Assembly (NCBI RefSeq): GCF_001541315.1
Contig: NZ_LMVK01000004.1
Location: forward strand, 62,001-126,000
Reading direction: 5' to 3'
Source of the DNA: Agrobacterium tumefaciens str. B6
Lineage (GTDB): Bacteria > Pseudomonadota > Alphaproteobacteria > Rhizobiales > Rhizobiaceae
DNA: 64,000 nt
Position 1 is the stretch's first letter, and the number at the start of each line of letters is the position of its first letter. The notes beneath the pieces were generated by a model. That model ran no database searches. It saw only the letters and a program-made list of their open reading frames with translations, and was not told the origin of the DNA. Below are positions 1 through 64,000 of this stretch, in pieces. Made by a program: the position numbers and the translations under genes.

Positions 1-81
1 TGGAACGCCTGCAGCCAAGAACTTGACGGCATTCGCCGCGCATGGCGCGCAAAATCTATCCGAGAAGAGGACTGGAAATGA
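1..81 (+). CDS. C-terminal fragment of an upstream phage-element gene
   Basis: The frame is open from the first base and gives 26 residues ending ...REEDWK before a TGA at 79-81. The stop overlaps the ATG of the following RecT gene as ATGA, the same coupling seen through the rest of this operon, so this is most likely the tail of a real upstream gene. In many recT-containing phages the preceding gene is a YqaJ/RecE-type exonuclease, but too little is visible here to assign a function. Confidence 0.6.
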   Translation, partial: WNACSQELDGIRRAWRAKSIREEDWK

Positions 82-1184
82 ACCAGCTTGCAACCAACAC
101 AGAACGTTTGCCGATGGATCAGGTCGGCATGTCCACCGGATCGAATGGCGCCAAGATCGCTCCCCAGAACCTGGGTGAAGTCGTGAAGTTTGCGGAGGTC
201 ATGTGCCGTGCCGATATCGCCTTGCCGAAGCATCTGCGCGGCAATGCCGGGGCTTGCATGGCCGTTTCGCTTCAAGCTCTTGACTGGCAAATGAACCCGT
301 TTGCAGTGGCTTCGAAGTCCTATTCAGTCAACGGCACGATCGCTTACGAAGCCCAGCTCATCATCGCTGTGATCAATACCCGCTCCGGGATCGAAGGCCG
401 TCTCGAATACTCATTCGAAGGCGAAGGTGGCGATAGGGTCTGCATCGCATCCGGCAAGCTTGACGGCAAAGTATTGGAAGTCCGCTCGCCAAAGTTCAAG
501 GACATTACTCCGAAGAACTCCCCTCTCTGGAAATCCGACCCGGATCAGCAGCACTGCTATTATACAGGCCGCTCGTGGGGCCGACGCCATACACCTGAAG
601 TCATCCTTGGCGTCTATGACCGTGACGAAGTGGAAGAGTTCCGAGGCCCTGACAACGCCCGCGACGTGACGCCGAAAGCATCGCTATCCGCACGTCTCGC
701 ACAGTCAAACAGCGCCACACAGCAAGCCAATGACGAGCGCGAAGGGTTCACCGCATCACCTGCCGCTGATGAGCGCTCTGACGCTCTCACGGGCGAGATA
801 CTGCCCAACACCAATTCCGACGATGAAACCCCTGCCTCGTCGTCGGATAACGCTGGCAATACGCCAGTAGATGAGGCCGGAGCGGAATCCCCCTCCGACG
901 CTCCGGCCTCTACCGATCCAGAGCGCGATATCCTGATCCGGTTTGCCGCTGAAATGCTGCCGATGGCAGCAACGGCAAAGACCGAGGTCTGGAAGGACGT
1001 CGAGAAGGGCTGGTCCGAGGGCGAGATGAAAACTCTGTCCGAAGCCGGAAAGGCCAAGGCGAAGTCCATCAGCCAGTCGATCCGGGCGATTGCGCTCGGT
1101 AATGTCAGCTTGGAGTCGGCCGCCGAGTTCCACGCCGAGGTTCTGGACTGGAAGGCTTCTGATCTGGGAGGCGTCGATGGCTGA
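78..1184 (+). CDS. RecT-family single-strand annealing protein
   Basis: Predicted 368-residue phage recombinase that would anneal complementary single strands during phage recombination and replication. The N-terminal ~200 residues show the RecT pattern: an early block with MSLQALDWQMNPF-like spacing (seen as AVSLQALDWQMNPFAVA), followed by a YEAQL block and a conserved W/Y-rich segment before VILGVYDRDEVEE. Residues ~205-290 are acidic and rich in Ser, Ala and Pro, probably a flexible linker, followed by a helical C-terminal part. The start at 78 is preferred to an upstream ATG at 42 because AGAAGAGG lies 7 bases before it and because of the ATGA overlap with the preceding frame. The family call rests on recognised sequence pattern, not a search. 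Confidence 0.85.
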   Translation: MNQLATNTERLPMDQVGMSTGSNGAKIAPQNLGEVVKFAEVMCRADIALPKHLRGNAGACMAVSLQALDWQMNPFAVASKSYSVNGTIAYEAQLIIAVINTRSGIEGRLEYSFEGEGGDRVCIASGKLDGKVLEVRSPKFKDITPKNSPLWKSDPDQQHCYYTGRSWGRRHTPEVILGVYDRDEVEEFRGPDNARDVTPKASLSARLAQSNSATQQANDEREGFTASPAADERSDALTGEILPNTNSDDETPASSSDNAGNTPVDEAGAESPSDAPASTDPERDILIRFAAEMLPMAATAKTEVWKDVEKGWSEGEMKTLSEAGKAKAKSISQSIRAIALGNVSLESAAEFHAEVLDWKASDLGGVDG

Positions 1185-1575
1185 CCTGACGAAGTACGCA
1201 GATCTCATTGAGCGGCTTGAAAAGGTAACGGGGCCAGATCGTGGAATTGATCGCGATATAGCAGAGCATATCGTTGGGACGAAATATCGTTCGACGCAGC
1301 GAGGGCGCGAATGGCTTGAAGACAGCCATGGCGGCGTGGAGACATGGACGCGCTATCCCGTGCCGTATACCGCTTCCATAGACGCAGCCATCGCTCTCAT
1401 CGAGAAGATTCTACCCGGTTCGGAGCTTGAGATAACTAATCTCTATGGGGTCGCACGCGTCACGCTCCACGATGTGGAAAACTCTTTCCACGGCTCGGAC
1501 CCTTGCAACAGGATCAATACAGCTTTGCTGATCGCACTTTTCCGCACCCTTGAGGCGAAGGCAGGTGCAGCATGA
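1177..1575 (+). CDS. phage protein, ABA-sandwich-like domain
   Basis: 132 residues, starting with MADLTKYADLIERLEK. It has the layout common to small phage proteins with the ABA sandwich domain: an N-terminal helix with a G-x-D-R motif, then a VPYTASIDAAIALIEK-type block, and a C-terminal helix ALLIALFRTLEAK typical of this group. The role in phage biology is unknown. The ATG overlaps the end of the recT gene by 8 bases, so translation is probably coupled. An in-frame ATG at 1090 lies inside recT and is unlikely to be used. Confidence 0.75.
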   Translation: MADLTKYADLIERLEKVTGPDRGIDRDIAEHIVGTKYRSTQRGREWLEDSHGGVETWTRYPVPYTASIDAAIALIEKILPGSELEITNLYGVARVTLHDVENSFHGSDPCNRINTALLIALFRTLEAKAGAA

Positions 1576-1775
1576 ACCGCTTAATCCGCCGCGCCATCCA
1601 CCACTGGCTCGCTTGGAAGTCGAGACAGAAGCTTGCTCGGGAATACAACTGGCAAACCGAGATCGACGCCGAGATCCGACAGGCAAAGCAATCCCGCAGC
1701 AAGACTGGACGTGTCCGCGATCTGGAACGCCGCAAGCGGGACATGATGACACGCGCGCTGGGAGGGCAGAGGTGA
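1572..1775 (+). CDS. small basic hypothetical protein
   Basis: 67 residues, strongly basic (many Arg and Lys) and predicted mostly helical, with a C-terminal RRKRDMMTRALG segment. No family is recognised. The ATG overlaps the preceding stop as ATGA (1572-1575), and its own stop (1773-1775) abuts the next start, which supports a real member of the coupled operon. It may be a nucleic-acid-binding accessory protein of the element, but only its charge suggests this. Confidence 0.6.
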   Translation: MNRLIRRAIHHWLAWKSRQKLAREYNWQTEIDAEIRQAKQSRSKTGRVRDLERRKRDMMTRALGGQR

Positions 1776-1951
1776 TGATCACTGCTATTTCAGTCGCCCT
1801 GTATGCCGTTTCTCTCTGCTTCGCTGCGATGTTTGGCACGATGGCCGAAATGGATAAGCGCGGCCAAGTCAGCAAGTTTCACGGCAGGTTTGTCGCCAGC
1901 TTAACGGCAATCTTTTTCGTGATGGCTGTTGCCTTGCAGGTGGCGTCATGA
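1775..1951 (+). CDS. small two-helix membrane protein
   Basis: 58 residues with two hydrophobic stretches (about residues 3-22 and 41-57) joined by a short polar loop (MAEMDKRGQVSKFHG), so a hairpin inner-membrane protein is likely. The start at 1775, or the adjacent GTG at 1772, is preceded by GGAGGG at 1761-1766. The stop overlaps the next gene as ATGA at 1948. No function is recognised. In temperate phages small two-helix proteins at such positions can be superinfection-exclusion or holin-like, but the early-gene context does not favour a holin. Confidence 0.55.
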   Translation: MITAISVALYAVSLCFAAMFGTMAEMDKRGQVSKFHGRFVASLTAIFFVMAVALQVAS

Positions 1952-2343
1952 GCCGTACCGAGTTCACCCGCAAGACCAAGCAGGAAGCATTGCAGCGTTC
2001 CGGCATTCGCTGTGAGGCCGCAGGAACCCGCTACGGCTTCGAGGAAGGCCAGCGTTGCAATTGCAGCCTATCCCTCGGCGTCCAGTACGATCACGCTGTG
2101 CCGGATGCTCTGGGCGGAGATAACAGCCTGGAAAACTGCCTTGCGATTTGCGTCCAGTGTCACAAGTTTAAAACCCGCAACGACGTGAAGCAGATCGCGA
2201 AGTCGAACCGACAGCGCGACAAGGCGTCTGGTGTCATCCGGCCGGCGGCCAAGATCAAATCGCCCGGCTTCCCCAAATCCGAAAAGCCCAAGAAGGCCGT
2301 CGTCTACCGGCCCGTCACGTTCTATCGCGAGGATACGCCATGA
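1948..2343 (+). CDS. HNH endonuclease
   Basis: 131 residues with a single HNH nuclease fold. Cysteines at 22, 37 and 39 and the C-x-x-C-H at 68-72 form the zinc-ribbon-like scaffold. D48-H49 starts the catalytic beta-beta-alpha motif, N63 is the middle Asn, and H72 the final metal-binding His. The last 50 residues are Lys/Pro-rich and probably bind DNA. HNH proteins of this size are common in phages as packaging-associated or free-standing nucleases; its place among replication and recombination genes suggests an accessory nuclease. The ATG overlaps the preceding stop as ATGA. Confidence 0.85.
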   Translation: MSRTEFTRKTKQEALQRSGIRCEAAGTRYGFEEGQRCNCSLSLGVQYDHAVPDALGGDNSLENCLAICVQCHKFKTRNDVKQIAKSNRQRDKASGVIRPAAKIKSPGFPKSEKPKKAVVYRPVTFYREDTP

Positions 2344-2531
2344 CCACCAGATATTGCCGGCGATGCGACTGACAAACGGATCACTCGAAAATCCGCGTCA
2401 ATGTGCTGGGCGAAACCGGGGAAGGCATCATCTCTAGGGTTTTCTGGGGCGTTATGAGCTTAGGCGCCAACGAGGCGCTAGCTGATCGATACCTCGAATG
2501 CAACGAATGTGGCGCGAGGAGAAAGCCATGA
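2340..2531 (+). pseudogene. zinc-ribbon protein frame with in-frame TGA at codon 11
   Basis: Starting at the ATG at 2340, which overlaps the HNH stop as ATGA, the frame reads MTTRYCRRCD, then TGA (2370-2372), then stays open for 52 codons (QTDHSKIRV...LECNECGARRKP) until a TGA at 2529-2531. That final stop overlaps the next ATG, again as ATGA. The whole frame has a C-x-x-C near each end, as in a small zinc ribbon. The two flanking overlaps show that the 63-codon frame is the ancestral gene. The most economical explanation is a CGA (Arg) to TGA nonsense mutation, leaving a 10-residue product. Readthrough cannot be excluded. Confidence 0.7.
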
Positions 2532-3031
2532 CCGCATTGGAAGAGATCAAGAAGGCGATTGAAGAAATAGGTCCGCTGAAGGTGGAGTTTACACCGGACG
2601 GCGACGAGTACAATTCGATCATCGCGCCAGTCAACGACGATTACGACGGTACGTTCTTCACCGTCATTGGATGCGGCGACAAGCAGGACAAGCTTGGCGG
2701 CTATATGGCCTTGGCCGTCAACAAGCTGCCGGAACTCCTTTCCACCCTCGAAAGCTTGCAGCGCGAGAACGAGGAACTGAGGCAGGACCGGGACCGCACG
2801 GCACGCAACCGCGACATGTACCGGGGCCAAGTCGAACGACAGTCAGCCCAGATCACAATGTTTAGGGAAGAGGAAACTCGCCTGCGCGAAACACTCTTCA
2901 AATGCGGCAGCTTCATCGCTGATCGATACCAAGAAGGCGATACTGAGTATCAGGTCGTTCTTCTCGTCAACGATGCGATTTGCAGGACTCCCGCCCTCGC
3001 CAGCACAGGAGGCGAACACCATGCAGAGTGA
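2528..3031 (+). CDS. phage-element hypothetical protein with coiled coil
   Basis: 167 residues. An acidic N-terminal part (residues 1-75, ending IGCGDKQDKLGGYMALAVNKLPELL) is followed by a coiled coil (about 76-130, LQRENEELRQDRDRTARNRD) and a short C-terminal domain. The start at 2528 has GAGGAGAAAG just upstream and overlaps the preceding frame, so it is preferred to the ATG at 2498. No family is recognised. Proteins of this build, a small domain plus coiled coil, recur in early operons of alphaproteobacterial phages, with unknown roles. Confidence 0.65.
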   Translation: MTALEEIKKAIEEIGPLKVEFTPDGDEYNSIIAPVNDDYDGTFFTVIGCGDKQDKLGGYMALAVNKLPELLSTLESLQRENEELRQDRDRTARNRDMYRGQVERQSAQITMFREEETRLRETLFKCGSFIADRYQEGDTEYQVVLLVNDAICRTPALASTGGEHHAE

Positions 3032-3602
3032 AGAACCGGTCATCATCCAGAGTTTAGAAGATCATTTGGCGGAATATGGGCACACGACTGTTGGCCAAGA
3101 TATTGCCGCCGCGATTTTGGTTATACGCGACCTGCACCAGAAAGCCGCCCTGTCCGCTGCGGAGCCTCCTGTTGCATATCGCCACACGCTTCATATGGAA
3201 CTCGGGCAGACAGATGTTGAGGTTAACACCAGCGCAAAACATCCTTTTGGGCGTCCCGGTGCAGATTATTCGCCGGAGTACCGGATCACTACCGAACCGC
3301 TCTACGCCGCCCTCTCCGCACAGGTGCAGGACATGGCGTCTGGTGTAATGGCCTCAATAGCGGAAGAGCGGAAAAGGCAGATCGCGAAGGGCTATGACGC
3401 TTCCCATGACGATGCACACAACACCTATGAGATTATTGATTCATCGTGGGGAGCAGCGGCACGCATCAGCGTCGCCAGAAGTTTCCGCGATCAGCATAAC
3501 ATATCCGGTTATAAAGCCGCGTTGATCCAAGCCGCTGCTCAAATCGTCGCGGAGATTGAACGCCTAGACCGCGCCGCAGCGCCCGCAAAGCAGGAGGGCT
3601 GA
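3021..3602 (+). CDS. phage-element hypothetical protein
   Basis: 193 residues. The C-terminal half holds the pattern I-x-E-E-R-x-R-Q-I-x-K-G-Y-D-x-x-H-D-D (about residues 110-135), followed by an Ala-rich region with A-A-x-I-V-A-E-I-E-R-L. This recurs in phage proteins from many bacteria and has no established function; a pair of acidic and His residues there could bind metal. The ATG at 3021 has AGGAGGCG seven bases upstream and overlaps the preceding gene by 11 bases. Residues 1-100 show no recognisable domain. Confidence 0.65.
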   Translation: MQSEEPVIIQSLEDHLAEYGHTTVGQDIAAAILVIRDLHQKAALSAAEPPVAYRHTLHMELGQTDVEVNTSAKHPFGRPGADYSPEYRITTEPLYAALSAQVQDMASGVMASIAEERKRQIAKGYDASHDDAHNTYEIIDSSWGAAARISVARSFRDQHNISGYKAALIQAAAQIVAEIERLDRAAAPAKQEG

Positions 3603-3605
3603 GAC

Positions 3606-3989
3606 GTGACACGAAGCTGGAAAAGCCAGGTTGCCGACGAGGTTAGAGCCACATCCATGATGAAACCGAAGTGGCCAGACGATGCCATGGCGCATATTGC
3701 ATCGCTGCAAGAGGATAACGACCGCCTCCGCCAACTCCTATCCGAAGCAGAGAAACGCGAGACGGAGGCAAGGGACCGCGAGGCTGAACTTGTCGGGATG
3801 ATCGCGGCGGCCGATGAAAGCCGTCGGCTTCAAATTAGACGTGCAGATGCGGCGAGGAACGCGGCGTTGGACGATGCGGCGAATATCGTCGCCGCCGTAT
3901 CTCACGAATGGCTGCACAACAGCATGAGGCGCTACAGGTTTGAGAGCGTTGCCGCCTCTATTCGATCCATGAAATCGGAGGATAGCTGA
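3606..3989 (+). CDS. coiled-coil hypothetical protein
   Basis: 127 residues from a GTG start, preceded by AGGAGGG at 3593-3599. Residues 25-95 are almost continuously helical with heptad character (SLQEDNDRLRQLLSEAEKRE), followed by a short C-terminal block VSHEWLHNSMRRYRFESVAASIR. This resembles small phage proteins that carry one coiled coil and an IRS/IRALK-type end. No function is known. The stop and the next start overlap as TGATG. Confidence 0.6.
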   Translation: MTRSWKSQVADEVRATSMMKPKWPDDAMAHIASLQEDNDRLRQLLSEAEKRETEARDREAELVGMIAAADESRRLQIRRADAARNAALDDAANIVAAVSHEWLHNSMRRYRFESVAASIRSMKSEDS

Positions 3990-4348
3990 TGGATTGCGAT
4001 ACCTGCCGAGAGCTTCTTGCCGAAGGATTGGACCTGTGCGTCCGCGCCCGACAGATGGACGCTATGGACCGCAGAGAGGCTGCGCTGAAAGCCTCCAAGG
4101 TTCCCGAAGAGTGGCTGGAGAGCGGAAAATTCGATGAATATGTGGAGCGCCACAACATCGACCGACCGCATGCTCCCATCGCCACGAGAAGCGGAACCGT
4201 TCGCCTTTGGGTCGAGGAGCAATATCAAACTGACCTTGCCGAATGGGAAAAGAAATCGCGCCACCATCTCATGCAGGGATGCCGAGCGGCGCTTGAAAGG
4301 AGCGAGGGATCGCCCAGACCTGTGGATATGGAGGACGAAAATGTCTGA
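3989..4348 (+). CDS. hypothetical protein of the integrated element
   Basis: 119 residues, hydrophilic and largely helical. It has three cysteines near the N-terminus (C4, C7, C18), of which C4 and C7 form a C-x-x-C pair in MDCDTCRELL. No family is recognised. The start overlaps the previous stop and the end overlaps the HTH gene that follows (start 4341), so it belongs to the same transcript. The paired cysteines could bind a metal, but there is no second pair. Confidence 0.6.
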   Translation: MDCDTCRELLAEGLDLCVRARQMDAMDRREAALKASKVPEEWLESGKFDEYVERHNIDRPHAPIATRSGTVRLWVEEQYQTDLAEWEKKSRHHLMQGCRAALERSEGSPRPVDMEDENV

Positions 4349-4775
4349 AGACTTCCGTAGAGCAGCACTTGAACAGATGATTGCCCACGACCAAGCGCTT
4401 GAGACGTTCCCGTTTCTGAGCGCCCAAATCTTGAACAGATGGAGACGCGACGGCAAAGTCCGCTTCTTCAAAGGAAAAGAGGGCAAGATCATCTATCCTC
4501 GTGAGGATCTGAATGACGCGCTCAATAAGGAATTGTCATGCGGAGAGACAGAGGACCTAAGGGCCTGTGGGAATACAAGGACCAGTGGATCGGCACCGAG
4601 CCCGGAAGAAACGGCTTCTACCGATACTGGTACGATGACGGAAGCAGACGCGTTAAGAGAAAAGCTTTGGCTGCGCTCGATCTCGAGTCCGCAAAAGAAG
4701 AACTCATTGCCCTCCTCGGCGCCCCGCTCCCGTCGAGCCGAGACCCAAGAGAGGTCTTCCTCTTCGATGTCCTGA
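4341..4775 (+). CDS. helix-turn-helix (excisionase-like) protein overlapping the integrase gene
   Basis: 144 residues. The first ~65 form a compact MerR/excisionase-like DNA-binding module: FPFLSAQILNRWRRDGKVRF, then a wing-like FKGKEGKIIYPREDL. A protein of this kind directly before a tyrosine integrase is typically the recombination directionality factor. Start 4341 follows GGAGG at 4330-4334. The frame does not stop near the integrase start (4538) but runs 238 bases into it. The extra residues are low-complexity (Ser, Arg, Thr), as expected of an out-of-frame reading. The natural stop may have been lost, or the domain simply carries a junk tail. Confidence 0.6.
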   Translation: MSEDFRRAALEQMIAHDQALETFPFLSAQILNRWRRDGKVRFFKGKEGKIIYPREDLNDALNKELSCGETEDLRACGNTRTSGSAPSPEETASTDTGTMTEADALREKLWLRSISSPQKKNSLPSSAPRSRRAETQERSSSSMS

Positions 4776-5794
4776 AGCACTATCAGGACAACTACGCAGA
4801 GCCAAAAGGATATAAACAGATGGCGGCGGTCAGGCGGGCTTCAGCGCTCGTCTACGCCGCCTTCCGTTCGTTTATGGGCCCGCCCAAGGTAGCTGACCTC
4901 ACACGCCTTAACCAGCGCCGAATATGGGCTCACATGGCCTCGGATGGAGGCTTGAGCGCGAAATCCATCATGACCTACATGATATCGGTTCGCGCCGCCG
5001 TGAACTATGCCGCCGTCCCGCAACTGATCAATATTGCCGGCGAAGAGGTCGAGATGCAAATGCTCGAAGCGCCAATCGCCATATTTTGCAATCAGGAGGA
5101 AATTGCGGAGCATATTGGCGGTGAGGTGTCCAAGCCTCGCGAATACATCCCGACATACCCCGATCTTGGTAAATGGATTGACGCGATCGAGGAGGAGGAC
5201 GACTTCCGATTCGTGATGATCATGCTCAACACCTGCGCGCGAAACGAAGCCATCTTTGATCTCGATATCTCCAAGCAGGCCAATTTCGAGTTTGGCACAC
5301 TGGATTTGAACCCGGTCGGGAGGCGCCAGACGAAGAAGCGCCGGCCGGTCATACGGATGACGACAAACCTGCAGGCGTGGTTTCAGCATTGGGGAGATGA
5401 TAAGCCGATCCGGCAATACCAGGACACGGTAGAAAAGCGCCTGAACAAGTTGGGTAAGCCGGAGATTGGTGAGGACGGCGAAGTCGTGAGCGTCGGGCTG
5501 GGGATGCCAGAGATGACTTGCTACACGCTGCGGCACTTCATGGCGACGAACATGCGCCGTGCGTCATTCCCTGTCTCCAAGGAGCAGCGGTCCAAATGGC
5601 TGGGGCATTCTGTTGGGGAAGGTTCAAAGACAACCGACTGGTACGAAAAATTCGACCCGGATTATCTTGAGGAGCCGATGCGGGCGACAGAGGAAATCAT
5701 CGCCAAGCTCCAGAAGCACACGAAGCGAAAACTGTTCGCTCCGAAGACAAAAGCTTCTGGGAAAGTGCGGGTGATAGATGGCGGAAAGGCTTGA
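4538..5794 (+). CDS. tyrosine-type site-specific integrase
   Basis: 418-residue phage-type recombinase that would insert and excise the element. The catalytic domain fills the C-terminal half: Arg I is R235 (NTCARNEAIFDL), Arg II with its His is L-R332-H333-F, the third-box His is in LGH357S, and the nucleophile is Y369 (TTDWYEKF). The usual His three residues before Arg II is Tyr here (Y329), a tolerated variant. The N-terminal SAM-like domain covers about residues 70-190. The gene lies between an excisionase-like gene and a tRNA-Pro gene 95 bp downstream, the usual layout for integration into a tRNA 3' end. AAGG at 4527-4530 is a modest ribosome site. Confidence 0.9.
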   Translation: MRRDRGPKGLWEYKDQWIGTEPGRNGFYRYWYDDGSRRVKRKALAALDLESAKEELIALLGAPLPSSRDPREVFLFDVLKHYQDNYAEPKGYKQMAAVRRASALVYAAFRSFMGPPKVADLTRLNQRRIWAHMASDGGLSAKSIMTYMISVRAAVNYAAVPQLINIAGEEVEMQMLEAPIAIFCNQEEIAEHIGGEVSKPREYIPTYPDLGKWIDAIEEEDDFRFVMIMLNTCARNEAIFDLDISKQANFEFGTLDLNPVGRRQTKKRRPVIRMTTNLQAWFQHWGDDKPIRQYQDTVEKRLNKLGKPEIGEDGEVVSVGLGMPEMTCYTLRHFMATNMRRASFPVSKEQRSKWLGHSVGEGSKTTDWYEKFDPDYLEEPMRATEEIIAKLQKHTKRKLFAPKTKASGKVRVIDGGKA

Positions 5795-5888
5795 TGGCCT
5801 ACGCCAACACCCACAACGATCTCACAAATGGATTTTAAAGGTGAAAGACATAAAGCCAAAAGCGACAATGATATCAATCACATGTCGC

Positions 5889-5965
<77 letters not shown>

Positions 5966-6231
5966 CCGAGGCGATGGCTGGGGAATACACGGTTCACCCG
6001 CAGTCCGCAACAGGGAAATTCATCTTTGTTCAACCGCAACCCCGATGGGCAAAACATGACGCCGAAACGGCGGAGTGCGATCGGGCTGCGAGGGGATAAT
6101 CGTCTTGACTCTCACCCGAAGTCAGTCCATTTCAAATTCAACGTTCCTGACACGATTTGGTTATTCTATTCAGGTACGTGATGAATAATTCGGGGTGTTG
6201 TGCCCCACTGTCCAACCGGAGCAGTTTCGAC

Positions 6232-6537
6232 ATGTCTGCGAAGATTTACCGCCCTGCAAAAACCGCCATGCAATCCGGCAAGGCGAAGACCAATGTCTGG
6301 GTTCTGGAATTCGACGCCGAAGTTCCGCGTAAGATCGATCCGATCATGGGCTACACCTCCAGTTCCGACATGAAGCAGCAACTCAAGCTGACATTCGAGA
6401 CGCAGGAACAGGCCGAAGCCTATGCCCAGCGCAAGGGCATCGAATACCGCGTCATCCAGCCGAAGGAAGCGACCCGCAAGGTGGTTTCCTACACCGACAA
6501 TTTCCGTTTCAACCGCACCCAGCCCTGGACGCACTGA
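6232..6537 (+). CDS. ETC complex I subunit (NDUFS4-like) family protein
   Basis: 101 residues matching the small NDUFS4 / 18-kDa accessory subunit family that alphaproteobacteria share with mitochondria. Visible features are the start AKIYRPAKTAMQSGKAKTN, the W-x-L-E-F block, the D-P-I-M-G-Y-T-S-S-x-D-M segment, and the end NFRFNRTQPWTH. It is expected to bind the peripheral arm of NADH:ubiquinone oxidoreductase on the cytoplasmic side and stabilise the N module. The ATG at 6232 is chosen because homologous sequence begins there; upstream in-frame ATGs (6157, 6181) would add non-conserved residues. Confidence 0.9.
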   Translation: MSAKIYRPAKTAMQSGKAKTNVWVLEFDAEVPRKIDPIMGYTSSSDMKQQLKLTFETQEQAEAYAQRKGIEYRVIQPKEATRKVVSYTDNFRFNRTQPWTH

Positions 6538-6580
6538 AACACGACGACTTCAGGCCGGCGCAATCCCTGCCCGGCATGAC

Positions 6581-6657
6581 GGCCCCTTAGCTCAACTGGA
6601 TAGAGCAACTGCCTTCTAAGCAGTAGGTCGCAGGTTCGAGTCCTGCAGGGGTCGCCA
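6581..6657 (+). tRNA. tRNA-Arg(TCT)
   Basis: Cloverleaf on the plus strand. The acceptor GGCCCCT (6581-6587) pairs with AGGGGTC (6647-6653) with one G-T pair. The anticodon loop CTTCTAA has TCT at 6615-6617, the T loop is GTTCGAGTC, and CCA is encoded at 6655-6657. Length 77 nt. It decodes AGA and AGG. A short T run follows. Confidence 0.97.
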
Positions 6658-6788
6658 TTTTTTCTGCAACGTCAGATACGTCCGGATTGTCTCAAGAGCT
6701 CCGAAACTCAGAGTCTGGCACCTCTACACTCATTCGGTTTGCAATCAGTCCCTCATGAGGGGTGGTGGCACTGTCGCGAGGTTGCGGA

Positions 6789-7415
6789 TCAGCTACGCTT
6801 CGCTAACAGATTTGGTGCAGCTGCCGCAACCAGTCCCAATGCGGCGGAAATGAAGCCGATAAAGTCGGATATCTTTTTCAGCTCGCCTTCGAAGCCCATA
6901 CCCTGCAGTAATAGGCTCGTTCCGTAAAATAGGGGCAAGACGAACCCAAAGACAGTTATCAGGAATAGCGCAACTCTCTGCACAGCCAGCGTGGTCGGAC
7001 GTGTTGGTTCCCACCGAAGAAGCAGGATGATGACGGCCAGTGCCGAAACGCTCAAGAAAACGTCGATCACCAACTGGGCGTTCACATTTATCAGGTTATC
7101 ATTGGTCCAGAAATTTATTCCCGAGACTGATACGAGAAGAAAAAACACGATCGAAACCGCGATCGCCTCCGTCTTGCTGGACATGCCTGGGTCAAACACG
7201 AGAGCTCCGCAGACGATGCCTACGGTCATGGACAACGGCAAGAGGAGCATTCTACCCCATTCGCCCGTGTTCGTGTTTTTGGTTACCCCGGATACGGTTG
7301 GGGTGATTGTGTCTAAGAACCACCAGCCGACTCCGACGCCCAACAGGCTAAGCACCATAAACGCGCCAAGACTTACCAAAACTCCCACTGCGATTGCCCA
7401 AACCGCCCGCCCCAT
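6789..7415 (-). CDS. multi-pass membrane protein of unknown function
   Basis: 208 residues with about six hydrophobic segments (near 5-33, 53-72, 82-102, 112-132, 145-165, 183-203) separated by short polar loops. No Pfam-like motif is recognised. The start ATG (7413-7415) is preceded by GGGGGGAG on the minus strand. It stands alone between tRNA-Arg and a small membrane gene, and its composition is less GC-rich than the flanking housekeeping genes, so it could be an accessory insertion next to the tRNA; no att duplication is visible. Confidence 0.7.
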   Translation of the reverse strand: MGRAVWAIAVGVLVSLGAFMVLSLLGVGVGWWFLDTITPTVSGVTKNTNTGEWGRMLLLPLSMTVGIVCGALVFDPGMSSKTEAIAVSIVFFLLVSVSGINFWTNDNLINVNAQLVIDVFLSVSALAVIILLLRWEPTRPTTLAVQRVALFLITVFGFVLPLFYGTSLLLQGMGFEGELKKISDFIGFISAALGLVAAAAPNLLAKRS

Positions 7416-7620
7416 TTTCTCCCCCCGACCATGGCGCTACTGCTATGCTGAACAATACCGTGGAATCGATCAATATTAAATCACCCTGCTGCGCCGCTTT
7501 ATTCTCTCCAATGACGGAAGATAATTGGTGGCATCGATTGTCGCAAAGCGCCCAGATGCAAGAAGCGACTGCGCTTCCGGGCCTGCAGGTTTGCAGCCCA
7601 TGTACTCTCGAAAGACGCGC

Positions 7621-7776
7621 CTACCCCTGCCCAAACAGTGTGAAATACACCCACACCGCCACAAAAAACGCGATGACAGCCGCAATCGTCAAAGCCTTCC
7701 TGGCTTTCGGCCCGAGCGGTTCGCGTGGCTTCTTCGGCGGCACCGGTTTGCGGAACTTCACCACATTGTCGTTCAT
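7621..7776 (-). CDS. small single-pass membrane protein
   Basis: 51 residues, read on the minus strand. The N-terminal half is basic and Pro-rich (VVKFRKPVPPKKPREPLGPK), followed by one transmembrane helix (about 31-47, LTIAAVIAFFVAVWVYF). The pattern of a short basic cytoplasmic tail and a single helix ending near the C-terminus is typical of conserved small proteins annotated only as hypothetical in rhizobia. AGGA lies about 11 bases before the ATG. It was too short for a long-ORF cutoff but has clean coding character. Confidence 0.7.
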   Translation of the reverse strand: MNDNVVKFRKPVPPKKPREPLGPKARKALTIAAVIAFFVAVWVYFTLFGQG

Positions 7777-8007
7777 TTCATCATCGTCCTGAATGTCGCC
7801 GCTGAAAGCTCAGCCGCGTTTATGGCATCGATATTTCCGGATTTATCTCTAGCAGACCAGAACTATCATAAATATTACCAAGTTTTCACTTCACCCTCAG
7901 GGCAAGCTATGTCACTTCCCACAATCAGAGGAATACAACGGCGACAGATGGACGGACAAACCGGAGAGCGGAAACAACCCTCTGTGGTATTTTGAATTTT
8001 GCGGGTG

Positions 8008-9312
8008 ATGAGAATGAATGACGCCAATACGAGTGGCAGCGATACAAAAAACAGCCAGCCCGATCTGCGCGAGATTCTGGGAACAAACAGAAACGGCCGC
8101 AAGAAAAAGTCGCGCCGATATCTCTATGCCGCAGCAGCCATTGTGCTGATTGGCGGGGGCCTTGGTTATTATTACCAGTCACGCGCAGCCGGCGTCGCCT
8201 ATAGCTACACCACGGAGGCCGCGCGTCAGGGCGATCTCTCGGTCATCGTCACCTCCACGGGCTCGGTTCAGCCGACGGATCAGGTCGATATATCGAGCGA
8301 ACTGTCCGGCACGGTGCGCAAGGTCAACGTCACCTATAATACGCCGGTCAAGGCCGGAGACGTGTTGGCGGAACTGGATACCAACAAGCTGGAGGCCGAC
8401 GTGCAGAGCGCCCGCGCCAAGCTTGCCTCCGCCAAGGCCAACGTGCTGAAGGCTCGCGCCGATCTCGGCTCGGCAAAAACCTCGATGGAGCGCCTGAGAT
8501 CGCTGGTGCAGAACCGGGTGTCCAGCCAGCAGGATCTGGATGCGGCGCAGTTCACCCATGATGCCGCCGCCGCCACGCTGCAGGTCAACGAGGCAACGGT
8601 GCTGTCGGCGGAGGCGGATCTGAGGCTCGCCGAGGTCAATCTCGGCAAGGCAAAGATCGTCTCGCCCATCGATGGCGTCATCCTCACCCGCAGCGTCGAT
8701 CCCGGCGCCACCGTCGCCTCCTCGCTCAACGCCCCTGTTCTCTTCACCATCGCCGGTGATCTGCGCCACATGGAATTGCAGGTCTCAGTGGATGAGGCCG
8801 ATGTCGGCAAGGTCGAAACCGGCCAGAAGGCCAATTTTAATGTCGATGCCTATCCCGACCGCAGTTTCCCGGCCGAGATCGAGACCGTGCGCTTCGCGTC
8901 CGAAACCGTGTCTAACGTGGTGACCTACAAGGGCATATTGACTGTCGACAATGAGGAACTGCTGCTGCGCCCCGGCATGACGGCGACCGCCAATATCATT
9001 GTCGAGGAAATCAAGGACACGCTGCTGGTGCCGAATTCCGCGCTTCGTTATACGCCGCCGCGCGAATCCGCCTCCCGTGGCGGCGGGTTGATGAGCCTGT
9101 TCCGCCCGCCCCGCATGGGCCGCTCGCAGAACCGCGACGCCGGCCAGGCTGCGACAGGCAAAAGAACGGTCTGGGTGTTGCGCAACAACAATCCGGTCTC
9201 CGTTTCCATTGAAACCGGTTCCACCGACGGCCAGCATACCGTGGTAAAATCGGGCGAGTTGAAGGCCGATGACCAGGTGATTACCGACGCAACGGCCCGC
9301 AACGCCGGCTGA
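8008..9312 (+). CDS. macA: efflux transporter periplasmic adaptor subunit (MacA-like)
   Basis: 434-residue membrane-fusion protein that would link an inner-membrane MacB-type pump to an outer-membrane TolC channel. A basic N-terminal tail precedes one transmembrane helix (about 38-56). A lipoyl half (VDISSELSGTVRKVNV...GDVLAELDTNKLEADV), a long alpha-hairpin (about 125-215, Ala-rich heptads), the second lipoyl half (KIVSPIDGVILTRSVDPGATV), and the beta-barrel and membrane-proximal domains follow. An insert rich in Arg, Ser and Gly (about 345-385) is unusual. Starts at 8008 or 8014 are both possible. It forms an operon with the two following genes. Confidence 0.9.
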   Translation: MRMNDANTSGSDTKNSQPDLREILGTNRNGRKKKSRRYLYAAAAIVLIGGGLGYYYQSRAAGVAYSYTTEAARQGDLSVIVTSTGSVQPTDQVDISSELSGTVRKVNVTYNTPVKAGDVLAELDTNKLEADVQSARAKLASAKANVLKARADLGSAKTSMERLRSLVQNRVSSQQDLDAAQFTHDAAAATLQVNEATVLSAEADLRLAEVNLGKAKIVSPIDGVILTRSVDPGATVASSLNAPVLFTIAGDLRHMELQVSVDEADVGKVETGQKANFNVDAYPDRSFPAEIETVRFASETVSNVVTYKGILTVDNEELLLRPGMTATANIIVEEIKDTLLVPNSALRYTPPRESASRGGGLMSLFRPPRMGRSQNRDAGQAATGKRTVWVLRNNNPVSVSIETGSTDGQHTVVKSGELKADDQVITDATARNAG

Positions 9313-9326
9313 CGGAGGACAAGCGC

Positions 9327-10046
9327 ATGCAACAGCCGCCGCTCATCGAATTTCGCGATGTCGTCAAGCAATATGGCCGCGGCGAAGCGACGATCCGCGC
9401 GCTCGATGGCGTCAGCCTCTCCATTCGCGAGAAGGAGTTCGTCGCCATCATGGGGCCGTCAGGATCGGGCAAATCCACCTCGATGAACATCATCGGCTGT
9501 CTGGATGTGCCGACATCAGGCGAATATCTCTTCCAGGGCGTGCCCACCAGCAGTTTCGACAATGAACATTTGACGCTGCTGCGCCGGCACATGCTGGGTT
9601 TCGTGTTTCAGGGTTTCAATCTTCTCTCGCGCACCTCGGCGGTGGAAAATGTCGAGCTGCCGCTGATCTATCGCGGCATGAAGGCCTCGGAGCGGCGCGA
9701 GCGCGCCATGGAGGCGCTGGCGCAGGTGGGACTGAAGGGCCGCGAGGACCACACCACGCAGGAGCTTTCCGGCGGTCAGCAGCAGCGTGTGGCCATTGCC
9801 CGCGCCATCGTCACCCGCCCTGCTCTCCTTCTTGCCGACGAGCCGACCGGCAATCTCGATACGAAAACCAGTGTCGAGATCATGGAACTGATCACCGCAC
9901 TCAATCGTGACAGGGGCATCACCGTCGTCATGGTCACGCATGAAGAGGATATCGCCGCCCACGCCGGACGCCTCCTGCGCTTTGTCGACGGCCATCTCGC
10001 CTCCGATAGCGCCGCGGACAAAAAGGAGACATCGGATGTTCTTTGA
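9327..10046 (+). CDS. MacB-type ABC transporter ATP-binding protein
   Basis: 239-residue ATPase of the LolD/MacB family. Walker A GPSGSGKST is at 43-51, a Q loop GFVFQGFNLLSR follows, the signature LSGGQQQRVAIARA, Walker B LLLADEPTGNLD, and the H loop VTHEED. In E. coli MacB the ATPase and permease are one polypeptide; here they are two genes overlapping by 11 bases, the usual alphaproteobacterial arrangement. Together with MacA it would export a substrate (macrolide, peptide or lipid; not inferable) across the envelope. Confidence 0.95.
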   Translation: MQQPPLIEFRDVVKQYGRGEATIRALDGVSLSIREKEFVAIMGPSGSGKSTSMNIIGCLDVPTSGEYLFQGVPTSSFDNEHLTLLRRHMLGFVFQGFNLLSRTSAVENVELPLIYRGMKASERRERAMEALAQVGLKGREDHTTQELSGGQQQRVAIARAIVTRPALLLADEPTGNLDTKTSVEIMELITALNRDRGITVVMVTHEEDIAAHAGRLLRFVDGHLASDSAADKKETSDVL

Positions 10047-11244
10047 AACGTCGCGTCTTGCGCTGCGCGCCATCAGCCGCAACCTTCTGCGCTCCTTCCT
10101 CACCGTGCTTGGTGTCGTCATCGGCGTGGCCGCCGTCATCGCCATGGTCACCATCGGCAACGGCACAACGGAACAGGTGAAATCGGAACTGTCACGGCTC
10201 GGCACCAACATGCTGTTCGTCCGTCCCGGCCAGTTCGGCCCCGGCCGTGCCAGCACCGAAGCCAAACGCTTCGATGACCGCGATGTCGAGGCCATCCGCA
10301 ACCAGATATCAGGCATCCGTGCCGTTGCGCCGCAGAACCGCAGTTCCGCCGCAACCGTCATTTTCGGCGGCAAGAACCACCAGACAAGTGTCATCGGCAC
10401 CACCAACGATTATCTGATCGCGCAGGACTGGACCATTGCGCTCGGCCGCGACTTCCAGCCCGCCGAAGATCGCGGCGGCCAGATCGGCTGCATCATCGGC
10501 GAAACGGTGCGTCAGGAACTCTTTGGGGCAGAAAACCCTGTGGGGCAGACGATCCGCGTCAGCAACATCTCCTGCCCCGTCATCGGTGTGCTGGCCAGAA
10601 AAGGCCAGTCCGGCCTCGGTGACGACCAGGACGACACGATCATCATGCCGCTTAAAATCCACCAGCGGCGCATCGGCGGCACTACCACCATTTCCTCGAT
10701 CATGGTTTCAGCGCAGGATGGCGTTTCAACCGCCAAGGTGCAGAGCGACCTGCAGAACCTGCGGCGCGAGCGCCGCCGCATTGGCATCGGCCGTGAGGAT
10801 GATTTCACCGTCAACGACATGACGCAGATTGCCTCCGCCATGACCGGCACGACGACGCTGCTGACCGGGCTTCTGGGCGCGGTCGCCGCCGTCAGCCTTC
10901 TGGTGGGCGGCATCGGCATCATGAACATCATGCTGGTCTCAGTGACGGAACGCACCCGCGAGATCGGCATTCGACTTGCCATCGGCGCGCTGGAAAAACA
11001 GGTGCTGACGCAGTTTCTGGTGGAAGCCGTCATGCTGTCGGCCTTCGGTGGCCTCGTCGGCATCCTTACCGGCCTCGGCCTCGCTTATGCCGTCGTCAGC
11101 TATCTCACCGTGCCCTTTGTCACCAGCCCCTCGATCATCTTCCTCGCTTTCGCCTTTTCGGCGGCCATCGGGGTGATTTTCGGGTATTTCCCGGCACGGC
11201 GGGCGGCAAGCCTGAGCCCGATAGAAGCGTTGCGGCATGAGTGA
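10036..11244 (+). CDS. MacB-type ABC transporter permease
   Basis: 402 residues with the MacB/FtsX permease layout: one transmembrane helix near residues 20-42, a periplasmic core domain (about 45-275), then three helices (about 280-305, 330-360, 370-395). The conserved cytoplasmic coupling motif SVTERTREIGIRLAIGA lies between helices 2 and 3, and the end is FPARRAASLSPIEALRHE. The ATG at 10036 lies inside the ATPase gene and follows AAGGAG (10023-10028), so the two subunits are co-translated. Upstream in-frame codons belong to the ATPase gene. Confidence 0.95.
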   Translation: MFFETSRLALRAISRNLLRSFLTVLGVVIGVAAVIAMVTIGNGTTEQVKSELSRLGTNMLFVRPGQFGPGRASTEAKRFDDRDVEAIRNQISGIRAVAPQNRSSAATVIFGGKNHQTSVIGTTNDYLIAQDWTIALGRDFQPAEDRGGQIGCIIGETVRQELFGAENPVGQTIRVSNISCPVIGVLARKGQSGLGDDQDDTIIMPLKIHQRRIGGTTTISSIMVSAQDGVSTAKVQSDLQNLRRERRRIGIGREDDFTVNDMTQIASAMTGTTTLLTGLLGAVAAVSLLVGGIGIMNIMLVSVTERTREIGIRLAIGALEKQVLTQFLVEAVMLSAFGGLVGILTGLGLAYAVVSYLTVPFVTSPSIIFLAFAFSAAIGVIFGYFPARRAASLSPIEALRHE

Positions 11245-11336
11245 AAGTCGGCGTTCAAACCGCAACCGGCTTTGTGTGAGAAGAAACGGCAAGCTGCAAC
11301 TCCTCCTTGGGGATTGACCCGATCCGCTCTAATCGC

Positions 11337-11807
11337 TCACCGTGGAGCACGCATATCCACCCATTCTTCGAGCGCGCGCTCTATATCGTCCTGATAGGGC
11401 GGCAGGTTTTCCGTCTCACTGATAGCGCGGAGATACGCTTCCACGGCATTCCGTTGCAGCAGAGTCAGTAAGGAAAATTTCTCCTGGCACCCGCACGAAT
11501 AGGGTGCGAATTCGTGCCTGTAGTCGCCATCGAGATCAGCAGTCATATAGGCGGGCAGATGAAATCGCATTCCTTCAGCATCAAGGAAGGCGGGGCTGCC
11601 GGAATGTCTGTTGAGGTCCTCCACGGGGATAGCGGCCCAGTCATTCTTCTCGTCGCCAGCACGACACGCGGCGCGAACCTCATTATTCGCATAATCGTCA
11701 AGCGCCTGCGCCTCGGAAAGGCCGACGCCACCACCCAGGGTGACACCCGCGAATGCTTCTCTCACCGCCGCTTTCGCGTTTGCGATAATATCTGGCTCCG
11801 GTCGCAT
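11337..11807 (-). CDS. hypothetical protein (possibly DUF6714-like)
   Basis: 156 residues. The opening ...AAVREAFAGVTLGGGVGLSEAQALDDY closely resembles the start of a family of uncharacterised proteins (DUF6714, from memory) with a V-x-L-x-E-A-x-x-x-D-D-Y core. A later region, HLPAYMTADLDGDY and SCGCQEKF...LL, looks like a surface-exposed cysteine-containing segment, and the end is acidic. The start at 11807 is preferred over 11909 because AGGCGGA precedes it and the longer version overlaps the next gene. Such proteins often sit among polymorphic-toxin immunity genes, but no toxin is visible here. Confidence 0.6.
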   Translation of the reverse strand: MRPEPDIIANAKAAVREAFAGVTLGGGVGLSEAQALDDYANNEVRAACRAGDEKNDWAAIPVEDLNRHSGSPAFLDAEGMRFHLPAYMTADLDGDYRHEFAPYSCGCQEKFSLLTLLQRNAVEAYLRAISETENLPPYQDDIERALEEWVDMRAPR

Positions 11808-11823
11808 CAAATAATCCGCCTGT

Positions 11824-12063
11824 TCAATGATGCGTTCCCCCGTCACCGTGCACCGTCGGCCATTCTCCACCCTCGGTCCGCTCGAACTGAAGGCCATTCT
11901 GCGTGTCACCCTTGGATGTCGCAGACCGCGCTCGCAGGCGCGCCTTCTCCTCCCAGTAAAATGTAAGATAAATAATGCCGACGATCAGCGTCAGACCAGC
12001 CACGACGCCGGCGACGATCAGACCTATGGTCCAGATATCAATCGAGGCGCTATTGATTTCCAT
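11824..12063 (-). CDS. small single-pass membrane protein
   Basis: 79 residues with one strongly hydrophobic helix (about 10-35, WTIGLIVAGVVAGLTLIVGI) and a hydrophilic C-terminal tail, giving an N-out/C-in type small membrane protein. A very good ribosome site, GGGGAGGAAA, lies before the ATG on the minus strand. The following gene starts 17 bases downstream, so the two are probably co-transcribed. No family is recognised. Confidence 0.65.
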   Translation of the reverse strand: MEINSASIDIWTIGLIVAGVVAGLTLIVGIIYLTFYWEEKARLRARSATSKGDTQNGLQFERTEGGEWPTVHGDGGTHH

Positions 12064-12230
12064 CCCGGTTTCCTCCCCACGATCAGTCCTGTCAGCTGTC
12101 CGAAATACCTTTTCAGTATGGGTGGCAGGTGGTCACGCACCTCCTGCCAAACCTCGCGGAATATCCGATAACCTTGCTTCAGGGCGTCAATCGGATAGGC
12201 TCACCCTCAAGTTTATCGGATGGAGTCTGG

Positions 12231-12506
12231 ATGTTCAAATCGGTATCGGACAGCGCCGCTGCCGCGGACGGCGGTTCGCTCGCTCTCTTCGTGGAACGAA
12301 CTGACGGGCAGACGGAAGTGTTTGTGATCAATCGTTCCCTCGCGTCACGCGGCAAGCCCGACTATAACAAGGTCACTTCAAGCCTTCGGCCACTTTCCGC
12401 GGGGGATTGCGGGATGATCGCGGCGGCTCTCGAACCTCTATTGACGACGACGCCATCAATTCATCCGCTGGCGGATTTTATCGAAACCCTCAAACAGCAG
12501 TCATGA
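12231..12506 (+). CDS. hypothetical protein
   Basis: 91 residues from an ATG at 12231 with GGAG five bases upstream. The sequence alternates Ser/Ala/Gly-rich and charged stretches (SLALFVERTDGQTEVFVINR, LSAGDCGMIAAALEPLL) and looks like a small alpha/beta domain. No signal peptide or membrane helix is visible. No family is recognised. An ATG 102 bases upstream would add a poorly coding segment. It stands alone between two minus-strand groups, so its expression signal is unclear. Confidence 0.5.
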   Translation: MFKSVSDSAAAADGGSLALFVERTDGQTEVFVINRSLASRGKPDYNKVTSSLRPLSAGDCGMIAAALEPLLTTTPSIHPLADFIETLKQQS

Positions 12507-12574
12507 TCCTTCGAAAGCTGATTTTTACGCCGGGCGCAGTTTGCGGAAAAAGAACCTCAAACCTCTCATCCATC

Positions 12575-12597
12575 ATCCTCGGGCTTGACCCGAGGAT
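12575..12597. repeat. palindromic intergenic repeat unit
   Basis: ATCCTCGGG, a CTTGA loop, and CCCGAGGAT form a perfect 9-bp stem, with flanking TC/TCAT and TCTAC typical of a short palindromic repeat scattered between genes of Agrobacterium and relatives. A related but distinct version (CTTGTC core) is found at 39870-39986. It lies downstream of the gene ending at 12506 and could act as a mild transcript-end hairpin. Confidence 0.6.
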
Positions 12598-12701
12598 CTA
12601 CAAACGTCTCAAGCGATTTGACGGGGATGACGTCGCGTTTGTGGGAGCGCTGCGTGCATAAGAAAGGTCTGCCTCTCCATCGCAGAGATAGCCGTAACCA
12701 A

Positions 12702-13091
12702 TCAGACGCTGGCCTCTGCCTCGCGCTGCTTTGCCAGCGCTGCCAGATCGGCAGGCTTCAACTCGACCGATTCACCACAGCCGCAGGCGGATGTCTGGTT
12801 CGGATTGTTGAAGGTGAAGCCAGAGCGCATCTTGGTCACTTCGAAATCCATCTGCGTGCCGAGCAGATAGAGCACGGCAGAAGGCTGAACCCAGACCCTG
12901 GCGCCTTCGAATTCGACCAGATCGTCCTTCGCATCCGCTTCGGTCACGAGGTCGATGGTATATTCCATGCCCGCGCAGCCGCCCTTCTTGATGCCGACGC
13001 GCACGCCCTTGGCATCAGGGCCGGAATTTTCAACGATTGCTTTAACACGCGAGGCGGCAGCCCCGGTCATGGTCATGATCGCAAAGCCCAT
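12702..13091 (-). CDS. sufA: Fe-S cluster assembly scaffold/carrier SufA
   Basis: 129-residue A-type carrier that receives Fe-S clusters from the SufBCD scaffold and hands them to apo-proteins. The three conserved cysteines are present: one in GGCAGMEYTIDLV and two in the C-terminal SACGCGES. The start at 13091 (MGFAIMTMTG) is preferred because AAGGAG lies nine bases before it; a start 21 bases upstream is possible. It is the last gene of the minus-strand suf operon, 105 bases after the preceding gene. Confidence 0.93.
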   Translation of the reverse strand: MGFAIMTMTGAAASRVKAIVENSGPDAKGVRVGIKKGGCAGMEYTIDLVTEADAKDDLVEFEGARVWVQPSAVLYLLGTQMDFEVTKMRSGFTFNNPNQTSACGCGESVELKPADLAALAKQREAEASV

Positions 13092-13196
13092 GGGCCCATT
13101 CTCCTTCGACAATCGAGTTCAAGGCTCGATGCTTATGGATTTCAATCTAATAGCGCCTGAGAGTGTCATCAAGGGATGACACCTGTCAAAATCACG

Positions 13197-13580
13197 TCAG
13201 TACCAGCCGACGGCGACCTGCGCTTCTTCCGACATGCGGTCCGGCGTCCAAGGCGGATCGAAGGTCATTTCGACGGTCACACCGGAAACACCCTCGACGG
13301 CGCCCACGGCATTTTCCACCCAGCCCGGCATTTCACCGGCCACCGGGCAACCCGGGGCCGTCAGCGTCATGACGATCTTGACCATCCGGTCGTCTTCGAT
13401 GTCGATCTTGTAGACGAGACCGAGTTCGAAAATATCGGCTGGAATTTCCGGGTCGTAGACGGTTTTCAGCGCCGCAATCACGTCGTCGCTGAGGCGCGCC
13501 AGCTCATCCGGCGGAATGGTGGACACCTTTTCCTGGGCTTCGGTCGCATCCTGGGTCTTTGCAGTGGCTTCGGCAGTCAT
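13197..13580 (-). CDS. SUF system DUF59/MIP18-family Fe-S assembly protein (SufX/SufT-like)
   Basis: 127 residues with the MIP18/DUF59 fold: DVIAALKTVYDPEIPADIFELGLVYKIDI, then the TLTAPGCPVAGEMP block that carries the conserved Cys, and a DPPWTPDRMSEEAQ segment near the end. Proteins of this type assist late steps of Fe-S maturation. In the A. tumefaciens suf operon this position is called sufX. The N-terminal ~25 residues are low-complexity. The ATG at 13580 follows GAGGTTT. It is 36 bases from the preceding sufS1. Confidence 0.9.
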   Translation of the reverse strand: MTAEATAKTQDATEAQEKVSTIPPDELARLSDDVIAALKTVYDPEIPADIFELGLVYKIDIEDDRMVKIVMTLTAPGCPVAGEMPGWVENAVGAVEGVSGVTVEMTFDPPWTPDRMSEEAQVAVGWY

Positions 13581-13616
13581 GGTCTTAAACCTCAATCCTG
13601 ATCTCTTATTCCGATA

Positions 13617-14867
13617 TCAGGCGAAAAATTTGCGCGCATATTCCAGCGCCTCAACAAGAGAGTCTACTTCGGCGCGGGTATTGTAAAGGCCGAACGATGC
13701 CCGGCATGTGGAGGTGACGCCGAACCGTTTCAAGAGCGGCATGGCGCAATGGGTGCCGGCCCGCACGGCAACGCCGCGCCGGTCGATCACCATCGAGACG
13801 TCATGGGCATGGATGCCCTCGAGCTCGAAGGAGAAGATGCCGCCCTTGTCAGGCGCATTGCCGATGATGCGCAGCGAATTGATCTCGCGCAGCCGCTCAG
13901 CGGCGTAAGCCGCAAGATCTGCCTCATGCGCGGCAATCGCGGCACGGCCGAGATTGTCCATATAATCAAGCGCGTAACCGAGACCGATGGCCTGCACGAT
14001 CGGCGGCGTACCCGCTTCGAAACGATGCGGCGGCTCGTTATAGGTCACATTGTCTTCGGACACGTCGAGGATCATCTCGCCGCCGCCCTGGAACGGCCGC
14101 ATCTCGCTCAGGCGGTCAGCCTTGCCGTAGAGCACGCCGATGCCCGAGGGACCGTAAAGCTTGTGGCCGGTCATGACGTACCAGTCGCAATCGATATCGC
14201 GCACGTCGACCGGCATGTGAACCGCGCCCTGAGAGCCATCGACAAGCACCGGAATGCCGCGCTCATGGGCGATGCGGCAGATTTCCTTGACCGGCACGAT
14301 GGTGCCCAGCGCATTCGACATATGGGTGATGGCAACGAGCTTGGTGCGCTCCGTCAGGCTTTTTTCGAAAGCCTCGATATGGAACGCGCCGTCGTCATCG
14401 ACAGGCACCCAGACGAGCTTCGCGCCCTGCCGCTCGCGAATGAAATGCCACGGCACGATGTTGGAGTGATGTTCCATGATCGAGATGACGATCTCATCGC
14501 CCTCGCCGATCTTTGGCATGCCGTAACCGTAAGCAACCGTATTGATCGCCTCGGTGGAGGATTTGGTGAAGACGATCTCGTCCACCGAACCGGCATTCAG
14601 GAAACGGCGCACCTTTTCGCGCGCCGCCTCATAGGCGTCGGTTGCGGCATTGGAGAGGAAATGCAGGCCACGATGCACATTCGCATATTCATTGGAATAG
14701 GCATGAGAAACGGCGTCGATTACCACCTGCGGTTTTTGAGCGGACGCGCCGTTGTCGAGATAGACCAGCGGCTTGCCATAGACCTCGCGCGACAGGATCG
14801 GGAAATCCTTCCGCACGGCTTCAACGTCATAAGGGGCCGCCAATGCGGCGCGTTCGCTCTCAGGCAT
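13617..14867 (-). CDS. sufS: SufS-type cysteine desulfurase (SufS1)
   Basis: 416-residue PLP enzyme that removes sulfur from cysteine as a persulfide for cluster assembly. The PLP lysine is K236 in MTGHKLYGPSG. The catalytic Cys is C374 in RAGTHCAMPLL, on the short loop typical of group II (SufS) desulfurases. The start overlaps the end of sufD by 8 bases. The operon contains a second, group I-like desulfurase as its first gene but no visible sufE or sufU, so the sulfur acceptor partner must be encoded elsewhere. Confidence 0.96.
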   Translation of the reverse strand: MPESERAALAAPYDVEAVRKDFPILSREVYGKPLVYLDNGASAQKPQVVIDAVSHAYSNEYANVHRGLHFLSNAATDAYEAAREKVRRFLNAGSVDEIVFTKSSTEAINTVAYGYGMPKIGEGDEIVISIMEHHSNIVPWHFIRERQGAKLVWVPVDDDGAFHIEAFEKSLTERTKLVAITHMSNALGTIVPVKEICRIAHERGIPVLVDGSQGAVHMPVDVRDIDCDWYVMTGHKLYGPSGIGVLYGKADRLSEMRPFQGGGEMILDVSEDNVTYNEPPHRFEAGTPPIVQAIGLGYALDYMDNLGRAAIAAHEADLAAYAAERLREINSLRIIGNAPDKGGIFSFELEGIHAHDVSMVIDRRGVAVRAGTHCAMPLLKRFGVTSTCRASFGLYNTRAEVDSLVEALEYARKFFA

Positions 14868-16131
14868 GATGTTCCAGCCAGCCGGAGATGATAGTCTCCA
14901 GCGCCTCTACCAGATTTTCTTCTTCCAGTTCCTCGGCGATCTCAGCGACGAAGGCGTTGACGAGCATCGCCCGCGCCTTTGCCCGCGGCACGCCGCGCGC
15001 CATCAGATAATAGAGATGGTTGTCGTCAATATCGGCAACCGTCGCACCGTGACCGCACTGAACGTCGTCGGCGAAGATTTCAAGCTCCGGCTTTGCCGAG
15101 AACTCGCCATCGTCAGACATCAGCAGCGTATTGCACGCCATCTTCGCATCGGTCTTCTGGGCATCGGGGGCAACCCGGATCATGCCCTGAAAAATGCCCT
15201 TTGCACGGTCGAAGACCACGTTGCGGAACACTTCTGTCGAGGTCGTGTTCGGCACGTTGTGGCCAAGAACCATCGTCACGTCGGTATGGGTTTCGCCGCC
15301 CAACAGGTTGACGCCGCGAACGATGAGGTCAGTACCCTCGCCGTCCACGTCGATGCGCAGTTCCTGCCGCACCAGCTTGCCGCCGGCATTGATGACGAAT
15401 AGACGAATCTTGGCGTCCGCACCGATTTTCATGCGCAGCTGGCCAAGATGAATATCGGCCGCGCCCTGTTGCTGCAGGATGATCCAGGTCACTTCCGCAC
15501 CGTCTTCGACAACGATGTCGGTGACGGAGGAAACAAGGGCGGCATCCGAAGTCACCGAAAGGTGACGCTCGATGACGGTCGCCTTCGAACCCTTGCCGAA
15601 GCGCACCGGGAAGCGGCTGTGAACCTGACCTGCGCCATGGATCGCCTGCAATTCGATCGGCTTTTCGATCTCGGCATCAGCGGGAATGTCGAGCATCAGG
15701 CCGTCGCGCACGAAGCTGCCGTTGATACGGCCGATCACGTCGTCCTTGCTGGCTTCCGCAAGGCCTGTGGCGGCCGAGCCGTCAAGCAGGCTCTCGGCAA
15801 AGCTGGAAACGCTGATGTCTTCGATCTTGCCGACATTGGCCTTGCCATGCAGCACGTAGGCGACGGACGAGCCGGCGACAACAGACGCCTGCTTGTCGAT
15901 AACAGGTGCGGGCTGGTCCTCGGGAATGGCACGCAACAGGCTCTTGAGATCGGTATAGTGCCACGCCTCGATGCGGCGGGTCGGAAGACCGCCGGCCTTC
16001 AGATCGGCGAACAGCACGTCGCGGGCGGCGACAACCGCACCATTGCCCGGCAATTCGCTGAACTTGGCGGTATAGGCGTCGATCAGCGCGGTTTCCGCTG
16101 GCGTCAGCCGATTGGTCGTTTGAATGTTCAT
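14860..16131 (-). CDS. sufD: Fe-S cluster assembly protein SufD
   Basis: 423-residue partner of SufB in the SufBC2D scaffold. Typical elements are RRIEAWHYTDLKSLL near the N-terminus, the parallel beta-helix core, FQGMIRVAPDAQKTDAKMACNTLLMS, and the C-terminal CGHGATVADIDDNHLYYLMARGV helix region that holds the family's conserved CGHG. The ATG at 16131 has AGGAGG eight bases upstream; a GTG and another ATG 9 and 6 bases upstream are too close to that site. It overlaps sufS1 and lies 24 bases after sufC. Confidence 0.95.
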   Translation of the reverse strand: MNIQTTNRLTPAETALIDAYTAKFSELPGNGAVVAARDVLFADLKAGGLPTRRIEAWHYTDLKSLLRAIPEDQPAPVIDKQASVVAGSSVAYVLHGKANVGKIEDISVSSFAESLLDGSAATGLAEASKDDVIGRINGSFVRDGLMLDIPADAEIEKPIELQAIHGAGQVHSRFPVRFGKGSKATVIERHLSVTSDAALVSSVTDIVVEDGAEVTWIILQQQGAADIHLGQLRMKIGADAKIRLFVINAGGKLVRQELRIDVDGEGTDLIVRGVNLLGGETHTDVTMVLGHNVPNTTSTEVFRNVVFDRAKGIFQGMIRVAPDAQKTDAKMACNTLLMSDDGEFSAKPELEIFADDVQCGHGATVADIDDNHLYYLMARGVPRAKARAMLVNAFVAEIAEELEEENLVEALETIISGWLEHHA

Positions 16132-16155
16132 GGACATCACCTCCTGGCCTCTGGC

Positions 16156-16911
16156 TTAGGCCGCTTCACCGATGATGTCGGCGTAACCATTGTTTTCCAG
16201 CTCCAGCGCCAGGGCCTTGTCGCCCGAACGGATGATCTTGCCCTTGTAAAGAACGTGAACGCTATCAGGCACGATGTAATCGAGCAGGCGCTGGTAGTGG
16301 GTGATGACGACAGTGGCGCGATCCGGCGACTTCAGCGCGTTGACGCCATCAGCCACGATCTTCAGCGCGTCGATGTCGAGGCCGCTATCGGTTTCGTCGA
16401 GAACGCAGAGCTTCGGCTCCAGCAGCGCCATCTGCAGGATTTCGGCGCGCTTCTTCTCACCGCCGGAGAAACCAACGTTCAGCGGACGCTTCAGCATGTC
16501 CATGTCGATCTTCAGATCGCCGGCAGCTTCCTTGACGCGACGGATAAAGTCCGGCGTCGTCAGCTCGGCCTCGCCGCGCGCCTTGCGCTGCTCGTTCATA
16601 GCAACCTTGAGGAACTGCATGGTGGCAACACCGGGAATTTCGACCGGATACTGGAAGGCCAGGAAAATACCCTTGGCAGCGCGCTCGGCGGCATCCAGTT
16701 CCAGAATGCTTTCGCCGTTATAGAGGATGTCACCGGAGGTGACTTCATAGTCTTCGCGGCCCGACAGGATGTAGGACAGCGTCGACTTGCCGGAACCGTT
16801 CGGGCCCATGATGGCCGCAACTTCACCGGCAGCAACCTTAAGGTTGAGGCCCTTGATGATCTCGGTTTCGGTATCGGCGATCTTTGCGTGCAGGTCGATG
16901 ATTTCAAGCAT
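16156..16911 (-). CDS. sufC: Fe-S cluster assembly ATPase SufC
   Basis: 251-residue ABC-type ATPase of the cytosolic SufBCD scaffold, where ATP hydrolysis drives the SufB-SufD rearrangement needed for cluster formation. Walker A is MGPNGSGKST (about 35-44), the Q loop is FLAFQYPVEIPG, the signature FSGGEKKRAEILQ, Walker B LCVLDETDSGLD, and the H loop ITHYQR. The E-x-D in Walker B and the FQYP loop are specific to SufC. A GC-rich hairpin lies in the 72-base gap after sufB. Confidence 0.97.
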   Translation of the reverse strand: MLEIIDLHAKIADTETEIIKGLNLKVAAGEVAAIMGPNGSGKSTLSYILSGREDYEVTSGDILYNGESILELDAAERAAKGIFLAFQYPVEIPGVATMQFLKVAMNEQRKARGEAELTTPDFIRRVKEAAGDLKIDMDMLKRPLNVGFSGGEKKRAEILQMALLEPKLCVLDETDSGLDIDALKIVADGVNALKSPDRATVVITHYQRLLDYIVPDSVHVLYKGKIIRSGDKALALELENNGYADIIGEAA

Positions 16912-16941
16912 GGTTTTATCCTAAGAATAGTGTGAGCGAAG

Positions 16942-16959
16942 GTGCGCGAAACCGCGCAC
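16942..16959 (-). other. intercistronic hairpin between sufB and sufC
   Basis: GTGCGCG and CGCGCAC form a perfect 7-bp stem with a four-base loop in the 72-base gap. There is no T run, so it is not a terminator. It may protect or attenuate part of the transcript, tuning SufB relative to SufC and SufD; this is inference. Confidence 0.45.
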
Positions 16960-16983
16960 TCAAAGTGCGTATTCGTATGACGA

Positions 16984-18453
<1,470 letters not shown>

Positions 18454-18650
18454 GTCGTTCTCCAATCTCGCCGGAGCCAAGGTCCGGTGGCTTGTCAACG
18501 TATCAAGGCGGATAGCCGCCTTATCCATCTTCGGGCAAATCGTCCGTGCCGCATAAACGGGCGGAGCTTATACCCATGTAAGTGCGGGATGGCGCTTTTC
18601 ACACATCCCGGCAAGCGGAAAATTGCTATTCCGCAATTCTTTGCCGCATT

Positions 18651-19820
18651 TTACGCGGCCTGACCGGCCAGCTTGCGCCGCCCGGCAATTTTCGTAAACG
18701 CCGCAAGCGTGCGTTCAATGTCTGCCTCATCAGTCGCGTGGCCAAGGGAAATCCTCAGTGCGCCGAGCTTGGGGTCGCGCCCCATCGCCGTCAGCACATG
18801 GCTTTCCCCCACCTTGCCGGAAGAGCAGGCCGAACCGGCCGAGAGCGCGATGCCTTCTATATCGAAGGCGATCTGGCCCGTCTCCGCCTTCAAACCGGGC
18901 AAGGTGAAAAACGTGGTATTGCCGACACGTCCGACATCCTCGCCGTGGATGATCACGTCAGGCGCATTTGCCCGCATGCCGTCTTCCAGCCTTGCGCGCA
19001 ACGCGACAAGACGCGTCGCTTCCGCCTCGAGATTTTTCGCGGCAACAGCGGCCGCGGCACCAAAACCGAGGATCGACAGGGTATTTTCAGTACCCGAACG
19101 GTGTCCCTTTTCCTGGCCGCCACCATGGATCAGCGGCTTCGGCATCATCACCTCGCCGCGCGAGATCAAAGCTCCCGCACCCTTCGGGCCACCAAGCTTG
19201 TGGGACGAGAGGACGAGGAAATCCGCATCGAGCCTATTGATATCGAGCGAAATGCGGCCGGCTGCCTGCACGGCATCGACAATCATCAATCCACCCGCCG
19301 TATGCGCAAGTCGCGCCGCTTCCGCCACCGGCTGAAGAATGCCCGTCTCGTTATTGACCAGCATGCAGGCGACCATCGGCAAGCCGGCGGATTTGTCATG
19401 CGAAGACAACAGCGCTTCGAGTGCGGCAAGATCGACGACACCCGCTGACGTAACGGGAATTTCCGTAACGTCAGCCTTGCCAAACCGACCGCCCTCACGA
19501 AAAGCCGGATGTTCGATGGCCGAGACATAAAGACGGCCATAGCGCACGGGAGCGCGCCCCATCCTGAAATCCGGCGTCAGCCCCAGATTGCCCTCTCCCG
19601 TCGCCCCGCTGGTAAGGGTGACGGGGGATGCCGGTGCGCCGCAAAGCCCCGCCACATCACGACGGGCAGCCTCAACGGCCGCGCGGGCGGCACGCCCTTC
19701 CCGGTGCACGGAGGACGGGTTGCCGGCAATCTCCAGCGCGGAGACGAGAACCTCCCGCACGGCGGGCAAAAGCGGCGCCGTGGCGTTCCAGTCCATATAT
19801 GTGCGCGTCAAACCCGTCAT
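18651..19820 (-). CDS. sufS2: IscS/NifS-type cysteine desulfurase (SufS2), first gene of the suf operon
   Basis: 389-residue PLP desulfurase of group I. The N-terminus is YMDWNATAPLLPAVREVL, the PLP lysine is in SSHKLGGPKGAG, and the active-site Cys lies on the longer loop SAGSACSSGKVGESHVL. In the A. tumefaciens operon sufS2-B-C-D-S1-X-A this is the promoter-proximal gene. No strong Shine-Dalgarno sequence is visible before MTGLTRT; a start at the later Met is possible. Upstream in-frame codons (to 19919) overlap regulatory DNA. An Irr-type box lies about 105 bases upstream of the start. Confidence 0.92.
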   Translation of the reverse strand: MTGLTRTYMDWNATAPLLPAVREVLVSALEIAGNPSSVHREGRAARAAVEAARRDVAGLCGAPASPVTLTSGATGEGNLGLTPDFRMGRAPVRYGRLYVSAIEHPAFREGGRFGKADVTEIPVTSAGVVDLAALEALLSSHDKSAGLPMVACMLVNNETGILQPVAEAARLAHTAGGLMIVDAVQAAGRISLDINRLDADFLVLSSHKLGGPKGAGALISRGEVMMPKPLIHGGGQEKGHRSGTENTLSILGFGAAAAVAAKNLEAEATRLVALRARLEDGMRANAPDVIIHGEDVGRVGNTTFFTLPGLKAETGQIAFDIEGIALSAGSACSSGKVGESHVLTAMGRDPKLGALRISLGHATDEADIERTLAAFTKIAGRRKLAGQAA

Positions 19821-19905
19821 CGCGGAATAGTTTCGCTCAATCTTAATTGCGCCAAAACGCATTTTTCTTGAAATTACAGTTGCGCTTGCCTTATGACACG
19901 ACCGA

Positions 19906-19943
19906 GTGCTTAAGCACACGCAAAGTTTCGAATTATTCTAAAC
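19906..19943. promoter_or_regulatory. Irr-type iron box (19925-19943) and adjacent palindrome (19906-19917)
   Basis: GTTTCGAATTATTCTAAAC at 19925-19943 is a 19-base palindrome with eight of nine pairs matched. It agrees with the iron-control-element consensus bound by the haem-sensing regulator Irr in Rhizobiales (TTTAGAAT-N-ATTCTAAA type). Just toward sufS2 lies a perfect 12-bp palindrome GTGCTTAAGCAC at 19906-19917, which could bind a second regulator such as the Rrf2-family RirA. The pair sits between the suf operon and the divergent hydrolase gene. Confidence 0.7.
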
Positions 19944-20030
19944 TGCGTTCTAGAAAAGATGACACAGTTCGTCAAGTCTTCTCATCGGAAGAATGCGGTT
20001 GGAGAATGAAAAAACACGACCGGAGTACCA

Positions 20031-20708
20031 ATGCCCGAAGTCATTTTTAACGGCCCTGCGGGTCGCCTCGAAGGCCGTTATCAACCCTCCAAGGAAAAGA
20101 GCGCGCCGATAGCGATCATCCTTCATCCGCATCCGCAGTTCGGCGGCACGATGAACAACCAGATCGTCTATCAGCTGTTCTATCTTTTCCAGAAGCGCGG
20201 CTTCACCACGCTCCGGTTCAATTTCCGCTCCATTGGCCGCAGCCAGGGCGAATTCGACCACGGCGCGGGCGAGCTTTCCGACGCCGCTTCCGCTCTCGAC
20301 TGGGTGCAGAGCCTGCATCCCGATTCGAAAAGCTGCTGGGTTGCCGGTTATTCCTTCGGCGCCTGGATCGGCATGCAGCTTCTGATGCGCCGTCCGGAAA
20401 TCGAAGGCTTCATGTCGATTGCACCGCAGCCCAATACCTACGACTTCTCCTTCCTCGCCCCCTGCCCGTCTTCCGGCCTCATCATCAACGGCGATTCCGA
20501 CAAGGTCGCGCCTGAGAAGGACGTGAATGGTCTGGTGGAAAAGCTGAAGACCCAGAAGGGCATCCTCATCACCCACCGCACCCTTCCCGGCGCCAACCAC
20601 TTCTTCAATGGCAAGGTGGATGAGCTGATGGGCGAATGCGAGGACTACCTCGACCGTCGCCTGAATGGTGAACTGGTGCCGGAACCGGCAGCGAAGCGTA
20701 TTCGGTGA
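20031..20708 (+). CDS. alpha/beta hydrolase
   Basis: 225 residues with the short alpha/beta-hydrolase layout of the YfhR/dienelactone-hydrolase-like group. The oxyanion segment is ILHPHPQFGGTMNN, a TLRFNFRSIGRSQGEF block follows, the nucleophile elbow is AGYSFGAWIG (Ser), then INGDSDKVAP (Asp), and the catalytic His is in GANHFFNGK. No signal peptide, so it is cytoplasmic. GGAG lies before the ATG. It is transcribed away from the suf operon and shares its control region. The substrate cannot be inferred. Confidence 0.85.
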   Translation: MPEVIFNGPAGRLEGRYQPSKEKSAPIAIILHPHPQFGGTMNNQIVYQLFYLFQKRGFTTLRFNFRSIGRSQGEFDHGAGELSDAASALDWVQSLHPDSKSCWVAGYSFGAWIGMQLLMRRPEIEGFMSIAPQPNTYDFSFLAPCPSSGLIINGDSDKVAPEKDVNGLVEKLKTQKGILITHRTLPGANHFFNGKVDELMGECEDYLDRRLNGELVPEPAAKRIR

Positions 20709-20766
20709 TAAGCCGCGCATCGTCGGGGCAGGTCTTGATCTAGCTACAGTGATCGACGGCGGGCTT

Positions 20767-20932
20767 GGCTTACCCCCCTCTGCCCTGCCGGGCATCTCCC
20801 CCTCAAGGGGGGAGATCGAATCGTGGCGACCTATCGGCCACCTTGAACGTAGCAGCTTAGGTAAAGAGCAGGCGTCTGGCTGATCTCCCCCCTTGAGGGG
20901 GAGATGCCCGGCAGGGCAGAGGGGGGTGAGCC
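20767..20932. repeat. RIME-like inverted-repeat intergenic element
   Basis: Two 51-base arms (20767-20817 and 20882-20932) are inverted copies with a single mismatch, separated by 64 bases. Each arm contains a smaller palindrome (ATCTCCCCCTCAAGGGGGGAGAT-type) and GCCCTGCCGGGC. This matches the Rhizobiaceae-specific intergenic mosaic elements. It lies between convergent genes, the hydrolase and anmK, and may also end their transcripts. Confidence 0.85.
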
Positions 20933-20949
20933 ACACCCGCCGTCGTCTA

Positions 20950-22071
20950 TTACGCCCTCACCAAAACCCCACCCGTCACCGGCTCATTCACACCCGTCGT
21001 TCCGGGGTAGGTCAGCGGCAAGCCTTTAAGCGATCGCACGGCCAGATAGGCCCAGGCCTCCGCCTCCATCGCCCCGCCATCGAAACCCGCCTCTTCCGCC
21101 GCAATCACCCGCGCGCCCCCCTTTGCGGCAAGGCTCGCGAATTCTTCCATAATCACCGGGTTGAGACGCCCGCCACCGCAGACCACATAGGTTTTTGCTT
21201 CTTCCGGCAGATAGCTCGCCGATTTGAGGATTGCAGCGCCCGTCAGATGCGACAGCGTGCGCGCGCCGTCGGCAAACGAGGCCTCGCCCTTTTGCGGTGG
21301 CACAAAATCGCTGCGATCAAGGGAGCGGCGGATATTGGCCGAGAAGAACGGGCTTTCCATGTAGCGGGTGACGAGCGAGGCAACGACACTGCCGCCCGCC
21401 GCCGTCCTGCCACCCTTGTCGAAGGCTTTCCCCGTATGCGCCTCGATCCACTGGTCGATCAACATGTTGCCGGGACCGCTGTCGAAAGCGGCAAGTCGCC
21501 CTCCTTCGCCGATATAGGTAAGGTTGGATATGCCACCAATATTGACGAAGACGGCAGGCGTTTCGAACTCTGCCGGCAGATTGGCGGAGAGCGCCATGTG
21601 ATAGGCGGGAATGAGCGGCGCGCCCTGCCCGCCATGTACCATGTCGTTCGCCCGCATGTCGTAAACCACATCGATGCCGGTTTCTTCAGCCAGAAGCGCG
21701 CCGTCGCCGATCTGCACGGTCAGCGCCTCATCCGGGCGGTGCAGCACCGTCTGGCCATGAAAACCGATCACATCGATATCGCCGGCTTCAAGCCGGTGAC
21801 GGTGGAGGAAGGATTTGACCGCCGCGGCATGGGCAAGCGTCAGCTTGCGCTCTGCCTCACCAAGATCGCCGGGACGCTCGCGCCGTTCGCGAATGGATTT
21901 GGCTGTCACAAGCGCCTTCTGCCAGATGGCCCGCAGGCCGGCATCATAGGGGAAATAACCGCTCGGCCCGGGCCGCACCACGCGTTCGCCATCCGTGCGC
22001 AGAAGGGCGATATCGATGCCGTCCATCGATGTTCCGCTCATCAGCCCGATCGCCGTTTTGACCTCGCCCAC
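20950..22071 (-). CDS. anmK: anhydro-N-acetylmuramic acid kinase
   Basis: 373-residue kinase that opens and phosphorylates 1,6-anhydro-MurNAc to MurNAc-6-P in peptidoglycan recycling. The N-terminal ATP-binding motif is [13 protein letters not shown], the later ones are [37 protein letters not shown], and CGGGRLNP. Length is normal for the family. It runs against the upstream hydrolase and is divergent from tyrS, 150 bases away, a neighbour arrangement common in alphaproteobacteria. Confidence 0.96.
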
Positions 22072-22221
22072 GCGCCGCTCCTTTGCAATATCGAATCATG
22101 CTTACACGAATCGCCGTTATTCATGGCCGAAACGGGTGCACTTTTCAAAAAACAATGGTAAAGCCCCCGGCGTTCATTGGCTGCCAATGACGATAAATAT
22201 CCAACCAGAAAGAAAAAGGTC

Positions 22222-23475
22222 ATGTCCAGGTTCAAGTCCGATTTCCTCCGCACGCTCGACGAGCGCGGCTTCATTCACCAGATCTCCGACGAGTCGGGTC
22301 TCGACGAACTGTTCGCCAAGGAAACCGTGACCGCCTATATCGGCTATGATCCGACGGCCTCGAGTTTGCATGTCGGCCACCTCACCCAGATCATGATGCT
22401 GCACTGGATGCAGAAGACCGGCCATCAGCCGATTTCCCTGATGGGCGGCGGCACCGGCATGGTCGGCGATCCGTCTTTCAAGGAAGAGGCCCGCAAGCTG
22501 ATGACGATCGACATGATCGAGGACAACATCACCTCGCTCAAGCACGTCTTCGCCAACTACCTCGATTATGACCGCGCGGAAAACCCGGCGCTGATGATCA
22601 ACAATGCCGACTGGCTGCGCGGCCTCAATTACCTCGAGTTCCTGCGCGATGTCGGCCGCCACTTCTCGGTCAACCGCATGCTGTCCTTCGACAGCGTGAA
22701 GACGCGCCTCGACCGCGAGCAGTCGCTGTCCTTCCTCGAATTCAACTACATGATCCTTCAGGCCTACGACTACGTGGAACTGAACCAGCGCACCGGTTGC
22801 CGCCTGCAGATGGGCGGTTCCGACCAGTGGGGCAACATCATCAACGGTATCGATCTCGGTCACCGCATGGGGACACCGCAGCTTTACGCGCTGACCTCGC
22901 CGCTCCTCACCACCTCCTCGGGTGCGAAGATGGGCAAGTCGGCATCGGGCGCCGTTTGGCTGAACAAGGATCTGCTGCCGGTCTATGATTTCTGGCAGTA
23001 CTGGCGCAACACGGAAGATGCGGATGTCGTTCGCTTCGCGAAGCTCTTCACCACGCTGCCGATGGATGAGATCGCCCGCATTGCGGCGCTTGGCGGATCG
23101 GAGATCAACGAGGCGAAGAAAATCCTCGCGACCGAAGTAACGGCGATCCTGCATGGCCGCGCCGCTGCGGAAGAAGCTGCGGAAACGGCGCGCAAGACTT
23201 TCGAGGAAGGCGCGTTGGCTGAAAACCTGCCCTCCATCGAGGTTCCGGCATCCGAACTCGAAGCCGGCGTCGGCGTTCTCTCGCTCATCGTGCGCGCCGG
23301 TCTCGCCGGTTCGAACGGCGAGGCCCGCCGCCATGTTCAGGGCGGCGCGGTGAAGATCAACGACATCGGCGTTTCCGATGAGCGTCAGAGCATTGGTTCC
23401 GGTGAAGTGACCGGCGACGGCGTCATCAAGCTCTCGGTCGGCAAGAAGAAGCACGTGCTGGTTCGCCCGGCGTAA
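22222..23475 (+). CDS. tyrS: tyrosyl-tRNA synthetase
   Basis: 417-residue class I synthetase that charges tRNA-Tyr. The HIGH-type motif is SSLHVGH (about 48-53), the KMSKS-type loop is AKMGKS, and a C-terminal S4-like RNA-binding domain with [14 protein letters not shown] completes the bacterial TyrRS-1 layout. The ATG at 22222 is chosen because [17 protein letters not shown] matches the family N-terminus and AAAAAGG precedes it; the upstream ATG at 22177 is probably not used. A clear terminator follows. Confidence 0.97.
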
Positions 23476-23499
23476 CGCCCGCACCAAAGCTGTTATTGA

Positions 23500-23523
23500 G
23501 GGCCGCGAAAGCGGCCCTTTTTA
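23500..23523 (+). terminator. intrinsic terminator of tyrS
   Basis: GGGCCGC (23500-23506), a GAAA loop and GCGGCCC (23511-23517), followed by TTTTTA. The T run overlaps the stop codon of the convergent minus-strand gene. Confidence 0.85.
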
Positions 23524-26500
23524 TTGGAACTCGAAGATCTGCCGGAAGACGCCGGGCGCGATGAGCGACAGCGGATTAATCGTCAGCTTCGGCTGGTCCG
23601 TCTGGCCTGACAGCTTGAAGGTAATGCCGAGCAGACCCCGGTCGCGGCCATTGCCAAGGAAGATGCCGATGAAAGGCAGTTCCCCGAACAGCCGGTTCAG
23701 ACCATAGGCAGGCATGAAGGTGCCGGTCATGTCCATGCGGCCGCTCTGGTCCTTCAAGAGCCCCTGGAATGTCGCGCCGATCTGTTCACCGCGCACGACG
23801 CCGTTTTCCACCGCCACCGAACCGTTGACATAAACGAGGCGGGCAAAACCGCGCTGGAATTTTTCCGAACTGACATCGATATTGCGGCGCACCGCATTGT
23901 TGAGGCTCCTGCCGTCCTCACCCGTCGGTGTGGCGACGATGTCCTGCAGCTTGGCTTCGTTGACGACGGCAAAATTGCGCAGGTCGAGCGAGCCACTCCA
24001 GTCGCTGCCATTGGACGTCGTCAGCGCAAGATTGAGCAGGCCGCCGCGGATGCGGCTGTAGATATTGGCAAAACGGGCGAGCGAACCCGCATCGCTGCTG
24101 GTCAGCGTTACGGTTCCCGTCGCCCCGCGATTGGTGGTCTGGGCGACGACCGCCTGGCCGTTGCCGGTGACACCGCGGAAATCAACCGAGCGTACCTTGC
24201 CGTCCCGCACGCTGACATCGGCGCTGACATTGCCGAGGATTTCGTCGTTGAAACCGTAAACCTTGTCGAACTGCGCCTTGACGGAAAGTGTGGGCTGCGA
24301 GCGGGATGCGCCGTCGCTGCCGCTGGAGGGGCTGCGCAGCTTCGAAATGAAGGGCCTGAGATCGGCGGATTTGCCCGATGCATTGATGATATAGCCGTTC
24401 TTCGACGCGGCGACCGAAACGGCGTAATTGTCGGAGGGCGAGAGTTGCACGCGGCTGAGATCGGCGGAAATCAGCCCGTTCTTGCTGAAGGCGATATCGC
24501 CGGCAGCGCCGAAACCGTCACCATCGAGTGAGAAGTCGCTGATCGTCGTGCGCCCATCAGCCACTTCCATGGTCAAGGTGGCATTGGCGGGAAAGCCGAT
24601 ACCCTTGCTCCAGCCGAGCCCGGGCAGAATGATCGACGCCTTGGTCAGATCAAGCCGGATGTCCTGGCGTTTGGGGTCAGCGCCGTCGATTTCGATCGCC
24701 GTCGTGCCGCCGAGGACCGTGGACAGTTCAGGGGCGAGCTTGGCGACCTGCGTCTCATTGAGGGTTGCCTTCAGCGACAGTGTCGGCGCGATATCGCTCT
24801 TCTTGCGCACCGGCTCCGTCATCACGATGTCCATCGGCACGTCGTCCACGCGGCCCTTGCCCTCCAGTTTGAGCTGGCGGTCGTCCAACGTCATGAAGCC
24901 ATCGAGAGCGGTCACCTTGTGGCCGGCGAAGGGCTTCGTCAGCGACAGGTTTTTCAGGTCGAGATCGGCCGTCCAGACCGGCGGCGGCGGGTTGTGGCTG
25001 GAAAGCAGGCCAACGGTGAGATTCGCGTGGGCTTTGACATCACCGGTGAAATCTTCCGGTTTGAACTGCGTGTCCTTGAGCGCATTGATGGGTTTGAGTG
25101 TCGCAAGCTCGGCCACGGCGTCGGCCGAACCTGAAACGTTCAACTCGAGATTTCCGAGCAGCGGCTTGTCGTAAACAGCGGAAATGAGAAAGCGGCTGTT
25201 CTCCAGCGCGAGCGAGCGGTTCGACGGGAAATAGGTGGTGCCCTGCTTGATATCGACGGCCATCTTGCCGCCGACAAGGTCAAAATGCGCATCGACATCG
25301 CGCAACGGTGGAATGTCGCCGGTGGTATTGAGACGCGTATCATCGATATCGAAGCGGATCTGCATTTCGCTTTCGCCCAGCACCAGAGGGCAGCCGGGGC
25401 CGCACATCCGTCCCTGCGGGATGAAGATCGCGATTGACCCATTGGTTACGGTGCCGCCGTAAAGATTGGATACCACCCAGTCGCGTGGTTTGTGCGCCAT
25501 CCAGAACGGCCAGAGCTGCTTGACCGCCGTGGCCTCCATCTTCGGAATCTGTCCGCCGAAACTGATTTCCGGCGAGCCCTGGCCGAACCGGATTTTCAGC
25601 GATCCCGCCATGTCTCCGAGCGGGCCCGTGACATAAAGCGCGGGAACATCGAGCTGTTTCGTCGCCGCCGTAAAATGCCCGTCCGCCTTCAGGCTGAAAG
25701 GAACAGGGGCCTCCCCCGAAGCTTCGGACGAAGCAACGCCATTGTCGATCCGCAACGAAAGACCGAAGCCGTCTTCCGTATCGCTGATTTCACCGGCGAC
25801 CGGAATAATAGTCCGGCCGAGCTCCAGCCGCGAATTGTCGATGACGAGGGTGCTTTTTGCAAAGTCATAATGCGCATTGACGGTGCCTGCCGTGAAGGTC
25901 TGGGCTTCGCCGCCAATCCGAAGCGTGCCGTTGCCCATGCCGAGGGAAACGTCCAGGCGCGGCTCCTGCCCCTGCGTGGCCCGCCGAGCGACAATGTTGA
26001 CGCCTGTCTTGACGTTCAGACCTTCATGAAGATTGCCGTCGGGATCGTATTTTTCCAGGAACGGGCCGATATCGAAACCGTCGATGCGGGCCTCGAAGCC
26101 GTTGATCACGCCGCCCGCGCCGGAGGTTTTGAGCGACACGCTGGCAATTTCACCGTTAAACAGCGTTTCGCCATCAAGCGAATAGCCGCCCTGTTGATCC
26201 GGCGTCAGCGACAATTCGCGCACTTCGATGGTGCGCGGCTTGCCCAGCTCGCCGGGCGGCAGGTGAACCGAAACGCTGGAGATATCGATCTCCTCGGTTC
26301 CGCTGCTCAGGAAAGCCTGGGCGAGCTTGTCGAGCTGTCCGAAGGCATCCTGCAATTGCTGCGGTACGGCGTCGAGCTTGACGCTGGTGAGATCGAACCC
26401 GTTACCCTTGGGCAAAAGCGCGGTATCGAGCTCCATCCCGTCAGCTTCGAGGCTTTGCACCGAGACACGGCCGGTCAGAAGCGCAAGCGGATCGAGCGCC

Positions 26501-26904
26501 ATGCCGATCGCTCGGGCCCGGCTCAGATGCTGGCCGGATTCCTTCTCAACGATATCCACGTCCTCAGCCACCAGCGCAAGGCGCAGCCCGGTGGAAAACC
26601 TGATCGCCGAAGAACCGATCCGCGCGCTGTAGTGTGGACCGAGCGCCTTTTCCAGCGCCTGCTGCGCCTGGCTGGAAAGCGTCGCATCGATCGATCCGGT
26701 CTCGACGGAAAGAATGATGCCGCCGATGGAGAGGAAGGCCAGCACGAAAAGCGCCGCGAAAATCTTGACGAAGGCTCGCACCATGGAGCGCGGCGCGGGG
26801 CAATGAACGATGATGGGATCTTCGGCCTGCGCCGAAGGAAGATCATGCAGCGCAATGATATCACGCCTGCCGAACTTGACCTTTTCACCCCTGACTTCAG
26901 CCAT
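23521..26904 (-). CDS. YhdP/AsmA-like envelope protein (DUF3971-type)
   Basis: 1127 residues. A short cytoplasmic N-terminus is followed by one transmembrane helix (about 42-64, FVKIFAALFVLAFLSIGGII), then a long periplasmic beta-rich repetitive region ending in FGELPFIGIFLGNGRDRGLLGITFKLSG and LSLIAPGVFRQIFEF, the characteristic C-terminus of YhdP-like proteins. Family members form bridges that move phospholipids between the inner and outer membranes. The start at 26904 follows AAGGGCG; a longer version (27018) would run through an inverted repeat. No partner gene adjoins it; the divergent neighbour is bcp. Confidence 0.85.
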   Translation of the reverse strand: MAEVRGEKVKFGRRDIIALHDLPSAQAEDPIIVHCPAPRSMVRAFVKIFAALFVLAFLSIGGIILSVETGSIDATLSSQAQQALEKALGPHYSARIGSSAIRFSTGLRLALVAEDVDIVEKESGQHLSRARAIGMALDPLALLTGRVSVQSLEADGMELDTALLPKGNGFDLTSVKLDAVPQQLQDAFGQLDKLAQAFLSSGTEEIDISSVSVHLPPGELGKPRTIEVRELSLTPDQQGGYSLDGETLFNGEIASVSLKTSGAGGVINGFEARIDGFDIGPFLEKYDPDGNLHEGLNVKTGVNIVARRATQGQEPRLDVSLGMGNGTLRIGGEAQTFTAGTVNAHYDFAKSTLVIDNSRLELGRTIIPVAGEISDTEDGFGLSLRIDNGVASSEASGEAPVPFSLKADGHFTAATKQLDVPALYVTGPLGDMAGSLKIRFGQGSPEISFGGQIPKMEATAVKQLWPFWMAHKPRDWVVSNLYGGTVTNGSIAIFIPQGRMCGPGCPLVLGESEMQIRFDIDDTRLNTTGDIPPLRDVDAHFDLVGGKMAVDIKQGTTYFPSNRSLALENSRFLISAVYDKPLLGNLELNVSGSADAVAELATLKPINALKDTQFKPEDFTGDVKAHANLTVGLLSSHNPPPPVWTADLDLKNLSLTKPFAGHKVTALDGFMTLDDRQLKLEGKGRVDDVPMDIVMTEPVRKKSDIAPTLSLKATLNETQVAKLAPELSTVLGGTTAIEIDGADPKRQDIRLDLTKASIILPGLGWSKGIGFPANATLTMEVADGRTTISDFSLDGDGFGAAGDIAFSKNGLISADLSRVQLSPSDNYAVSVAASKNGYIINASGKSADLRPFISKLRSPSSGSDGASRSQPTLSVKAQFDKVYGFNDEILGNVSADVSVRDGKVRSVDFRGVTGNGQAVVAQTTNRGATGTVTLTSSDAGSLARFANIYSRIRGGLLNLALTTSNGSDWSGSLDLRNFAVVNEAKLQDIVATPTGEDGRSLNNAVRRNIDVSSEKFQRGFARLVYVNGSVAVENGVVRGEQIGATFQGLLKDQSGRMDMTGTFMPAYGLNRLFGELPFIGIFLGNGRDRGLLGITFKLSGQTDQPKLTINPLSLIAPGVFRQIFEFQ

Positions 26905-27010
26905 ACGCCCTTGTTTGCCCTTGAATAGCTTTTGTTTCGCCGCAACACCGGAGCGGATGGCGAAAAGTATAAGCGGTTTCCGTCTGGAATCCCGCTCTAA
27001 TTCTTTAGCC

Positions 27011-27065
27011 CAGATCACGATTGAGATTTAAGATCGTTTCGACCTCAAATCTCAATCGTGATCTG
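27011..27065. promoter_or_regulatory. perfect 19-bp inverted repeat between divergent yhdP-like and bcp genes
   Basis: CAGATCACGATTGAGATTT (27011-27029) is repeated in perfect inverted orientation at 27047-27065, with a 17-base spacer. It lies 106 bases from the yhdP-like start and 73 bases from the bcp start. Such an arrangement could be a regulator site pair for both promoters or a hairpin in either leader. No known operator consensus was recognised. Confidence 0.6.
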
Positions 27066-27138
27066 GACGACGCGCGGTTTCGCTATATATCGAATGTGGC
27101 GACTTTCACTCAACATCCCGGCGAAAGAAAGGTAGATT

Positions 27139-27606
27139 ATGACAGACTTGACGATTGGCGGCACCGCTCCCGATTTTACTTTGCCCCGTAACGGTGAAGG
27201 GACGGTGACATTGTCCAAACTGCAAGGCAAGGCCGTCATCCTCTATTTCTACCCGAAGGACGACACATCAGGCTGCACCGCCGAAGCCATCGACTTCAGC
27301 GCGCTGGGCGGCGAATTCGAGGCCGCCAACGCCGTCGTCATCGGCATTTCGCCCGACAGCGTCAAAAGCCACGACAAATTCGCGGCAAAACACGCGCTCT
27401 CCGTCATGCTGGCCGCCGATGAGGAGAAGAAGGTGGTGGAAGCCTACGGCGTCTGGAAGGAAAAAAGCATGTATGGCAAAAAATACATGGGTGTCGAACG
27501 CACCACCTTCCTCATCGCGCCGGATGGAAAAATCGCGGAAGTCTGGAACAAGGTGAAGGTCGCGGGTCACGCGCAGGCCGTTCTTGAGGCCGTGAAGAAG
27601 CTCTGA
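27139..27606 (+). CDS. bcp: thioredoxin-dependent peroxiredoxin (Bcp/PrxQ)
   Basis: 155-residue peroxidase that reduces hydrogen and organic peroxides. The peroxidatic cysteine is C46 in DDTSGCTAEAIDF. The residue five positions later, which is the resolving Cys in two-cysteine members of this family, is Ile51 here, so the enzyme appears to be a 1-Cys or atypical type that needs an external thiol. The usual TP before GC is TS. Start 27139 follows GAAAGAAAGG. It is closely followed by a DUF455 gene, 14 bases away. Confidence 0.93.
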   Translation: MTDLTIGGTAPDFTLPRNGEGTVTLSKLQGKAVILYFYPKDDTSGCTAEAIDFSALGGEFEAANAVVIGISPDSVKSHDKFAAKHALSVMLAADEEKKVVEAYGVWKEKSMYGKKYMGVERTTFLIAPDGKIAEVWNKVKVAGHAQAVLEAVKKL

Positions 27607-27620
27607 GGGGCCAATCCGTC

Positions 27621-28448
27621 GTGACGCCCCCATTCAAGATCATTTCGCTCCGAGGCGGCGCGACGGATGCCATCGTGAGCGCCGATCTCGACAGAAAAAC
27701 CGCGCTCGCGCAGGAAACGGCAACGCGCTGGTTTGCGCGCCGCCTGTCGCTGCGCTCCCCGCTCGACCCGCCGCTGCCCGAACGTCCAGGCAGGCCCGAG
27801 AAGCCGAAACTCGTGCCGCCAACCGCCGTGGAACGCCGCTCGCTTCACAGCGTCAAGGGACGGATCGCGCTGCTGCATGCCATCGCCCATATCGAACTCA
27901 ACGCCGTCGATCTCGCACTCGACATCGTCGCCCGATATGCCAGCGAGCCCGTGCCGCATTCCTTTTTCGATGGCTGGATGCAGGTCGCCTTCGAAGAGGC
28001 AAAACATTTCCGGCTGGTGCGCGACCGCCTGAGAAGCCTCGGCGCCGACTATGGCGATCTGCCGGCCCATGACGGGCTCTGGCAGGCAGCGCATTCCACC
28101 CGCAACGATCTCACCGCACGGCTGGCGGTCGTCCCGCTCATCCTGGAAGCGCGCGGACTGGACGTCACCCCTTCCCTGCAGGCCAGGATGCGCGAGACCG
28201 GCGATCTCGAAAGCGCCGCCGTTCTCGACGTCATCTATAATGATGAAAAGGGCCATGTCGCCATCGGCGCGAAATGGTTCCGGTTCCTGTGCGCGCGTGA
28301 AAAGAAGGACCCGGCCGCAACTTTCAGGCAGCTGGTGCGCGCCAATTTCCGCGGCCCGCTGAAACCGCCCTTCAACGACCTTGCCCGAGCCGAGGCCGGT
28401 CTTACGCCTTCGTTTTACCGCTCGCTGACCGCCGTCAGCAATAGCTGA
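27621..28448 (+). CDS. DUF455 ferritin-like family protein
   Basis: 275 residues from a GTG start, preceded by GAGGGG. The family's diiron-type residues are visible: AIAHIELNAVDLALD, FEEAKHFRLV, EARGLD, and NDEKGHVAIG, matching two E...E-x-x-H sets of a four-helix ferritin-like bundle. The function of DUF455 proteins is not established, though the fold suggests oxygen or metal handling. It is co-transcribed with bcp, so a role in oxidative stress is reasonable but inferred. Confidence 0.88.
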   Translation: MTPPFKIISLRGGATDAIVSADLDRKTALAQETATRWFARRLSLRSPLDPPLPERPGRPEKPKLVPPTAVERRSLHSVKGRIALLHAIAHIELNAVDLALDIVARYASEPVPHSFFDGWMQVAFEEAKHFRLVRDRLRSLGADYGDLPAHDGLWQAAHSTRNDLTARLAVVPLILEARGLDVTPSLQARMRETGDLESAAVLDVIYNDEKGHVAIGAKWFRFLCAREKKDPAATFRQLVRANFRGPLKPPFNDLARAEAGLTPSFYRSLTAVSNS

Positions 28449-28534
28449 CACCCGCAACTCACCTCCCGCAAAACTTCGTTAACCTTAACGAATTATGATT
28501 CCCCTTAAGAAATCGGCCAGTCCGGAGAGAGATT

Positions 28535-29833
28535 GTGACTGATACGGCGGAAAACCGGGTATTCGGCAAAAAGCGTGAGCCGCACGTGCTCATTCTCGCG
28601 CGCGGCGACAGGGTGCGGCACATGACCATCCGGCCGTGGATGGCGGCGCTTGCCGGCTGCACGATCGGCCTGTTTTCACTCGGCTATCTCGGCGCCACAA
28701 GCTATCTCATCTTGCGTGACGACCTCATCGGCGCGACCATGGCGCGCCAGACCCGCATGCAGAACGACTATGAAGACCGCATCGCGGCACTCCGGGCACA
28801 GGTGGACCGTGTCACTTCCCGGCAGCTGCTCGATCAGCAGGTTGTTGAAAAGAAAGTGGAAAAGCTGCTGGAACAGCAGGCGGCGCTAACCTCGCGGCAC
28901 GGCCGCATGAGTGAATTGCTGGAGCGCGCCGAAAATTCCGGCATCGCCGCCTCCCCGGCCGCGCCCTCGTCTCTTTCGAACGCCATGGCGCCGGAAAAAC
29001 GCGCTGACCTCTCCGGCGGCCTTTCGGCCATTGAAAAGCTGATGGCGCCACGCAGGCCACAGGCGGAAAAGCCCGCCACATCAGACAGACGCGCCGCGTA
29101 TGTACCCGAAGCCGGCGAAACGCCATCCGATCGGGCCGATCGGGTGTTCTCCAAGGTGACACTGTCGCTGAAGGATATCGAACGCCAGCAGATATCGCGC
29201 ATAGCCAGACTGACCAGCGACGCCGAAGACAAGGCGAACGCGATGCAGGACATCATCCGGCAGGCGGGCCTGAAAATCGAGGAAAGCGGCACGAACGACA
29301 TAGGCGGTCCCTATGCCGATCCCGAGCGCGGTGAAGGCGATCCCTTCAACCTGTCGCTTACCAATCTCGACAATGCCCTGAATAGGCTCGACATCGTCAA
29401 GGAAACCGCAACCGCCCTGCCCTTCGGCAACCCTGCTCCCGGCCGGGCGATCACAAGCCGATTCGGCAACCGGATGGATCCGTTTCTCGGCCGCCCGGCC
29501 CTGCATACCGGCATCGATTTTCGCGCCGAGACCGGTGCTGACGTCAAATCCACCGGCGCGGGCAAGGTGACGGTGGCGGAAAACTCAGGCGGCTACGGCA
29601 ATATGGTCGAGATCGATCACGGCCAGGGGGTCTCGACGCGATTCGGCCATCTCTCCGCCATTCTGGTGAAAGCCGGCGACAAGGTCGAAGCAGGCGACGT
29701 CATTGGCCGTGCCGGCAGCACCGGTCGCTCCACCGGTCCGCATGTGCATTATGAGGTGCGCCGCAACGATACGCCTGTTGATCCCATGCGGTTCCTGATC
29801 GCTGGAACGGAACTCAAAACCTATTTAAAATAG
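28535..29833 (+). CDS. M23-family (LytM) peptidoglycan peptidase
   Basis: 432 residues. A short cytoplasmic part, one transmembrane helix (about 37-60), a coiled coil (about 68-135), a linker, and a C-terminal M23 domain. The zinc motif H-x-x-x-D is in PALHTGIDFRAE and the second in GPHVHYEVRRN, both intact, so the enzyme is probably an active endopeptidase rather than an EnvC-like activator. It would act in the periplasm during cell growth or division. It starts at GTG 28535 and lies just after bcp-DUF455 with an 86-base gap. Confidence 0.92.
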   Translation: MTDTAENRVFGKKREPHVLILARGDRVRHMTIRPWMAALAGCTIGLFSLGYLGATSYLILRDDLIGATMARQTRMQNDYEDRIAALRAQVDRVTSRQLLDQQVVEKKVEKLLEQQAALTSRHGRMSELLERAENSGIAASPAAPSSLSNAMAPEKRADLSGGLSAIEKLMAPRRPQAEKPATSDRRAAYVPEAGETPSDRADRVFSKVTLSLKDIERQQISRIARLTSDAEDKANAMQDIIRQAGLKIEESGTNDIGGPYADPERGEGDPFNLSLTNLDNALNRLDIVKETATALPFGNPAPGRAITSRFGNRMDPFLGRPALHTGIDFRAETGADVKSTGAGKVTVAENSGGYGNMVEIDHGQGVSTRFGHLSAILVKAGDKVEAGDVIGRAGSTGRSTGPHVHYEVRRNDTPVDPMRFLIAGTELKTYLK

Positions 29834-29949
29834 CAGCACGATTTTAATGCTTTTTTTGCGCTTTTTACGATAAATCGCTGAAATCTGCACCAAAGGCTGA
29901 GAAGCCCCGCCCGAACCCCGCTGTTTCGCGCGCTTTCCCCGTTGTTTCC

Positions 29950-29978
29950 TTGACTTTCCGGCAATTTGGGCATATCCC
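29950..29978 (+). promoter_or_regulatory. candidate promoter of the DEAD-box helicase gene
   Basis: TTGACT at 29950-29955 is followed after 16-17 bases by ATATCC/TATCCC, giving a sigma-70-like pair about 70-75 bases before the helicase start. The leader contains a perfect hairpin GTGCCGC-A-GCGGCAC (29997-30011). Confidence 0.45.
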
Positions 29979-30052
29979 CGCGCCAAGTCTTTGCAAGTGC
30001 CGCAGCGGCACGCAGGTGTTCTTACCGAACCAGAACGGAAAAAGTTCTTCCT

Positions 30053-31558
30053 TTGACAACATTCTCTGATCTTGGCCTGAGCCAAAAAGTTCTTTCCGCT
30101 ATTGCAGATGCCGGCTACACGACGCCGACACCCATTCAGGCTGGCGCCATTCCGCCGGCGCTGGAAAAGCGTGATATCTGCGGTATCGCACAGACCGGCA
30201 CGGGCAAAACCGCGTCCTTCGTTCTGCCGATGCTCACCCTGCTCGAAAAGGGCCGTGCGCGCGCCAGAATGCCGCGCACCCTGATCCTCGAGCCGACCCG
30301 TGAGCTTGCAGCACAGGTGGCGGAGAACTTCGAGAAATACGGCAAGAATCACAAGCTGAACGTCGCCCTCCTCATCGGCGGTGTTTCCTTCGAAGACCAG
30401 GACCGCAAGCTGGAGCGCGGCGCCGATGTGCTGATCTGCACGCCCGGCCGCCTTCTCGACCATTGCGAGCGCGGCAAGCTCCTGATGACCGGCGTGGAAA
30501 TCCTCGTCATCGACGAAGCCGACCGCATGCTCGACATGGGCTTCATTCCCGATATCGAGCGTATCGCCAAGATGATCCCCTTCACCCGGCAGACGCTGTT
30601 CTTCTCGGCCACCATGCCGCCGGAAATCCAGAAGCTGGCTGACCGGTTCCTTCAGAACCCGACCCGTATCGAAGTCGCCAAGCCTTCTTCCACGGCAAAG
30701 ACCGTGACGCAGCGCATCGTCGCCGCGCACAACAAGGACTATGAGAAGCGCGCCGTGCTGCGCGATCTCGTCCGTGCCGAGGAAGCCGAACTCAAGAACG
30801 CGATCATCTTCTGCAACCGCAAGAAGGATGTGGCCGATCTGTTCCGCTCGCTCGACCGCCACGGCTTTTCCGTGGGCGCGCTGCATGGCGACATGGACCA
30901 GCGTTCGCGCACCACGATGCTGCAGAACTTCCGCGACGGAAACCTGTCGCTGCTGGTCGCCTCCGACGTCGCGGCACGCGGGCTGGATATTCCCGATGTC
31001 AGCCACGTCTTCAACTTCGACGTTCCCATTCATGCCGAAGACTATGTCCACCGCATCGGCCGTACCGGTCGTGCGGGCCGTTCGGGCAAGGCCTTCACCC
31101 TCGTCACCAAGAGCGATGCGAAATATCTCGACGCGATCGAAAAGCTGATCGCCGAGAAGATCGAGTGGCTGAGCGGTGACCTGTCCTCACTCCCCGCGCC
31201 CATGGAAAGCTTCGAGAGCAATTCCAGCCGCCGGGGGCCCAAGGAACGTGGCGGTAGAGGTCGCGACAGGAACCGTCGCGATGCACCCGCATCGCCGGTC
31301 GAAAACATCAATCAGGATGCACAGTCCGCTGTGGATACGGACATTGCGGCTCACGGAGAAGACAAGGTGAAGGCAGAACGCAGACCGGAAAAGACCCCGC
31401 GCAATTCCGAGCGCAACAGCCGCAACCAGCCGCACGCCAATGACGACAACCGCGACCGCCGCCGCCATTATCGCGACCACGACGATGGCCCGACACCGGT
31501 TGGTTTCGGCGACGACATTCCCGCCTTCATGCTGATCGTGGCCAACGCTAAGGCTTGA
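30053..31558 (+). CDS. DEAD-box ATP-dependent RNA helicase (RhlE-like)
   Basis: 501 residues if started at TTG 30053. The N-terminal core has the Q-motif region GYTTPTPIQ, motif I AQTGTGKT (about 46-53), PTRELA, TPGR, IDEADRMLD (DEAD), SATMP, and in the second domain ALHGD, VASDVAARGLD and HRIGRTGRAG. The last ~120 residues are a basic, disordered RNA-binding tail rich in Arg, Asn and Asp, and the end DDIPAFMLI resembles RhlE-like rhizobial proteins. The enzyme unwinds structured RNA, often in ribosome assembly or cold adaptation. No ATG fits the family start, hence the TTG choice. Confidence 0.9.
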   Translation: MTTFSDLGLSQKVLSAIADAGYTTPTPIQAGAIPPALEKRDICGIAQTGTGKTASFVLPMLTLLEKGRARARMPRTLILEPTRELAAQVAENFEKYGKNHKLNVALLIGGVSFEDQDRKLERGADVLICTPGRLLDHCERGKLLMTGVEILVIDEADRMLDMGFIPDIERIAKMIPFTRQTLFFSATMPPEIQKLADRFLQNPTRIEVAKPSSTAKTVTQRIVAAHNKDYEKRAVLRDLVRAEEAELKNAIIFCNRKKDVADLFRSLDRHGFSVGALHGDMDQRSRTTMLQNFRDGNLSLLVASDVAARGLDIPDVSHVFNFDVPIHAEDYVHRIGRTGRAGRSGKAFTLVTKSDAKYLDAIEKLIAEKIEWLSGDLSSLPAPMESFESNSSRRGPKERGGRGRDRNRRDAPASPVENINQDAQSAVDTDIAAHGEDKVKAERRPEKTPRNSERNSRNQPHANDDNRDRRRHYRDHDDGPTPVGFGDDIPAFMLIVANAKA

Positions 31559-31566
31559 CCAGCGCA

Positions 31567-31992
31567 ATGGACAATATGACATCAACCATCAAGCCCGGCC
31601 TCGATTTTCCGGGCGTTGGTGTCGGCCTTGTCATATTGCGTAACGAGCGCGTACTTTTATGCCGGCGCCTGAAGGCGCCGGAAGCCGGATACTGGAGCAT
31701 TCCGGGCGGCAAGGTCGATCACCTTGAAACTTCCCTCGCCGCAGCACGCCGCGAGGCCGAAGAGGAAACCGGCCTTGAGATCGGCGACGTCGAATTTCTC
31801 TGTCATAGCGAATTTATCGATACGCAAGACCGTCACCACTGGGTTTCGCTGATCTTCGTCACCCGCGACGCGCAGGGTGAGCCGGCATTGACCGAACCAG
31901 ACAAACTTTCCGCCATCGGCTGGTTCGATCCGGGTGAACTTCCCGAACCCATCTCCGCCTTTGCCAGGGACGCCCTGGCCGCCCTGAAATAA
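31567..31992 (+). CDS. NUDIX hydrolase
   Basis: 141 residues (starts 31567 or 31576). It has a complete Nudix box within GGKVDHLETSLAAARREAEEETG: the G-x5-E-x7-R-E-x-x-E-E-x-x-G pattern binds the metal that hydrolyses the diphosphate. The flanking region resembles the ADP-ribose/dGTP-type NUDIX enzymes (VGVGLVILRNERVLLCRR). It is likely a pyrophosphatase that cleans or regulates nucleotide derivatives. A GGCCGC-ACAA-GCGGCC hairpin follows the stop, though without a T run. Confidence 0.92.
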   Translation: MDNMTSTIKPGLDFPGVGVGLVILRNERVLLCRRLKAPEAGYWSIPGGKVDHLETSLAAARREAEEETGLEIGDVEFLCHSEFIDTQDRHHWVSLIFVTRDAQGEPALTEPDKLSAIGWFDPGELPEPISAFARDALAALK

Positions 31993-32191
31993 GGCCGCAC
32001 AAGCGGCCAACCGGCCCCGCCTGCAGGCAACAAGGGCGTTCGACGGGCAATTTCACACAGTCATACGATCTATACGCCGGAGTTGGATTTACCCTCTCCG
32101 CGCTATATCTTTTCCAGAAATACAAAAATGAAAGAACGTCTTTGCGCCAGGCTTTCAGAATTCAATTTAAAATTGCTTAAATTAGCTTCAT

Positions 32192-32224
32192 GTAAAAAAC
32201 CGCCCCAGTTGCCTGAAGCGGTTT
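32192..32224 (-). terminator. intrinsic terminator of the minus-strand small RNA
   Basis: On the minus strand the AAACCGC / GCGGTTT stem (32218-32224 and 32197-32203) with a 14-base loop is followed by TTTTTT. The direction shows that it ends a leftward transcript that has no protein-coding ORF of its own. Confidence 0.75.
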
Positions 32225-32333
32225 ATACGTAATGAAAAAAATAGAATATAGAATGTAATATAGTCTGGCAGTGCTTATAATCGGAACACTTTCCGAGGCC
32301 TGTTACAGCCAATTTCAGTCGTCCCCTGAAACA
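32192..32333 (-). ncRNA. predicted small RNA gene, about 142 nt
   Basis: Read on the minus strand, a near-consensus promoter is followed by AT-rich DNA that ends in an intrinsic terminator, and there is no ORF in between. The 5' part has TTTCAG-GGGACGA-CTGAAA inside an outer CTGTT/AACAG pairing, then CGGAA-AGTG-TTCCG. A U-rich unstructured stretch (around 32230-32262, ending ...TATTTTTTTCATT) separates these hairpins from the terminator. That is the layout of an Hfq-type trans-acting sRNA. Targets cannot be read from the window. The neighbours, a NUDIX hydrolase and an ABC substrate-binding protein, are both on the plus strand. Confidence 0.7.
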
Positions 32334-32338
32334 GTTAC

Positions 32339-32367
32339 ATCTAAGCTAATCATTTACTTTCCGTCAA
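32339..32367 (-). promoter_or_regulatory. promoter of the predicted small RNA
   Basis: On the minus strand TTGACG (32362-32367) is followed after exactly 17 bases by TTAGAT (32339-32344). Both match the vegetative promoter of alphaproteobacteria well. The expected start of transcription is near 32332-32334. Confidence 0.7.
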
Positions 32368-32867
32368 GCAAATCTTCTCGCAAATGCGAAAAAAACATGG
32401 CGTAAAAGCGGTGAATAATTGGAAGGATTATATATTCGTCATATATATCAATAAATTATGCAATTGATAATAAAATGTGCATGTTTTTGTGCTGCACTCT
32501 GAAAAGCATAAACCTAGCTCAGTCTTTTCTAAACTGTGCTTATACGCGGCACATGTAATAGATTTATGAAGTAACGCAACTCACGGCAGGAACACGAAAT
32601 ACCTCCTCGTCCAGTCGGCGCAAAGGAGGAACAACTTCACCGCAAGAACAGCCGCGCCGTGAGACCGGTCGCGCGCAATTGCACCGAACGCAAACAATCA
32701 AAAGTTGTTGGACTGCTCCGCGCCCTCGAATCGGGCAACTTCCGATCAAAACCGCCGCCCTGCGCTTGGCGATATGCGATTAAGATGAAACCGCAGCGAT
32801 TTTTCCTTTGGAAAACCGGTTGTTGCCGATAAACATCAAGCCGGGACAACAGGATTTCTATCGCGTC
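32368..32867. other. intergenic region without a recognisable gene
   Basis: About 500 bases, AT-rich to about 32570 and GC-rich after that. I found no ORF with coding character. There is a hairpin with CCTCCT (32602-32607) and AGGAGG (32624-32629) that hides a Shine-Dalgarno-like core, but no start codon follows it at a usable distance. The last 60 bases lead into the substrate-binding-protein gene. Confidence 0.5.
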
Positions 32868-33947
32868 ATGCTTTCACTTCGCCTGCTAACGATCATCGCC
32901 GGTTTTGCCTTCGCGGGCTCAGCAAGCGCGGCATCGATTGGCATTGTTGCCCCGCAGAACGGTCCTTACGAGCTTCTGGGCCAGCAGATGCGGCAGGGGG
33001 CGAAGGCGGCGGCGGCCAAGCTCGGGCTTGATGTCGTGGAAATCCACGAGAGCTGCGAAGACGGCAGCGGCGGCGCGATTGCCGATGGCCTCGTGGCGGC
33101 CAAGGTCAGCGCCGCGATCGGGTTTTTATGCACGGAGACGCTTCAGGGCGTTCTGCCGCCATTGAAAGCGGCCGCCATTCCCGCGATCACACTTTCCAGC
33201 CGCGCGCCGATCCTGATGGAAGATGCGCTGAAATACGGCTGGCCGCTCTTCCGCCTCGCCCCATCAGACCGGGCCGAATCGGACAGGATCGCCGAAGTCA
33301 TCCTGCGCGACTGGAAGGGACACTCCATCGGACTTGTGGATGACGGCACGATCTATAGCCGCGAGCTGGTGGACCGCATCCGCTCGGCGCTCGAGGAAAA
33401 CGGCCTCAAACCCACCTTCACCGATACGATGCGGCCCAACCAGGAACAGCAGGTAGCGCTGGTGCGCCGGCTGGCGCGCACCGGCATCTCCCATGTCTTC
33501 GTGGGCGCAGAGCGCAACGACGTCGCGATCATCGCCCGGGATGCCGCATCCGAAAACCTTCCCTTGACCATCATGGGCGGCGACGCCATGAACGCCGCCA
33601 ACAACCCGGTTCCCCTGGTCGCGAATGTGCTGGCCGTCACGCGCCCGGCCTATGACGCCCTACCCTCCGCCCAAGCCATCGCCGGCGAATTGCGGGGCGC
33701 AGGCATCGAACCTGAGGGCTATATCCTGCCCGCTTATGCCGCGGCCGAACTCACCGCCGCCCTTGCAGAGGCAGTGCAGGCGCAGTCGAAACCCGGGCCG
33801 GAAATATTGGCTGGCGGCGCCGTCTTCAAAACCGTCATCGGCGATCTCGGCTTCAACCCGTCACACGACCTTTCCGACAATCCCTATCGCCTGCAGCGCT
33901 GGAACGGCCAGCGTTTCGAACCGGCGGACAAGGCGGAAAGACAATAG
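32868..33947 (+). CDS. ABC transporter periplasmic substrate-binding protein (Leu/Ile/Val-like family)
   Basis: 359 residues. The start at 32868 gives a classical signal peptide, MLSLRLLTIIAGFAFAGSASA. The mature part has the type I periplasmic-binding fold of branched-chain amino acid receptors: IGIVAPQNGPYELLGQQMRQGAKAA, DDGTIYSRELVDRIRS, and an end DNPYRLQRWNGQRFEP. No permease or ATPase gene adjoins it. The upstream in-frame ATG at 32808 would destroy the signal peptide. The ligand is unknown. Confidence 0.87.
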   Translation: MLSLRLLTIIAGFAFAGSASAASIGIVAPQNGPYELLGQQMRQGAKAAAAKLGLDVVEIHESCEDGSGGAIADGLVAAKVSAAIGFLCTETLQGVLPPLKAAAIPAITLSSRAPILMEDALKYGWPLFRLAPSDRAESDRIAEVILRDWKGHSIGLVDDGTIYSRELVDRIRSALEENGLKPTFTDTMRPNQEQQVALVRRLARTGISHVFVGAERNDVAIIARDAASENLPLTIMGGDAMNAANNPVPLVANVLAVTRPAYDALPSAQAIAGELRGAGIEPEGYILPAYAAAELTAALAEAVQAQSKPGPEILAGGAVFKTVIGDLGFNPSHDLSDNPYRLQRWNGQRFEPADKAERQ

Positions 33948-34078
33948 GCAACGCGGCAGCAACGGAAATTCGATGAAACGCGGCTGAAAACCGCCGGCAA
34001 CCGCGCGGCCAGCCGTTTCAAACCCGGATACTTGATGTTAAAGGCAGCTTACGCAACGCGTCGAGAGGAGTTTGCCCC

Positions 34079-34756
34079 ATGTCCCTGCCCATCCGCATAG
34101 CCCCTTCCATTCTGGCTGCCAATTTCGCCAAGCTCGGACAGGAAGTCGCCGATGTCACGGAAGCAGGCGCGGACTGGATCCATCTCGATGTGATGGATGG
34201 CCATTTCGTCCCCAATATTTCCTTCGGCCCTGATGTCATCAAGGCGCTGCGCCCGCACAGCATGGCGTTCTTCGACTGCCATCTGATGATCGCACCCGTT
34301 GATCCCTATCTCGAAGCCTTCGCCAAGGCCGGCTGTGACAGCATCACCGTGCACGCGGAAGCAGGGCCTCACCTGCACCGCTCGCTGCAGACGATCCGCG
34401 GGCTCGGCAGGAAGGCCGGCGTGACGCTGAACCCCGCCACGCCGCTTTCGGTTATCGAGAACGTGCTTGATGATGTCGATCTCGTCCTGATCATGAGCGT
34501 CAATCCCGGTTTCGGCGGGCAGAAGTTCATTCCGGCCATGCTCGACAAGATCCGCGCGGCAAAGGCAATGATCGGCGACCGGCCGATCGAACTGGAAGTG
34601 GATGGCGGCGTGACGGCGGAAACCGCGGGCGCAATCGTTGCCGCCGGTGCGAATGCGCTGGTGGCCGGCTCGGCCGTCTTCAAGGGCGATGGCGTCGCCG
34701 ACTACCGCAAGACCGTCGCTCAGTTGCGTGCGGCGGCGGAAGCCGGGCGGACGTAG
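34079..34756 (+). CDS. rpe: ribulose-phosphate 3-epimerase
   Basis: 225-residue TIM-barrel enzyme of the pentose phosphate and Calvin-type pathways, interconverting ribulose-5-P and xylulose-5-P. Family motifs are all present: [45 protein letters not shown], and [11 protein letters not shown]. Metal-binding His and Asp residues are in those blocks. AGAGGAG lies 11 bases before the ATG. A membrane-protein gene follows in the same direction. Confidence 0.97.
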
Positions 34757-34817
34757 CCCGCCACCGCTGAATGCGGACAGGCCGGAGACGGCACAGCAAG
34801 GCGTTGGGGGGATTTTC

Positions 34818-35324
34818 ATGGGAAGCGACAGGCGGGGGTTCCGGGACACGGCTTCGGCAGCGCTATTTACGCTGCTCGGCGCGTTTGTCTGGGCCCTCTG
34901 CTCAGCCGCGGCCGCCGCCATCGGCCTCTATGTCAGGAACCGGCTGGAAACCGACCACGCCACCGACATAATCACGCTTTTCTTCGTGGGCGGCCTTTTC
35001 GGCTGGATGCTAGCCATGGCCGCGTTGCACTTCCTCCCCCCGTCCACCGCCCTGCCGCTGCGTTTCGCGGCGGCCTGTCTTGCCATCGCTTTTTTCACGC
35101 TGGCTATCGCGGCGGCGTTCTTCGCTTTCGAGTACCGGATTTTCTATGCGCAATGGCACGCGCCGGCATTCTCCCGCATCTGGTTTTTCCAGCAACTCTT
35201 CACATCGCTCGGCGCGATTTACCAGTTCTGCGTTCTGGGTCTTGGATTATATCTACCCTTTGCCGCCGTTCCGCTCCTGCCTGCGGGTGCATTCCTTTGC
35301 CGACGTGCGCAACGAGCAACATAG
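34818..35324 (+). CDS. hypothetical four-helix membrane protein
   Basis: 168 residues with four hydrophobic segments (about 11-37, 50-72, 82-103 and 124-155). The start at 34818 is preceded by GGGGGGA. The third segment is followed by FEYRIFYAQWHAPAFS. No family is recognised. It is rhizobial in character, lying between rpe and purB on the same strand, so it may be co-transcribed with rpe. Confidence 0.75.
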   Translation: MGSDRRGFRDTASAALFTLLGAFVWALCSAAAAAIGLYVRNRLETDHATDIITLFFVGGLFGWMLAMAALHFLPPSTALPLRFAAACLAIAFFTLAIAAAFFAFEYRIFYAQWHAPAFSRIWFFQQLFTSLGAIYQFCVLGLGLYLPFAAVPLLPAGAFLCRRAQRAT

Positions 35325-35405
35325 GCATGTGGCTTGATAGATTGAGATTACCGGAACACTTTGCTAAACGGGCAGCAAAATTCCTCCACAAAGAAAGTCA
35401 TTGCC

Positions 35406-36713
35406 ATGATCCCTCGTTACTCCCGGCCGGAAATGGTCGCCATCTGGTCGCCGGAAACAAAGTTCCGCATCTGGTTCGAGATCGAGGCACATGCCTGTGA
35501 CGCGCTGGCCGAACTCGGCGTCATCCCCAAGTCGGCTGCCCAGACCATCTGGGAAAAGGGCGGCAGCGCCACCTTCGACGTCGCCCGCATCGATGAAATC
35601 GAAGCCGTCACCAAGCATGACGTCATCGCCTTCCTCACCCATCTTGCCGAATTTGTCGGTCCCGACAGCCGTTTCGTGCATCAGGGCATGACCTCGTCGG
35701 ACGTGCTTGATACCACGCTCAACATCCAGCTCGTGCGCGCCGCCGATCTTCTGCTCGCCGATATGGACCGGGTTCTGGCAGCGCTGAAAACCCGCGCCTT
35801 CGAACACAAGAACACGGTGCGCATCGGCCGCAGCCACGGCATCCATGCCGAGCCCACCACCATGGGTCTGACCTTTGCCCGCTTTTATGCCGAGATGCAC
35901 CGCAACCGCGAGCGCCTCGTCAATGCCCGCGCCGAAATCGCCACGGGCGCGATCTCCGGCGCCGTCGGCACCTTCGCCAATATCGATCCGCGCGTCGAAG
36001 AACATGTCTGCGAAAAGCTCGGCCTCATCCCCGAGCCGGTCTCCACGCAGGTCATCCCGCGTGACCGCCACGCCATGTTCTTCGCGACCCTCGGCGTCAT
36101 CGCCTCGTCGATCGAAAACGTCGCCATCGAAATCCGCCACATGCAGCGCACCGAGGTTCTGGAAGCGGAAGAGTTCTTCTCGCCGGGCCAGAAGGGTTCG
36201 TCCGCCATGCCGCACAAGCGCAACCCGGTTCTGACCGAAAACCTCACCGGCCTTGCCCGGCTGGTGCGCATGTCCGTCGTTCCGGCAATGGAAAACGTTG
36301 CACTATGGCACGAGCGCGATATCAGCCACTCCTCGGTCGAGCGCGCCATCGGCCCCGACACGACCGTCACGCTCGACTTCGCGCTGAACCGTCTGGCCGG
36401 CGTCATCGAAAAGCTGGTGATCTACCCGGACAACATGCTGAAGAACATGAACAAGTTCCGCGGCCTCGTGCATTCGCAGCGCGTTCTGCTGGCGCTGACG
36501 CAGGCAGGCGTTTCCCGCGAGGACGCCTATCGTCTCGTCCAGCGCAACGCCATGAAGGTGTGGGAACAGGGCGCCGACTTCCTTGAGGAACTGCTGGGCG
36601 ACGAGGAAGTGCGCGCCGCACTTCCCGAAGAGGTCATCCGCGAAAAGTTCGACCTCGGTTACCACACCAAGCATGTCGACACGATCTTCACCCGCGTCTT
36701 CGGCAACGCCTGA
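35406..36713 (+). CDS. purB: adenylosuccinate lyase
   Basis: 435-residue fumarase/aspartase-superfamily enzyme that cleaves SAICAR to AICAR and adenylosuccinate to AMP in purine synthesis. Landmarks are MIPRYSRPEMVAIWSPE, HDVIAFLTHL, TSSDVLDTTLN, RSHGIHAEPTTMG, and the signature GQKGSSAMPHKRNP with the mobile catalytic loop. The ATG at 35406 is the family start. It precedes the purC-purS-purQ genes, with one hydrolase gene between. A hairpin without a T run (36749-36770) follows. Confidence 0.97.
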   Translation: MIPRYSRPEMVAIWSPETKFRIWFEIEAHACDALAELGVIPKSAAQTIWEKGGSATFDVARIDEIEAVTKHDVIAFLTHLAEFVGPDSRFVHQGMTSSDVLDTTLNIQLVRAADLLLADMDRVLAALKTRAFEHKNTVRIGRSHGIHAEPTTMGLTFARFYAEMHRNRERLVNARAEIATGAISGAVGTFANIDPRVEEHVCEKLGLIPEPVSTQVIPRDRHAMFFATLGVIASSIENVAIEIRHMQRTEVLEAEEFFSPGQKGSSAMPHKRNPVLTENLTGLARLVRMSVVPAMENVALWHERDISHSSVERAIGPDTTVTLDFALNRLAGVIEKLVIYPDNMLKNMNKFRGLVHSQRVLLALTQAGVSREDAYRLVQRNAMKVWEQGADFLEELLGDEEVRAALPEEVIREKFDLGYHTKHVDTIFTRVFGNA

Positions 36714-36794
36714 GACTTGAGCTGAGTAAGAGACCTTGAAGTTAATGTCGCCGCGACCTTGATCGCGGCGGCATCACAACACAGATATGGGCGC

Positions 36795-37358
36795 ATGAAA
36801 GTTTCAGAAGCAGATATCCTGATCGTCCCCGGTTATACCAATTCCGGCCCCGACCACTGGCAGAGCCGCTGGGAGCGCAAGCTTTCCACCGCCCGTCGCG
36901 TCGAGCAGGCCGAATGGGCCAAACCCGTGAAGGAAGATTGGGTCGCCCGGCTGGTGGAAGAGGTCAACGCCTCCACCAAGCCCATCGTCCTCGTCGCCCA
37001 TTCCCTTGGCGTGCCGACCGTCATCCACGCCCTGCCGGAAATCGGCAAGAAGGTGTCCGGTGCGCTGTTCGTTGCGCCGCCCGATGTCGCCAATCCCGAT
37101 ATCCGGCCCAAGCACCTGATGACCTTCGGGCCTTACCCGCGCGATCCGCTGCCTTTCCCGACGATCACCATCGCCAGCCGGAACGATCCTTTCGGCTCCT
37201 ATGAACACGCCGATGACATTGCCGCCGCCTGGGGTTCGTTGCTGATCGACGCCGGCATGTCCGGCCATATCAACAGCGAGTCCGGCCATGGTCCGTGGCC
37301 GGAAGGCGGCATGGTGTTCGCCCAGTTCCTGAGCAGGCTGAAGGCTGTCGAGCCCTGA
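36795..37358 (+). CDS. RBBP9/YdeN-family alpha/beta hydrolase
   Basis: 187 residues. The RBBP9/YdeN serine-hydrolase fold is shown by ILIVPGYTNSGPDHWQSRWE at the N-terminus, the nucleophile elbow VAHSLGVPT, an Asp in SRNDPFGSYEHAD, and His in SGHGPWPEG. Members hydrolyse small esters; the natural substrate is usually unknown. The ATG at 36795 begins the conserved part. It lies between purB and purC, with a GC-rich hairpin (37363-37381) downstream. Confidence 0.88.
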   Translation: MKVSEADILIVPGYTNSGPDHWQSRWERKLSTARRVEQAEWAKPVKEDWVARLVEEVNASTKPIVLVAHSLGVPTVIHALPEIGKKVSGALFVAPPDVANPDIRPKHLMTFGPYPRDPLPFPTITIASRNDPFGSYEHADDIAAAWGSLLIDAGMSGHINSESGHGPWPEGGMVFAQFLSRLKAVEP

Positions 37359-37561
37359 CGGCGGCGGCCGTGCGGGCCGCCTCCCCTTCGATCTGCCCCG
37401 GAAGCCCATTTTCCGGGTGCCGCGGTTTCTCCGGCCTGTCACAAGAATTGAAGGGAAATATGCGAGCCGCATTGTAGAATGCACTCTTTTCCTTTATGGG
37501 ACCGCTTCAAAGACCAAACGCAACGCCACCAGAATCGGCGTCAACCAAGAGACCTGCAATT

Positions 37562-38326
37562 ATGAACCGTCGCCGCCGTATTTACGAAGGCAAGGCCAAG
37601 ATCCTCTACGAAGGTCCGGAGCCAGGCACGCTTATCCAGTTCTTCAAGGACGATGCGACCGCCTTCAACAAGAAGAAGCATGAAGTCATCGACGGCAAGG
37701 GTGTGCTGAACAACCGTATCTGCGAATATGTCTTCACGCATCTGAACAAGATCGGCATTCCCACCCACTTCATCCGCCGCCTCAACATGCGCGAGCAGCT
37801 GATCAAGGAAGTGGAGATGATCCCGCTTGAGATCGTCGTGCGCAATGTCGCCGCCGGCTCGCTCTCCAAGCGCCTCGGCATCGAGGAAGGCGTGGTGCTG
37901 CCGCGCTCGATCATCGAGTTTTATTACAAGTCGGATGAGCTGGAAGACCCGATGGTCTCGGAAGAACACATCACGGCTTTCGGCTGGGCCAACCCCGCCG
38001 AGCTTGATGACATCATGGCGCTCGCCATCCGCGTCAACGACTTCCTGTCCGGCCTGTTCCTCGGCGTCGGCATCCAGCTCGTCGATTTCAAGATCGAATG
38101 CGGCCGGCTCTTTGAAGGCGACATGATGCGCATCATCCTCGCCGATGAGATTTCGCCAGACAGCTGCCGCCTGTGGGACATCGAGACCCAGAAAAAGATG
38201 GACAAGGACCTGTTCCGCCGCGATATGGGCGGACTTGTGGAAGCCTATTCCGAAGTGGCGCGCCGTCTCGGCATCATCAATGAAAACGAACCGATCCGCG
38301 GCACCGGTCCTGTCCTGGTAAAGTAA
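37562..38326 (+). CDS. purC: phosphoribosylaminoimidazole-succinocarboxamide synthase
   Basis: 254-residue SAICAR synthetase, step 7 of purine synthesis (CAIR + Asp + ATP). [18 protein letters not shown] is the typical rhizobial start. Further motifs are [52 protein letters not shown], and the end of the ATP-grasp-like site. The longer in-frame version from 37496 is rejected. It is followed at 55 bases by purS and then purQ, so the three are an operon. Confidence 0.97.
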
Positions 38327-38381
38327 TATCGGCCTCGTGAAGTAATATTGGCCTAACAAGGTAAAATCAGGAGAAGATCAG

Positions 38382-38624
38382 GTGATCAAGGCACGGGTGA
38401 CTGTTACGCTGAAGAACGGCGTTCTCGATCCGCAGGGCAAGGCAATCGAAGGCGCGCTCGGCAGCCTCGGTTTCGGTGGCGTCGGCCATGTCCGTCAGGG
38501 CAAGGTCTTCGATCTGGAGCTGGAAGGCGCCGACAAGGCCAAGGCCGAGACCGACCTGAAGGCGATGTGCGAAAAGCTCCTGGCCAACACGGTCATCGAA
38601 AACTACGCTATCGCCATCCTCTGA
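38382..38624 (+). CDS. purS: phosphoribosylformylglycinamidine synthase subunit PurS
   Basis: 80 residues from a GTG start after AGGAGAAGATCAG. The small homodimeric PurS bridges the glutaminase PurQ and the synthase PurL. The family pattern is [29 protein letters not shown]...[11 protein letters not shown]. Its presence shows that this organism uses the three-subunit FGAM synthetase; the third subunit purL is 3 kb downstream. Confidence 0.96.
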
Positions 38625-38644
38625 AGCCGCAGGAGCCGCCGTCC

Positions 38645-39316
38645 ATGAAATCCGCTGTCGTCCAACTTCCCGGCCTCAACCGCGACCGCGACATGATCGC
38701 GGCGCTGACGAAAATTTCCGGAAGCGCGCCCGTCACCATCTGGCAGACGGAAACGGATATTCCCGATGTCGATCTCATCGTCATTCCGGGCGGCTTCTCC
38801 TATGGTGACTACCTGCGTTGCGGCGCCATCGCCGCGCGCATGCCGGTCATGCAGGCCATCCGCGAAAAGGCCGAAAAAGGCGTCAAGGTTCTCGGCGTCT
38901 GCAACGGCTTCCAGATTCTGGTCGAAGCCGGCATGCTGCCCGGTGCGCTGATGCGCAACGCCTCGCTGAAATTCGTCTGCCGTGAAGTGAAGCTCGAAGT
39001 CGCCAACAACGACACCGATTTCACACGCGCTTACGACAAGGGCCAGATCCTGCGCTGCCCAGTCGCCCATCATGACGGCAACTATTTCGTCGAAGCCGAA
39101 GAGCTGAAGGCGCTGGAAGGCAACGGCCAGGTGGTGTTCCGTTATGCCGAGGGGACCAACCCCAACGGCTCGCTGAACGACATTGCCGGCGTCATCAACG
39201 CCAGGGGCAATGTTCTCGGCATGATGCCGCATCCGGAAAACCTCATCGAAGCCGCCCATGGCGGCAATGACGGCCGCGGCCTCTTCGCTTCGGCGCTCGG
39301 CGTCATCGCAGCCTGA
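38645..39316 (+). CDS. purQ: phosphoribosylformylglycinamidine synthase subunit PurQ
   Basis: 223-residue class I glutaminase subunit of FGAM synthetase. The nucleophile Cys lies in [11 protein letters not shown]; the His and Glu of the triad are in [11 protein letters not shown] near the end. The start at 38645 lies 20 bases after purS. The operon ends at a strong intrinsic terminator 8 bases beyond the stop, so purL is transcribed separately. Confidence 0.97.
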
Positions 39317-39323
39317 TAGACCG

Positions 39324-39348
39324 GGCGGGCTTCAGGCCCGCCTTTTTT
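39324..39348 (+). terminator. intrinsic terminator of the purC-S-Q operon
   Basis: GGCGGGC (39324-39330), a TTCAG loop, and GCCCGCC (39336-39342), followed by six T. It separates purQ from the lipoprotein gene. Confidence 0.9.
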
Positions 39349-39394
39349 GATGCCGGCTTTCGGCGCTGTTTCGGCTTTTCTTCTGGATGACCTG

Positions 39395-39799
39395 ATGCCC
39401 CGTCTTCTTCGACACAATGCCCATAAAGCCGCCGGATTGATCCTCGCTGCCGCCGCACTTGCCGCCTGCCAACCGAAACCGCAGCCGGCTGCCTCCGTCT
39501 CCCGCGCGGCCCTGCCGACCATGGAACGGATCGCGCTTGGCGCGAATGCCTGCTGGTTCAAGTCGGGCGATGCGGCCTTCAAGGCCTATCGTCTGGCCCC
39601 TGAACTCAACTCCTTCTCCGGCCGCCCGCGCATCCTGCTCGTGCCGCGCAACAGCCCGGAATCGCGCCCCATGCTGGTGGTTCAGGCCGAAGGCAATCCG
39701 GCAAAGCTCGACGCTTTCGGACCCGTGATGAACGAAGCCATTTCCGGCCGCATCGCAACCGACGTCAAGCGCTGGGCGAACGGCGGCAAGGGCTGCTGA
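39395..39799 (+). CDS. putative lipoprotein
   Basis: 134 residues. The N-terminus is basic, then a hydrophobic stretch ends in LAACQ, a lipobox with Cys at about position 25, so the mature protein is probably lipid-anchored. The rest is a small globular periplasmic domain with another Cys pair (ACW near the start, GC at the end) that could form a disulfide. No family is recognised beyond rhizobial conserved hypothetical. Start 39395 gives a normal signal; the frame is open upstream to 39347, inside the terminator region. Confidence 0.75.
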   Translation: MPRLLRHNAHKAAGLILAAAALAACQPKPQPAASVSRAALPTMERIALGANACWFKSGDAAFKAYRLAPELNSFSGRPRILLVPRNSPESRPMLVVQAEGNPAKLDAFGPVMNEAISGRIATDVKRWANGGKGC

Positions 39800-39869
39800 T
39801 CGACAAGCGCGGAAACGGTCCGCGGCGGGCGCATCGGTTAGTTCTTAGCTTGGGATGCATCGTTTCTAT

Positions 39870-39986
39870 CCTCATCCCTGTGCTTGTCACAGGGATCCAG
39901 CCAGCCCAAGTCCTTGGGCTGAGAGGAGTCCTTCCGTCGCGCAGACGCGCATCGGCTGGATTCCTGTGACAAGCACAGGAATGAGG
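39870..39986. repeat. 117-bp inverted-repeat intergenic element
   Basis: The arms at 39870-39902 and 39954-39986 (33 bases each) are inverted copies with two mismatches. Each contains CCTGTGCTTGTCACAGG, itself a palindrome, and the centre holds another hairpin AGCCCAAG/CTTGGGCT. No ORF and no transposase are present, so it is a RIME- or MITE-like repeat. It fills most of the 357-base gap between the lipoprotein and the DUF1127 gene; the rest of the gap holds only a terminator. Confidence 0.8.
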
Positions 39987-40061
39987 GACACGGATGTGCC
40001 GGCGCAAGAAATCCCTGTAACGTACTTGTCGATTTGGCAAAGAGGCTCTCGGCAATCCATT

Positions 40062-40101
40062 AAAAAAACCCGCCAGCGCCGGTTGGGAGTGGCGCGGCGG
40101 G
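40062..40101 (-). terminator. intrinsic terminator of the DUF1127 gene
   Basis: On the minus strand CCCGCC pairs with GGCGGG and an inner GCGCC with GGCGC, with a 10-base loop. The stem is followed by TTTTTTT (rc of 40062-40068). Confidence 0.8.
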
Positions 40102-40156
40102 CTGCCGAATGGCTTGATGGTGCCGGGGAAAGAAGGCACCGCTCTCCGACAAAAAA

Positions 40157-40462
40157 TCAAAGCGACCGGGAGGGCCAGGAGAGAAGCCGCGATTTTGCGG
40201 CCTCGTTGAGGGCCTCATCCCGCGTAACGCCGATATCCTCCAGAAGATCGTCGGACAATTCCCGCAAAGCGAGCCGTCCCTGCCGTTTCCGGTGCCAATT
40301 GAACAAGCCCGCAATCAGGCGACCAATAAGCGTGTGGGCGATCTTGGCCGGAAAGGGCGCCGGTGCGACCATGTCGCCGGCATCGCGGAACACGCGTTCC
40401 CGTTCGTAGCCATCAGGATAGAGTGTATCCGCTGTCGAAAGGTATTGATCCATCTTGCGCAT
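40157..40462 (-). CDS. DUF1127 domain protein
   Basis: 101 residues. The C-terminal ~45 residues are a DUF1127 arginine-rich module: WHRKRQGRLALRELSDDLLEDIGVTRDEALNEA. Small DUF1127 proteins in A. tumefaciens influence phosphate, carbon metabolism and RNA turnover; larger members like this one are less studied. AGGTGCAAT precedes the ATG. It is divergent from a MocR-type regulator gene and shares its control region, so it is a plausible regulatory target, although the MocR target is usually a metabolic gene. Confidence 0.85.
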   Translation of the reverse strand: MRKMDQYLSTADTLYPDGYERERVFRDAGDMVAPAPFPAKIAHTLIGRLIAGLFNWHRKRQGRLALRELSDDLLEDIGVTRDEALNEAAKSRLLSWPSRSL

Positions 40463-40512
40463 ATTGCACCTATTGTCTCCGTTCGTTGATCCTCAATTAA
40501 TGCAGACAATAA

Positions 40513-40547
40513 ATACAATTGACTTCCAGACAGATACAATGCATAAA
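40513..40547 (+). promoter_or_regulatory. MocR-type operator direct repeats and promoter
   Basis: ATACAAT occurs at 40513-40519 and again at 40534-40540, exactly 21 bases (two helical turns) apart, a spacing used by MocR/PdxR dimers that bind direct repeats. TTGACT (40519-40524) and CATAAA (40542-40547), 17 bases apart, form a promoter that overlaps both repeats, so the regulator could control its own gene. The expected transcript start lies at about the ATG (40556). Confidence 0.55.
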
Positions 40548-40555
40548 TTGTCACC

Positions 40556-41974
40556 ATGACAAATTGGCTTCCTGACATCACCGAGGGCGACGGCCCGATT
40601 TATCTTCGCCTCGCCGACAGTATTGAAGGCGCGATTTCCGACGGCACCCTGCAGGCCGGCTCGAAACTGCCGCCCCAGCGCAATCTTGCTTACGATCTCG
40701 GTGTGACAATCGGTACAATCAGCCGGGCCTATGCGCTCATCCACGAACGTGGCCTCGTCAGCGGTGAGGTCGGACGCGGCACCTATGTCAATGAGCGCAA
40801 GACCCCTGCCCCCTCATTGCCCCTGGAACCGGCAGCGGCGGCCTTCGGCAGCACACGCCACGCCATCGACAGCAGCGCCGAATTCAGGCTGAACACGACG
40901 GCGGCACCGGATGTCGGCCAGAGCGGGCTGATCGCCCGGCACATCGAGGCCGTCACCCGTGAGCATGCGTACGATATCACCAATTACGCCCGCTCCTTCC
41001 CCGACAGCTGGTGCATGGCGGGCGTTCGCTGGCTTTCCCAGAACGGCTGGTCGCCGAAACCGGAAAACATCGTCTCGACGCTCGGCGCCCATGCGGCGGT
41101 GATGAGTGTGGTGACGGCGATGACCGCGCCGGGCGACCGTATCGTCTTCGAACCCGTCACCTATTCCCACATCAGCCGCAGCGCCGCCCTTGCCGGTCGG
41201 CGGGTGACGCTGGTGGAAGCGGATGAGAACGGCATTGTCCCTGATGATTTCGAGCGCGTCTGCGCCCAGCAGCATCCGAAGATGATCTTCCTGATGTCGG
41301 CCGGCCAGAACCCGACCTGCGCCACCCTGCCGGAAGAGCGCCGCCGCGCGATTGCCGATATTGCCCGCCGTTACGGCGTGTGGATCATCGAGGACAATCT
41401 CTACGGCGCGATGACCCGCGAGGCGATCCCGCTGATCGCCGAATTTGCGCCCGATATCACCTTCGTGGTCGGCGGCCTGTCGAAATCCGTCGCCGCCGGC
41501 GTGCGCGGCGGCTGGGTCGCCTGTCCAGCGCAATATTCCTCTCGTATCCGCATTTCCCACTCGATGCTGACGGGCGGCCTGCCCTTCATGCTGGCCGAGT
41601 TGAACGCGCGCCTCGTCAATAGCGGCGACGCCGATGACATTCGCAAGGACTGCATCGCAGAAATCAATCAACGCGAAGCGATTGCCCGGCGGGCCTTTGC
41701 CGGACTGGATTTCAATTCGCTGCCGGATATCGCCTTCCTGTGGCTGAGACTGCCCGAACCCTGGCTTTCCGGCACCTTCCGCAATGCGGCGATGAAGGAA
41801 GGCGTGCTGATCGACGACGAGGACGAGTTCAAGGCCGGACGGACGGACAAGGTTTTCCACCGCGTCCGCATCAGCTTTTCAGGCCCCTCCACCCGCGAGG
41901 AACTGACGCATGCCTTCGGCGTCCTCCGCCACCTGCTCGATAATGGCTCCGCCGGATATGAGAGCGTGGCATGA
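40556..41974 (+). CDS. MocR-type regulator: GntR-like HTH fused to an aminotransferase domain
   Basis: 472 residues. Residues 1-78 form a winged helix of the GntR family (PIYLRLADSIEGAISDGTLQAGSKLPPQRNLAYDLGVTIGTISRAYALI). The remainder is a fold type I aminotransferase-like domain with the PLP lysine in VVGGLSKSVAAGVRGGWVACP and the GQNPTCATLPEERR block. Such regulators sense PLP or an amino compound. No Shine-Dalgarno sequence is visible before the ATG and the predicted promoter ends here, so translation of a leaderless message is possible. It is divergent from the DUF1127 gene. Confidence 0.9.
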   Translation: MTNWLPDITEGDGPIYLRLADSIEGAISDGTLQAGSKLPPQRNLAYDLGVTIGTISRAYALIHERGLVSGEVGRGTYVNERKTPAPSLPLEPAAAAFGSTRHAIDSSAEFRLNTTAAPDVGQSGLIARHIEAVTREHAYDITNYARSFPDSWCMAGVRWLSQNGWSPKPENIVSTLGAHAAVMSVVTAMTAPGDRIVFEPVTYSHISRSAALAGRRVTLVEADENGIVPDDFERVCAQQHPKMIFLMSAGQNPTCATLPEERRRAIADIARRYGVWIIEDNLYGAMTREAIPLIAEFAPDITFVVGGLSKSVAAGVRGGWVACPAQYSSRIRISHSMLTGGLPFMLAELNARLVNSGDADDIRKDCIAEINQREAIARRAFAGLDFNSLPDIAFLWLRLPEPWLSGTFRNAAMKEGVLIDDEDEFKAGRTDKVFHRVRISFSGPSTREELTHAFGVLRHLLDNGSAGYESVA

Positions 41975-42128
41975 CCCGATGTGCGTTGGCGCGCAGACCG
42001 TGCGCCGCCAGCGAATAACGGCATAAACCGCCAATTAACCGGCAAAACAGCGCATTTTCCTGTCGCGCCATTGAGCCTCTTGCGCTAAAGAACCGGAAAC
42101 TTTCCTCGGCTCGAACCGCGTGAGACCT

Positions 42129-44363
42129 ATGTCGATTCCAAATTCCATCAAGATCACCCCGGAACTCGTTGCATCCCACGGGCTGAAGCCCGACGAATAC
42201 CAGCGTATCCTCGACCTGATCGGACGGGAGCCCAGCTTTACCGAGCTTGGCATCTTCTCGGCCATGTGGAACGAGCACTGCTCCTACAAGTCTTCCAAGA
42301 AGTGGCTGAAGACCCTGCCGACAACAGGTCCGCGCGTCATTCAGGGCCCCGGCGAAAACGCCGGCGTGGTTGACATCGACGATGGCGACTGCGTCGTCTT
42401 CAAGATGGAGAGCCACAACCACCCGTCCTATATCGAGCCCTATCAGGGTGCGGCGACCGGCGTCGGCGGCATCCTGCGTGACGTCTTCACCATGGGCGCA
42501 CGCCCGATCGCCGCCATGAATGCGCTGCGTTTCGGCGCGCCTGACCATCCGAAGACCCGCCACCTCGTGGCTGGCGTCGTCGCCGGTGTCGGCGGATACG
42601 GCAACTCCTTCGGCGTGCCGACCGTCGGCGGCGAAGTGGAATTCGATCCGCGTTATAACGGAAACATCCTCGTCAACGCCTTTGCTGCTGGCCTTGCCAA
42701 GTCCAATGCGATCTTCCTTTCGGAAGCCAAGGGCGTCGGCCTGCCGGTGGTATATCTCGGTGCAAAGACCGGCCGTGACGGTGTCGGCGGCGCGACCATG
42801 GCGTCTGCCGAATTCGACGAGTCCATCGAAGAAAAGCGCCCGACCGTTCAGGTCGGCGACCCCTTCACCGAAAAGTGCCTGCTGGAAGCCTGCCTCGAAC
42901 TGATGAAGACCGGCGCGGTCATCGCCATTCAGGACATGGGTGCTGCTGGCCTCACCTGCTCGGCTGTCGAAATGGGCGCCAAGGGCGACCTCGGCATTGA
43001 GCTTGATCTCAACGCCGTACCGGTGCGCGAAGAGCGCATGACGGCCTACGAAATGATGCTATCGGAAAGCCAGGAGCGCATGCTCATGGTTCTCGAGCCC
43101 TCCAAGGAAGAGGTCGCCAAGGCGATCTTCGTTAAATGGGGTCTGGACTTCGCCATCGTCGGCAAGACCACCGACGACCTGCGCTTCCGCGTGCTGCACA
43201 ATGGCGAGGAAGTCGCCAACCTGCCGATCAAGGATCTCGGCGATCAGGCTCCGGAATATGACCGCCCGTGGACGCCCGCCAAGGTTCAGGCGCCGCTTTC
43301 GGAAACCGACGTACCTTCGGCCGATATTGCCGATGCGCTGGTTTCGCTGGTCGGTTCGGCCAACAACTCCTCGCGCCGCTGGGTGTACGAACAGTACGAT
43401 ACGCTGATCCAGGGCAACTCCCTGCAGCTGCCGGGCGGCGATGCCGGCGTGGTTCGCGTTGAAGGCCATGACAAGAAGGCGCTTGCCTTCTCCTCCGACG
43501 TGACGCCGCGTTATGTCGAGGCTGACCCCTTCGAAGGCGGCAAGCAGGCCGTTGCCGAATGCTGGCGCAACATCACCGCAACCGGCGCCCTGCCGCTGGC
43601 GGCCACCGACAACCTCAATTTCGGCAATCCCGAAAAGCCGGAGATCATGAGCCAGCTCGTTCATGCCATCAAGGGCATCGGCGAAGCCTGCCGCGTGCTG
43701 GAGTTCCCGATCGTTTCCGGCAACGTCTCGCTCTATAACGAGACCAACGGTCAGGCGATCCTGCCCACCCCCACCATCGGCGGCGTTGGCTTGCTGAAGG
43801 ATTGGGGCCGCATGGCGCGCATCCGCTTTGCCGCTGCTGAAGAAGTGGTGCTCTTGGTCGGCGCGCCTGCCGGTCTCGGCACCCACATCGCCCAGTCGGT
43901 TTACATGCGCGACATCCATGGCCGCATCGATGGCCCGGCACCGCACGTCGATCTGGCAGCCGAGAAGAAAAACGGCGATTTCGTCCGCACGCTCATCACC
44001 GATGGCCTTGCGACAGCGGTTCACGATTGCTCCTCGGGCGGTCTGGCGCTTGCGGTTGCCGAAATGGCAATTTCCTCCGGCATCGGCGCGACGATCGATG
44101 CGGTCGAAGGCCACAATCCGGTCCTCACCTTCTATGGCGAAGACCAGGGTCGTTACGTCCTGACAGTAAAGAAGACAGATCTCGACAAGGTCCAGGCAGC
44201 GGCGAAGGCGGCGGGCGTTTCCTGCCCCGCAATCGGCGTTACCGGCGGTGCGAGCGTAAAGCTGGGCACGGCGCGGGCTGTCGAGATTAAAGAATTGCAC
44301 TTGGCCTATGAATCGTGGTTCCCTCAATTCATGGACGGCGAAACTTTGCTCGCCGCAGAATGA
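42129..44363 (+). CDS. purL: phosphoribosylformylglycinamidine synthase subunit PurL
   Basis: 744-residue synthase subunit that converts FGAR to FGAM with PurS and PurQ. It is the small-type PurL without glutaminase domain: [23 protein letters not shown] near the start, [28 protein letters not shown] (ATP and substrate site), [15 protein letters not shown], and [19 protein letters not shown] 42129 is chosen over the GTG at 42120 (MRP-). It is followed at 16 bases by a bolA-family gene with a good ribosome site (AAGGAG). purL has its own promoter, since purQ ends at a terminator and four intervening features lie between. Confidence 0.97.
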
Positions 44364-44379
44364 ATTAAGGAGAAACACC

Positions 44380-44613
44380 ATGCCCATGAAACCCGGCGAC
44401 ATTGAAGACATGATTAAGGCGGGAATTCCCGGGGCAAAGGTCACGATCCGCGATCTGGCCGGTGACGGCGATCACTACGCGGCGGAAGTCGTTGCGGAAG
44501 CATTCAAGGGCAAGACCCGCGTGCAGCAGCACCAGATGGTCTATGATGCGCTGAAGGGCAATATGGGCGGCGTTCTGCATGCCCTTGCCCTGCAGACTTC
44601 GGCTCCCGAATGA
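44380..44613 (+). CDS. BolA-family protein
   Basis: 77-residue BolA-like protein (IbaG/BolA2 type): MKPGDIEDMIKAGIPGAKVTIRDLAGDGDHYAAEVV, then KTRVQQHQMVYDALKGNMG. The His in QQHQMVY is the conserved cluster ligand partner. BolA2 proteins bind monothiol glutaredoxins such as GrxD and chaperone Fe-S clusters or regulate iron sensing. In many rhizobia grxD follows bolA; here they are 2.2 kb apart. Start 44380 follows AAGGAG with an eight-base gap; ATG 44386 is an alternative. Confidence 0.92.
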   Translation: MPMKPGDIEDMIKAGIPGAKVTIRDLAGDGDHYAAEVVAEAFKGKTRVQQHQMVYDALKGNMGGVLHALALQTSAPE

Positions 44614-44695
44614 TTGCGCCCGTGAAAGCGGTGTCGGCAACAGCACGTCTCTGTCCGATCTGCGGCAGAGCGTGAAGACTGCGGATTAAATCAAA

Positions 44696-44727
44696 GGCCC
44701 GCGTGATGCTCTCACGCGGGCCTTTTC
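44696..44727 (+). terminator. intrinsic terminator of purL-bolA
   Basis: GGCCCGCGTGA (44696-44706), a TGCTC loop, and TCACGCGGGCC (44712-44722), followed by TTTT. A perfect 11-bp stem. Confidence 0.9.
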
Positions 44728-44754
44728 ATATCGGGCAGAATGCACGAACGCCGC

Positions 44755-45903
44755 TTACAAAACGGGCGGGCTCTGCGAATCCAGATCGGCGAAGGATGCG
44801 GCCGGCAAAGGCCCCGCCGTCAGCAGGGTAAAATCGTAACCGGATTTGCGATCCGGCCCCAGAACATATTGCCGGTGCATGCGCAGGAAGTTGCGCTTGT
44901 TCTTTTTATAGCGTTCCGATGACAGCGAATGCTTGAAACGGATCGGTACGATTTTCGGCTGCGGCGCATCCTTGTGGCCGGTCAGCGCAACCGTGTTGGA
45001 GCGGTAGAGGTGGATCGGATCGGTCAGGCACTGGATGTCGAACCATGTCACCTCCGGGTGACGCGCAATCGCACCGACGCTCTCACGAAGCCTGTCCGCA
45101 CTCGACAGGAACGCACATTGCAGTGCCGCCCCGCCTAGCGTCGCGAAAGACAGCTTCCGTCCATCGAGCACATCCGGCTTAAGCTCCAGCACGCGGCCGA
45201 TAGTGGCGAGCGCAAGACTGGCGCCCATGCTGTGCGAAACGACCAGAACCTCGTCCGAGGGCTGTTCGAGCGCCGTCAGAACAAGTGCTGCCCTCTCCTC
45301 GATCCAGTCGCGGGCAATCGGTTCATCGCGGCCGACCGCGAGCGCAAACCGCCAGTCCGCATAAAGATGCAGGGTATGAAACCGCTCCGCGAAAGGCAGG
45401 AACGCCTTCACGAAAAACAGGGCGGCAGCGGGAAGGCTGATCGCGAAGAGCCAGAGCGGCAAAGCGAAAAGCCAGGGCGAAAGTGCAATAGTCGCCGCAA
45501 GCGCACCGCCGACAAGCATCAGCAGGAACGGGAAGATGAAGAACAGGCCAAAACGCCAGGCGTGGCGGAAGTAGCGCGCCGCACCGCCCTCGGCGATGAT
45601 GCCTGCGCCGGCTTTGAAACCAAGCCAGATCTGCTGCCAGACCGGCGCATCCCGCAATTGCGATATCACCGCATTATGATCGTAAACGAAAATGTCGGAG
45701 CGCGTCCGCCAGTCGCCGGCCGAAGCTTCAACCGTGAATGTCTCGCCGCCCGGCCTGCTCGTGAGCGGTCCCACCGCATAGTCGACATCCCACGTCTTGC
45801 CGGCAAGCGCCGCCGCCCGCTGGTAACGCAGATGATGGGCCGCCGCATCGAGCGGATCGAAACCGGGGAAATAAAGAACAAGGCGTGACTTGACGGTCGG
45901 CAT
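44755..45903 (-). CDS. membrane-associated alpha/beta hydrolase family protein
   Basis: 382 residues. The N-terminal VLYFPGFDPLDAAAHHLRYQRAA precedes two transmembrane helices (about 115-138 and 142-168) and then a hydrolase core with nucleophile elbow VVSHSMGASLAL. Asp and His can be guessed in the C-terminal half (CLTDPIH and GHK). It is probably an inner-membrane-bound lipase or esterase-like enzyme with unknown substrate. It lies on the opposite strand between bolA and grxD, with a three-gene insertion of unrelated genes. Confidence 0.75.
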   Translation of the reverse strand: MPTVKSRLVLYFPGFDPLDAAAHHLRYQRAAALAGKTWDVDYAVGPLTSRPGGETFTVEASAGDWRTRSDIFVYDHNAVISQLRDAPVWQQIWLGFKAGAGIIAEGGAARYFRHAWRFGLFFIFPFLLMLVGGALAATIALSPWLFALPLWLFAISLPAAALFFVKAFLPFAERFHTLHLYADWRFALAVGRDEPIARDWIEERAALVLTALEQPSDEVLVVSHSMGASLALATIGRVLELKPDVLDGRKLSFATLGGAALQCAFLSSADRLRESVGAIARHPEVTWFDIQCLTDPIHLYRSNTVALTGHKDAPQPKIVPIRFKHSLSSERYKKNKRNFLRMHRQYVLGPDRKSGYDFTLLTAGPLPAASFADLDSQSPPVL

Positions 45904-46013
45904 GCATAAACCTTCGGGCTGGAGGCACCCGAAAGGATCGCTTGATACAGTGGGCGATGCACGTATAGTAAAAATCGCGACCGAAATATGATTTATTTAT
46001 TGGCGAGGGAAAT

Positions 46014-46262
46014 TTGTCTGGCATCGTCGATCAATTGCTCAACGGCGTCGTCAAGGGCGCTCTGGCCGAAGTGCTGACCAAGACCGGTATCCGCAAGACC
46101 CGAAGGGCCCGCCAGACGAAAAGCGCCGGTTCCCTTGCCGGCGGCATCGTCGGCTCGGTCCTGGAAGCCGCGATCAACGCAGCCGTCAAACCCAAGCCAG
46201 CCAAGAAGCAGGTGAGCAAAAGACGCACGGCCGCTGCGCGCAGCCGACAGAGATATCGATGA
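46014..46262 (+). CDS. small basic hypothetical protein
   Basis: 82 residues from a TTG start with GCGAGGG upstream. The first half (SGIVDQLLNGVVKGALAEVL) is amphipathic, then GSLAGGIVGSVLEAAINAAVK and a basic tail. No family is recognised. The stop overlaps the following gene as ATGA (46259), so the two are an operon. The TTG start is the only option that keeps the ribosome site at a normal distance. Confidence 0.5.
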   Translation: MSGIVDQLLNGVVKGALAEVLTKTGIRKTRRARQTKSAGSLAGGIVGSVLEAAINAAVKPKPAKKQVSKRRTAAARSRQRYR

Positions 46263-46690
46263 TCCGCAACGAGCGGCTTTGCCTGTTTTTCGCCTGCGCC
46301 CTCCTGTTTCTTTCCGCAACACGCATGGGCTTCACCGACGACAGAAGTAACAAAGAGATCAAAATCGGCTTCGCCGTGCTGCTTCATGATGCTGATCCGA
46401 TAGCCGGCACTGCGCTTTGCAAAATTGGTCAAACCTGCCGTCTGCTTAAACAGGAAGAGCCTAAATTAATTGTCGATCTCAAAATCGACCACCAAAACGA
46501 CCGACTGGTGAGTGAAATGCAGGTGGATTGCGAACGAGATTGTTCGCTAGCGACCGGCCGCTCAGTGATGACACTCCAGAACCAGAAAGAACTCGATCTT
46601 TTCGCTGACGAGACAGGCATATTAGTCCCGCTCGTCTCCAGACCGCGAAAGACGATCGGCAAAATACTTCTGGTCTATCCCGACACCTGA
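46259..46690 (+). CDS. secreted hypothetical protein
   Basis: 143 residues. A signal peptide (MIRNERLCLFFACALLFLSA, then TRMGF) leads into a small domain with three cysteine-containing blocks (TALCKIGQTCRLL, VDCERDCSLATG), which could form disulfides. The base composition is a little less GC-rich than its neighbours. No family is recognised. The ATGA overlap with the preceding gene indicates coupled translation. The same strand continues to grxD after 154 bases. Confidence 0.6.
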   Translation: MIRNERLCLFFACALLFLSATRMGFTDDRSNKEIKIGFAVLLHDADPIAGTALCKIGQTCRLLKQEEPKLIVDLKIDHQNDRLVSEMQVDCERDCSLATGRSVMTLQNQKELDLFADETGILVPLVSRPRKTIGKILLVYPDT

Positions 46691-46844
46691 CCCGCTGCGA
46701 CGTGGACGCGAAATTTCGATCCCTCTCCAATGATGCCACACCCGCAGTTTTTTACGCTTCCCGGGTGGAAATCGCGCCGCGACATGTTATCTAGGAACAA
46801 ACGGAAAGCAGCGGCCTTGAACCGCATGTGAAAGGAATAGGCCT

Positions 46845-47180
46845 ATGAGCGGCATTAACGACATGATCGACAGCGAAGTGAAGAGCAACGACATCGTTCT
46901 TTTCATGAAGGGCACCCCGCAATTTCCGCAGTGCGGTTTTTCCGGACAGGTGGTACAGATCCTCGATTATCTCGGCGTCGACTACAAGGGCGTCAATGTG
47001 CTTGCCGATGCCGACATCCGTCAGGGCATCAAGGACTATTCCAACTGGCCGACCATCCCGCAGCTCTACGTCAAGGGCGAATTCGTCGGCGGCTGTGACA
47101 TCGTAAGAGAGATGTTCCAGTCCGGCGAACTGCAAAGCCACTTCCAAGAACAGGGTATCAGCGTCCGCGGCGCGGCCTGA
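46845..47180 (+). CDS. grxD: monothiol glutaredoxin
   Basis: 111 residues with a CGFS active site (C30-S33 in [16 protein letters not shown]) and the glutathione-binding [22 protein letters not shown] blocks. CGFS glutaredoxins carry [2Fe-2S] clusters, often with BolA2 proteins, and so connect to the suf operon and the bolA gene in this window. ATG 46845 is preceded by GAAAGGAATAGG. It is followed by a multidrug exporter gene 95 bases downstream. Confidence 0.96.
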
Positions 47181-47275
47181 TTTCGGCCGGTTCATCCGGC
47201 CCACCCTGATTGTCAGAAATGTATGCCAGGCGTTGCTTCATGCAACGCCTTTGCCGTTCTTTTTGGGGCAATCCT

Positions 47276-48526
47276 GTGACAGAACTTTCACAATCCACCG
47301 CTTCGCGCGCAGGCTCGATGGGGCGCACGGAATTCATCGCGCTTGCCGCGATGCTGATGGCACTGAACGCGCTTGCCATCGACATCATGCTGCCGGGTCT
47401 TCAGGAAATCGGCGCATCGCTTGGCGTCGTGAATGAAAACCACCGCCAATATGTCATTTCCACCTATCTTCTGGGCTTCGGCGTCGCGCAGCTTCTATAC
47501 GGTCCGATCTCGGACCGTTTCGGACGCCGCAAGCCGATGCTCGTCGGACTTGCGATCTATATCGTTTCAGCCCTCGCCGTAGTCTTCGTACCGTCATTCT
47601 CCGGCCTGCTGATCCTGCGCTTCATTCAGGGCATCGGCTCGGCGGCGACACGCGTCATTACCATCTCGATCGTGCGTGACATCTATGGCGGCCGCCAGAT
47701 GGCGGAAGTCATGTCGCTGATCATGATGGTGTTCATGGTCGTTCCGGTCATCGCACCCGGCACCGGTCAGATCGTGCTGTTTTTCGGTAACTGGCATCTG
47801 ATCTTCGCCTTCATGGCGGGAATTGCCTCCGTCGTGACGGCCTGGATGTATTTCCGCCTGCCGGAAACCCTGCATCCGGACGAAGTCCGCCCCTTCCCCC
47901 CCCGTTCTATCCTTGGCGGTTTCAAGATCGTGCTCACCAACCGCATCGCGCTTTGTTACACGCTCTCCAGCACCTTCATCTTCGGTGCGCTGTTCGGCTT
48001 CATCAATTCGGCCGAACAGGTCTATAAGGGCATTTATGGGCTGGGTGCGTGGTTTGCAGCGGCCTTTGCGGGCGTGGCGCTGTTCATGGCCTTCTCGTCC
48101 TTCATCAATGCAAGGCTTGTCGGCCGGTTCGGCATGCGCAAGCTGTCGCACGGATCCCTGCTGGGCTTCATCGCCATCACCTTCATCTGGCTGGTGGTGC
48201 AGGTGCTTGGCCCGGAACCGATGCCCTTTGCGATCTTCATTGTGTTCTTCGCGCTCGCCATGTTCCAGTTCGGCTGGATCGGCTCGAACTTCAACTCGCT
48301 CGCCATGGAGCCGCTCGGCCACGTCGCCGGCACGGCCTCCTCCGTCATCGGCTTCATGGGAACGGTCGGCGGCTCTCTCATCGGCGCCGCCATCGGCCAG
48401 GCATTCGACGGTACGGCGCTGCCCATGGTGGCGGGCTTCTTCGTCGTCTCCATCATCGGCCTCGTCTTCGTGCTGATCGGCGAAAAGGGCGTGCTGTTCC
48501 AAGCGCATAACAAACCGACACGGTAA
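47276..48526 (+). CDS. MFS drug-resistance transporter (Bcr/CflA family)
   Basis: 416 residues with 12 predicted transmembrane helices. Motif A of the Bcr/CflA drug exporters is GPISDRFGRRKPMLVG, and the ALNALAIDIMLPGLQEIGASLGV start and LRFIQGIGSAATRVI segment are typical. The GTG at 47276 begins the conserved part; the frame is open upstream to 47210. The exporter probably removes drugs or metabolites by proton antiport. A bidirectional terminator follows. Confidence 0.92.
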   Translation: MTELSQSTASRAGSMGRTEFIALAAMLMALNALAIDIMLPGLQEIGASLGVVNENHRQYVISTYLLGFGVAQLLYGPISDRFGRRKPMLVGLAIYIVSALAVVFVPSFSGLLILRFIQGIGSAATRVITISIVRDIYGGRQMAEVMSLIMMVFMVVPVIAPGTGQIVLFFGNWHLIFAFMAGIASVVTAWMYFRLPETLHPDEVRPFPPRSILGGFKIVLTNRIALCYTLSSTFIFGALFGFINSAEQVYKGIYGLGAWFAAAFAGVALFMAFSSFINARLVGRFGMRKLSHGSLLGFIAITFIWLVVQVLGPEPMPFAIFIVFFALAMFQFGWIGSNFNSLAMEPLGHVAGTASSVIGFMGTVGGSLIGAAIGQAFDGTALPMVAGFFVVSIIGLVFVLIGEKGVLFQAHNKPTR

Positions 48527-48542
48527 GTTCAGGCACACAAAC

Positions 48543-48581
48543 AAAAAGGGCGCGGAACTCGGTTCCACGCCCTTTTTTTGT
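48543..48581. terminator. bidirectional intrinsic terminator between MFS gene and IMPase gene
   Basis: GGGCGCGGAAC (48548-48558), a TCG loop and GTTCCACGCCC (48562-48572) with one mismatch, followed by a T run and preceded by AAAAA. It serves the convergent transcripts. Confidence 0.85.
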
Positions 48582-48601
48582 TGGTTACAGCGACGCTTCC
48601 C

Positions 48602-49426
48602 TCAAACCGTAAAAATCTTCTCGCGCAGCAATTCCCACGTCTCCTGATCAGGAGCAAGCAGCAGGCCGCCATCCAGATGGCGCGGCAGATAGGGAGAGCC
48701 GTCGAGACGGGCGGCATAAGCGCCCGCTTCCTGCGACAGCAGCGTGCCGGCCAGATGGTCCCAGGGCATCAGCTTGTTATACATCAGGAAGTGCATATGG
48801 CCGCCGCAGAACACGCGGTATTCATGCGCAGCACAGCGATAGCTGGTGAACAACCGCACATCGGCAAGGTTCATGAGAATCTTGCGGCGTGTCTCCACAT
48901 CAAAATAGCCGGTATTGGCGATGCCAACCATCTGCGACAATACAGGCGCCGGCACGACCGACATCTGCGTCTGCGAGCCATCGGCGGCGCAAAGCCATGC
49001 ACCGGAGCCCTTTTCGGCAATCGCCCAGTCATTGCCCATCGGATCGAAAATAAGACCGGCAACGGTCTCGCCCTTCGAGATAACGCTCATCATCACGCCG
49101 AAAAGCGGCAGGCCGGAGGCGAAATTATAGGTGCCGTCGATCGGATCGACCACCACGGCAAGATCGGCATCGGCAAGCTTGCCGAGCAGCGAGGCGTCCG
49201 CCGCCACCGCCTCTTCGCCGATGAACAGCGCATCAGGCATGATTTCCTGTACACGGGCGCGGATAAGCCGCTCCGCAGCCTCGTCGGCCTCGGTCACAAG
49301 GTCGATCGCCTCGCTCTTTATCCGCACATCGCCCTCGCCCAGATTGCGGAACCGCGGCAGGATTTCCACTGCCGCCGCCTCCTGAAGCGCGTTGGCAAGA
49401 GAGGCGATGTCGAGTTCGAGAGCCAT
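48602..49426 (-). CDS. inositol monophosphatase family protein (first of two)
   Basis: 274 residues of the metal-dependent sugar phosphatase superfamily. Metal-binding motifs: FIGEEAVAAD (Glu), VVDPIDGTYNFASGLP (DPIDGT), and the later WDHLAGTLLSQEAGA. The closest functional subgroup, inositol-phosphatase or histidinol-phosphatase, cannot be decided. It is followed on the same strand by a second, related gene, and the two may derive from a duplication. The N-terminus ELDIASLANALQEAA is slightly shorter than its paralogue. Confidence 0.9.
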   Translation of the reverse strand: MALELDIASLANALQEAAAVEILPRFRNLGEGDVRIKSEAIDLVTEADEAAERLIRARVQEIMPDALFIGEEAVAADASLLGKLADADLAVVVDPIDGTYNFASGLPLFGVMMSVISKGETVAGLIFDPMGNDWAIAEKGSGAWLCAADGSQTQMSVVPAPVLSQMVGIANTGYFDVETRRKILMNLADVRLFTSYRCAAHEYRVFCGGHMHFLMYNKLMPWDHLAGTLLSQEAGAYAARLDGSPYLPRHLDGGLLLAPDQETWELLREKIFTV

Positions 49427-49456
49427 GGGCGATATCCTTCTTTCTGAGCGTAACGA

Positions 49457-50284
49457 CTATAAAGCGACGATTTCCCGTCGCAGCATCTTCCAGCTTTCCT
49501 TGTCGGGAGCGGACAGGATGCCACCCTCCGTTTGTCCCGGCCGATAGGGCGTATTGTCGAAACGGGCCGTATAACCACCCGCCTCCTGATGAACAAGCAC
49601 GCCGGCGAGATGATCCCACGGCATCAGCTTCTCATGGCCGATGAAATGCAGCTTGCCGGCCGAGGCGAGCCAGTATTCATGTGCCGAGCAATTGATTGAA
49701 AGCGCCATCTTTATCTTCGCCATATTGGCGGCGATCACCGGACGGCGATCCTGATGGCTGTGGCCCCAGGAGAAAATGCCGACCATTTCGGACAATGGCA
49801 CGGGATCGGCGACCTTGAGCTTCGCCTGCGAACCGTTCCTGCGGTTGAGAAACGCGCCCTCGCCTTTCAGGGCGACGATGGTGTCACCCATGACAGGATC
49901 ATGAATGAAACCCGCCACCGTCTCGCCCTTGACTGTAACCGCAAGCAGCGTGCCGAAAGCGGGAAAACCGGAAGCATAATTGAAAGTGCCGTCGATGGGA
50001 TCGATCACGAAAGCAAGCGGCGCATCGGCAAGCGCCGGAATGACGGATTGGTCCGCCTCATAGGTCTCTTCGCCGACTATATGGGCCTTCGGGAACCGCT
50101 GCAGCAGAGCGGCTGTTATTGCTTTTTCAGCGAGAACATCCGCCTCGGTAACGAGATCGACGGCGGAGGTTTTTTCCGAGATAGCGCCGGCGCTCAGGTT
50201 TCGGAAGCGGGGAAGAATTTCGTTCGCGCCGGCAGCGGCAACGGTGGAAATGAGAAAGTCGATATCTTTATCGGAAAGGGTCAT
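49457..50284 (-). CDS. inositol monophosphatase family protein (second of two)
   Basis: 275 residues of the same superfamily: VTEADVLAEKAI, IVGEETYEAD, VIDPIDGTFNYASGFP, and WDHLAGVLVHQEAGGY. The start at 50284 is chosen because the preceding in-frame segment to 50413 runs into ttcA. Similar layout throughout suggests an ancient duplication with its downstream neighbour, 30 bases away. The two may have distinct phosphate substrates, for instance inositol and 3'-phosphoadenosine phosphate; not determinable here. Confidence 0.9.
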   Translation of the reverse strand: MTLSDKDIDFLISTVAAAGANEILPRFRNLSAGAISEKTSAVDLVTEADVLAEKAITAALLQRFPKAHIVGEETYEADQSVIPALADAPLAFVIDPIDGTFNYASGFPAFGTLLAVTVKGETVAGFIHDPVMGDTIVALKGEGAFLNRRNGSQAKLKVADPVPLSEMVGIFSWGHSHQDRRPVIAANMAKIKMALSINCSAHEYWLASAGKLHFIGHEKLMPWDHLAGVLVHQEAGGYTARFDNTPYRPGQTEGGILSAPDKESWKMLRREIVAL

Positions 50285-50300
50285 CGGGCGGGGCACTTCT

Positions 50301-51227
50301 TCATAAGGGCGAGTTGGCCTCCCTACGCTCTTCAGGTGACGCCCCGGTGACAGAAAGCGCCGAGAAATCAAAAAGCTTCGGATCGAGCAGATGCGACGGA
50401 TTGACGTGGGCAAGCGCCCGCAGCATCACGTCCTTGCGGCCGGGCATACGCCTTTCGATGTCTGCCAGCATCTCCTTCATGGCATTGCGCTGAAGCCCGT
50501 CCTGCGAACCGCAGAGGTCGCAGGGAATGATCGGGAATTCCATCGCCGCCGCGAATTTCGCCATATCATCTTCGGCGCAATAGGCGAGCGGGCGCAGCAC
50601 CATCAGGTCACCCTCGTCATTCATCAGCTTTGCCGGCATGCCTGCAAGGCGACCACCATGGAAGAAGTTCATGAAGAAGGTTTCGAGAATATCCTCGCGG
50701 TGATGGCCGAGCAGCAATGCGTCGCAACCCTCTTCCCGCGCGATGCGGTAAAGATTGCCGCGCCGGAGCCGCGAACAGAGGGAACAATAAGTCCCGCCCG
50801 AGGGCACCTTCTCCTTCACCACCGAATAGGTGTCGCGATATTCGATGCGATGGGCAACGCCGATCTTCGCCAGATATTCCGGCAGCACATGCTTCGGGAA
50901 ATTCGGCTGGCCCTGATCGAGATTGCAGGCGATCAGCTCTACCGGCAGCAGACCGCGCCATTTGAGATCAAGCAGCAGCGCCAGAAGACCATAGCTGTCC
51001 TTGCCGCCGGAAAGGCCGACAAGCCAACGCTTCTGGCCCTTCAGCATGCCGAAATCTTCAAAGGCCTGACGGACATTGCGCAGAAGCCGCTTGCGCAGCT
51101 TGTTGAACGAGACTGAGCGCGGTGCATTGTCGAACAGGGGATGCGAGCTGCCGTTTTCTTCGGACGGGTCCTGATCTGCCCCGACCCTGTCGGCGATGTC
51201 ATCGATCTTGGTGAGAATGTTCATCAT
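50301..51227 (-). CDS. ttcA: tRNA 2-thiocytidine(32) synthetase TtcA
   Basis: 308-residue PP-loop ATPase that thiolates C32 of tRNA, using a Fe-S cluster. The PP loop is SGGKDS (73-78). The first cluster-binding pair is C148-x-x-C151 in TYCSLC and a third and fourth Cys are C236 and C239 in [23 protein letters not shown] block is typical. Its need for sulfur and Fe-S links it to the suf genes. It lies on the same strand, 17 bases before the IMPase genes, so co-transcription is likely. Confidence 0.95.
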
Positions 51228-51288
51228 CAGCTCGCTCCGGCACGACTGCCGTTCTTAGTGCAGGCAATGCCCCCATCCGCCGGCAATA

Positions 51289-52218
51289 TCAAGCCCCGAA
51301 TACGGACCAGCCGGTTTTCGTCGCCAGCATTTCCAGCGCCTGTGACCCGAGTGCCGAATTGCCGACCTTGTTGAGACCCGGCGACCAGACCGCAATCGAC
51401 GCCTTGCCCGGCGCCACCGCCATGATGCCGCCGCCGACGCCGCTCTTGCCCGGCAGGCCGACATGATAGGCGAAATCGCCCGATCCGTCATAATGGCCGC
51501 AGGTCAGCATCAGCGCGTTGATGCGCCGCGCCCGCCGGTCCGAAACGACCGTGTGGCCGGTGAGCGGATTGCGGCCGCGATTGGCGAGAAATAGCCCGGC
51601 CCGCGAAAGCTGCGCGCAGGTCATGGACAGCGCGCATTGGTGAAAATAGACGCCCAGCGTATATTCGACGGGATGGTGCAGATTGCCGAAGGAGCGCATG
51701 AAATTGGCGAGCGCGAAATTGCGAAAACCCGTCGCCTGCTCGGATTTCGCCACCGTGTCGTCGATGCTGATCGTGTCATCGTCAGCGAGATAACGCACGA
51801 AACGCAGAAGCTCGCCGATTGCCTCACGCGGCTGGTGGCCGGAAAGAACGATATCCGTCACCACGATGGCACCGGCATTGACGAAGGGATTGCGCGGAAT
51901 GCCGTGCTCGTGCTCCAGCTGGACGATGGAGTTGAAGGACGACCCCGACGGTTCGCGCCCTACCCGATTCCACACCGTTTCCCCCGCCTTGCCGAGCGCC
52001 AGCGTCAGCATGAAGACCTTGGAGATGCTCTGGATCGAAAACGGCGTGAGCGCATTGCCGGCCGTATAGGTGGTTCCGTCGACGGTGGTGATGGCGATGC
52101 CGAACTGGTTGGGATCGACCTTGGCAAGTTCGGGAATGTAATCCGCGACCTTCCCCTCACCCAGCCTGGGCACCATGCTGTCGTAAATGGAATCGACGAT
52201 CGCCTGAATGTCCTGCAT
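51289..52218 (-). CDS. glsA: glutaminase A
   Basis: 309-residue glutaminase that converts glutamine to glutamate and ammonia, of the serine-dependent beta-lactamase-like fold. The nucleophile pair is S-x-x-K in [12 protein letters not shown]. Other blocks are [14 protein letters not shown], the Tyr-containing [14 protein letters not shown], and [18 protein letters not shown]. Length fits the family. It is transcribed leftward toward ttcA. The rpsD terminator lies upstream of it, so it needs its own promoter. Confidence 0.96.
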
Positions 52219-52237
52219 GCAAAGCCTTCCCCAGCAA

Positions 52238-52263
52238 ACAAAAAAGCCGCCCCGAGGGGCGGC
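52238..52263 (-). terminator. intrinsic terminator of rpsD
   Basis: On the minus strand GCCGCCCC (52256-52263 rc) and GGGGCGGC (52246-52253 rc) form a perfect 8-bp stem with a two-base centre, followed by TTTTTTT. It isolates glsA from rpsD. Confidence 0.9.
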
Positions 52264-52287
52264 TTTCTCAATACTGAAACGCGCCGA

Positions 52288-52905
52288 TTAACGCGAGTAG
52301 AATTCGACGACCAGATGCGGTTCCATGACGACCGGGTACGGAACGTCAGACAGAGCCGGGATGCGAGCATAGGTCGCAACCATCTTGTTGTGATCGACTT
52401 CGATGTAATCAGGAACGTCGCGTTCTGCGAGCTGAACGGCTTCGAGAACGGTCACCAGCTGCTTGGACTTCTGACGAACTTCGATAACGTCGCCCGGCTT
52501 GCAACGGTAAGAACCGATGTTGACGCGAACGCCGTTAACCGTGACGTGGCCATGGTTGATGAACTGACGCGATGCGAAAACGGTCGGAACGAACTTGGCG
52601 CGGTAGACGATGGCGTCCAGACGCGACTCGAGCAGGCCGATCAGGTTCTCGGAGGTATCGCCCTTGCGACGGTTTGCTTCGTCGTAGGTGGCGCGGAACT
52701 GCTTTTCGCGCAGTTCGCCGTAGTAGCCCTTGAGCTTCTGCTTGGCGCGCAGCTGCGTGCCGAAGTCGCTCATCTTGCCCTTGCGGCGCTGGCCGTGCTG
52801 GCCCGGGCCGTATTCGCGGCGGTTTACCGGGGACTTCGGACGGCCCCAGATGTTTTCGCCCATGCGGCGGTCAATTTTGTACTTAGCCGATTCGCGCTTG
52901 CTCAT
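52288..52905 (-). CDS. rpsD: 30S ribosomal protein S4
   Basis: 205-residue primary rRNA-binding protein of the small subunit. The N-terminal [26 protein letters not shown], the S4 domain [31 protein letters not shown], and the [15 protein letters not shown] segment are all typical. AGAAGG precedes the ATG. Transcription probably starts from the promoter at 53124-53152, giving a ~200-base leader that could serve in autoregulation. Stand-alone rpsD, away from the ribosomal operon, is usual in alphaproteobacteria. Confidence 0.98.
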
Positions 52906-53123
52906 CGTATTTCCTTCTCAAAAGGTTATGCCGGCCTGTTGCCAAACCGGTTTAAGGAAACACGCCCTCCTCTGAAGCCCGTTTCAGGGCCTCTGACAGG
53001 CTTCTCACATGCAAATGGAGAAACCACGGGACATGTCGGTGATATTGACCGCCGAACGTCAGTTATTAAACTGCAGGGCAGTCAACAAAACACACCGGAC
53101 ATCACTGCCCGGCGTTGAGGCGG

Positions 53124-53152
53124 CTTCTAAACACGTTTTACAAATTTGTCAA
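53124..53152 (-). promoter_or_regulatory. candidate promoter of rpsD
   Basis: On the minus strand TTGACA (53147-53152) is followed after 17 bases by TAGAAG (53124-53129). It would give a leader of roughly 210 bases before rpsD. Between it and rpsD the DNA has no ORF. Confidence 0.5.
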
Positions 53153-53185
53153 ACAAAGCCCGCCGCTTTTTTCTCGAACCGGCCC

Positions 53186-53213
53186 TTGAAAAGCCTGAAG
53201 GCTCTCCTATCTC
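53186..53213 (+). promoter_or_regulatory. candidate promoter of terC
   Basis: TTGAAA (53186-53191) and TATCTC (53208-53213) are 16 bases apart, giving a transcript that starts near 53220 and a leader of about 137 bases before terC. The rest of the 451-base gap holds the rpsD promoter and the terC leader element. Confidence 0.45.
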
Positions 53214-53276
53214 TCCATCGTGATCAGAACTCGGGCCCCTCTGGCGTGTTACCGGACAACACGTGATGTCGAGTTT

Positions 53277-53349
53277 CTTTAGGTTGGGGCCCACGCATAT
53301 TCTTCACGCACGTTCCCCATCCGCAAAGCCAACCTCGTCCGGCTAAAGG
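53277..53349 (+). promoter_or_regulatory. structured leader of terC, candidate terC RNA motif
   Basis: CTTTA-GGTTGG (53277-53287) can pair with CCAACC (53329-53334) and TAAAG (53344-53348). The inner GGGG...CCCC stem encloses a conserved-looking loop. The TAAAG strand is part of the terC ribosome site (AAAGG, 7 bases before the ATG), so this fold would hide the site. AGCC (53327-53330) and GGCT (53341-53344) offer a competing hairpin that frees it. A terC RNA motif upstream of TerC-family genes has been predicted in alphaproteobacteria; this is a candidate copy. Confidence 0.6.
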
Positions 53350-53356
53350 TTGACTG

Positions 53357-54340
53357 ATGGAGTTCCTCCTCAACGATTTTCTCGGTACCCCCACATGGAT
53401 GTGGGCGGTCTTCATTTCTCTCGTCCTTGGCCTCCTGGCGCTCGATCTTGGCGTATTGCACAAGAACTCCAAGGAAATCGGCATCCGTGAAAGCCTGCTG
53501 ATGTCAGGCTTCTATATCGCCATCGGTTTGGCCTTTGGCGGCTGGATCTGGTACCAGTCCGGCCAGCAGTCGGCGATGGAATATGTCACCGGCTTCGTGG
53601 TCGAAAAAAGCCTGGCGATGGACAATATCTTCATCATCGCCATGATCTTCTCCTATTTCGCCATTCCCCGCCAATATCAGCACCGCGTGCTGCTCTGGGG
53701 CATCCTCGGCGTCATCATCCTGCGCGGTATCATGATTGCCGGCGGCGCGGCCATTGTCGAAAACTTCCACTGGGTGCTTTATCTCTTTGCGGCCTTCCTC
53801 GTCTTCACCGGCCTCAAAATGCTGTTCTCGTCCGACCATGACGAGGCCGATATCGGCAATAACCGCATCCTGAAATTCCTGCGCAGCCGCCTTCCGGTAA
53901 CGGAAAAGCTGCATGGCGAAAAATTCTTCGTCAAGGAGACGGATGCGACCACCGGCAAGCTGAAGACCTTCGTGACGCCGCTCTTCCTGGCGCTCATCAT
54001 GGTCGAAATCGCCGACCTTATCTTCGCGGTCGATTCGATCCCGGCGATCTTCGCGATCACCACCGATCCGTTTATCGTCTATACCTCGAACATCTTCGCG
54101 ATCCTCGGCCTGCGCGCCCTTTACTTCGCGCTTGCCGCCCTGATCCACCGATTTGCCTATCTGAAATATGCGCTGGCTGCGGTTCTGGTTTTCGTTGGTT
54201 CCAAGATTTTCGTCGCCGACATGCTCGGCATCGCCAAGATCCCGCCCGCCGTCTCGCTCGGCGTCACCGTCGCCATCCTCGCAACCGGCATCATCGGTTC
54301 GCTGATCGCGACCCGCAAGGAAGCAAAGGCCGTAGAATAA
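53357..54340 (+). CDS. TerC family membrane protein
   Basis: 327 residues with about eight or nine transmembrane helices. Conserved acidic segments in the membrane, GFVVEKSLAMDNIFIIAMIF and IADLIFAVDSIPAIFAI, characterise the TerC/Alx family, whose better-studied members export manganese or calcium and load metalloenzymes. In E. coli, Alx is controlled by a manganese and pH-sensing leader; the structured leader here fits the same idea. Start 53357 follows AAAGG. It is convergent with the HerA-like gene downstream. Confidence 0.93.
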   Translation: MEFLLNDFLGTPTWMWAVFISLVLGLLALDLGVLHKNSKEIGIRESLLMSGFYIAIGLAFGGWIWYQSGQQSAMEYVTGFVVEKSLAMDNIFIIAMIFSYFAIPRQYQHRVLLWGILGVIILRGIMIAGGAAIVENFHWVLYLFAAFLVFTGLKMLFSSDHDEADIGNNRILKFLRSRLPVTEKLHGEKFFVKETDATTGKLKTFVTPLFLALIMVEIADLIFAVDSIPAIFAITTDPFIVYTSNIFAILGLRALYFALAALIHRFAYLKYALAAVLVFVGSKIFVADMLGIAKIPPAVSLGVTVAILATGIIGSLIATRKEAKAVE

Positions 54341-54355
54341 GGCCTTCAACGGCAA

Positions 54356-54375
54356 GCGGCAGGGAAACCTGCCGC
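54356..54375. terminator. weak hairpin between convergent terC and HerA-like genes
   Basis: GCGGCAGG, a GAAA tetraloop and CCTGCCGC form a perfect 8-bp stem in the 39-base gap. There is no T run on either strand, so it is at best a weak terminator or a stabilising hairpin. Confidence 0.4.
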
Positions 54376-54379
54376 AACC

Positions 54380-55897
54380 TCACTCCGCCGCAAGCCTCGC
54401 ATCATCCTCCGCCGCATCCGCATCGCCGGGTGCGGTTTTTGCATCGAGATCAGGGAAAGCCACGATGCGCTTGCCGGAGAAATCGGCATGTACCACCACA
54501 AGCTCCTTCTCCTCGAAATAACCGAGAAGACGGCGCGCGCGGCGGGCGGAATGGGTGCCATAGGCGCGGGCGATACGGGCGTCGGACGGGCAAGGCTCCT
54601 CCCCCAGCGCCGCCTTGACCAACAGCAGGAAAACCCCCTGCAGATCGTCGGAAACCGACATCGACAACTCCAGCGCCTTCTGCCAGCCTTCGCTTGCCGC
54701 CATCGTCGCATCCACGCCTGAGCGTGCAATCGCCACCTGCCGGCGGAAATCCGCCAGCGTCATCGGCGTGCCGGGAATGCGGCGCATGCGGGCGCGCACC
54801 AGAAAATCCTGATAAAGCACGGCGTCGGTGCGATAGGCCGATTGCGGATCGTCGAGAATTTCGACCAGCACAGCGGCGATCTTCTCCTCTCGCTCCTCCG
54901 GCGTCAGCTCCGGCTGACCTGCACGCGGCGATGGCTCCGGCGAAGGACCGACGGCGGCGGGCGTTGAACGGGAGAGCTCGGCGAGAATATCGGTCGTCGG
55001 ACGTGGTGCTGGCGGCGTACGGCGCACGACAGCGCGCGTGAACTCTTCCGGATCAGGCGTGAAGATCAGGTCTTCCACATCCTGGGGCGCATCCGGCAGC
55101 GGCATCAGCTTCGGCGAGGACGAGCGCGCCGAGGTTTCCACGGCACCGATAACGATCGGCAGCGGGCGGCGCGATAGCGCAGGCCCAAGCGCCACGAAAT
55201 TGCCGCGCTGCAGATCGCGGAACATTTCCGCCTGTCGCCGGTCCATGCCGAGCAGGTCGGCGGCGCGCGCCATGTCGATATCGAGGAAGGTGCGGCCCAT
55301 CAGGAAGTTCGAGGCTTCCGCCGCCACGTTCTTGGCGAGCTTGGCAAGCCGCTGCGTGGCGATGACGCCGGCAAGCCCGCGTTTACGGCCGCGGCACATC
55401 AGATTGGTCATCGCGCCGAGCGACGCCTTGCGCGCATCCTCGGTCACCTCACCGCCGACGGAGGGTGCAAACATCTGCGCCTCATCCACCACGACCAGCA
55501 CCGGATACCAATATTCGCGATCCGCATCGAACATGCCGTTGAGGAAAGCGGCTGCGGCACGCATCTGCTGCTCGATATCAAGGCCTTCGAGCGTCAGCAC
55601 GCAGGAGACGCGGTGCTGGCGAATGCGGTTGGCGATGCCCGCAAGCTCGGCTTCCGTGCGCTCGCCATCCACCACCACGTGTCCGAATTTATCGGAAAGC
55701 GTGACGAAATCGCCCTCGGGATCGATGATGACCTGCTGCACCCATTGCGCCGATTGCTCCAGCAGCCGGCGCAGGAGATGCGACTTGCCGGAACCGGAAT
55801 TGCCCTGCACCAGCAAACGTGTCGCAAGCAATTCTTCAATATCGAGCTTGGCCTGTTGCCCGCCCGATAGGGTTCCCATGTCGATGCCGACCTGCAA
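54380..55897 (-). CDS. HerA/FtsK-like ATPase (DUF87-type)
   Basis: 505 residues from TTG 55897, chosen because GAGGA lies about eight bases upstream; a start at 55924 is possible. It belongs to the HerA/FtsK hexameric ATPase group: Walker A LLVQGNSGSGKSHLLRR (about 30-39), Walker B VLVVVDEAQMFAP (about 137-145), a CRGRKRGLAGVIATQRLAKL block with the arginine-finger region, then a Pro/Arg-rich linker and a 120-residue C-terminal domain. Classical HerA partners with NurA in DNA end resection, but no NurA is nearby; the stand-alone rhizobial version has unknown function. Confidence 0.82.
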   Translation of the reverse strand: MQVGIDMGTLSGGQQAKLDIEELLATRLLVQGNSGSGKSHLLRRLLEQSAQWVQQVIIDPEGDFVTLSDKFGHVVVDGERTEAELAGIANRIRQHRVSCVLTLEGLDIEQQMRAAAAFLNGMFDADREYWYPVLVVVDEAQMFAPSVGGEVTEDARKASLGAMTNLMCRGRKRGLAGVIATQRLAKLAKNVAAEASNFLMGRTFLDIDMARAADLLGMDRRQAEMFRDLQRGNFVALGPALSRRPLPIVIGAVETSARSSSPKLMPLPDAPQDVEDLIFTPDPEEFTRAVVRRTPPAPRPTTDILAELSRSTPAAVGPSPEPSPRAGQPELTPEEREEKIAAVLVEILDDPQSAYRTDAVLYQDFLVRARMRRIPGTPMTLADFRRQVAIARSGVDATMAASEGWQKALELSMSVSDDLQGVFLLLVKAALGEEPCPSDARIARAYGTHSARRARRLLGYFEEKELVVVHADFSGKRIVAFPDLDAKTAPGDADAAEDDARLAAE

Positions 55898-56023
55898 TGT
55901 TCCATTCCTCGTGCTGCATGTCATCCGGCCGATTCCCTTGGCGGCGGCCGAACATGCTCTTTACCAAAAAATCGCCTGTTGCGTCTGCCCCATGCCGATA
56001 ATGCACAGGCAATTACGCCGCAT

Positions 56024-56911
56024 CTACGCGGCCCCGGACGAGACCCGCAAAAATGAAAGCCGCCTGCCGAACACATTCAGCATCAGGCCGATGATGACCA
56101 ATGCGGCGCCGACCACTTCGAAGACGGTGATATGCTCCGCAAAAGCGAGATAGGCGCTGATGAAACCGACAATCGGCACCAGCAGCGAAAACGGCGCTAC
56201 CGTTCCGGCCGGATAACGCAGAAGCAGGTAACTCCAGATGCCCGCGCCGACAATGGTCGCTCCATAGGCCATGTAGATCACCACGAAAGCCATCGTCGAC
56301 GTCGCATTGAGCAGGCCTTCCGCGATCGCATCGGGTCCTTCCACCACCAGCGAAAGCAGGATCAACGGCAGAACGGGTACAAGGCTCGTCCATGCAACGA
56401 AGGAAACCGCGTTCACCTGGCCGATACGGCGATTGACGATGTTGCCGCAGGCCCAGGCAATTGCCGAGCCGACCCCCATCAGGAGCGGTATCAGCGCTGC
56501 GGCCGTCATGCGCTCCACGCCGATGACCGCCAGCCCGCCAAAAGCGATGATCGCGCCGAGGATCTGTGAAGGCAGCGGCCGCTCGCCGAGGAACACCACG
56601 GCAAGCGCCAGCGTGAAGAAGGCCTGCGACTGCATAACCAGCGAAGCAAGCCCCGCCGGCAGGCCGAGCTTGATGGCCGGATAAAGCAGGCCGAACTGCA
56701 CGAAACCCATCGCCATGCCGTAAACGATCATATGCCGCCACGGCACATTGGGTTTTGGCAGGAAAAACACCAAAGGCACCGCCGCAAAGAGATAACGCAC
56801 CCCCGTCAGAAACAAAGGCGGCATATCAGCGACGCCCACCTTGATGACGACAAAGTTGAAGCCCCACAAAAACACGGTGATCAGGGCGAGAAGTATATGC
56901 GGCAGTGCCAT
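56024..56911 (-). CDS. EamA-family (DMT) transporter
   Basis: 295 residues with ten predicted transmembrane helices, in two EamA halves: IKVGVADMPPLFLTGVRYLFAAVPL and VAWTSLVPVLPLILLSL are equivalent. Start 56911 (MALPHILLALITVFLWGFNFVVIK) is the family start; the in-frame ATG at 56977 adds a basic tail that does not fit. Such proteins export amino acids or metabolites. It is followed upstream by a LysE-type exporter gene on the same strand, 37 bases away, so the pair may be a small efflux operon. Confidence 0.9.
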   Translation of the reverse strand: MALPHILLALITVFLWGFNFVVIKVGVADMPPLFLTGVRYLFAAVPLVFFLPKPNVPWRHMIVYGMAMGFVQFGLLYPAIKLGLPAGLASLVMQSQAFFTLALAVVFLGERPLPSQILGAIIAFGGLAVIGVERMTAAALIPLLMGVGSAIAWACGNIVNRRIGQVNAVSFVAWTSLVPVLPLILLSLVVEGPDAIAEGLLNATSTMAFVVIYMAYGATIVGAGIWSYLLLRYPAGTVAPFSLLVPIVGFISAYLAFAEHITVFEVVGAALVIIGLMLNVFGRRLSFLRVSSGAA

Positions 56912-56948
56912 TTTGTTATGTCCGAATTTCAGGTGATCGAGACGCGCT

Positions 56949-57587
56949 TTACGCCGAAACCGCCCGCTTCCAGCCAAAGGTGATAAGACCGGCGCCGATC
57001 AGGAGACCGCCGCCCGTGCGGTTGACGATGCGCTGGACCTTCGGCTTGCGGATCGTATTGCGGGCGGCACTTGCCAGCAGTCCATAAAGCGCCGCATTGC
57101 AGGTGGCAAGCACCAGGAATGTCGCTTCGAAAATCAGCACCTGCGGCCAGAAGGGCAGCGTCGGCACCAGAAACTGCGGCAGGAAGGCCACGAAAAACAC
57201 GATGCTCTTGGGGTTCAGCGCCGTGACGATATAGGCATGCAGGAAGATTTTGAGCGGCCTTTCACGGCCCGTCACGCCTGTCCCCTCGGCACCTTCTCCG
57301 CCAACCGGCGAACGCCACAGCTTGATGCCGAGATAGATGAGGTAAGCCGCACCGATCCATTTCAGACCAGTGAAAAGCGCCGCCGATGTTGCAAGCAGCG
57401 CCCCGAGCCCCAGCATCGAGGCCGTCATGGCGGTGAAATCCCCAAGCGCCACGCCCGTTACCGTCGCGGTGCTCGCCTTGCGGCCGTGGCCGAGTGCGTA
57501 AGAAATTACCAGCAGGATCGTCGGTCCCGGAATGGCAAGCATGATGGCGGATGCGGCCACGAAGGCCAGCCAGTTCTCCAGTGGCAT
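56949..57587 (-). CDS. LysE/RhtB-family amino acid exporter
   Basis: 212 residues with about six transmembrane helices. The N-terminal LAFVAASAIMLAIPGPTILLVISYALGHGRKAS is the RhtB signature (P-G-P motif), and a charged central loop separates the two halves. It likely exports amino acids such as homoserine, threonine or lysine, substrate unclear. AAGGAGACTCATT precedes the ATG. It is followed by the EamA gene, so the two may share a substrate class. Confidence 0.92.
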   Translation of the reverse strand: MPLENWLAFVAASAIMLAIPGPTILLVISYALGHGRKASTATVTGVALGDFTAMTASMLGLGALLATSAALFTGLKWIGAAYLIYLGIKLWRSPVGGEGAEGTGVTGRERPLKIFLHAYIVTALNPKSIVFFVAFLPQFLVPTLPFWPQVLIFEATFLVLATCNAALYGLLASAARNTIRKPKVQRIVNRTGGGLLIGAGLITFGWKRAVSA

Positions 57588-57773
57588 AATGAGTCTCCTT
57601 TATCCCGAGTCTTGAGCAAGCCACGGAAAATGTTTCGCTTCAAGCCGGATTTTACAAACCGTGCAGCTCTCTCGTAACAACCCGAAAAACGTCCGTGGAG
57701 GATTTTCTCCGCCGTCGGCGGTCAAAGTTCGATACGGCCCCTCCCGCATGTCTGCGCGGGAGAGGCCATCACA

Positions 57774-58013
57774 TCAAAACCGGGGCGCCCAGTGAGGAAC
57801 CTCCCAATCCCGCCGTCGCTTTACGCGCGAGGGGTCAAGGCCGATATCGACCAGAAGGCGCTCAGGCAGATCGGCAGGATCAGTCGGCGGCGCACGCGGC
57901 ACCAGCGCGGCTGTGAGAACCGCTTGGAGAGTTTTCCAGACGCCGAATGTGACGAACAAGCGATCGACCGCATCCGGCAGCGCATATGCTACCAATGGTT
58001 GATTTTTCTGCAT
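57774..58013 (-). CDS. DUF1127-like small protein
   Basis: 79 residues. The C-terminal half LPERLLVDIGLDPSRVKRRRDWEVPHWAPRF is a DUF1127-like module (L-x-D-I-G-L-D...R-x-x-R). The start at 58013 (MQKNQPLVAYALPDAVDRLF) has GGGATGG nearby; the longer frame to 58097 does not look coding in its first 28 codons. It is the second DUF1127-type gene in the window. Small DUF1127 proteins affect RNA turnover and metabolism in A. tumefaciens. Confidence 0.65.
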   Translation of the reverse strand: MQKNQPLVAYALPDAVDRLFVTFGVWKTLQAVLTAALVPRAPPTDPADLPERLLVDIGLDPSRVKRRRDWEVPHWAPRF

Positions 58014-58170
58014 GGGAAATCCATCCCGGCGCGGCAAAGCGGCCAGGTCCTTTATCGATGGAAAACGACATGCCGAAACGGCGGGCGCAGCAGTCATGCC
58101 ACGCGGACGCGCAAGTCACATGTCGGACGAAGTGAAAATGCCTAACGGCAGGGAAATCAGGCTTTAAGCC

Positions 58171-58266
58171 TTATCGGAGGGAGATGCCTCGCATCACATA
58201 ACCACCGAAGACCATGCCGGAAAAGCCAGACATGCCGTTAAGGCGCATATTCATGTCATTGGTCAT
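58171..58266 (-). CDS. candidate 31-residue peptide
   Basis: An ORF of 31 codons (MTNDMNMRLNGMSGFSGMVFGG...) has a good ribosome site, GGAGGCG, six bases before the ATG on the minus strand. The peptide is rich in Gly and Met and weakly hydrophobic. No family is recognised. The strong initiation signal without any larger overlapping gene is the main reason to list it; chance cannot be excluded. Confidence 0.35.
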   Translation of the reverse strand: MTNDMNMRLNGMSGFSGMVFGGYVMRGISLR

Positions 58267-58405
58267 TCCACGCCTCCATTCATAGCGGTTACAGACGAGA
58301 AACATCTTACATAAGAAATCCGGCGCGACAAGAGGCCGCAATCTCGAATTGCAAAAGACGGGCAAAACAGATGCAAAAATACAACAGGCGGCTGGGCAGC
58401 GAAAC

Positions 58406-59227
58406 TCAGGTCAACGAAACGGTGAGACCAAATCCCTGCATCAGCCGCCGGGTGGCAAAATCCGGCTTGCCTGACGTGAAGACGGCGAAGTCGAAACCAT
58501 CGGGATGCTCCGCATCCTGCGGCAGCGGCACCAGATGGCGGGCGCGCCTTGCGATCGCCTCGGCCGGGTCCAGCCAGTCCACCGGCCAGGGCGCCAACCG
58601 GCGAAACACATTGGCCATGAAGGGATAATGGGTACAGGCAAGCACGATGATGTCTGTGCGCTTGCCGTCGCTGTCGATGAAGCAGGGCTCTATTTCGGCC
58701 AGAACCGCCTCGTCCGAGACCGGCTCGCCCCTGATCCAGCTTTCCGCCATGCGTGCCAGATTTTCCGAGCCAACGAGACGGACATGGCATTGGGTGGCGA
58801 AGGACTGGATGAGATCGCGCGTATAAGCGCGCTTGACGGTGCCCGGTGTCGCCAGCACGGAAACCAGGCCCGAACGGGTGCGCTCCGCCGCCGGTTTGAT
58901 GGCGGGCACGGTGCCGACAAAAGTCATCTGCGGAAAGCGGGCGCGAAGATCGGCACCCGCGAGCGTGAAGGCCGTGTTGCAGGCGATGATGCAGACTTCC
59001 GGGCTATAATCCTGCAGCAGCGTTTCGAAGAGCGAGAGAATGCGCGCCTTCAGCGCCTCCTCCTCCCAGCCGCCATAGGGAAAACCCGCATCGTCGGCCA
59101 CATAGATGAAACCGCGCTCAGGCATCAGCACGCGCGCCTCGCGCAGAACCGTCAGCCCGCCAATGCCGGAATCGAACACCAGCACCGGTTTCAGTACATC
59201 GGCGGCCGCCTCACTCGTCTTCAGCAT
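58406..59227 (-). CDS. murI: glutamate racemase
   Basis: 273-residue cofactor-independent racemase that makes D-glutamate for peptidoglycan. The two catalytic cysteines lie in [10 protein letters not shown] and [10 protein letters not shown]. Further motifs are [15 protein letters not shown] and [20 protein letters not shown] precedes the ATG. The gene overlaps the end of the upstream TrmJ-type gene by 17 bases, so they are co-transcribed. Confidence 0.96.
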
Positions 59228-60053
59228 GCTCCCCGGTTCCCTTCGCCAATATTCCCTCTGCCGTTCCCGCCCGGCCTGCCTGCTTGGGCCATTGCCGGGG
59301 AAAACGGTCGAGCGAATTGATCACGCCACGGAAAACACTGATTTCCTGCTCGGAAAAACCACGTCTCGACAGCACGGCGCGCAGATTGTCGACCATTTTC
59401 GGCTTTTTTTCGGGCGGATGGAAATAACCACGCGCGTCCAGCGCTTCCTCGATATGTTCGAACAGGCCGAAAACCTGTTCCTTGGTGGAGGGCCGCTGCT
59501 CGACGGATTGGAAAAGCGTCTCGCCCAGATCGTCCATGCCTGACTTCATCCACTCATAGGACATCAAAAGCACGGCCTGAGCGATATTGAGCGAGGCAAA
59601 GGCGGGATTGACCGGGAAGGTCACAATCTCGTCGGCCAGCGCCACTTCCTCGTTGGTCAACCCCCAGCGCTCGCGCCCGAACAGGATGCCGGTTCTGTCG
59701 CCCGTCTTGAACTTTGCACGCAACGTCTCGGCAGCGGTAACGGGCGCACGCACCGGCTTGAAACCGTAACGCTCGCGCGCGGTCGTGGCATAAACGAAGT
59801 TCAGGTCCTTGATCGCCTCTTCCAGCGTCTCGAACACCTTCGTTGCATCGATGACATGATCGGCCTTGGAAGCGGCAGCGCGCGCTTTCTCGCTCGGCCA
59901 GCCGTCACGCGGATTGACCAGGCGCAATTCGGCGAGGCCGAAATTGGCCATCGCCCGCGCCACCATACCAATATTTTCGCCGAGCTGCGGTTCGACCAGA
60001 ATGATCGCCGGGCCTTCCGCCACAAGTTCAAGCTCGCTGTTTGTGCCTGCCAT
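59211..60053 (-). CDS. TrmJ-type tRNA/rRNA methyltransferase (SPOUT)
   Basis: 280 residues with the SpoU/TrmH knot: [35 protein letters not shown], the second motif [40 protein letters not shown], and a C-terminal alpha-helical extension typical of TrmJ (2'-O-methylation of residue 32 of tRNAs). Start 60053 is chosen because conserved sequence begins there and the frame to 60125 is not coding in character. Together with ttcA, which also modifies position 32, this is the second tRNA-C32-modifying gene in the window. Confidence 0.88.
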
Positions 60054-60169
60054 CGTCTTTTGTCCGTTTTCTGAAGCGGCGCGTCGATTTTCGAACCGAT
60101 ACGCTAAAGCGCGCCTCACTGGCACAGATCGGCGCTAAAATCAAAGGCGGAGGGGTGTGAGCGTCCTCT

Positions 60170-60700
60170 TCACTCCCCCTTGATGATCGTCGCCATCTCT
60201 TCGCGCAGCGAATCCCTGCCCTCGTCGCCAACGCGATGAATATCGCTGATGACCGGCCGGCCATCCTCCTCGACGACGTCGAAATGCACTTCGTCAACCG
60301 TCGCCTTCATCTCCGCCTCGTCCATGCAGGCCCAGAGCTTGAATTTCGCCGTCACGTCAGTCACGCCGTCCTTCACCGCACCGGCCGTCACTGAAACTTC
60401 CTGCAGCGGGCAGCCATCCTGGGAGTTGGTCACGACATCGTAACCGAAGGGATCACCCTTCTCCCCGCTTTCTGCCTCGTAGGCCGGCTTCTTGGACGCT
60501 TCGTGATATTGTGCGACGAAATCCTTGCTGAACAGGCTGGTCAGCATGTCCTCATCAAAGATGTATTTCCAGTTCTCCGCATCGCCGGACCAGTTCTTGA
60601 CGGTGATATCCATCAGCTTCTGGACGGGATCGGTGGGCCCGGCAGCAAGGGCGCTGTGGGAAAAGAGGACGGCGGCAGTCAGAAGCAGAATATTCCGCAT
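60170..60700 (-). CDS. secreted hypothetical protein
   Basis: 176 residues. A signal peptide (MRNILLLTAAVLFSHSALA) ends at AAGP, so the protein is periplasmic. The mature part is a single small domain, DVVTNSQDGCPLQEVSVT and KFKLWACMDEAE, with two Cys that could form a disulfide, and a pattern reminiscent of DUF3828-like lipid-binding folds; the assignment is weak. Start 60700 is set by the signal peptide. It faces the rightward icd gene, sharing the intergenic region. Confidence 0.7.
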   Translation of the reverse strand: MRNILLLTAAVLFSHSALAAGPTDPVQKLMDITVKNWSGDAENWKYIFDEDMLTSLFSKDFVAQYHEASKKPAYEAESGEKGDPFGYDVVTNSQDGCPLQEVSVTAGAVKDGVTDVTAKFKLWACMDEAEMKATVDEVHFDVVEEDGRPVISDIHRVGDEGRDSLREEMATIIKGE

Positions 60701-60914
60701 GATGTGATCCCGGGATAGGCCCGAAGGCGGGCGAAGCGATTCGCCTGACTGTATTCCGGCATTATGGTTTGGCAATGCGCAAAGCGTTATTGCGCTGCGC
60801 CAAAAAAGCGCCCCCCATGGCTTTGCCTCAGACGCTCGCAATGCTATAGCCGCACCGGATATTTTTCCGAATACCGGCGTTATCAGACGCCACAGCTTCG
60901 AAGGTGAGGAATTC

Positions 60915-62129
60915 ATGGCAAAGATCAAGGTAGCCAATCCGGTCGTCGATCTCGACGGCGACGAAATGACCCGTATCATCTGGCAGCTCATCAAGGACAA
61001 GCTGATCCTGCCATACCTCGATCTCGACATCGAATATTACGACCTCTCGGTTGAAAACCGCGACGCCACCAACGACCAGGTCACGGTCGATGCGGCGCAC
61101 GCCATCAAGAAGCACGGCGTCGGCATCAAGTGCGCCACGATCACCCCGGATGAAGCCCGCGTCGAGGAATTCGGCCTGAAGCAGATGTGGAAGAGCCCTA
61201 ACGGCACGATCCGCAACATTCTGGGCGGCGTCATCTTCCGCGAGCCGATCATCTGCAAGAACGTTCCGCGCCTCGTTCCCGGCTGGACCAAGCCGATCGT
61301 TGTCGGCCGTCACGCTTTCGGCGACCAGTACAAGGCAACCGATTTCAAGTTCCCCGGCAAGGGCAAGCTGACGATCAAGTTCGTCGGTGAAGACGGCCAG
61401 GTCATCGAAAAGGACGTCTTCGATGCCCCGAGCGCTGGCGTGGCTCTTGCCATGTACAACCTCGACGAATCCATCCGCGAATTCGCCCGCGCCTCCATGA
61501 ATTATGGCCTGATGCGCAAGTGGCCGGTTTACCTCTCCACGAAGAACACCATCCTCAAGGCCTATGACGGCCGCTTCAAGGATATCTTCGAAGAAGTCTA
61601 CCAGACCGAGTTCAAGGCGCAGTTCGACGAAGCCGGTATCACCTATGAGCACCGCCTGATCGACGACATGGTCGCTTCCGCGCTGAAGTGGTCCGGCGGC
61701 TATATCTGGGCCTGCAAGAACTACGACGGCGACGTGCAGTCCGACACGGTTGCGCAGGGCTTCGGCTCGCTCGGCCTGATGACCTCGGTTCTTCTGTCGC
61801 CGGACGGCCGCACAGTCGAAGCCGAAGCTGCGCACGGCACGGTTACGCGCCACTACCGCCAGCACCAGAAGGGTCAGGAAACCTCGACCAACTCGATCGC
61901 CTCGATCTTCGCCTGGACGCGTGGCCTCGCCCACCGCGCCAAGCTGGACGACAATGCCGAGCTCGCAAAGTTCGCAACGACGCTCGAAACCGTCTGCGTC
62001 GACACCGTTGAAAGCGGCTTCATGACCAAGGATCTGGCCCTCCTCATCGGTCCGGACCAGCCCTGGCTCTCCACCACCGCCTTCCTCGACAAGATCGACG
62101 AGAACCTCAAGAAGGCGATGGCGGCTTAA
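60915..62129 (+). CDS. icd: NADP-dependent isocitrate dehydrogenase
   Basis: 404-residue TCA-cycle enzyme, oxidative decarboxylation of isocitrate to 2-oxoglutarate with NADP. The homodimeric rhizobial type matches the eukaryotic-like family. Visible landmarks are [19 protein letters not shown], the isocitrate-binding [13 protein letters not shown], the DMVASALKW segment, and [17 protein letters not shown] with NADP-contacting residues. AAGGTGAGGAATTC precedes the ATG. An intrinsic terminator follows. It is constitutive in these bacteria, as the lack of operators would fit. Confidence 0.97.
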
Positions 62130-62152
62130 GCCTGCTTTCCCAGCGACTTCAA

Positions 62153-62178
62153 AACCCGGCCTCAGCGCCGGGTTTTTT
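62153..62178 (+). terminator. intrinsic terminator of icd
   Basis: AACCCGGC (62153-62160), a CTCAGC loop and GCCGGGTT (62167-62174), followed by TTTT. Confidence 0.9.
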
Positions 62179-62238
62179 GTGTGTACCGTAGAGCTGAAAC
62201 GTCTGGTTTCTTTTTTGTTCACAGTATCTTGATTAGCC

Positions 62239-62286
62239 GTTGTACTAGGCGCAGACTTCGATTCCGCGTGCTGCGGCCAGTACAAC
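62239..62286. other. long hairpin in the icd-gst intergenic region
   Basis: GTTGTACT (62239-62246) pairs with AGTACAAC (62279-62286) and CGCAG (62250-62254) with CTGCG (62271-62275), giving a nearly continuous stem of 13 or 14 pairs with a 16-base loop. No T run follows. The rest of the 350-base gap (62130-62479) holds only the icd terminator and the leader of the next gene; no ORF is visible. Confidence 0.45.
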
Positions 62287-62479
62287 AATAAGACAAAGCT
62301 TAAATAGCATCTACTTGCACATAACTTGCCCGGCACAGTCAAACGTTCATCGGAGCATCGGCGCGGTCTTAGGGAACACGCGAAGGATGCTGCGGACTTA
62401 AAAAAAGCGAAGCGCAGGCGCGAAATCCGCATTGGTTTTCCCGGGATGCTTCGAGGATTTTGCTTGGGGAGGCAAAAGC

Positions 62480-63106
62480 ATGAGTGAATTGATCTTCTAC
62501 ACCAACCCTATGTCGCGCGGACGCATCGCGCGGTGGATGCTCGAGGAAGTGGGCGTTCCATACCGAACGGAAATACTGGGTTTCGAGACCTCGATGAAAT
62601 CGCCCGCCTACCGGCTGATAAATCCGATGGCGAAGGTGCCCGCCATCAAACACGGAGATACGATCGTCACCGAGGCGGCAGCGATCTGCGCCTATCTCGC
62701 CGATGCCTTTCCCGGCGCGAACCTAGCGCCCACACCCAAGGCACGTGGGCTTTATTATCGCTGGATGTTCTTTGCCGCAGGCCCGCTGGAAATGGCGGCA
62801 AGCATGAAGGCGATGGGTTTCGAAGTGCCGAAGGAGAAGCTGCGCATGGCCGGCTGCGGCAGCTATGCGGATGTGATGAATACGCTTGAACGGGCCGTCA
62901 GCGAAAACCGCTTTATCGCCGGTGATCTCTTTACCGCAGCGGATGTCTATGTCGGTGCCCATATCGGCTGGGGGCTGCATTTCGGCACGATCGAAAAACG
63001 CCCGGCCTTTCTCGATTACATGGCCCATCTCACCGAACGCCCGGCCTTCAAGCGGGCCGCCCAGCTCGATGAGGAAGCGGCAAAGGACTTGCAGGCGACG
63101 GGCTGA
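62480..63106 (+). CDS. glutathione S-transferase family protein
   Basis: 208 residues. The thioredoxin-like N-terminal domain starts SELIFYTNPMSRGRIARWMLEEVGVPY, with Ser12 in the position of the catalytic residue, PMAKVPAIK for glutathione binding, and TEAAAICAYLADAF. The C-terminal helical domain is followed by RPAFLDYMAHLTERPAFKRAAQ. It would conjugate or reduce substrates with glutathione; specificity is unknown. AGGAGGCAAAAGC-type site (GGGGAGG) precedes ATG 62480. A bidirectional terminator follows before alaS. Confidence 0.92.
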   Translation: MSELIFYTNPMSRGRIARWMLEEVGVPYRTEILGFETSMKSPAYRLINPMAKVPAIKHGDTIVTEAAAICAYLADAFPGANLAPTPKARGLYYRWMFFAAGPLEMAASMKAMGFEVPKEKLRMAGCGSYADVMNTLERAVSENRFIAGDLFTAADVYVGAHIGWGLHFGTIEKRPAFLDYMAHLTERPAFKRAAQLDEEAAKDLQATG

Positions 63107-63150
63107 AAGACGGGAACCGCTGTTCTGCGCCGGAGGCTTGAACCGGAATC

Positions 63151-63181
63151 AAAAGGGCGGGGGTAAAACCCCGCCCTTTTT
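63151..63181. terminator. bidirectional intrinsic terminator between gst and alaS
   Basis: AAAAGGGCGGGG (stem 63155-63162), a GTAAAA loop, CCCCGCCC (63169-63176) and TTTTT. Works for both converging genes. Confidence 0.92.
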
Positions 63182-63194
63182 GAATTTGCTCTCA

Positions 63195-64000
63195 CTAGGC
63201 CGCCAGGGCCGCCGCCACCGCTTCGATGGCATCCTGCGCCTTGGCGCCATCCGGGCCGCCGGCCTGCGCCATATCAGGGCGACCGCCGCCGCCCTTGCCG
63301 CCAAGTGCGGCAGACGCGGTGCGGACGATATCAACGGCGCTGAAACGGGCCGTCAGATCTTCCGTCACGGCCGCAACAGCGCTTGCCTTGCCATCTTCGG
63401 AAACGGCAATCAAAAGCACGACGCCCGAGCCGAGATTGGCCTTGGCCTCATCGGCAAGGCCCTTGAGGTCCTTGGCATCGATGCCGGAGAGGGATTTCGC
63501 CAGGAAATTGACGCCCGCGACCTGCTGGACGTCGTTTGCACCGGCATCCGACGAACCGCCGCCCATTGCGAGTTTCTTGCGGGCATCCGCAAGCTCGCGC
63601 TCCAGCTTCTTGCGCTCGTCGAGAAGTCCCTCGACACGCGACAGCACGTCGCCTGGCTGCACCTTCAGGGAAGAGGCCAGCGCCTTCACCCGCTCATCCT
63701 GCTCGGCGAGGTAGGCAAGCGCGCCCTGCCCCGTTACGGCTTCGAGACGGCGCACGCCGGCACCAACAGCGCTTTCGCCGAGAATGCGGATGAGGCCGAT
63801 CTGGCCTGTTGCCGCCACATGCGTGCCGCCGCAAAGCTCGACGGAATAGGGACGGTTGGCTTTCGCGCCGTGCAGGCCGGTGCCCATGGACACGACACGA
63901 ACCTCGTCGCCATATTTTTCACCGAACAGCGCCATCGCACCCTCGCCAATGGCGTCGTCGACGCTCATCAGGCGGGTGACAACAGGCGAGTTCTGCAAGA
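63195..64000 (-). CDS. alaS: alanyl-tRNA synthetase, C-terminal part (runs off window)
   Basis: The last 268 codons of alaS, open to the window edge, where the gene continues to the right. The visible part includes the end of the editing domain with zinc/metal site [13 protein letters not shown], the DHHA1 domain, and the C-terminal [21 protein letters not shown] that ends with the [12 protein letters not shown] tRNA-stabilising block. Alanyl-tRNA synthetase charges tRNA-Ala and hydrolyses mischarged Ser/Gly products. The N-terminal catalytic domain lies outside. It converges on the gst gene. Confidence 0.96.

Follow-up and report, generated by a model that had tools for sequence, protein, structure and literature searches.

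Does the gap between a NUDIX hydrolase gene and a periplasmic binding protein gene of Agrobacterium tumefaciens str. B6 harbor an unannotated small RNA (sRNA) gene that is equipped with a promoter and a terminator of its own, as the original prediction held, and does this RNA belong to a known family or to a new one? The question was addressed in a stretch of 64,000 nucleotides, hereafter the window, and in related genomes. The gap measures 875 bp in the window, and both its length and the nature of its neighbors (PF00293 and PF13458) are as predicted. Judged from sequence comparison, it most likely contains a non-coding sRNA gene that is strongly conserved in Agrobacterium. The fuller reading, which we consider probable, is that of a free-standing sRNA gene acting in trans through a fixed 5' end and Hfq, and representing the best-kept member of a small family.

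Parts of the predicted RNA gene

The features of the locus are as follows.

31579–31992, plus strand: NUDIX hydrolase (nudix) gene (PF00293), convergent with the sRNA; longest frame from 31555, start unsettled
32194–32332, minus strand: small RNA gene, approximately 139 nt with predicted ends, sequence GTTTCAGGGG...GCGGTTTTTT
32194–32224, minus strand: intrinsic terminator AAACCGCUUCAG-GCAA-CUGGGGCGGUUUUUU, 12-pair stem with covariation
32225–32266, minus strand: AU-rich linker with UUUUUUUCAU, mostly predicted unpaired (computed unpaired probabilities)
32267–32296, minus strand: middle domain, two mutually exclusive helices
32297–32310, minus strand: small helix GGCU/GGCC enclosing a variable loop
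32312–32332, minus strand: 5' hairpin GUUUCAG-GGGACGA-CUGAAAU, all 21 nt unchanged throughout the 24 rows of alignment A1
32339–32344, minus strand: -10 box TTAGAT (TTAAAT or TTCAAT in single relatives)
32362–32367, minus strand: -35 box TTGACG (CTTGAC with the preceding C), kept in 24 of 24 rows of A1
32379–32388, no strand: palindrome CGCATTTGCG, possibly bound by a regulator, its center approximately 51 bp upstream of the predicted start
32868–33947, plus strand: periplasmic binding protein gene (PF13458), divergent from the sRNA; longest frame from 32808

Direct reading of the minus strand gives the promoter that had been claimed, TTGACG and TTAGAT with a 17-bp spacer, and six bases between TTAGAT and the predicted start at 32332. 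The two hairpins UUUCAG/CUGAAA and CGGAA/UUCCG and the U-rich stretch are likewise read directly, with the qualification that the second hairpin competes with the helix AGUGUU/AAGCACU: within the middle domain, the local helix UCGGAA/UUCCGA (32296–32281) and the long-range helix GG-AGUGUU/AAGCACU-CC (32294–32267) exclude each other. The loop GGGACGA of the 5' hairpin (32325–32319) is predicted to be unpaired. The presence of an intrinsic terminator with six U is confirmed, the tail being formed by a run of six T (32199–32194) in the window and by fewer in some relatives (CTTTAT in G013). Folding of the segment 32331–32186 yields -40.4 kcal/mol, the mean for shuffled sequences being -28.3 (z -3.6, 1 of 200 shuffles as good). 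A consensus scanner lists neither the promoter nor the terminator of the sRNA, which we attribute to its rules: they demand an A at position 2, which TTAGAT does not have, and the 12-pair stem of the terminator takes up the run of T. The case against a chance arrangement therefore rests on conservation.

In the mechanism that we propose, RNA polymerase with the housekeeping sigma factor would start at approximately 32332 on the minus strand and be released by the terminator at 32194; the product would be approximately 139 nt long and untranslated. Its fixed 5' end GUUUCAGGGGACGA, part of which lies in the hairpin loop, would be the pairing site, the AU-rich linker (32225–32266), whose sequence suggests a candidate Hfq site, would be offered to Hfq together with the U-tailed terminator, and the sRNA would regulate RNAs in trans. 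We infer transcription and, from the class of RNA, Hfq binding and pairing by the 5' end, and would likewise have to infer the identity of any target.

The sRNA is aimed at the 3' end of the nudix gene and away from the binding protein gene, so that no gene lies downstream of it on the same strand. This bears on the idea that a downstream gene has its 5' leader or a riboswitch here, since a structured AU-rich RNA before a terminator could be an attenuator; the next gene, however, is nudix on the opposite strand, as it also is in those relatives where RNA and nudix are both present, and no Rfam riboswitch matches, which makes such a leader barely credible.

The remainder of the gap shows features of its own. 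Two patches of the window (32440–32500 and 32540–32580) reach identities of approximately 0.65–0.75 in an 18-locus alignment, their flanks being at approximately 0.35–0.5; dyads resembling TGTGCA...TGCAC occur in them, and they may serve to control either the binding protein gene or a start of the sRNA lying farther upstream. The distance from nudix to the binding protein gene is 2169 bp in G005 (L075:2850–4680), where it includes a frame with a helix-turn-helix of the phage-CI type (L075:4013–4543), 2155 bp in L028 and 1264 bp in L009 and L029; these sizes and the phage-CI-type frame indicate that this side of the sRNA takes up inserts. The palindrome upstream of the promoter keeps its outline in every one of the 24 rows of A1, although its middle bases change. 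Allowing at most one mismatch, it occurs at eight places of its own genome compared with three for the reversed pattern, without a clear regulon; a motif scan, made with control by VtlR/LsrB in mind, did not find it near the abcR genes, and control by VtlR is still conceivable.

Conservation at the home locus

The mean pairwise identity among 18 Agrobacterium loci is 0.904 for the sRNA (139 positions) and 0.902 for the promoter (63 positions), whereas the intergenic flanks have 0.542 and 0.503 and the 3' coding end of nudix has 0.793. With the whole gap of these 18 loci aligned, identity rises from approximately 0.4–0.55 to approximately 0.9 over 32160–32395 and then falls. The 18 were taken from 24 loci, leaving aside four near-duplicates (L010, L011, L013, L022), one at a contig edge (L018) and one that is not syntenic (L024). 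The first 25 nt of the sRNA are invariant in all 24 rows of A1. Promoter, RNA body and terminator are thus conserved as sequence in the relatives, which supports the predicted gene as a whole, and the promoter–terminator pair, whose conservation in related genomes the original prediction had left to be checked, is conserved there.

Searches with blastn recover the locus in 24 of 39 genomes of the genus and in none of 16 genomes from other families of the order; model R2, built from the 12 sequences of alignment A3, recovers it in 25 of the 39. Exact matches of the first 25 nt among named genomes comprise 13 stretches, all assigned to Agrobacterium or Rhizobium (nepotum, rhizogenes, sp. RM). 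Genome G005 is taken to be A. fabrum C58, since its RF00519 match (2163297–2163376) fits the published place of AbcR1 (2163256–2163370); its sRNA copy lies at 1818348–1818211 on the minus strand of the circular chromosome.

The compensatory changes that, in both hairpins, would have supported the original prediction were found in part. CGGAA/UUCCG shows such a change at one pair in 1 of 20 sequences, and 120 of 500 shuffles do as well; UUUCAG/CUGAAA never varies in the 20 sequences and so offers no covariation evidence for its pairing. The terminator helix does covary, as does a single outer pair of the helix formed by RNA nt 23–36. Both of the exclusive middle helices are kept, the local one in 98 of 100 cells and the long-range one in 99.4% of its helix cells.

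In the 15 blastn-negative genomes nudix and the binding protein gene are adjacent, with a spacing of 127–153 bp in 13 genomes, 291 bp in G022 and 861 bp in G021. The last of these holds a diverged copy at the same place and in the same orientation, with TTGACA, the start GTTTTAGGGGA and a terminator; it scores 28.1 bits (E 6.5e-5 over 60 kb) with model R1, which was built without G021. A tree of the helicase and nudix genes unites the 23 blastn-positive rows (99/95), with G021 nested in the other group of 15; these counts predate the discovery of its diverged copy, so that G021 was scored there as negative. Given this nested position, the sRNA may have been lost in most of that group or gained separately. 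The G013 copy is on the side of the binding protein gene, separated from that gene by a flavin reductase gene; GH108 and phage-primase genes are found on its other side, and helicase and nudix are on a different contig. Having no TTTT after the hairpin, this copy fails the terminator rule.

The absence of an open reading frame, a further part of the original prediction, holds in that the list of frames of the window includes none of at least 40 aa on the minus strand over the locus. A shorter product or a dual-function RNA could be sought in a TTG frame beginning at nt 21, which closes inside the RNA in 10 of 20 sequences including the window (29 codons in nine, 35 in one); two further sequences close it after 11 and 12 codons. 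Against this stands the breaking of the frame by length changes between species, which leave it open or differently closed in the others while the nucleotides remain approximately 90% identical. With the reading frame lost between sequences in this way, a small protein gene or dual-function RNA appears very improbable.

Further copies in Agrobacterium

Second matches of model R1 in G012, G003, G048 and G049 led to the recognition of a family. Those in G024, G046, G007, G048 (C1:2217458), G014, G001 and G004 were rejected as terminators behind other sequence, as judged from alignments of the best 6 of 13 and a further look at five of the seven. Since the window, G021 and the weak model matches have a common start, a pattern search was made with TTGAC, 29–32 bases and GTTTNAGGGGA. 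It yielded 33 places in 25 of the 39 genomes (reversed-pattern control, 4), of which 25 lie at or beside the home locus and eight elsewhere; in seven of these eight a strong terminator follows at approximately 100–115 nt. The eighth (G017 C2:2046156) has no terminator and resembles a gene start, and was discarded as a chance match.

Model R2 gives 37 matches at E ≤0.01 in the 39 genomes of the genus: 35 above 60 bits, one of 42.2 and one of 30.5. The 35 comprise 25 copies from the home locus or its immediate surroundings and ten from elsewhere, four of the latter in G048, two in G049 and one each in G012, G006, G003 and G017. Six of the ten extra copies entered the R2 build, and G049 C21 differs very little from one of the six, so that the scores of these seven do not count as independent; the copies of G006, G003 and G017, which are outside the alignment, score 69.6, 67.9 and 63.2 bits. 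These three begin with GUUUCAAGGGA or GUUUCAUGGGA, which leads to the family mark GUUUyAnGGGA, from which the G012 copy (GUUUAAGGGGA) departs at the fifth base. The family is marked by this 5' end, a variable middle, a U-rich linker and a GCCGC...GCGGC terminator. All ten extra copies have a hairpin of -14.6 kcal/mol or lower before TTTT at the expected distance; among 4000 random places of C58, 46 reach -12. Loci of like build are thereby established, at the sequence level, beyond the home locus. No Rfam family matches at the RNA in the seven extra-copy loci scanned.

Two single observations may be added. The extra copies of G017 and G003 (L226:5454–5569 and L168:954–1069) are nearly identical in sequence although they come from different species, so that a recent transfer is possible. 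The 42.2-bit match belongs to G049 C25 (L224:5852–5956, minus strand), starts with GCUUCAAGGGGCGAG and is perhaps a decayed copy.

As to the settings of the extra copies, one in G048 (L161) has an endolysin/chitinase-type gene on one side and, on the other, an integrase with a tRNA behind it, as in a prophage, and a second (L162) is 0.7 kb from a phage gp80/head-type gene; one in G049 (L164) is found 0.9 kb after repB and repC, with the repABC ctRNA and S-element in place. A pair of copies, in G048 and G049, lies in each case 0.35 kb past a tRNA, contig ends are 4.8 kb away from a further G048 copy and 26 kb away from the G017 copy, and no mobile gene was identified near the copies of G012, G006 and G003. 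These settings amount to a mobile context for approximately three of the ten. A blastn search of phage and plasmid records returned no match for the window copy or the repABC-side copy, and viral contigs contain no exact TTTCAGGGGACGACTGAAA; a viral contig with GTTTCAGGGGACGAGC was dropped, having just 20.9 bits with R2.

In 297 genomes of Rhizobiaceae from outside the genus, no R1 match exceeds 36.8 bits, and in the eight matches that were aligned (seven from outside the genus, one from G047) the score is carried by the terminator. With R2, the best match outside the genus among 394 Rhizobiaceae genomes (eight of the same genus) has 35.1 bits, in G391, and covers terminator and linker only; in a sample of 297 genomes of the order, which includes some Rhizobiaceae and the window's own genome, the best other match has 37.8 bits and does not have the GGGGA start. 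Among approximately 386 other Rhizobiaceae and 296 further genomes of the order, searched with the stricter filters applied to more than 40 genomes, at which weak matches are lost, no convincing family member was found, the weak matches examined being devoid of the 5' mark. The G391 element, from another genus of Rhizobiaceae, consists of a UUUCAUCAAG linker and a GCCGCUUCGG terminator directly behind nudix in the opposite orientation (L227:4541–4587), with no recognised 5' part. It might be a relic or a distant member and is not counted as a member.

This element, a terminator-like hairpin with linker behind nudix and no recognised 5' part, fits the alternative that the locus is regulatory DNA only, i.e., an operator and a bidirectional terminator for the convergent nudix gene with no RNA gene at all, as does the position of the window terminator behind that gene. 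Such an arrangement would not explain the joint conservation of promoter, first 25 nt and terminator, nor the like build at 10 places above 60 bits away from nudix, and we regard it as quite improbable.

Under the preferred reading of an sRNA gene, the family would have its 5' and 3' ends in common but not its middle, most copies residing at the home locus, a few elsewhere and some on mobile DNA. Going further, one may tentatively propose an undescribed family limited to Agrobacterium, with common 5' (GUUUyAnGGGA) and 3' ends and a changing middle, whose extra copies on prophages or plasmid-type replicons enter, mimic or compete with the host circuit; as a whole this is possible, although we would not expect it. 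If it were true, mobile elements would carry RNAs that act on the regulatory circuit of a host sRNA, and the prophage and repABC-side copies, with their similar 5' ends, offer a direct test of whether mobile RNAs speak to that circuit.

Pairing tests and comparison with known RNAs

Many rhizobial sRNAs have C/U-rich anti-Shine-Dalgarno loops, unlike the G-rich conserved 5' end of the window sRNA. Complements of its loop are not enriched in 1360 predicted start regions from 1.52 Mb of C58: TCGTCCCC was seen 0 times with 2.7 expected, and CCTGAAAC 8 times with 2.6 expected, yet 7 times on the other strand. With at most one mismatch, the own genome has three pairing sites CAGTCGTCCCCTG, one of which is the sRNA gene itself, versus four for the reversed control. 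Duplexes with the nudix and binding-protein mRNAs are no better than those of shuffles. Neither the seed counts nor the five duplex tests name a target.

The lack of enrichment at start codons would agree with an sRNA that does not pair with mRNA, i.e., a sponge for another sRNA or a protein-binding RNA, the invariant G-rich 5' end being the part that contacts the C-rich RNA or the protein. The invariance of the 5' hairpin, devoid of covariation, fits such a sequence-specific contact, and passages of PMC6234868 describe PmaR of C58 as acting by a C-rich loop. The AbcR RNAs were tried as partners and dropped, their duplex energies with the sRNA being ordinary: for AbcR1, AbcR2 and a third abcR-like RNA, 153, 137 and 64 of 300 shuffled sRNAs are as good, which speaks against a sponge for the AbcR RNAs. 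We consider this alternative unlikely and retain that of a trans-acting sRNA with a pairing 5' end.

None of the 4227 families of Rfam 15 reaches its gathering score at the sRNA, sub-threshold matches lying far under the cut-offs; of the two options, known family or new, the latter therefore fits as regards Rfam. Elsewhere in the window, Rfam terC RNA (RF03067) matches at 53223–53281 on the plus strand (49.2 bits), and two tRNA genes lie on opposite strands (5892–5965, minus; 6581–6654, plus). The AbcR/suhB family (RF00519) was rejected, having no match at the locus; the RF00519 matches of the genome lie elsewhere, and the AbcR genes of G000 and G005 are at other places.

A list of C58 ncRNAs is reportedly given by Wilms et al. 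2012. Large RNA-seq lists of C58 ncRNAs are described in parts of Lee et al. 2013 (PMC3738593) and Moller et al. 2014 (PMC4201532), and the C58 copy is possibly already among them. The main text of PMC3738593 contains no coordinate with 1818, and the table of Northern-tested RNAs in the same paper has no entry at the place of the C58 sRNA. The tag "C1_1818" was not found in the texts of Agrobacterium papers (one unrelated match), and the main texts of the literature searched do not print the 5' sequence of the window sRNA or of the extra copies. What emerges is a conserved sRNA gene absent from Rfam that belongs to a multi-locus family and keeps its place in a genus of plant-associated bacteria, among them the workhorse strain C58. 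As a single gene it is of an ordinary kind; the multi-locus family with mobile copies is the part worth following.

Three systems lend themselves to comparison. VrsA (L4), approximately 300 nt long, is encoded on the linear chromosome with atu4669 and atu4670 on either side, as passages of PMC7486931 state; like the window sRNA it is a C58 sRNA with its own promoter, VrsA being VtlR-linked, whereas the locus described here is on the circular chromosome. AbcR1 and AbcR2, sRNAs of Rhizobiales that act on ABC transporters and are linked to Hfq in C58 according to sections of PMC4201532, share with it the short intergenic gene, the intrinsic terminator and the genome, and differ in that the window sRNA has a G-rich 5' end and another genomic place. 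PmaR (formerly C10) is trans-encoded in C58 and, as presented in passages of PMC6234868, reported just from Agrobacterium and one Rhizobium strain, its C-rich loop carrying CCCA at nt 58–61. Identity with PmaR was rejected, the C58 copy of the window sRNA having GCAC at these positions; the likeness of the two lies in trans-encoding and a similarly narrow range.
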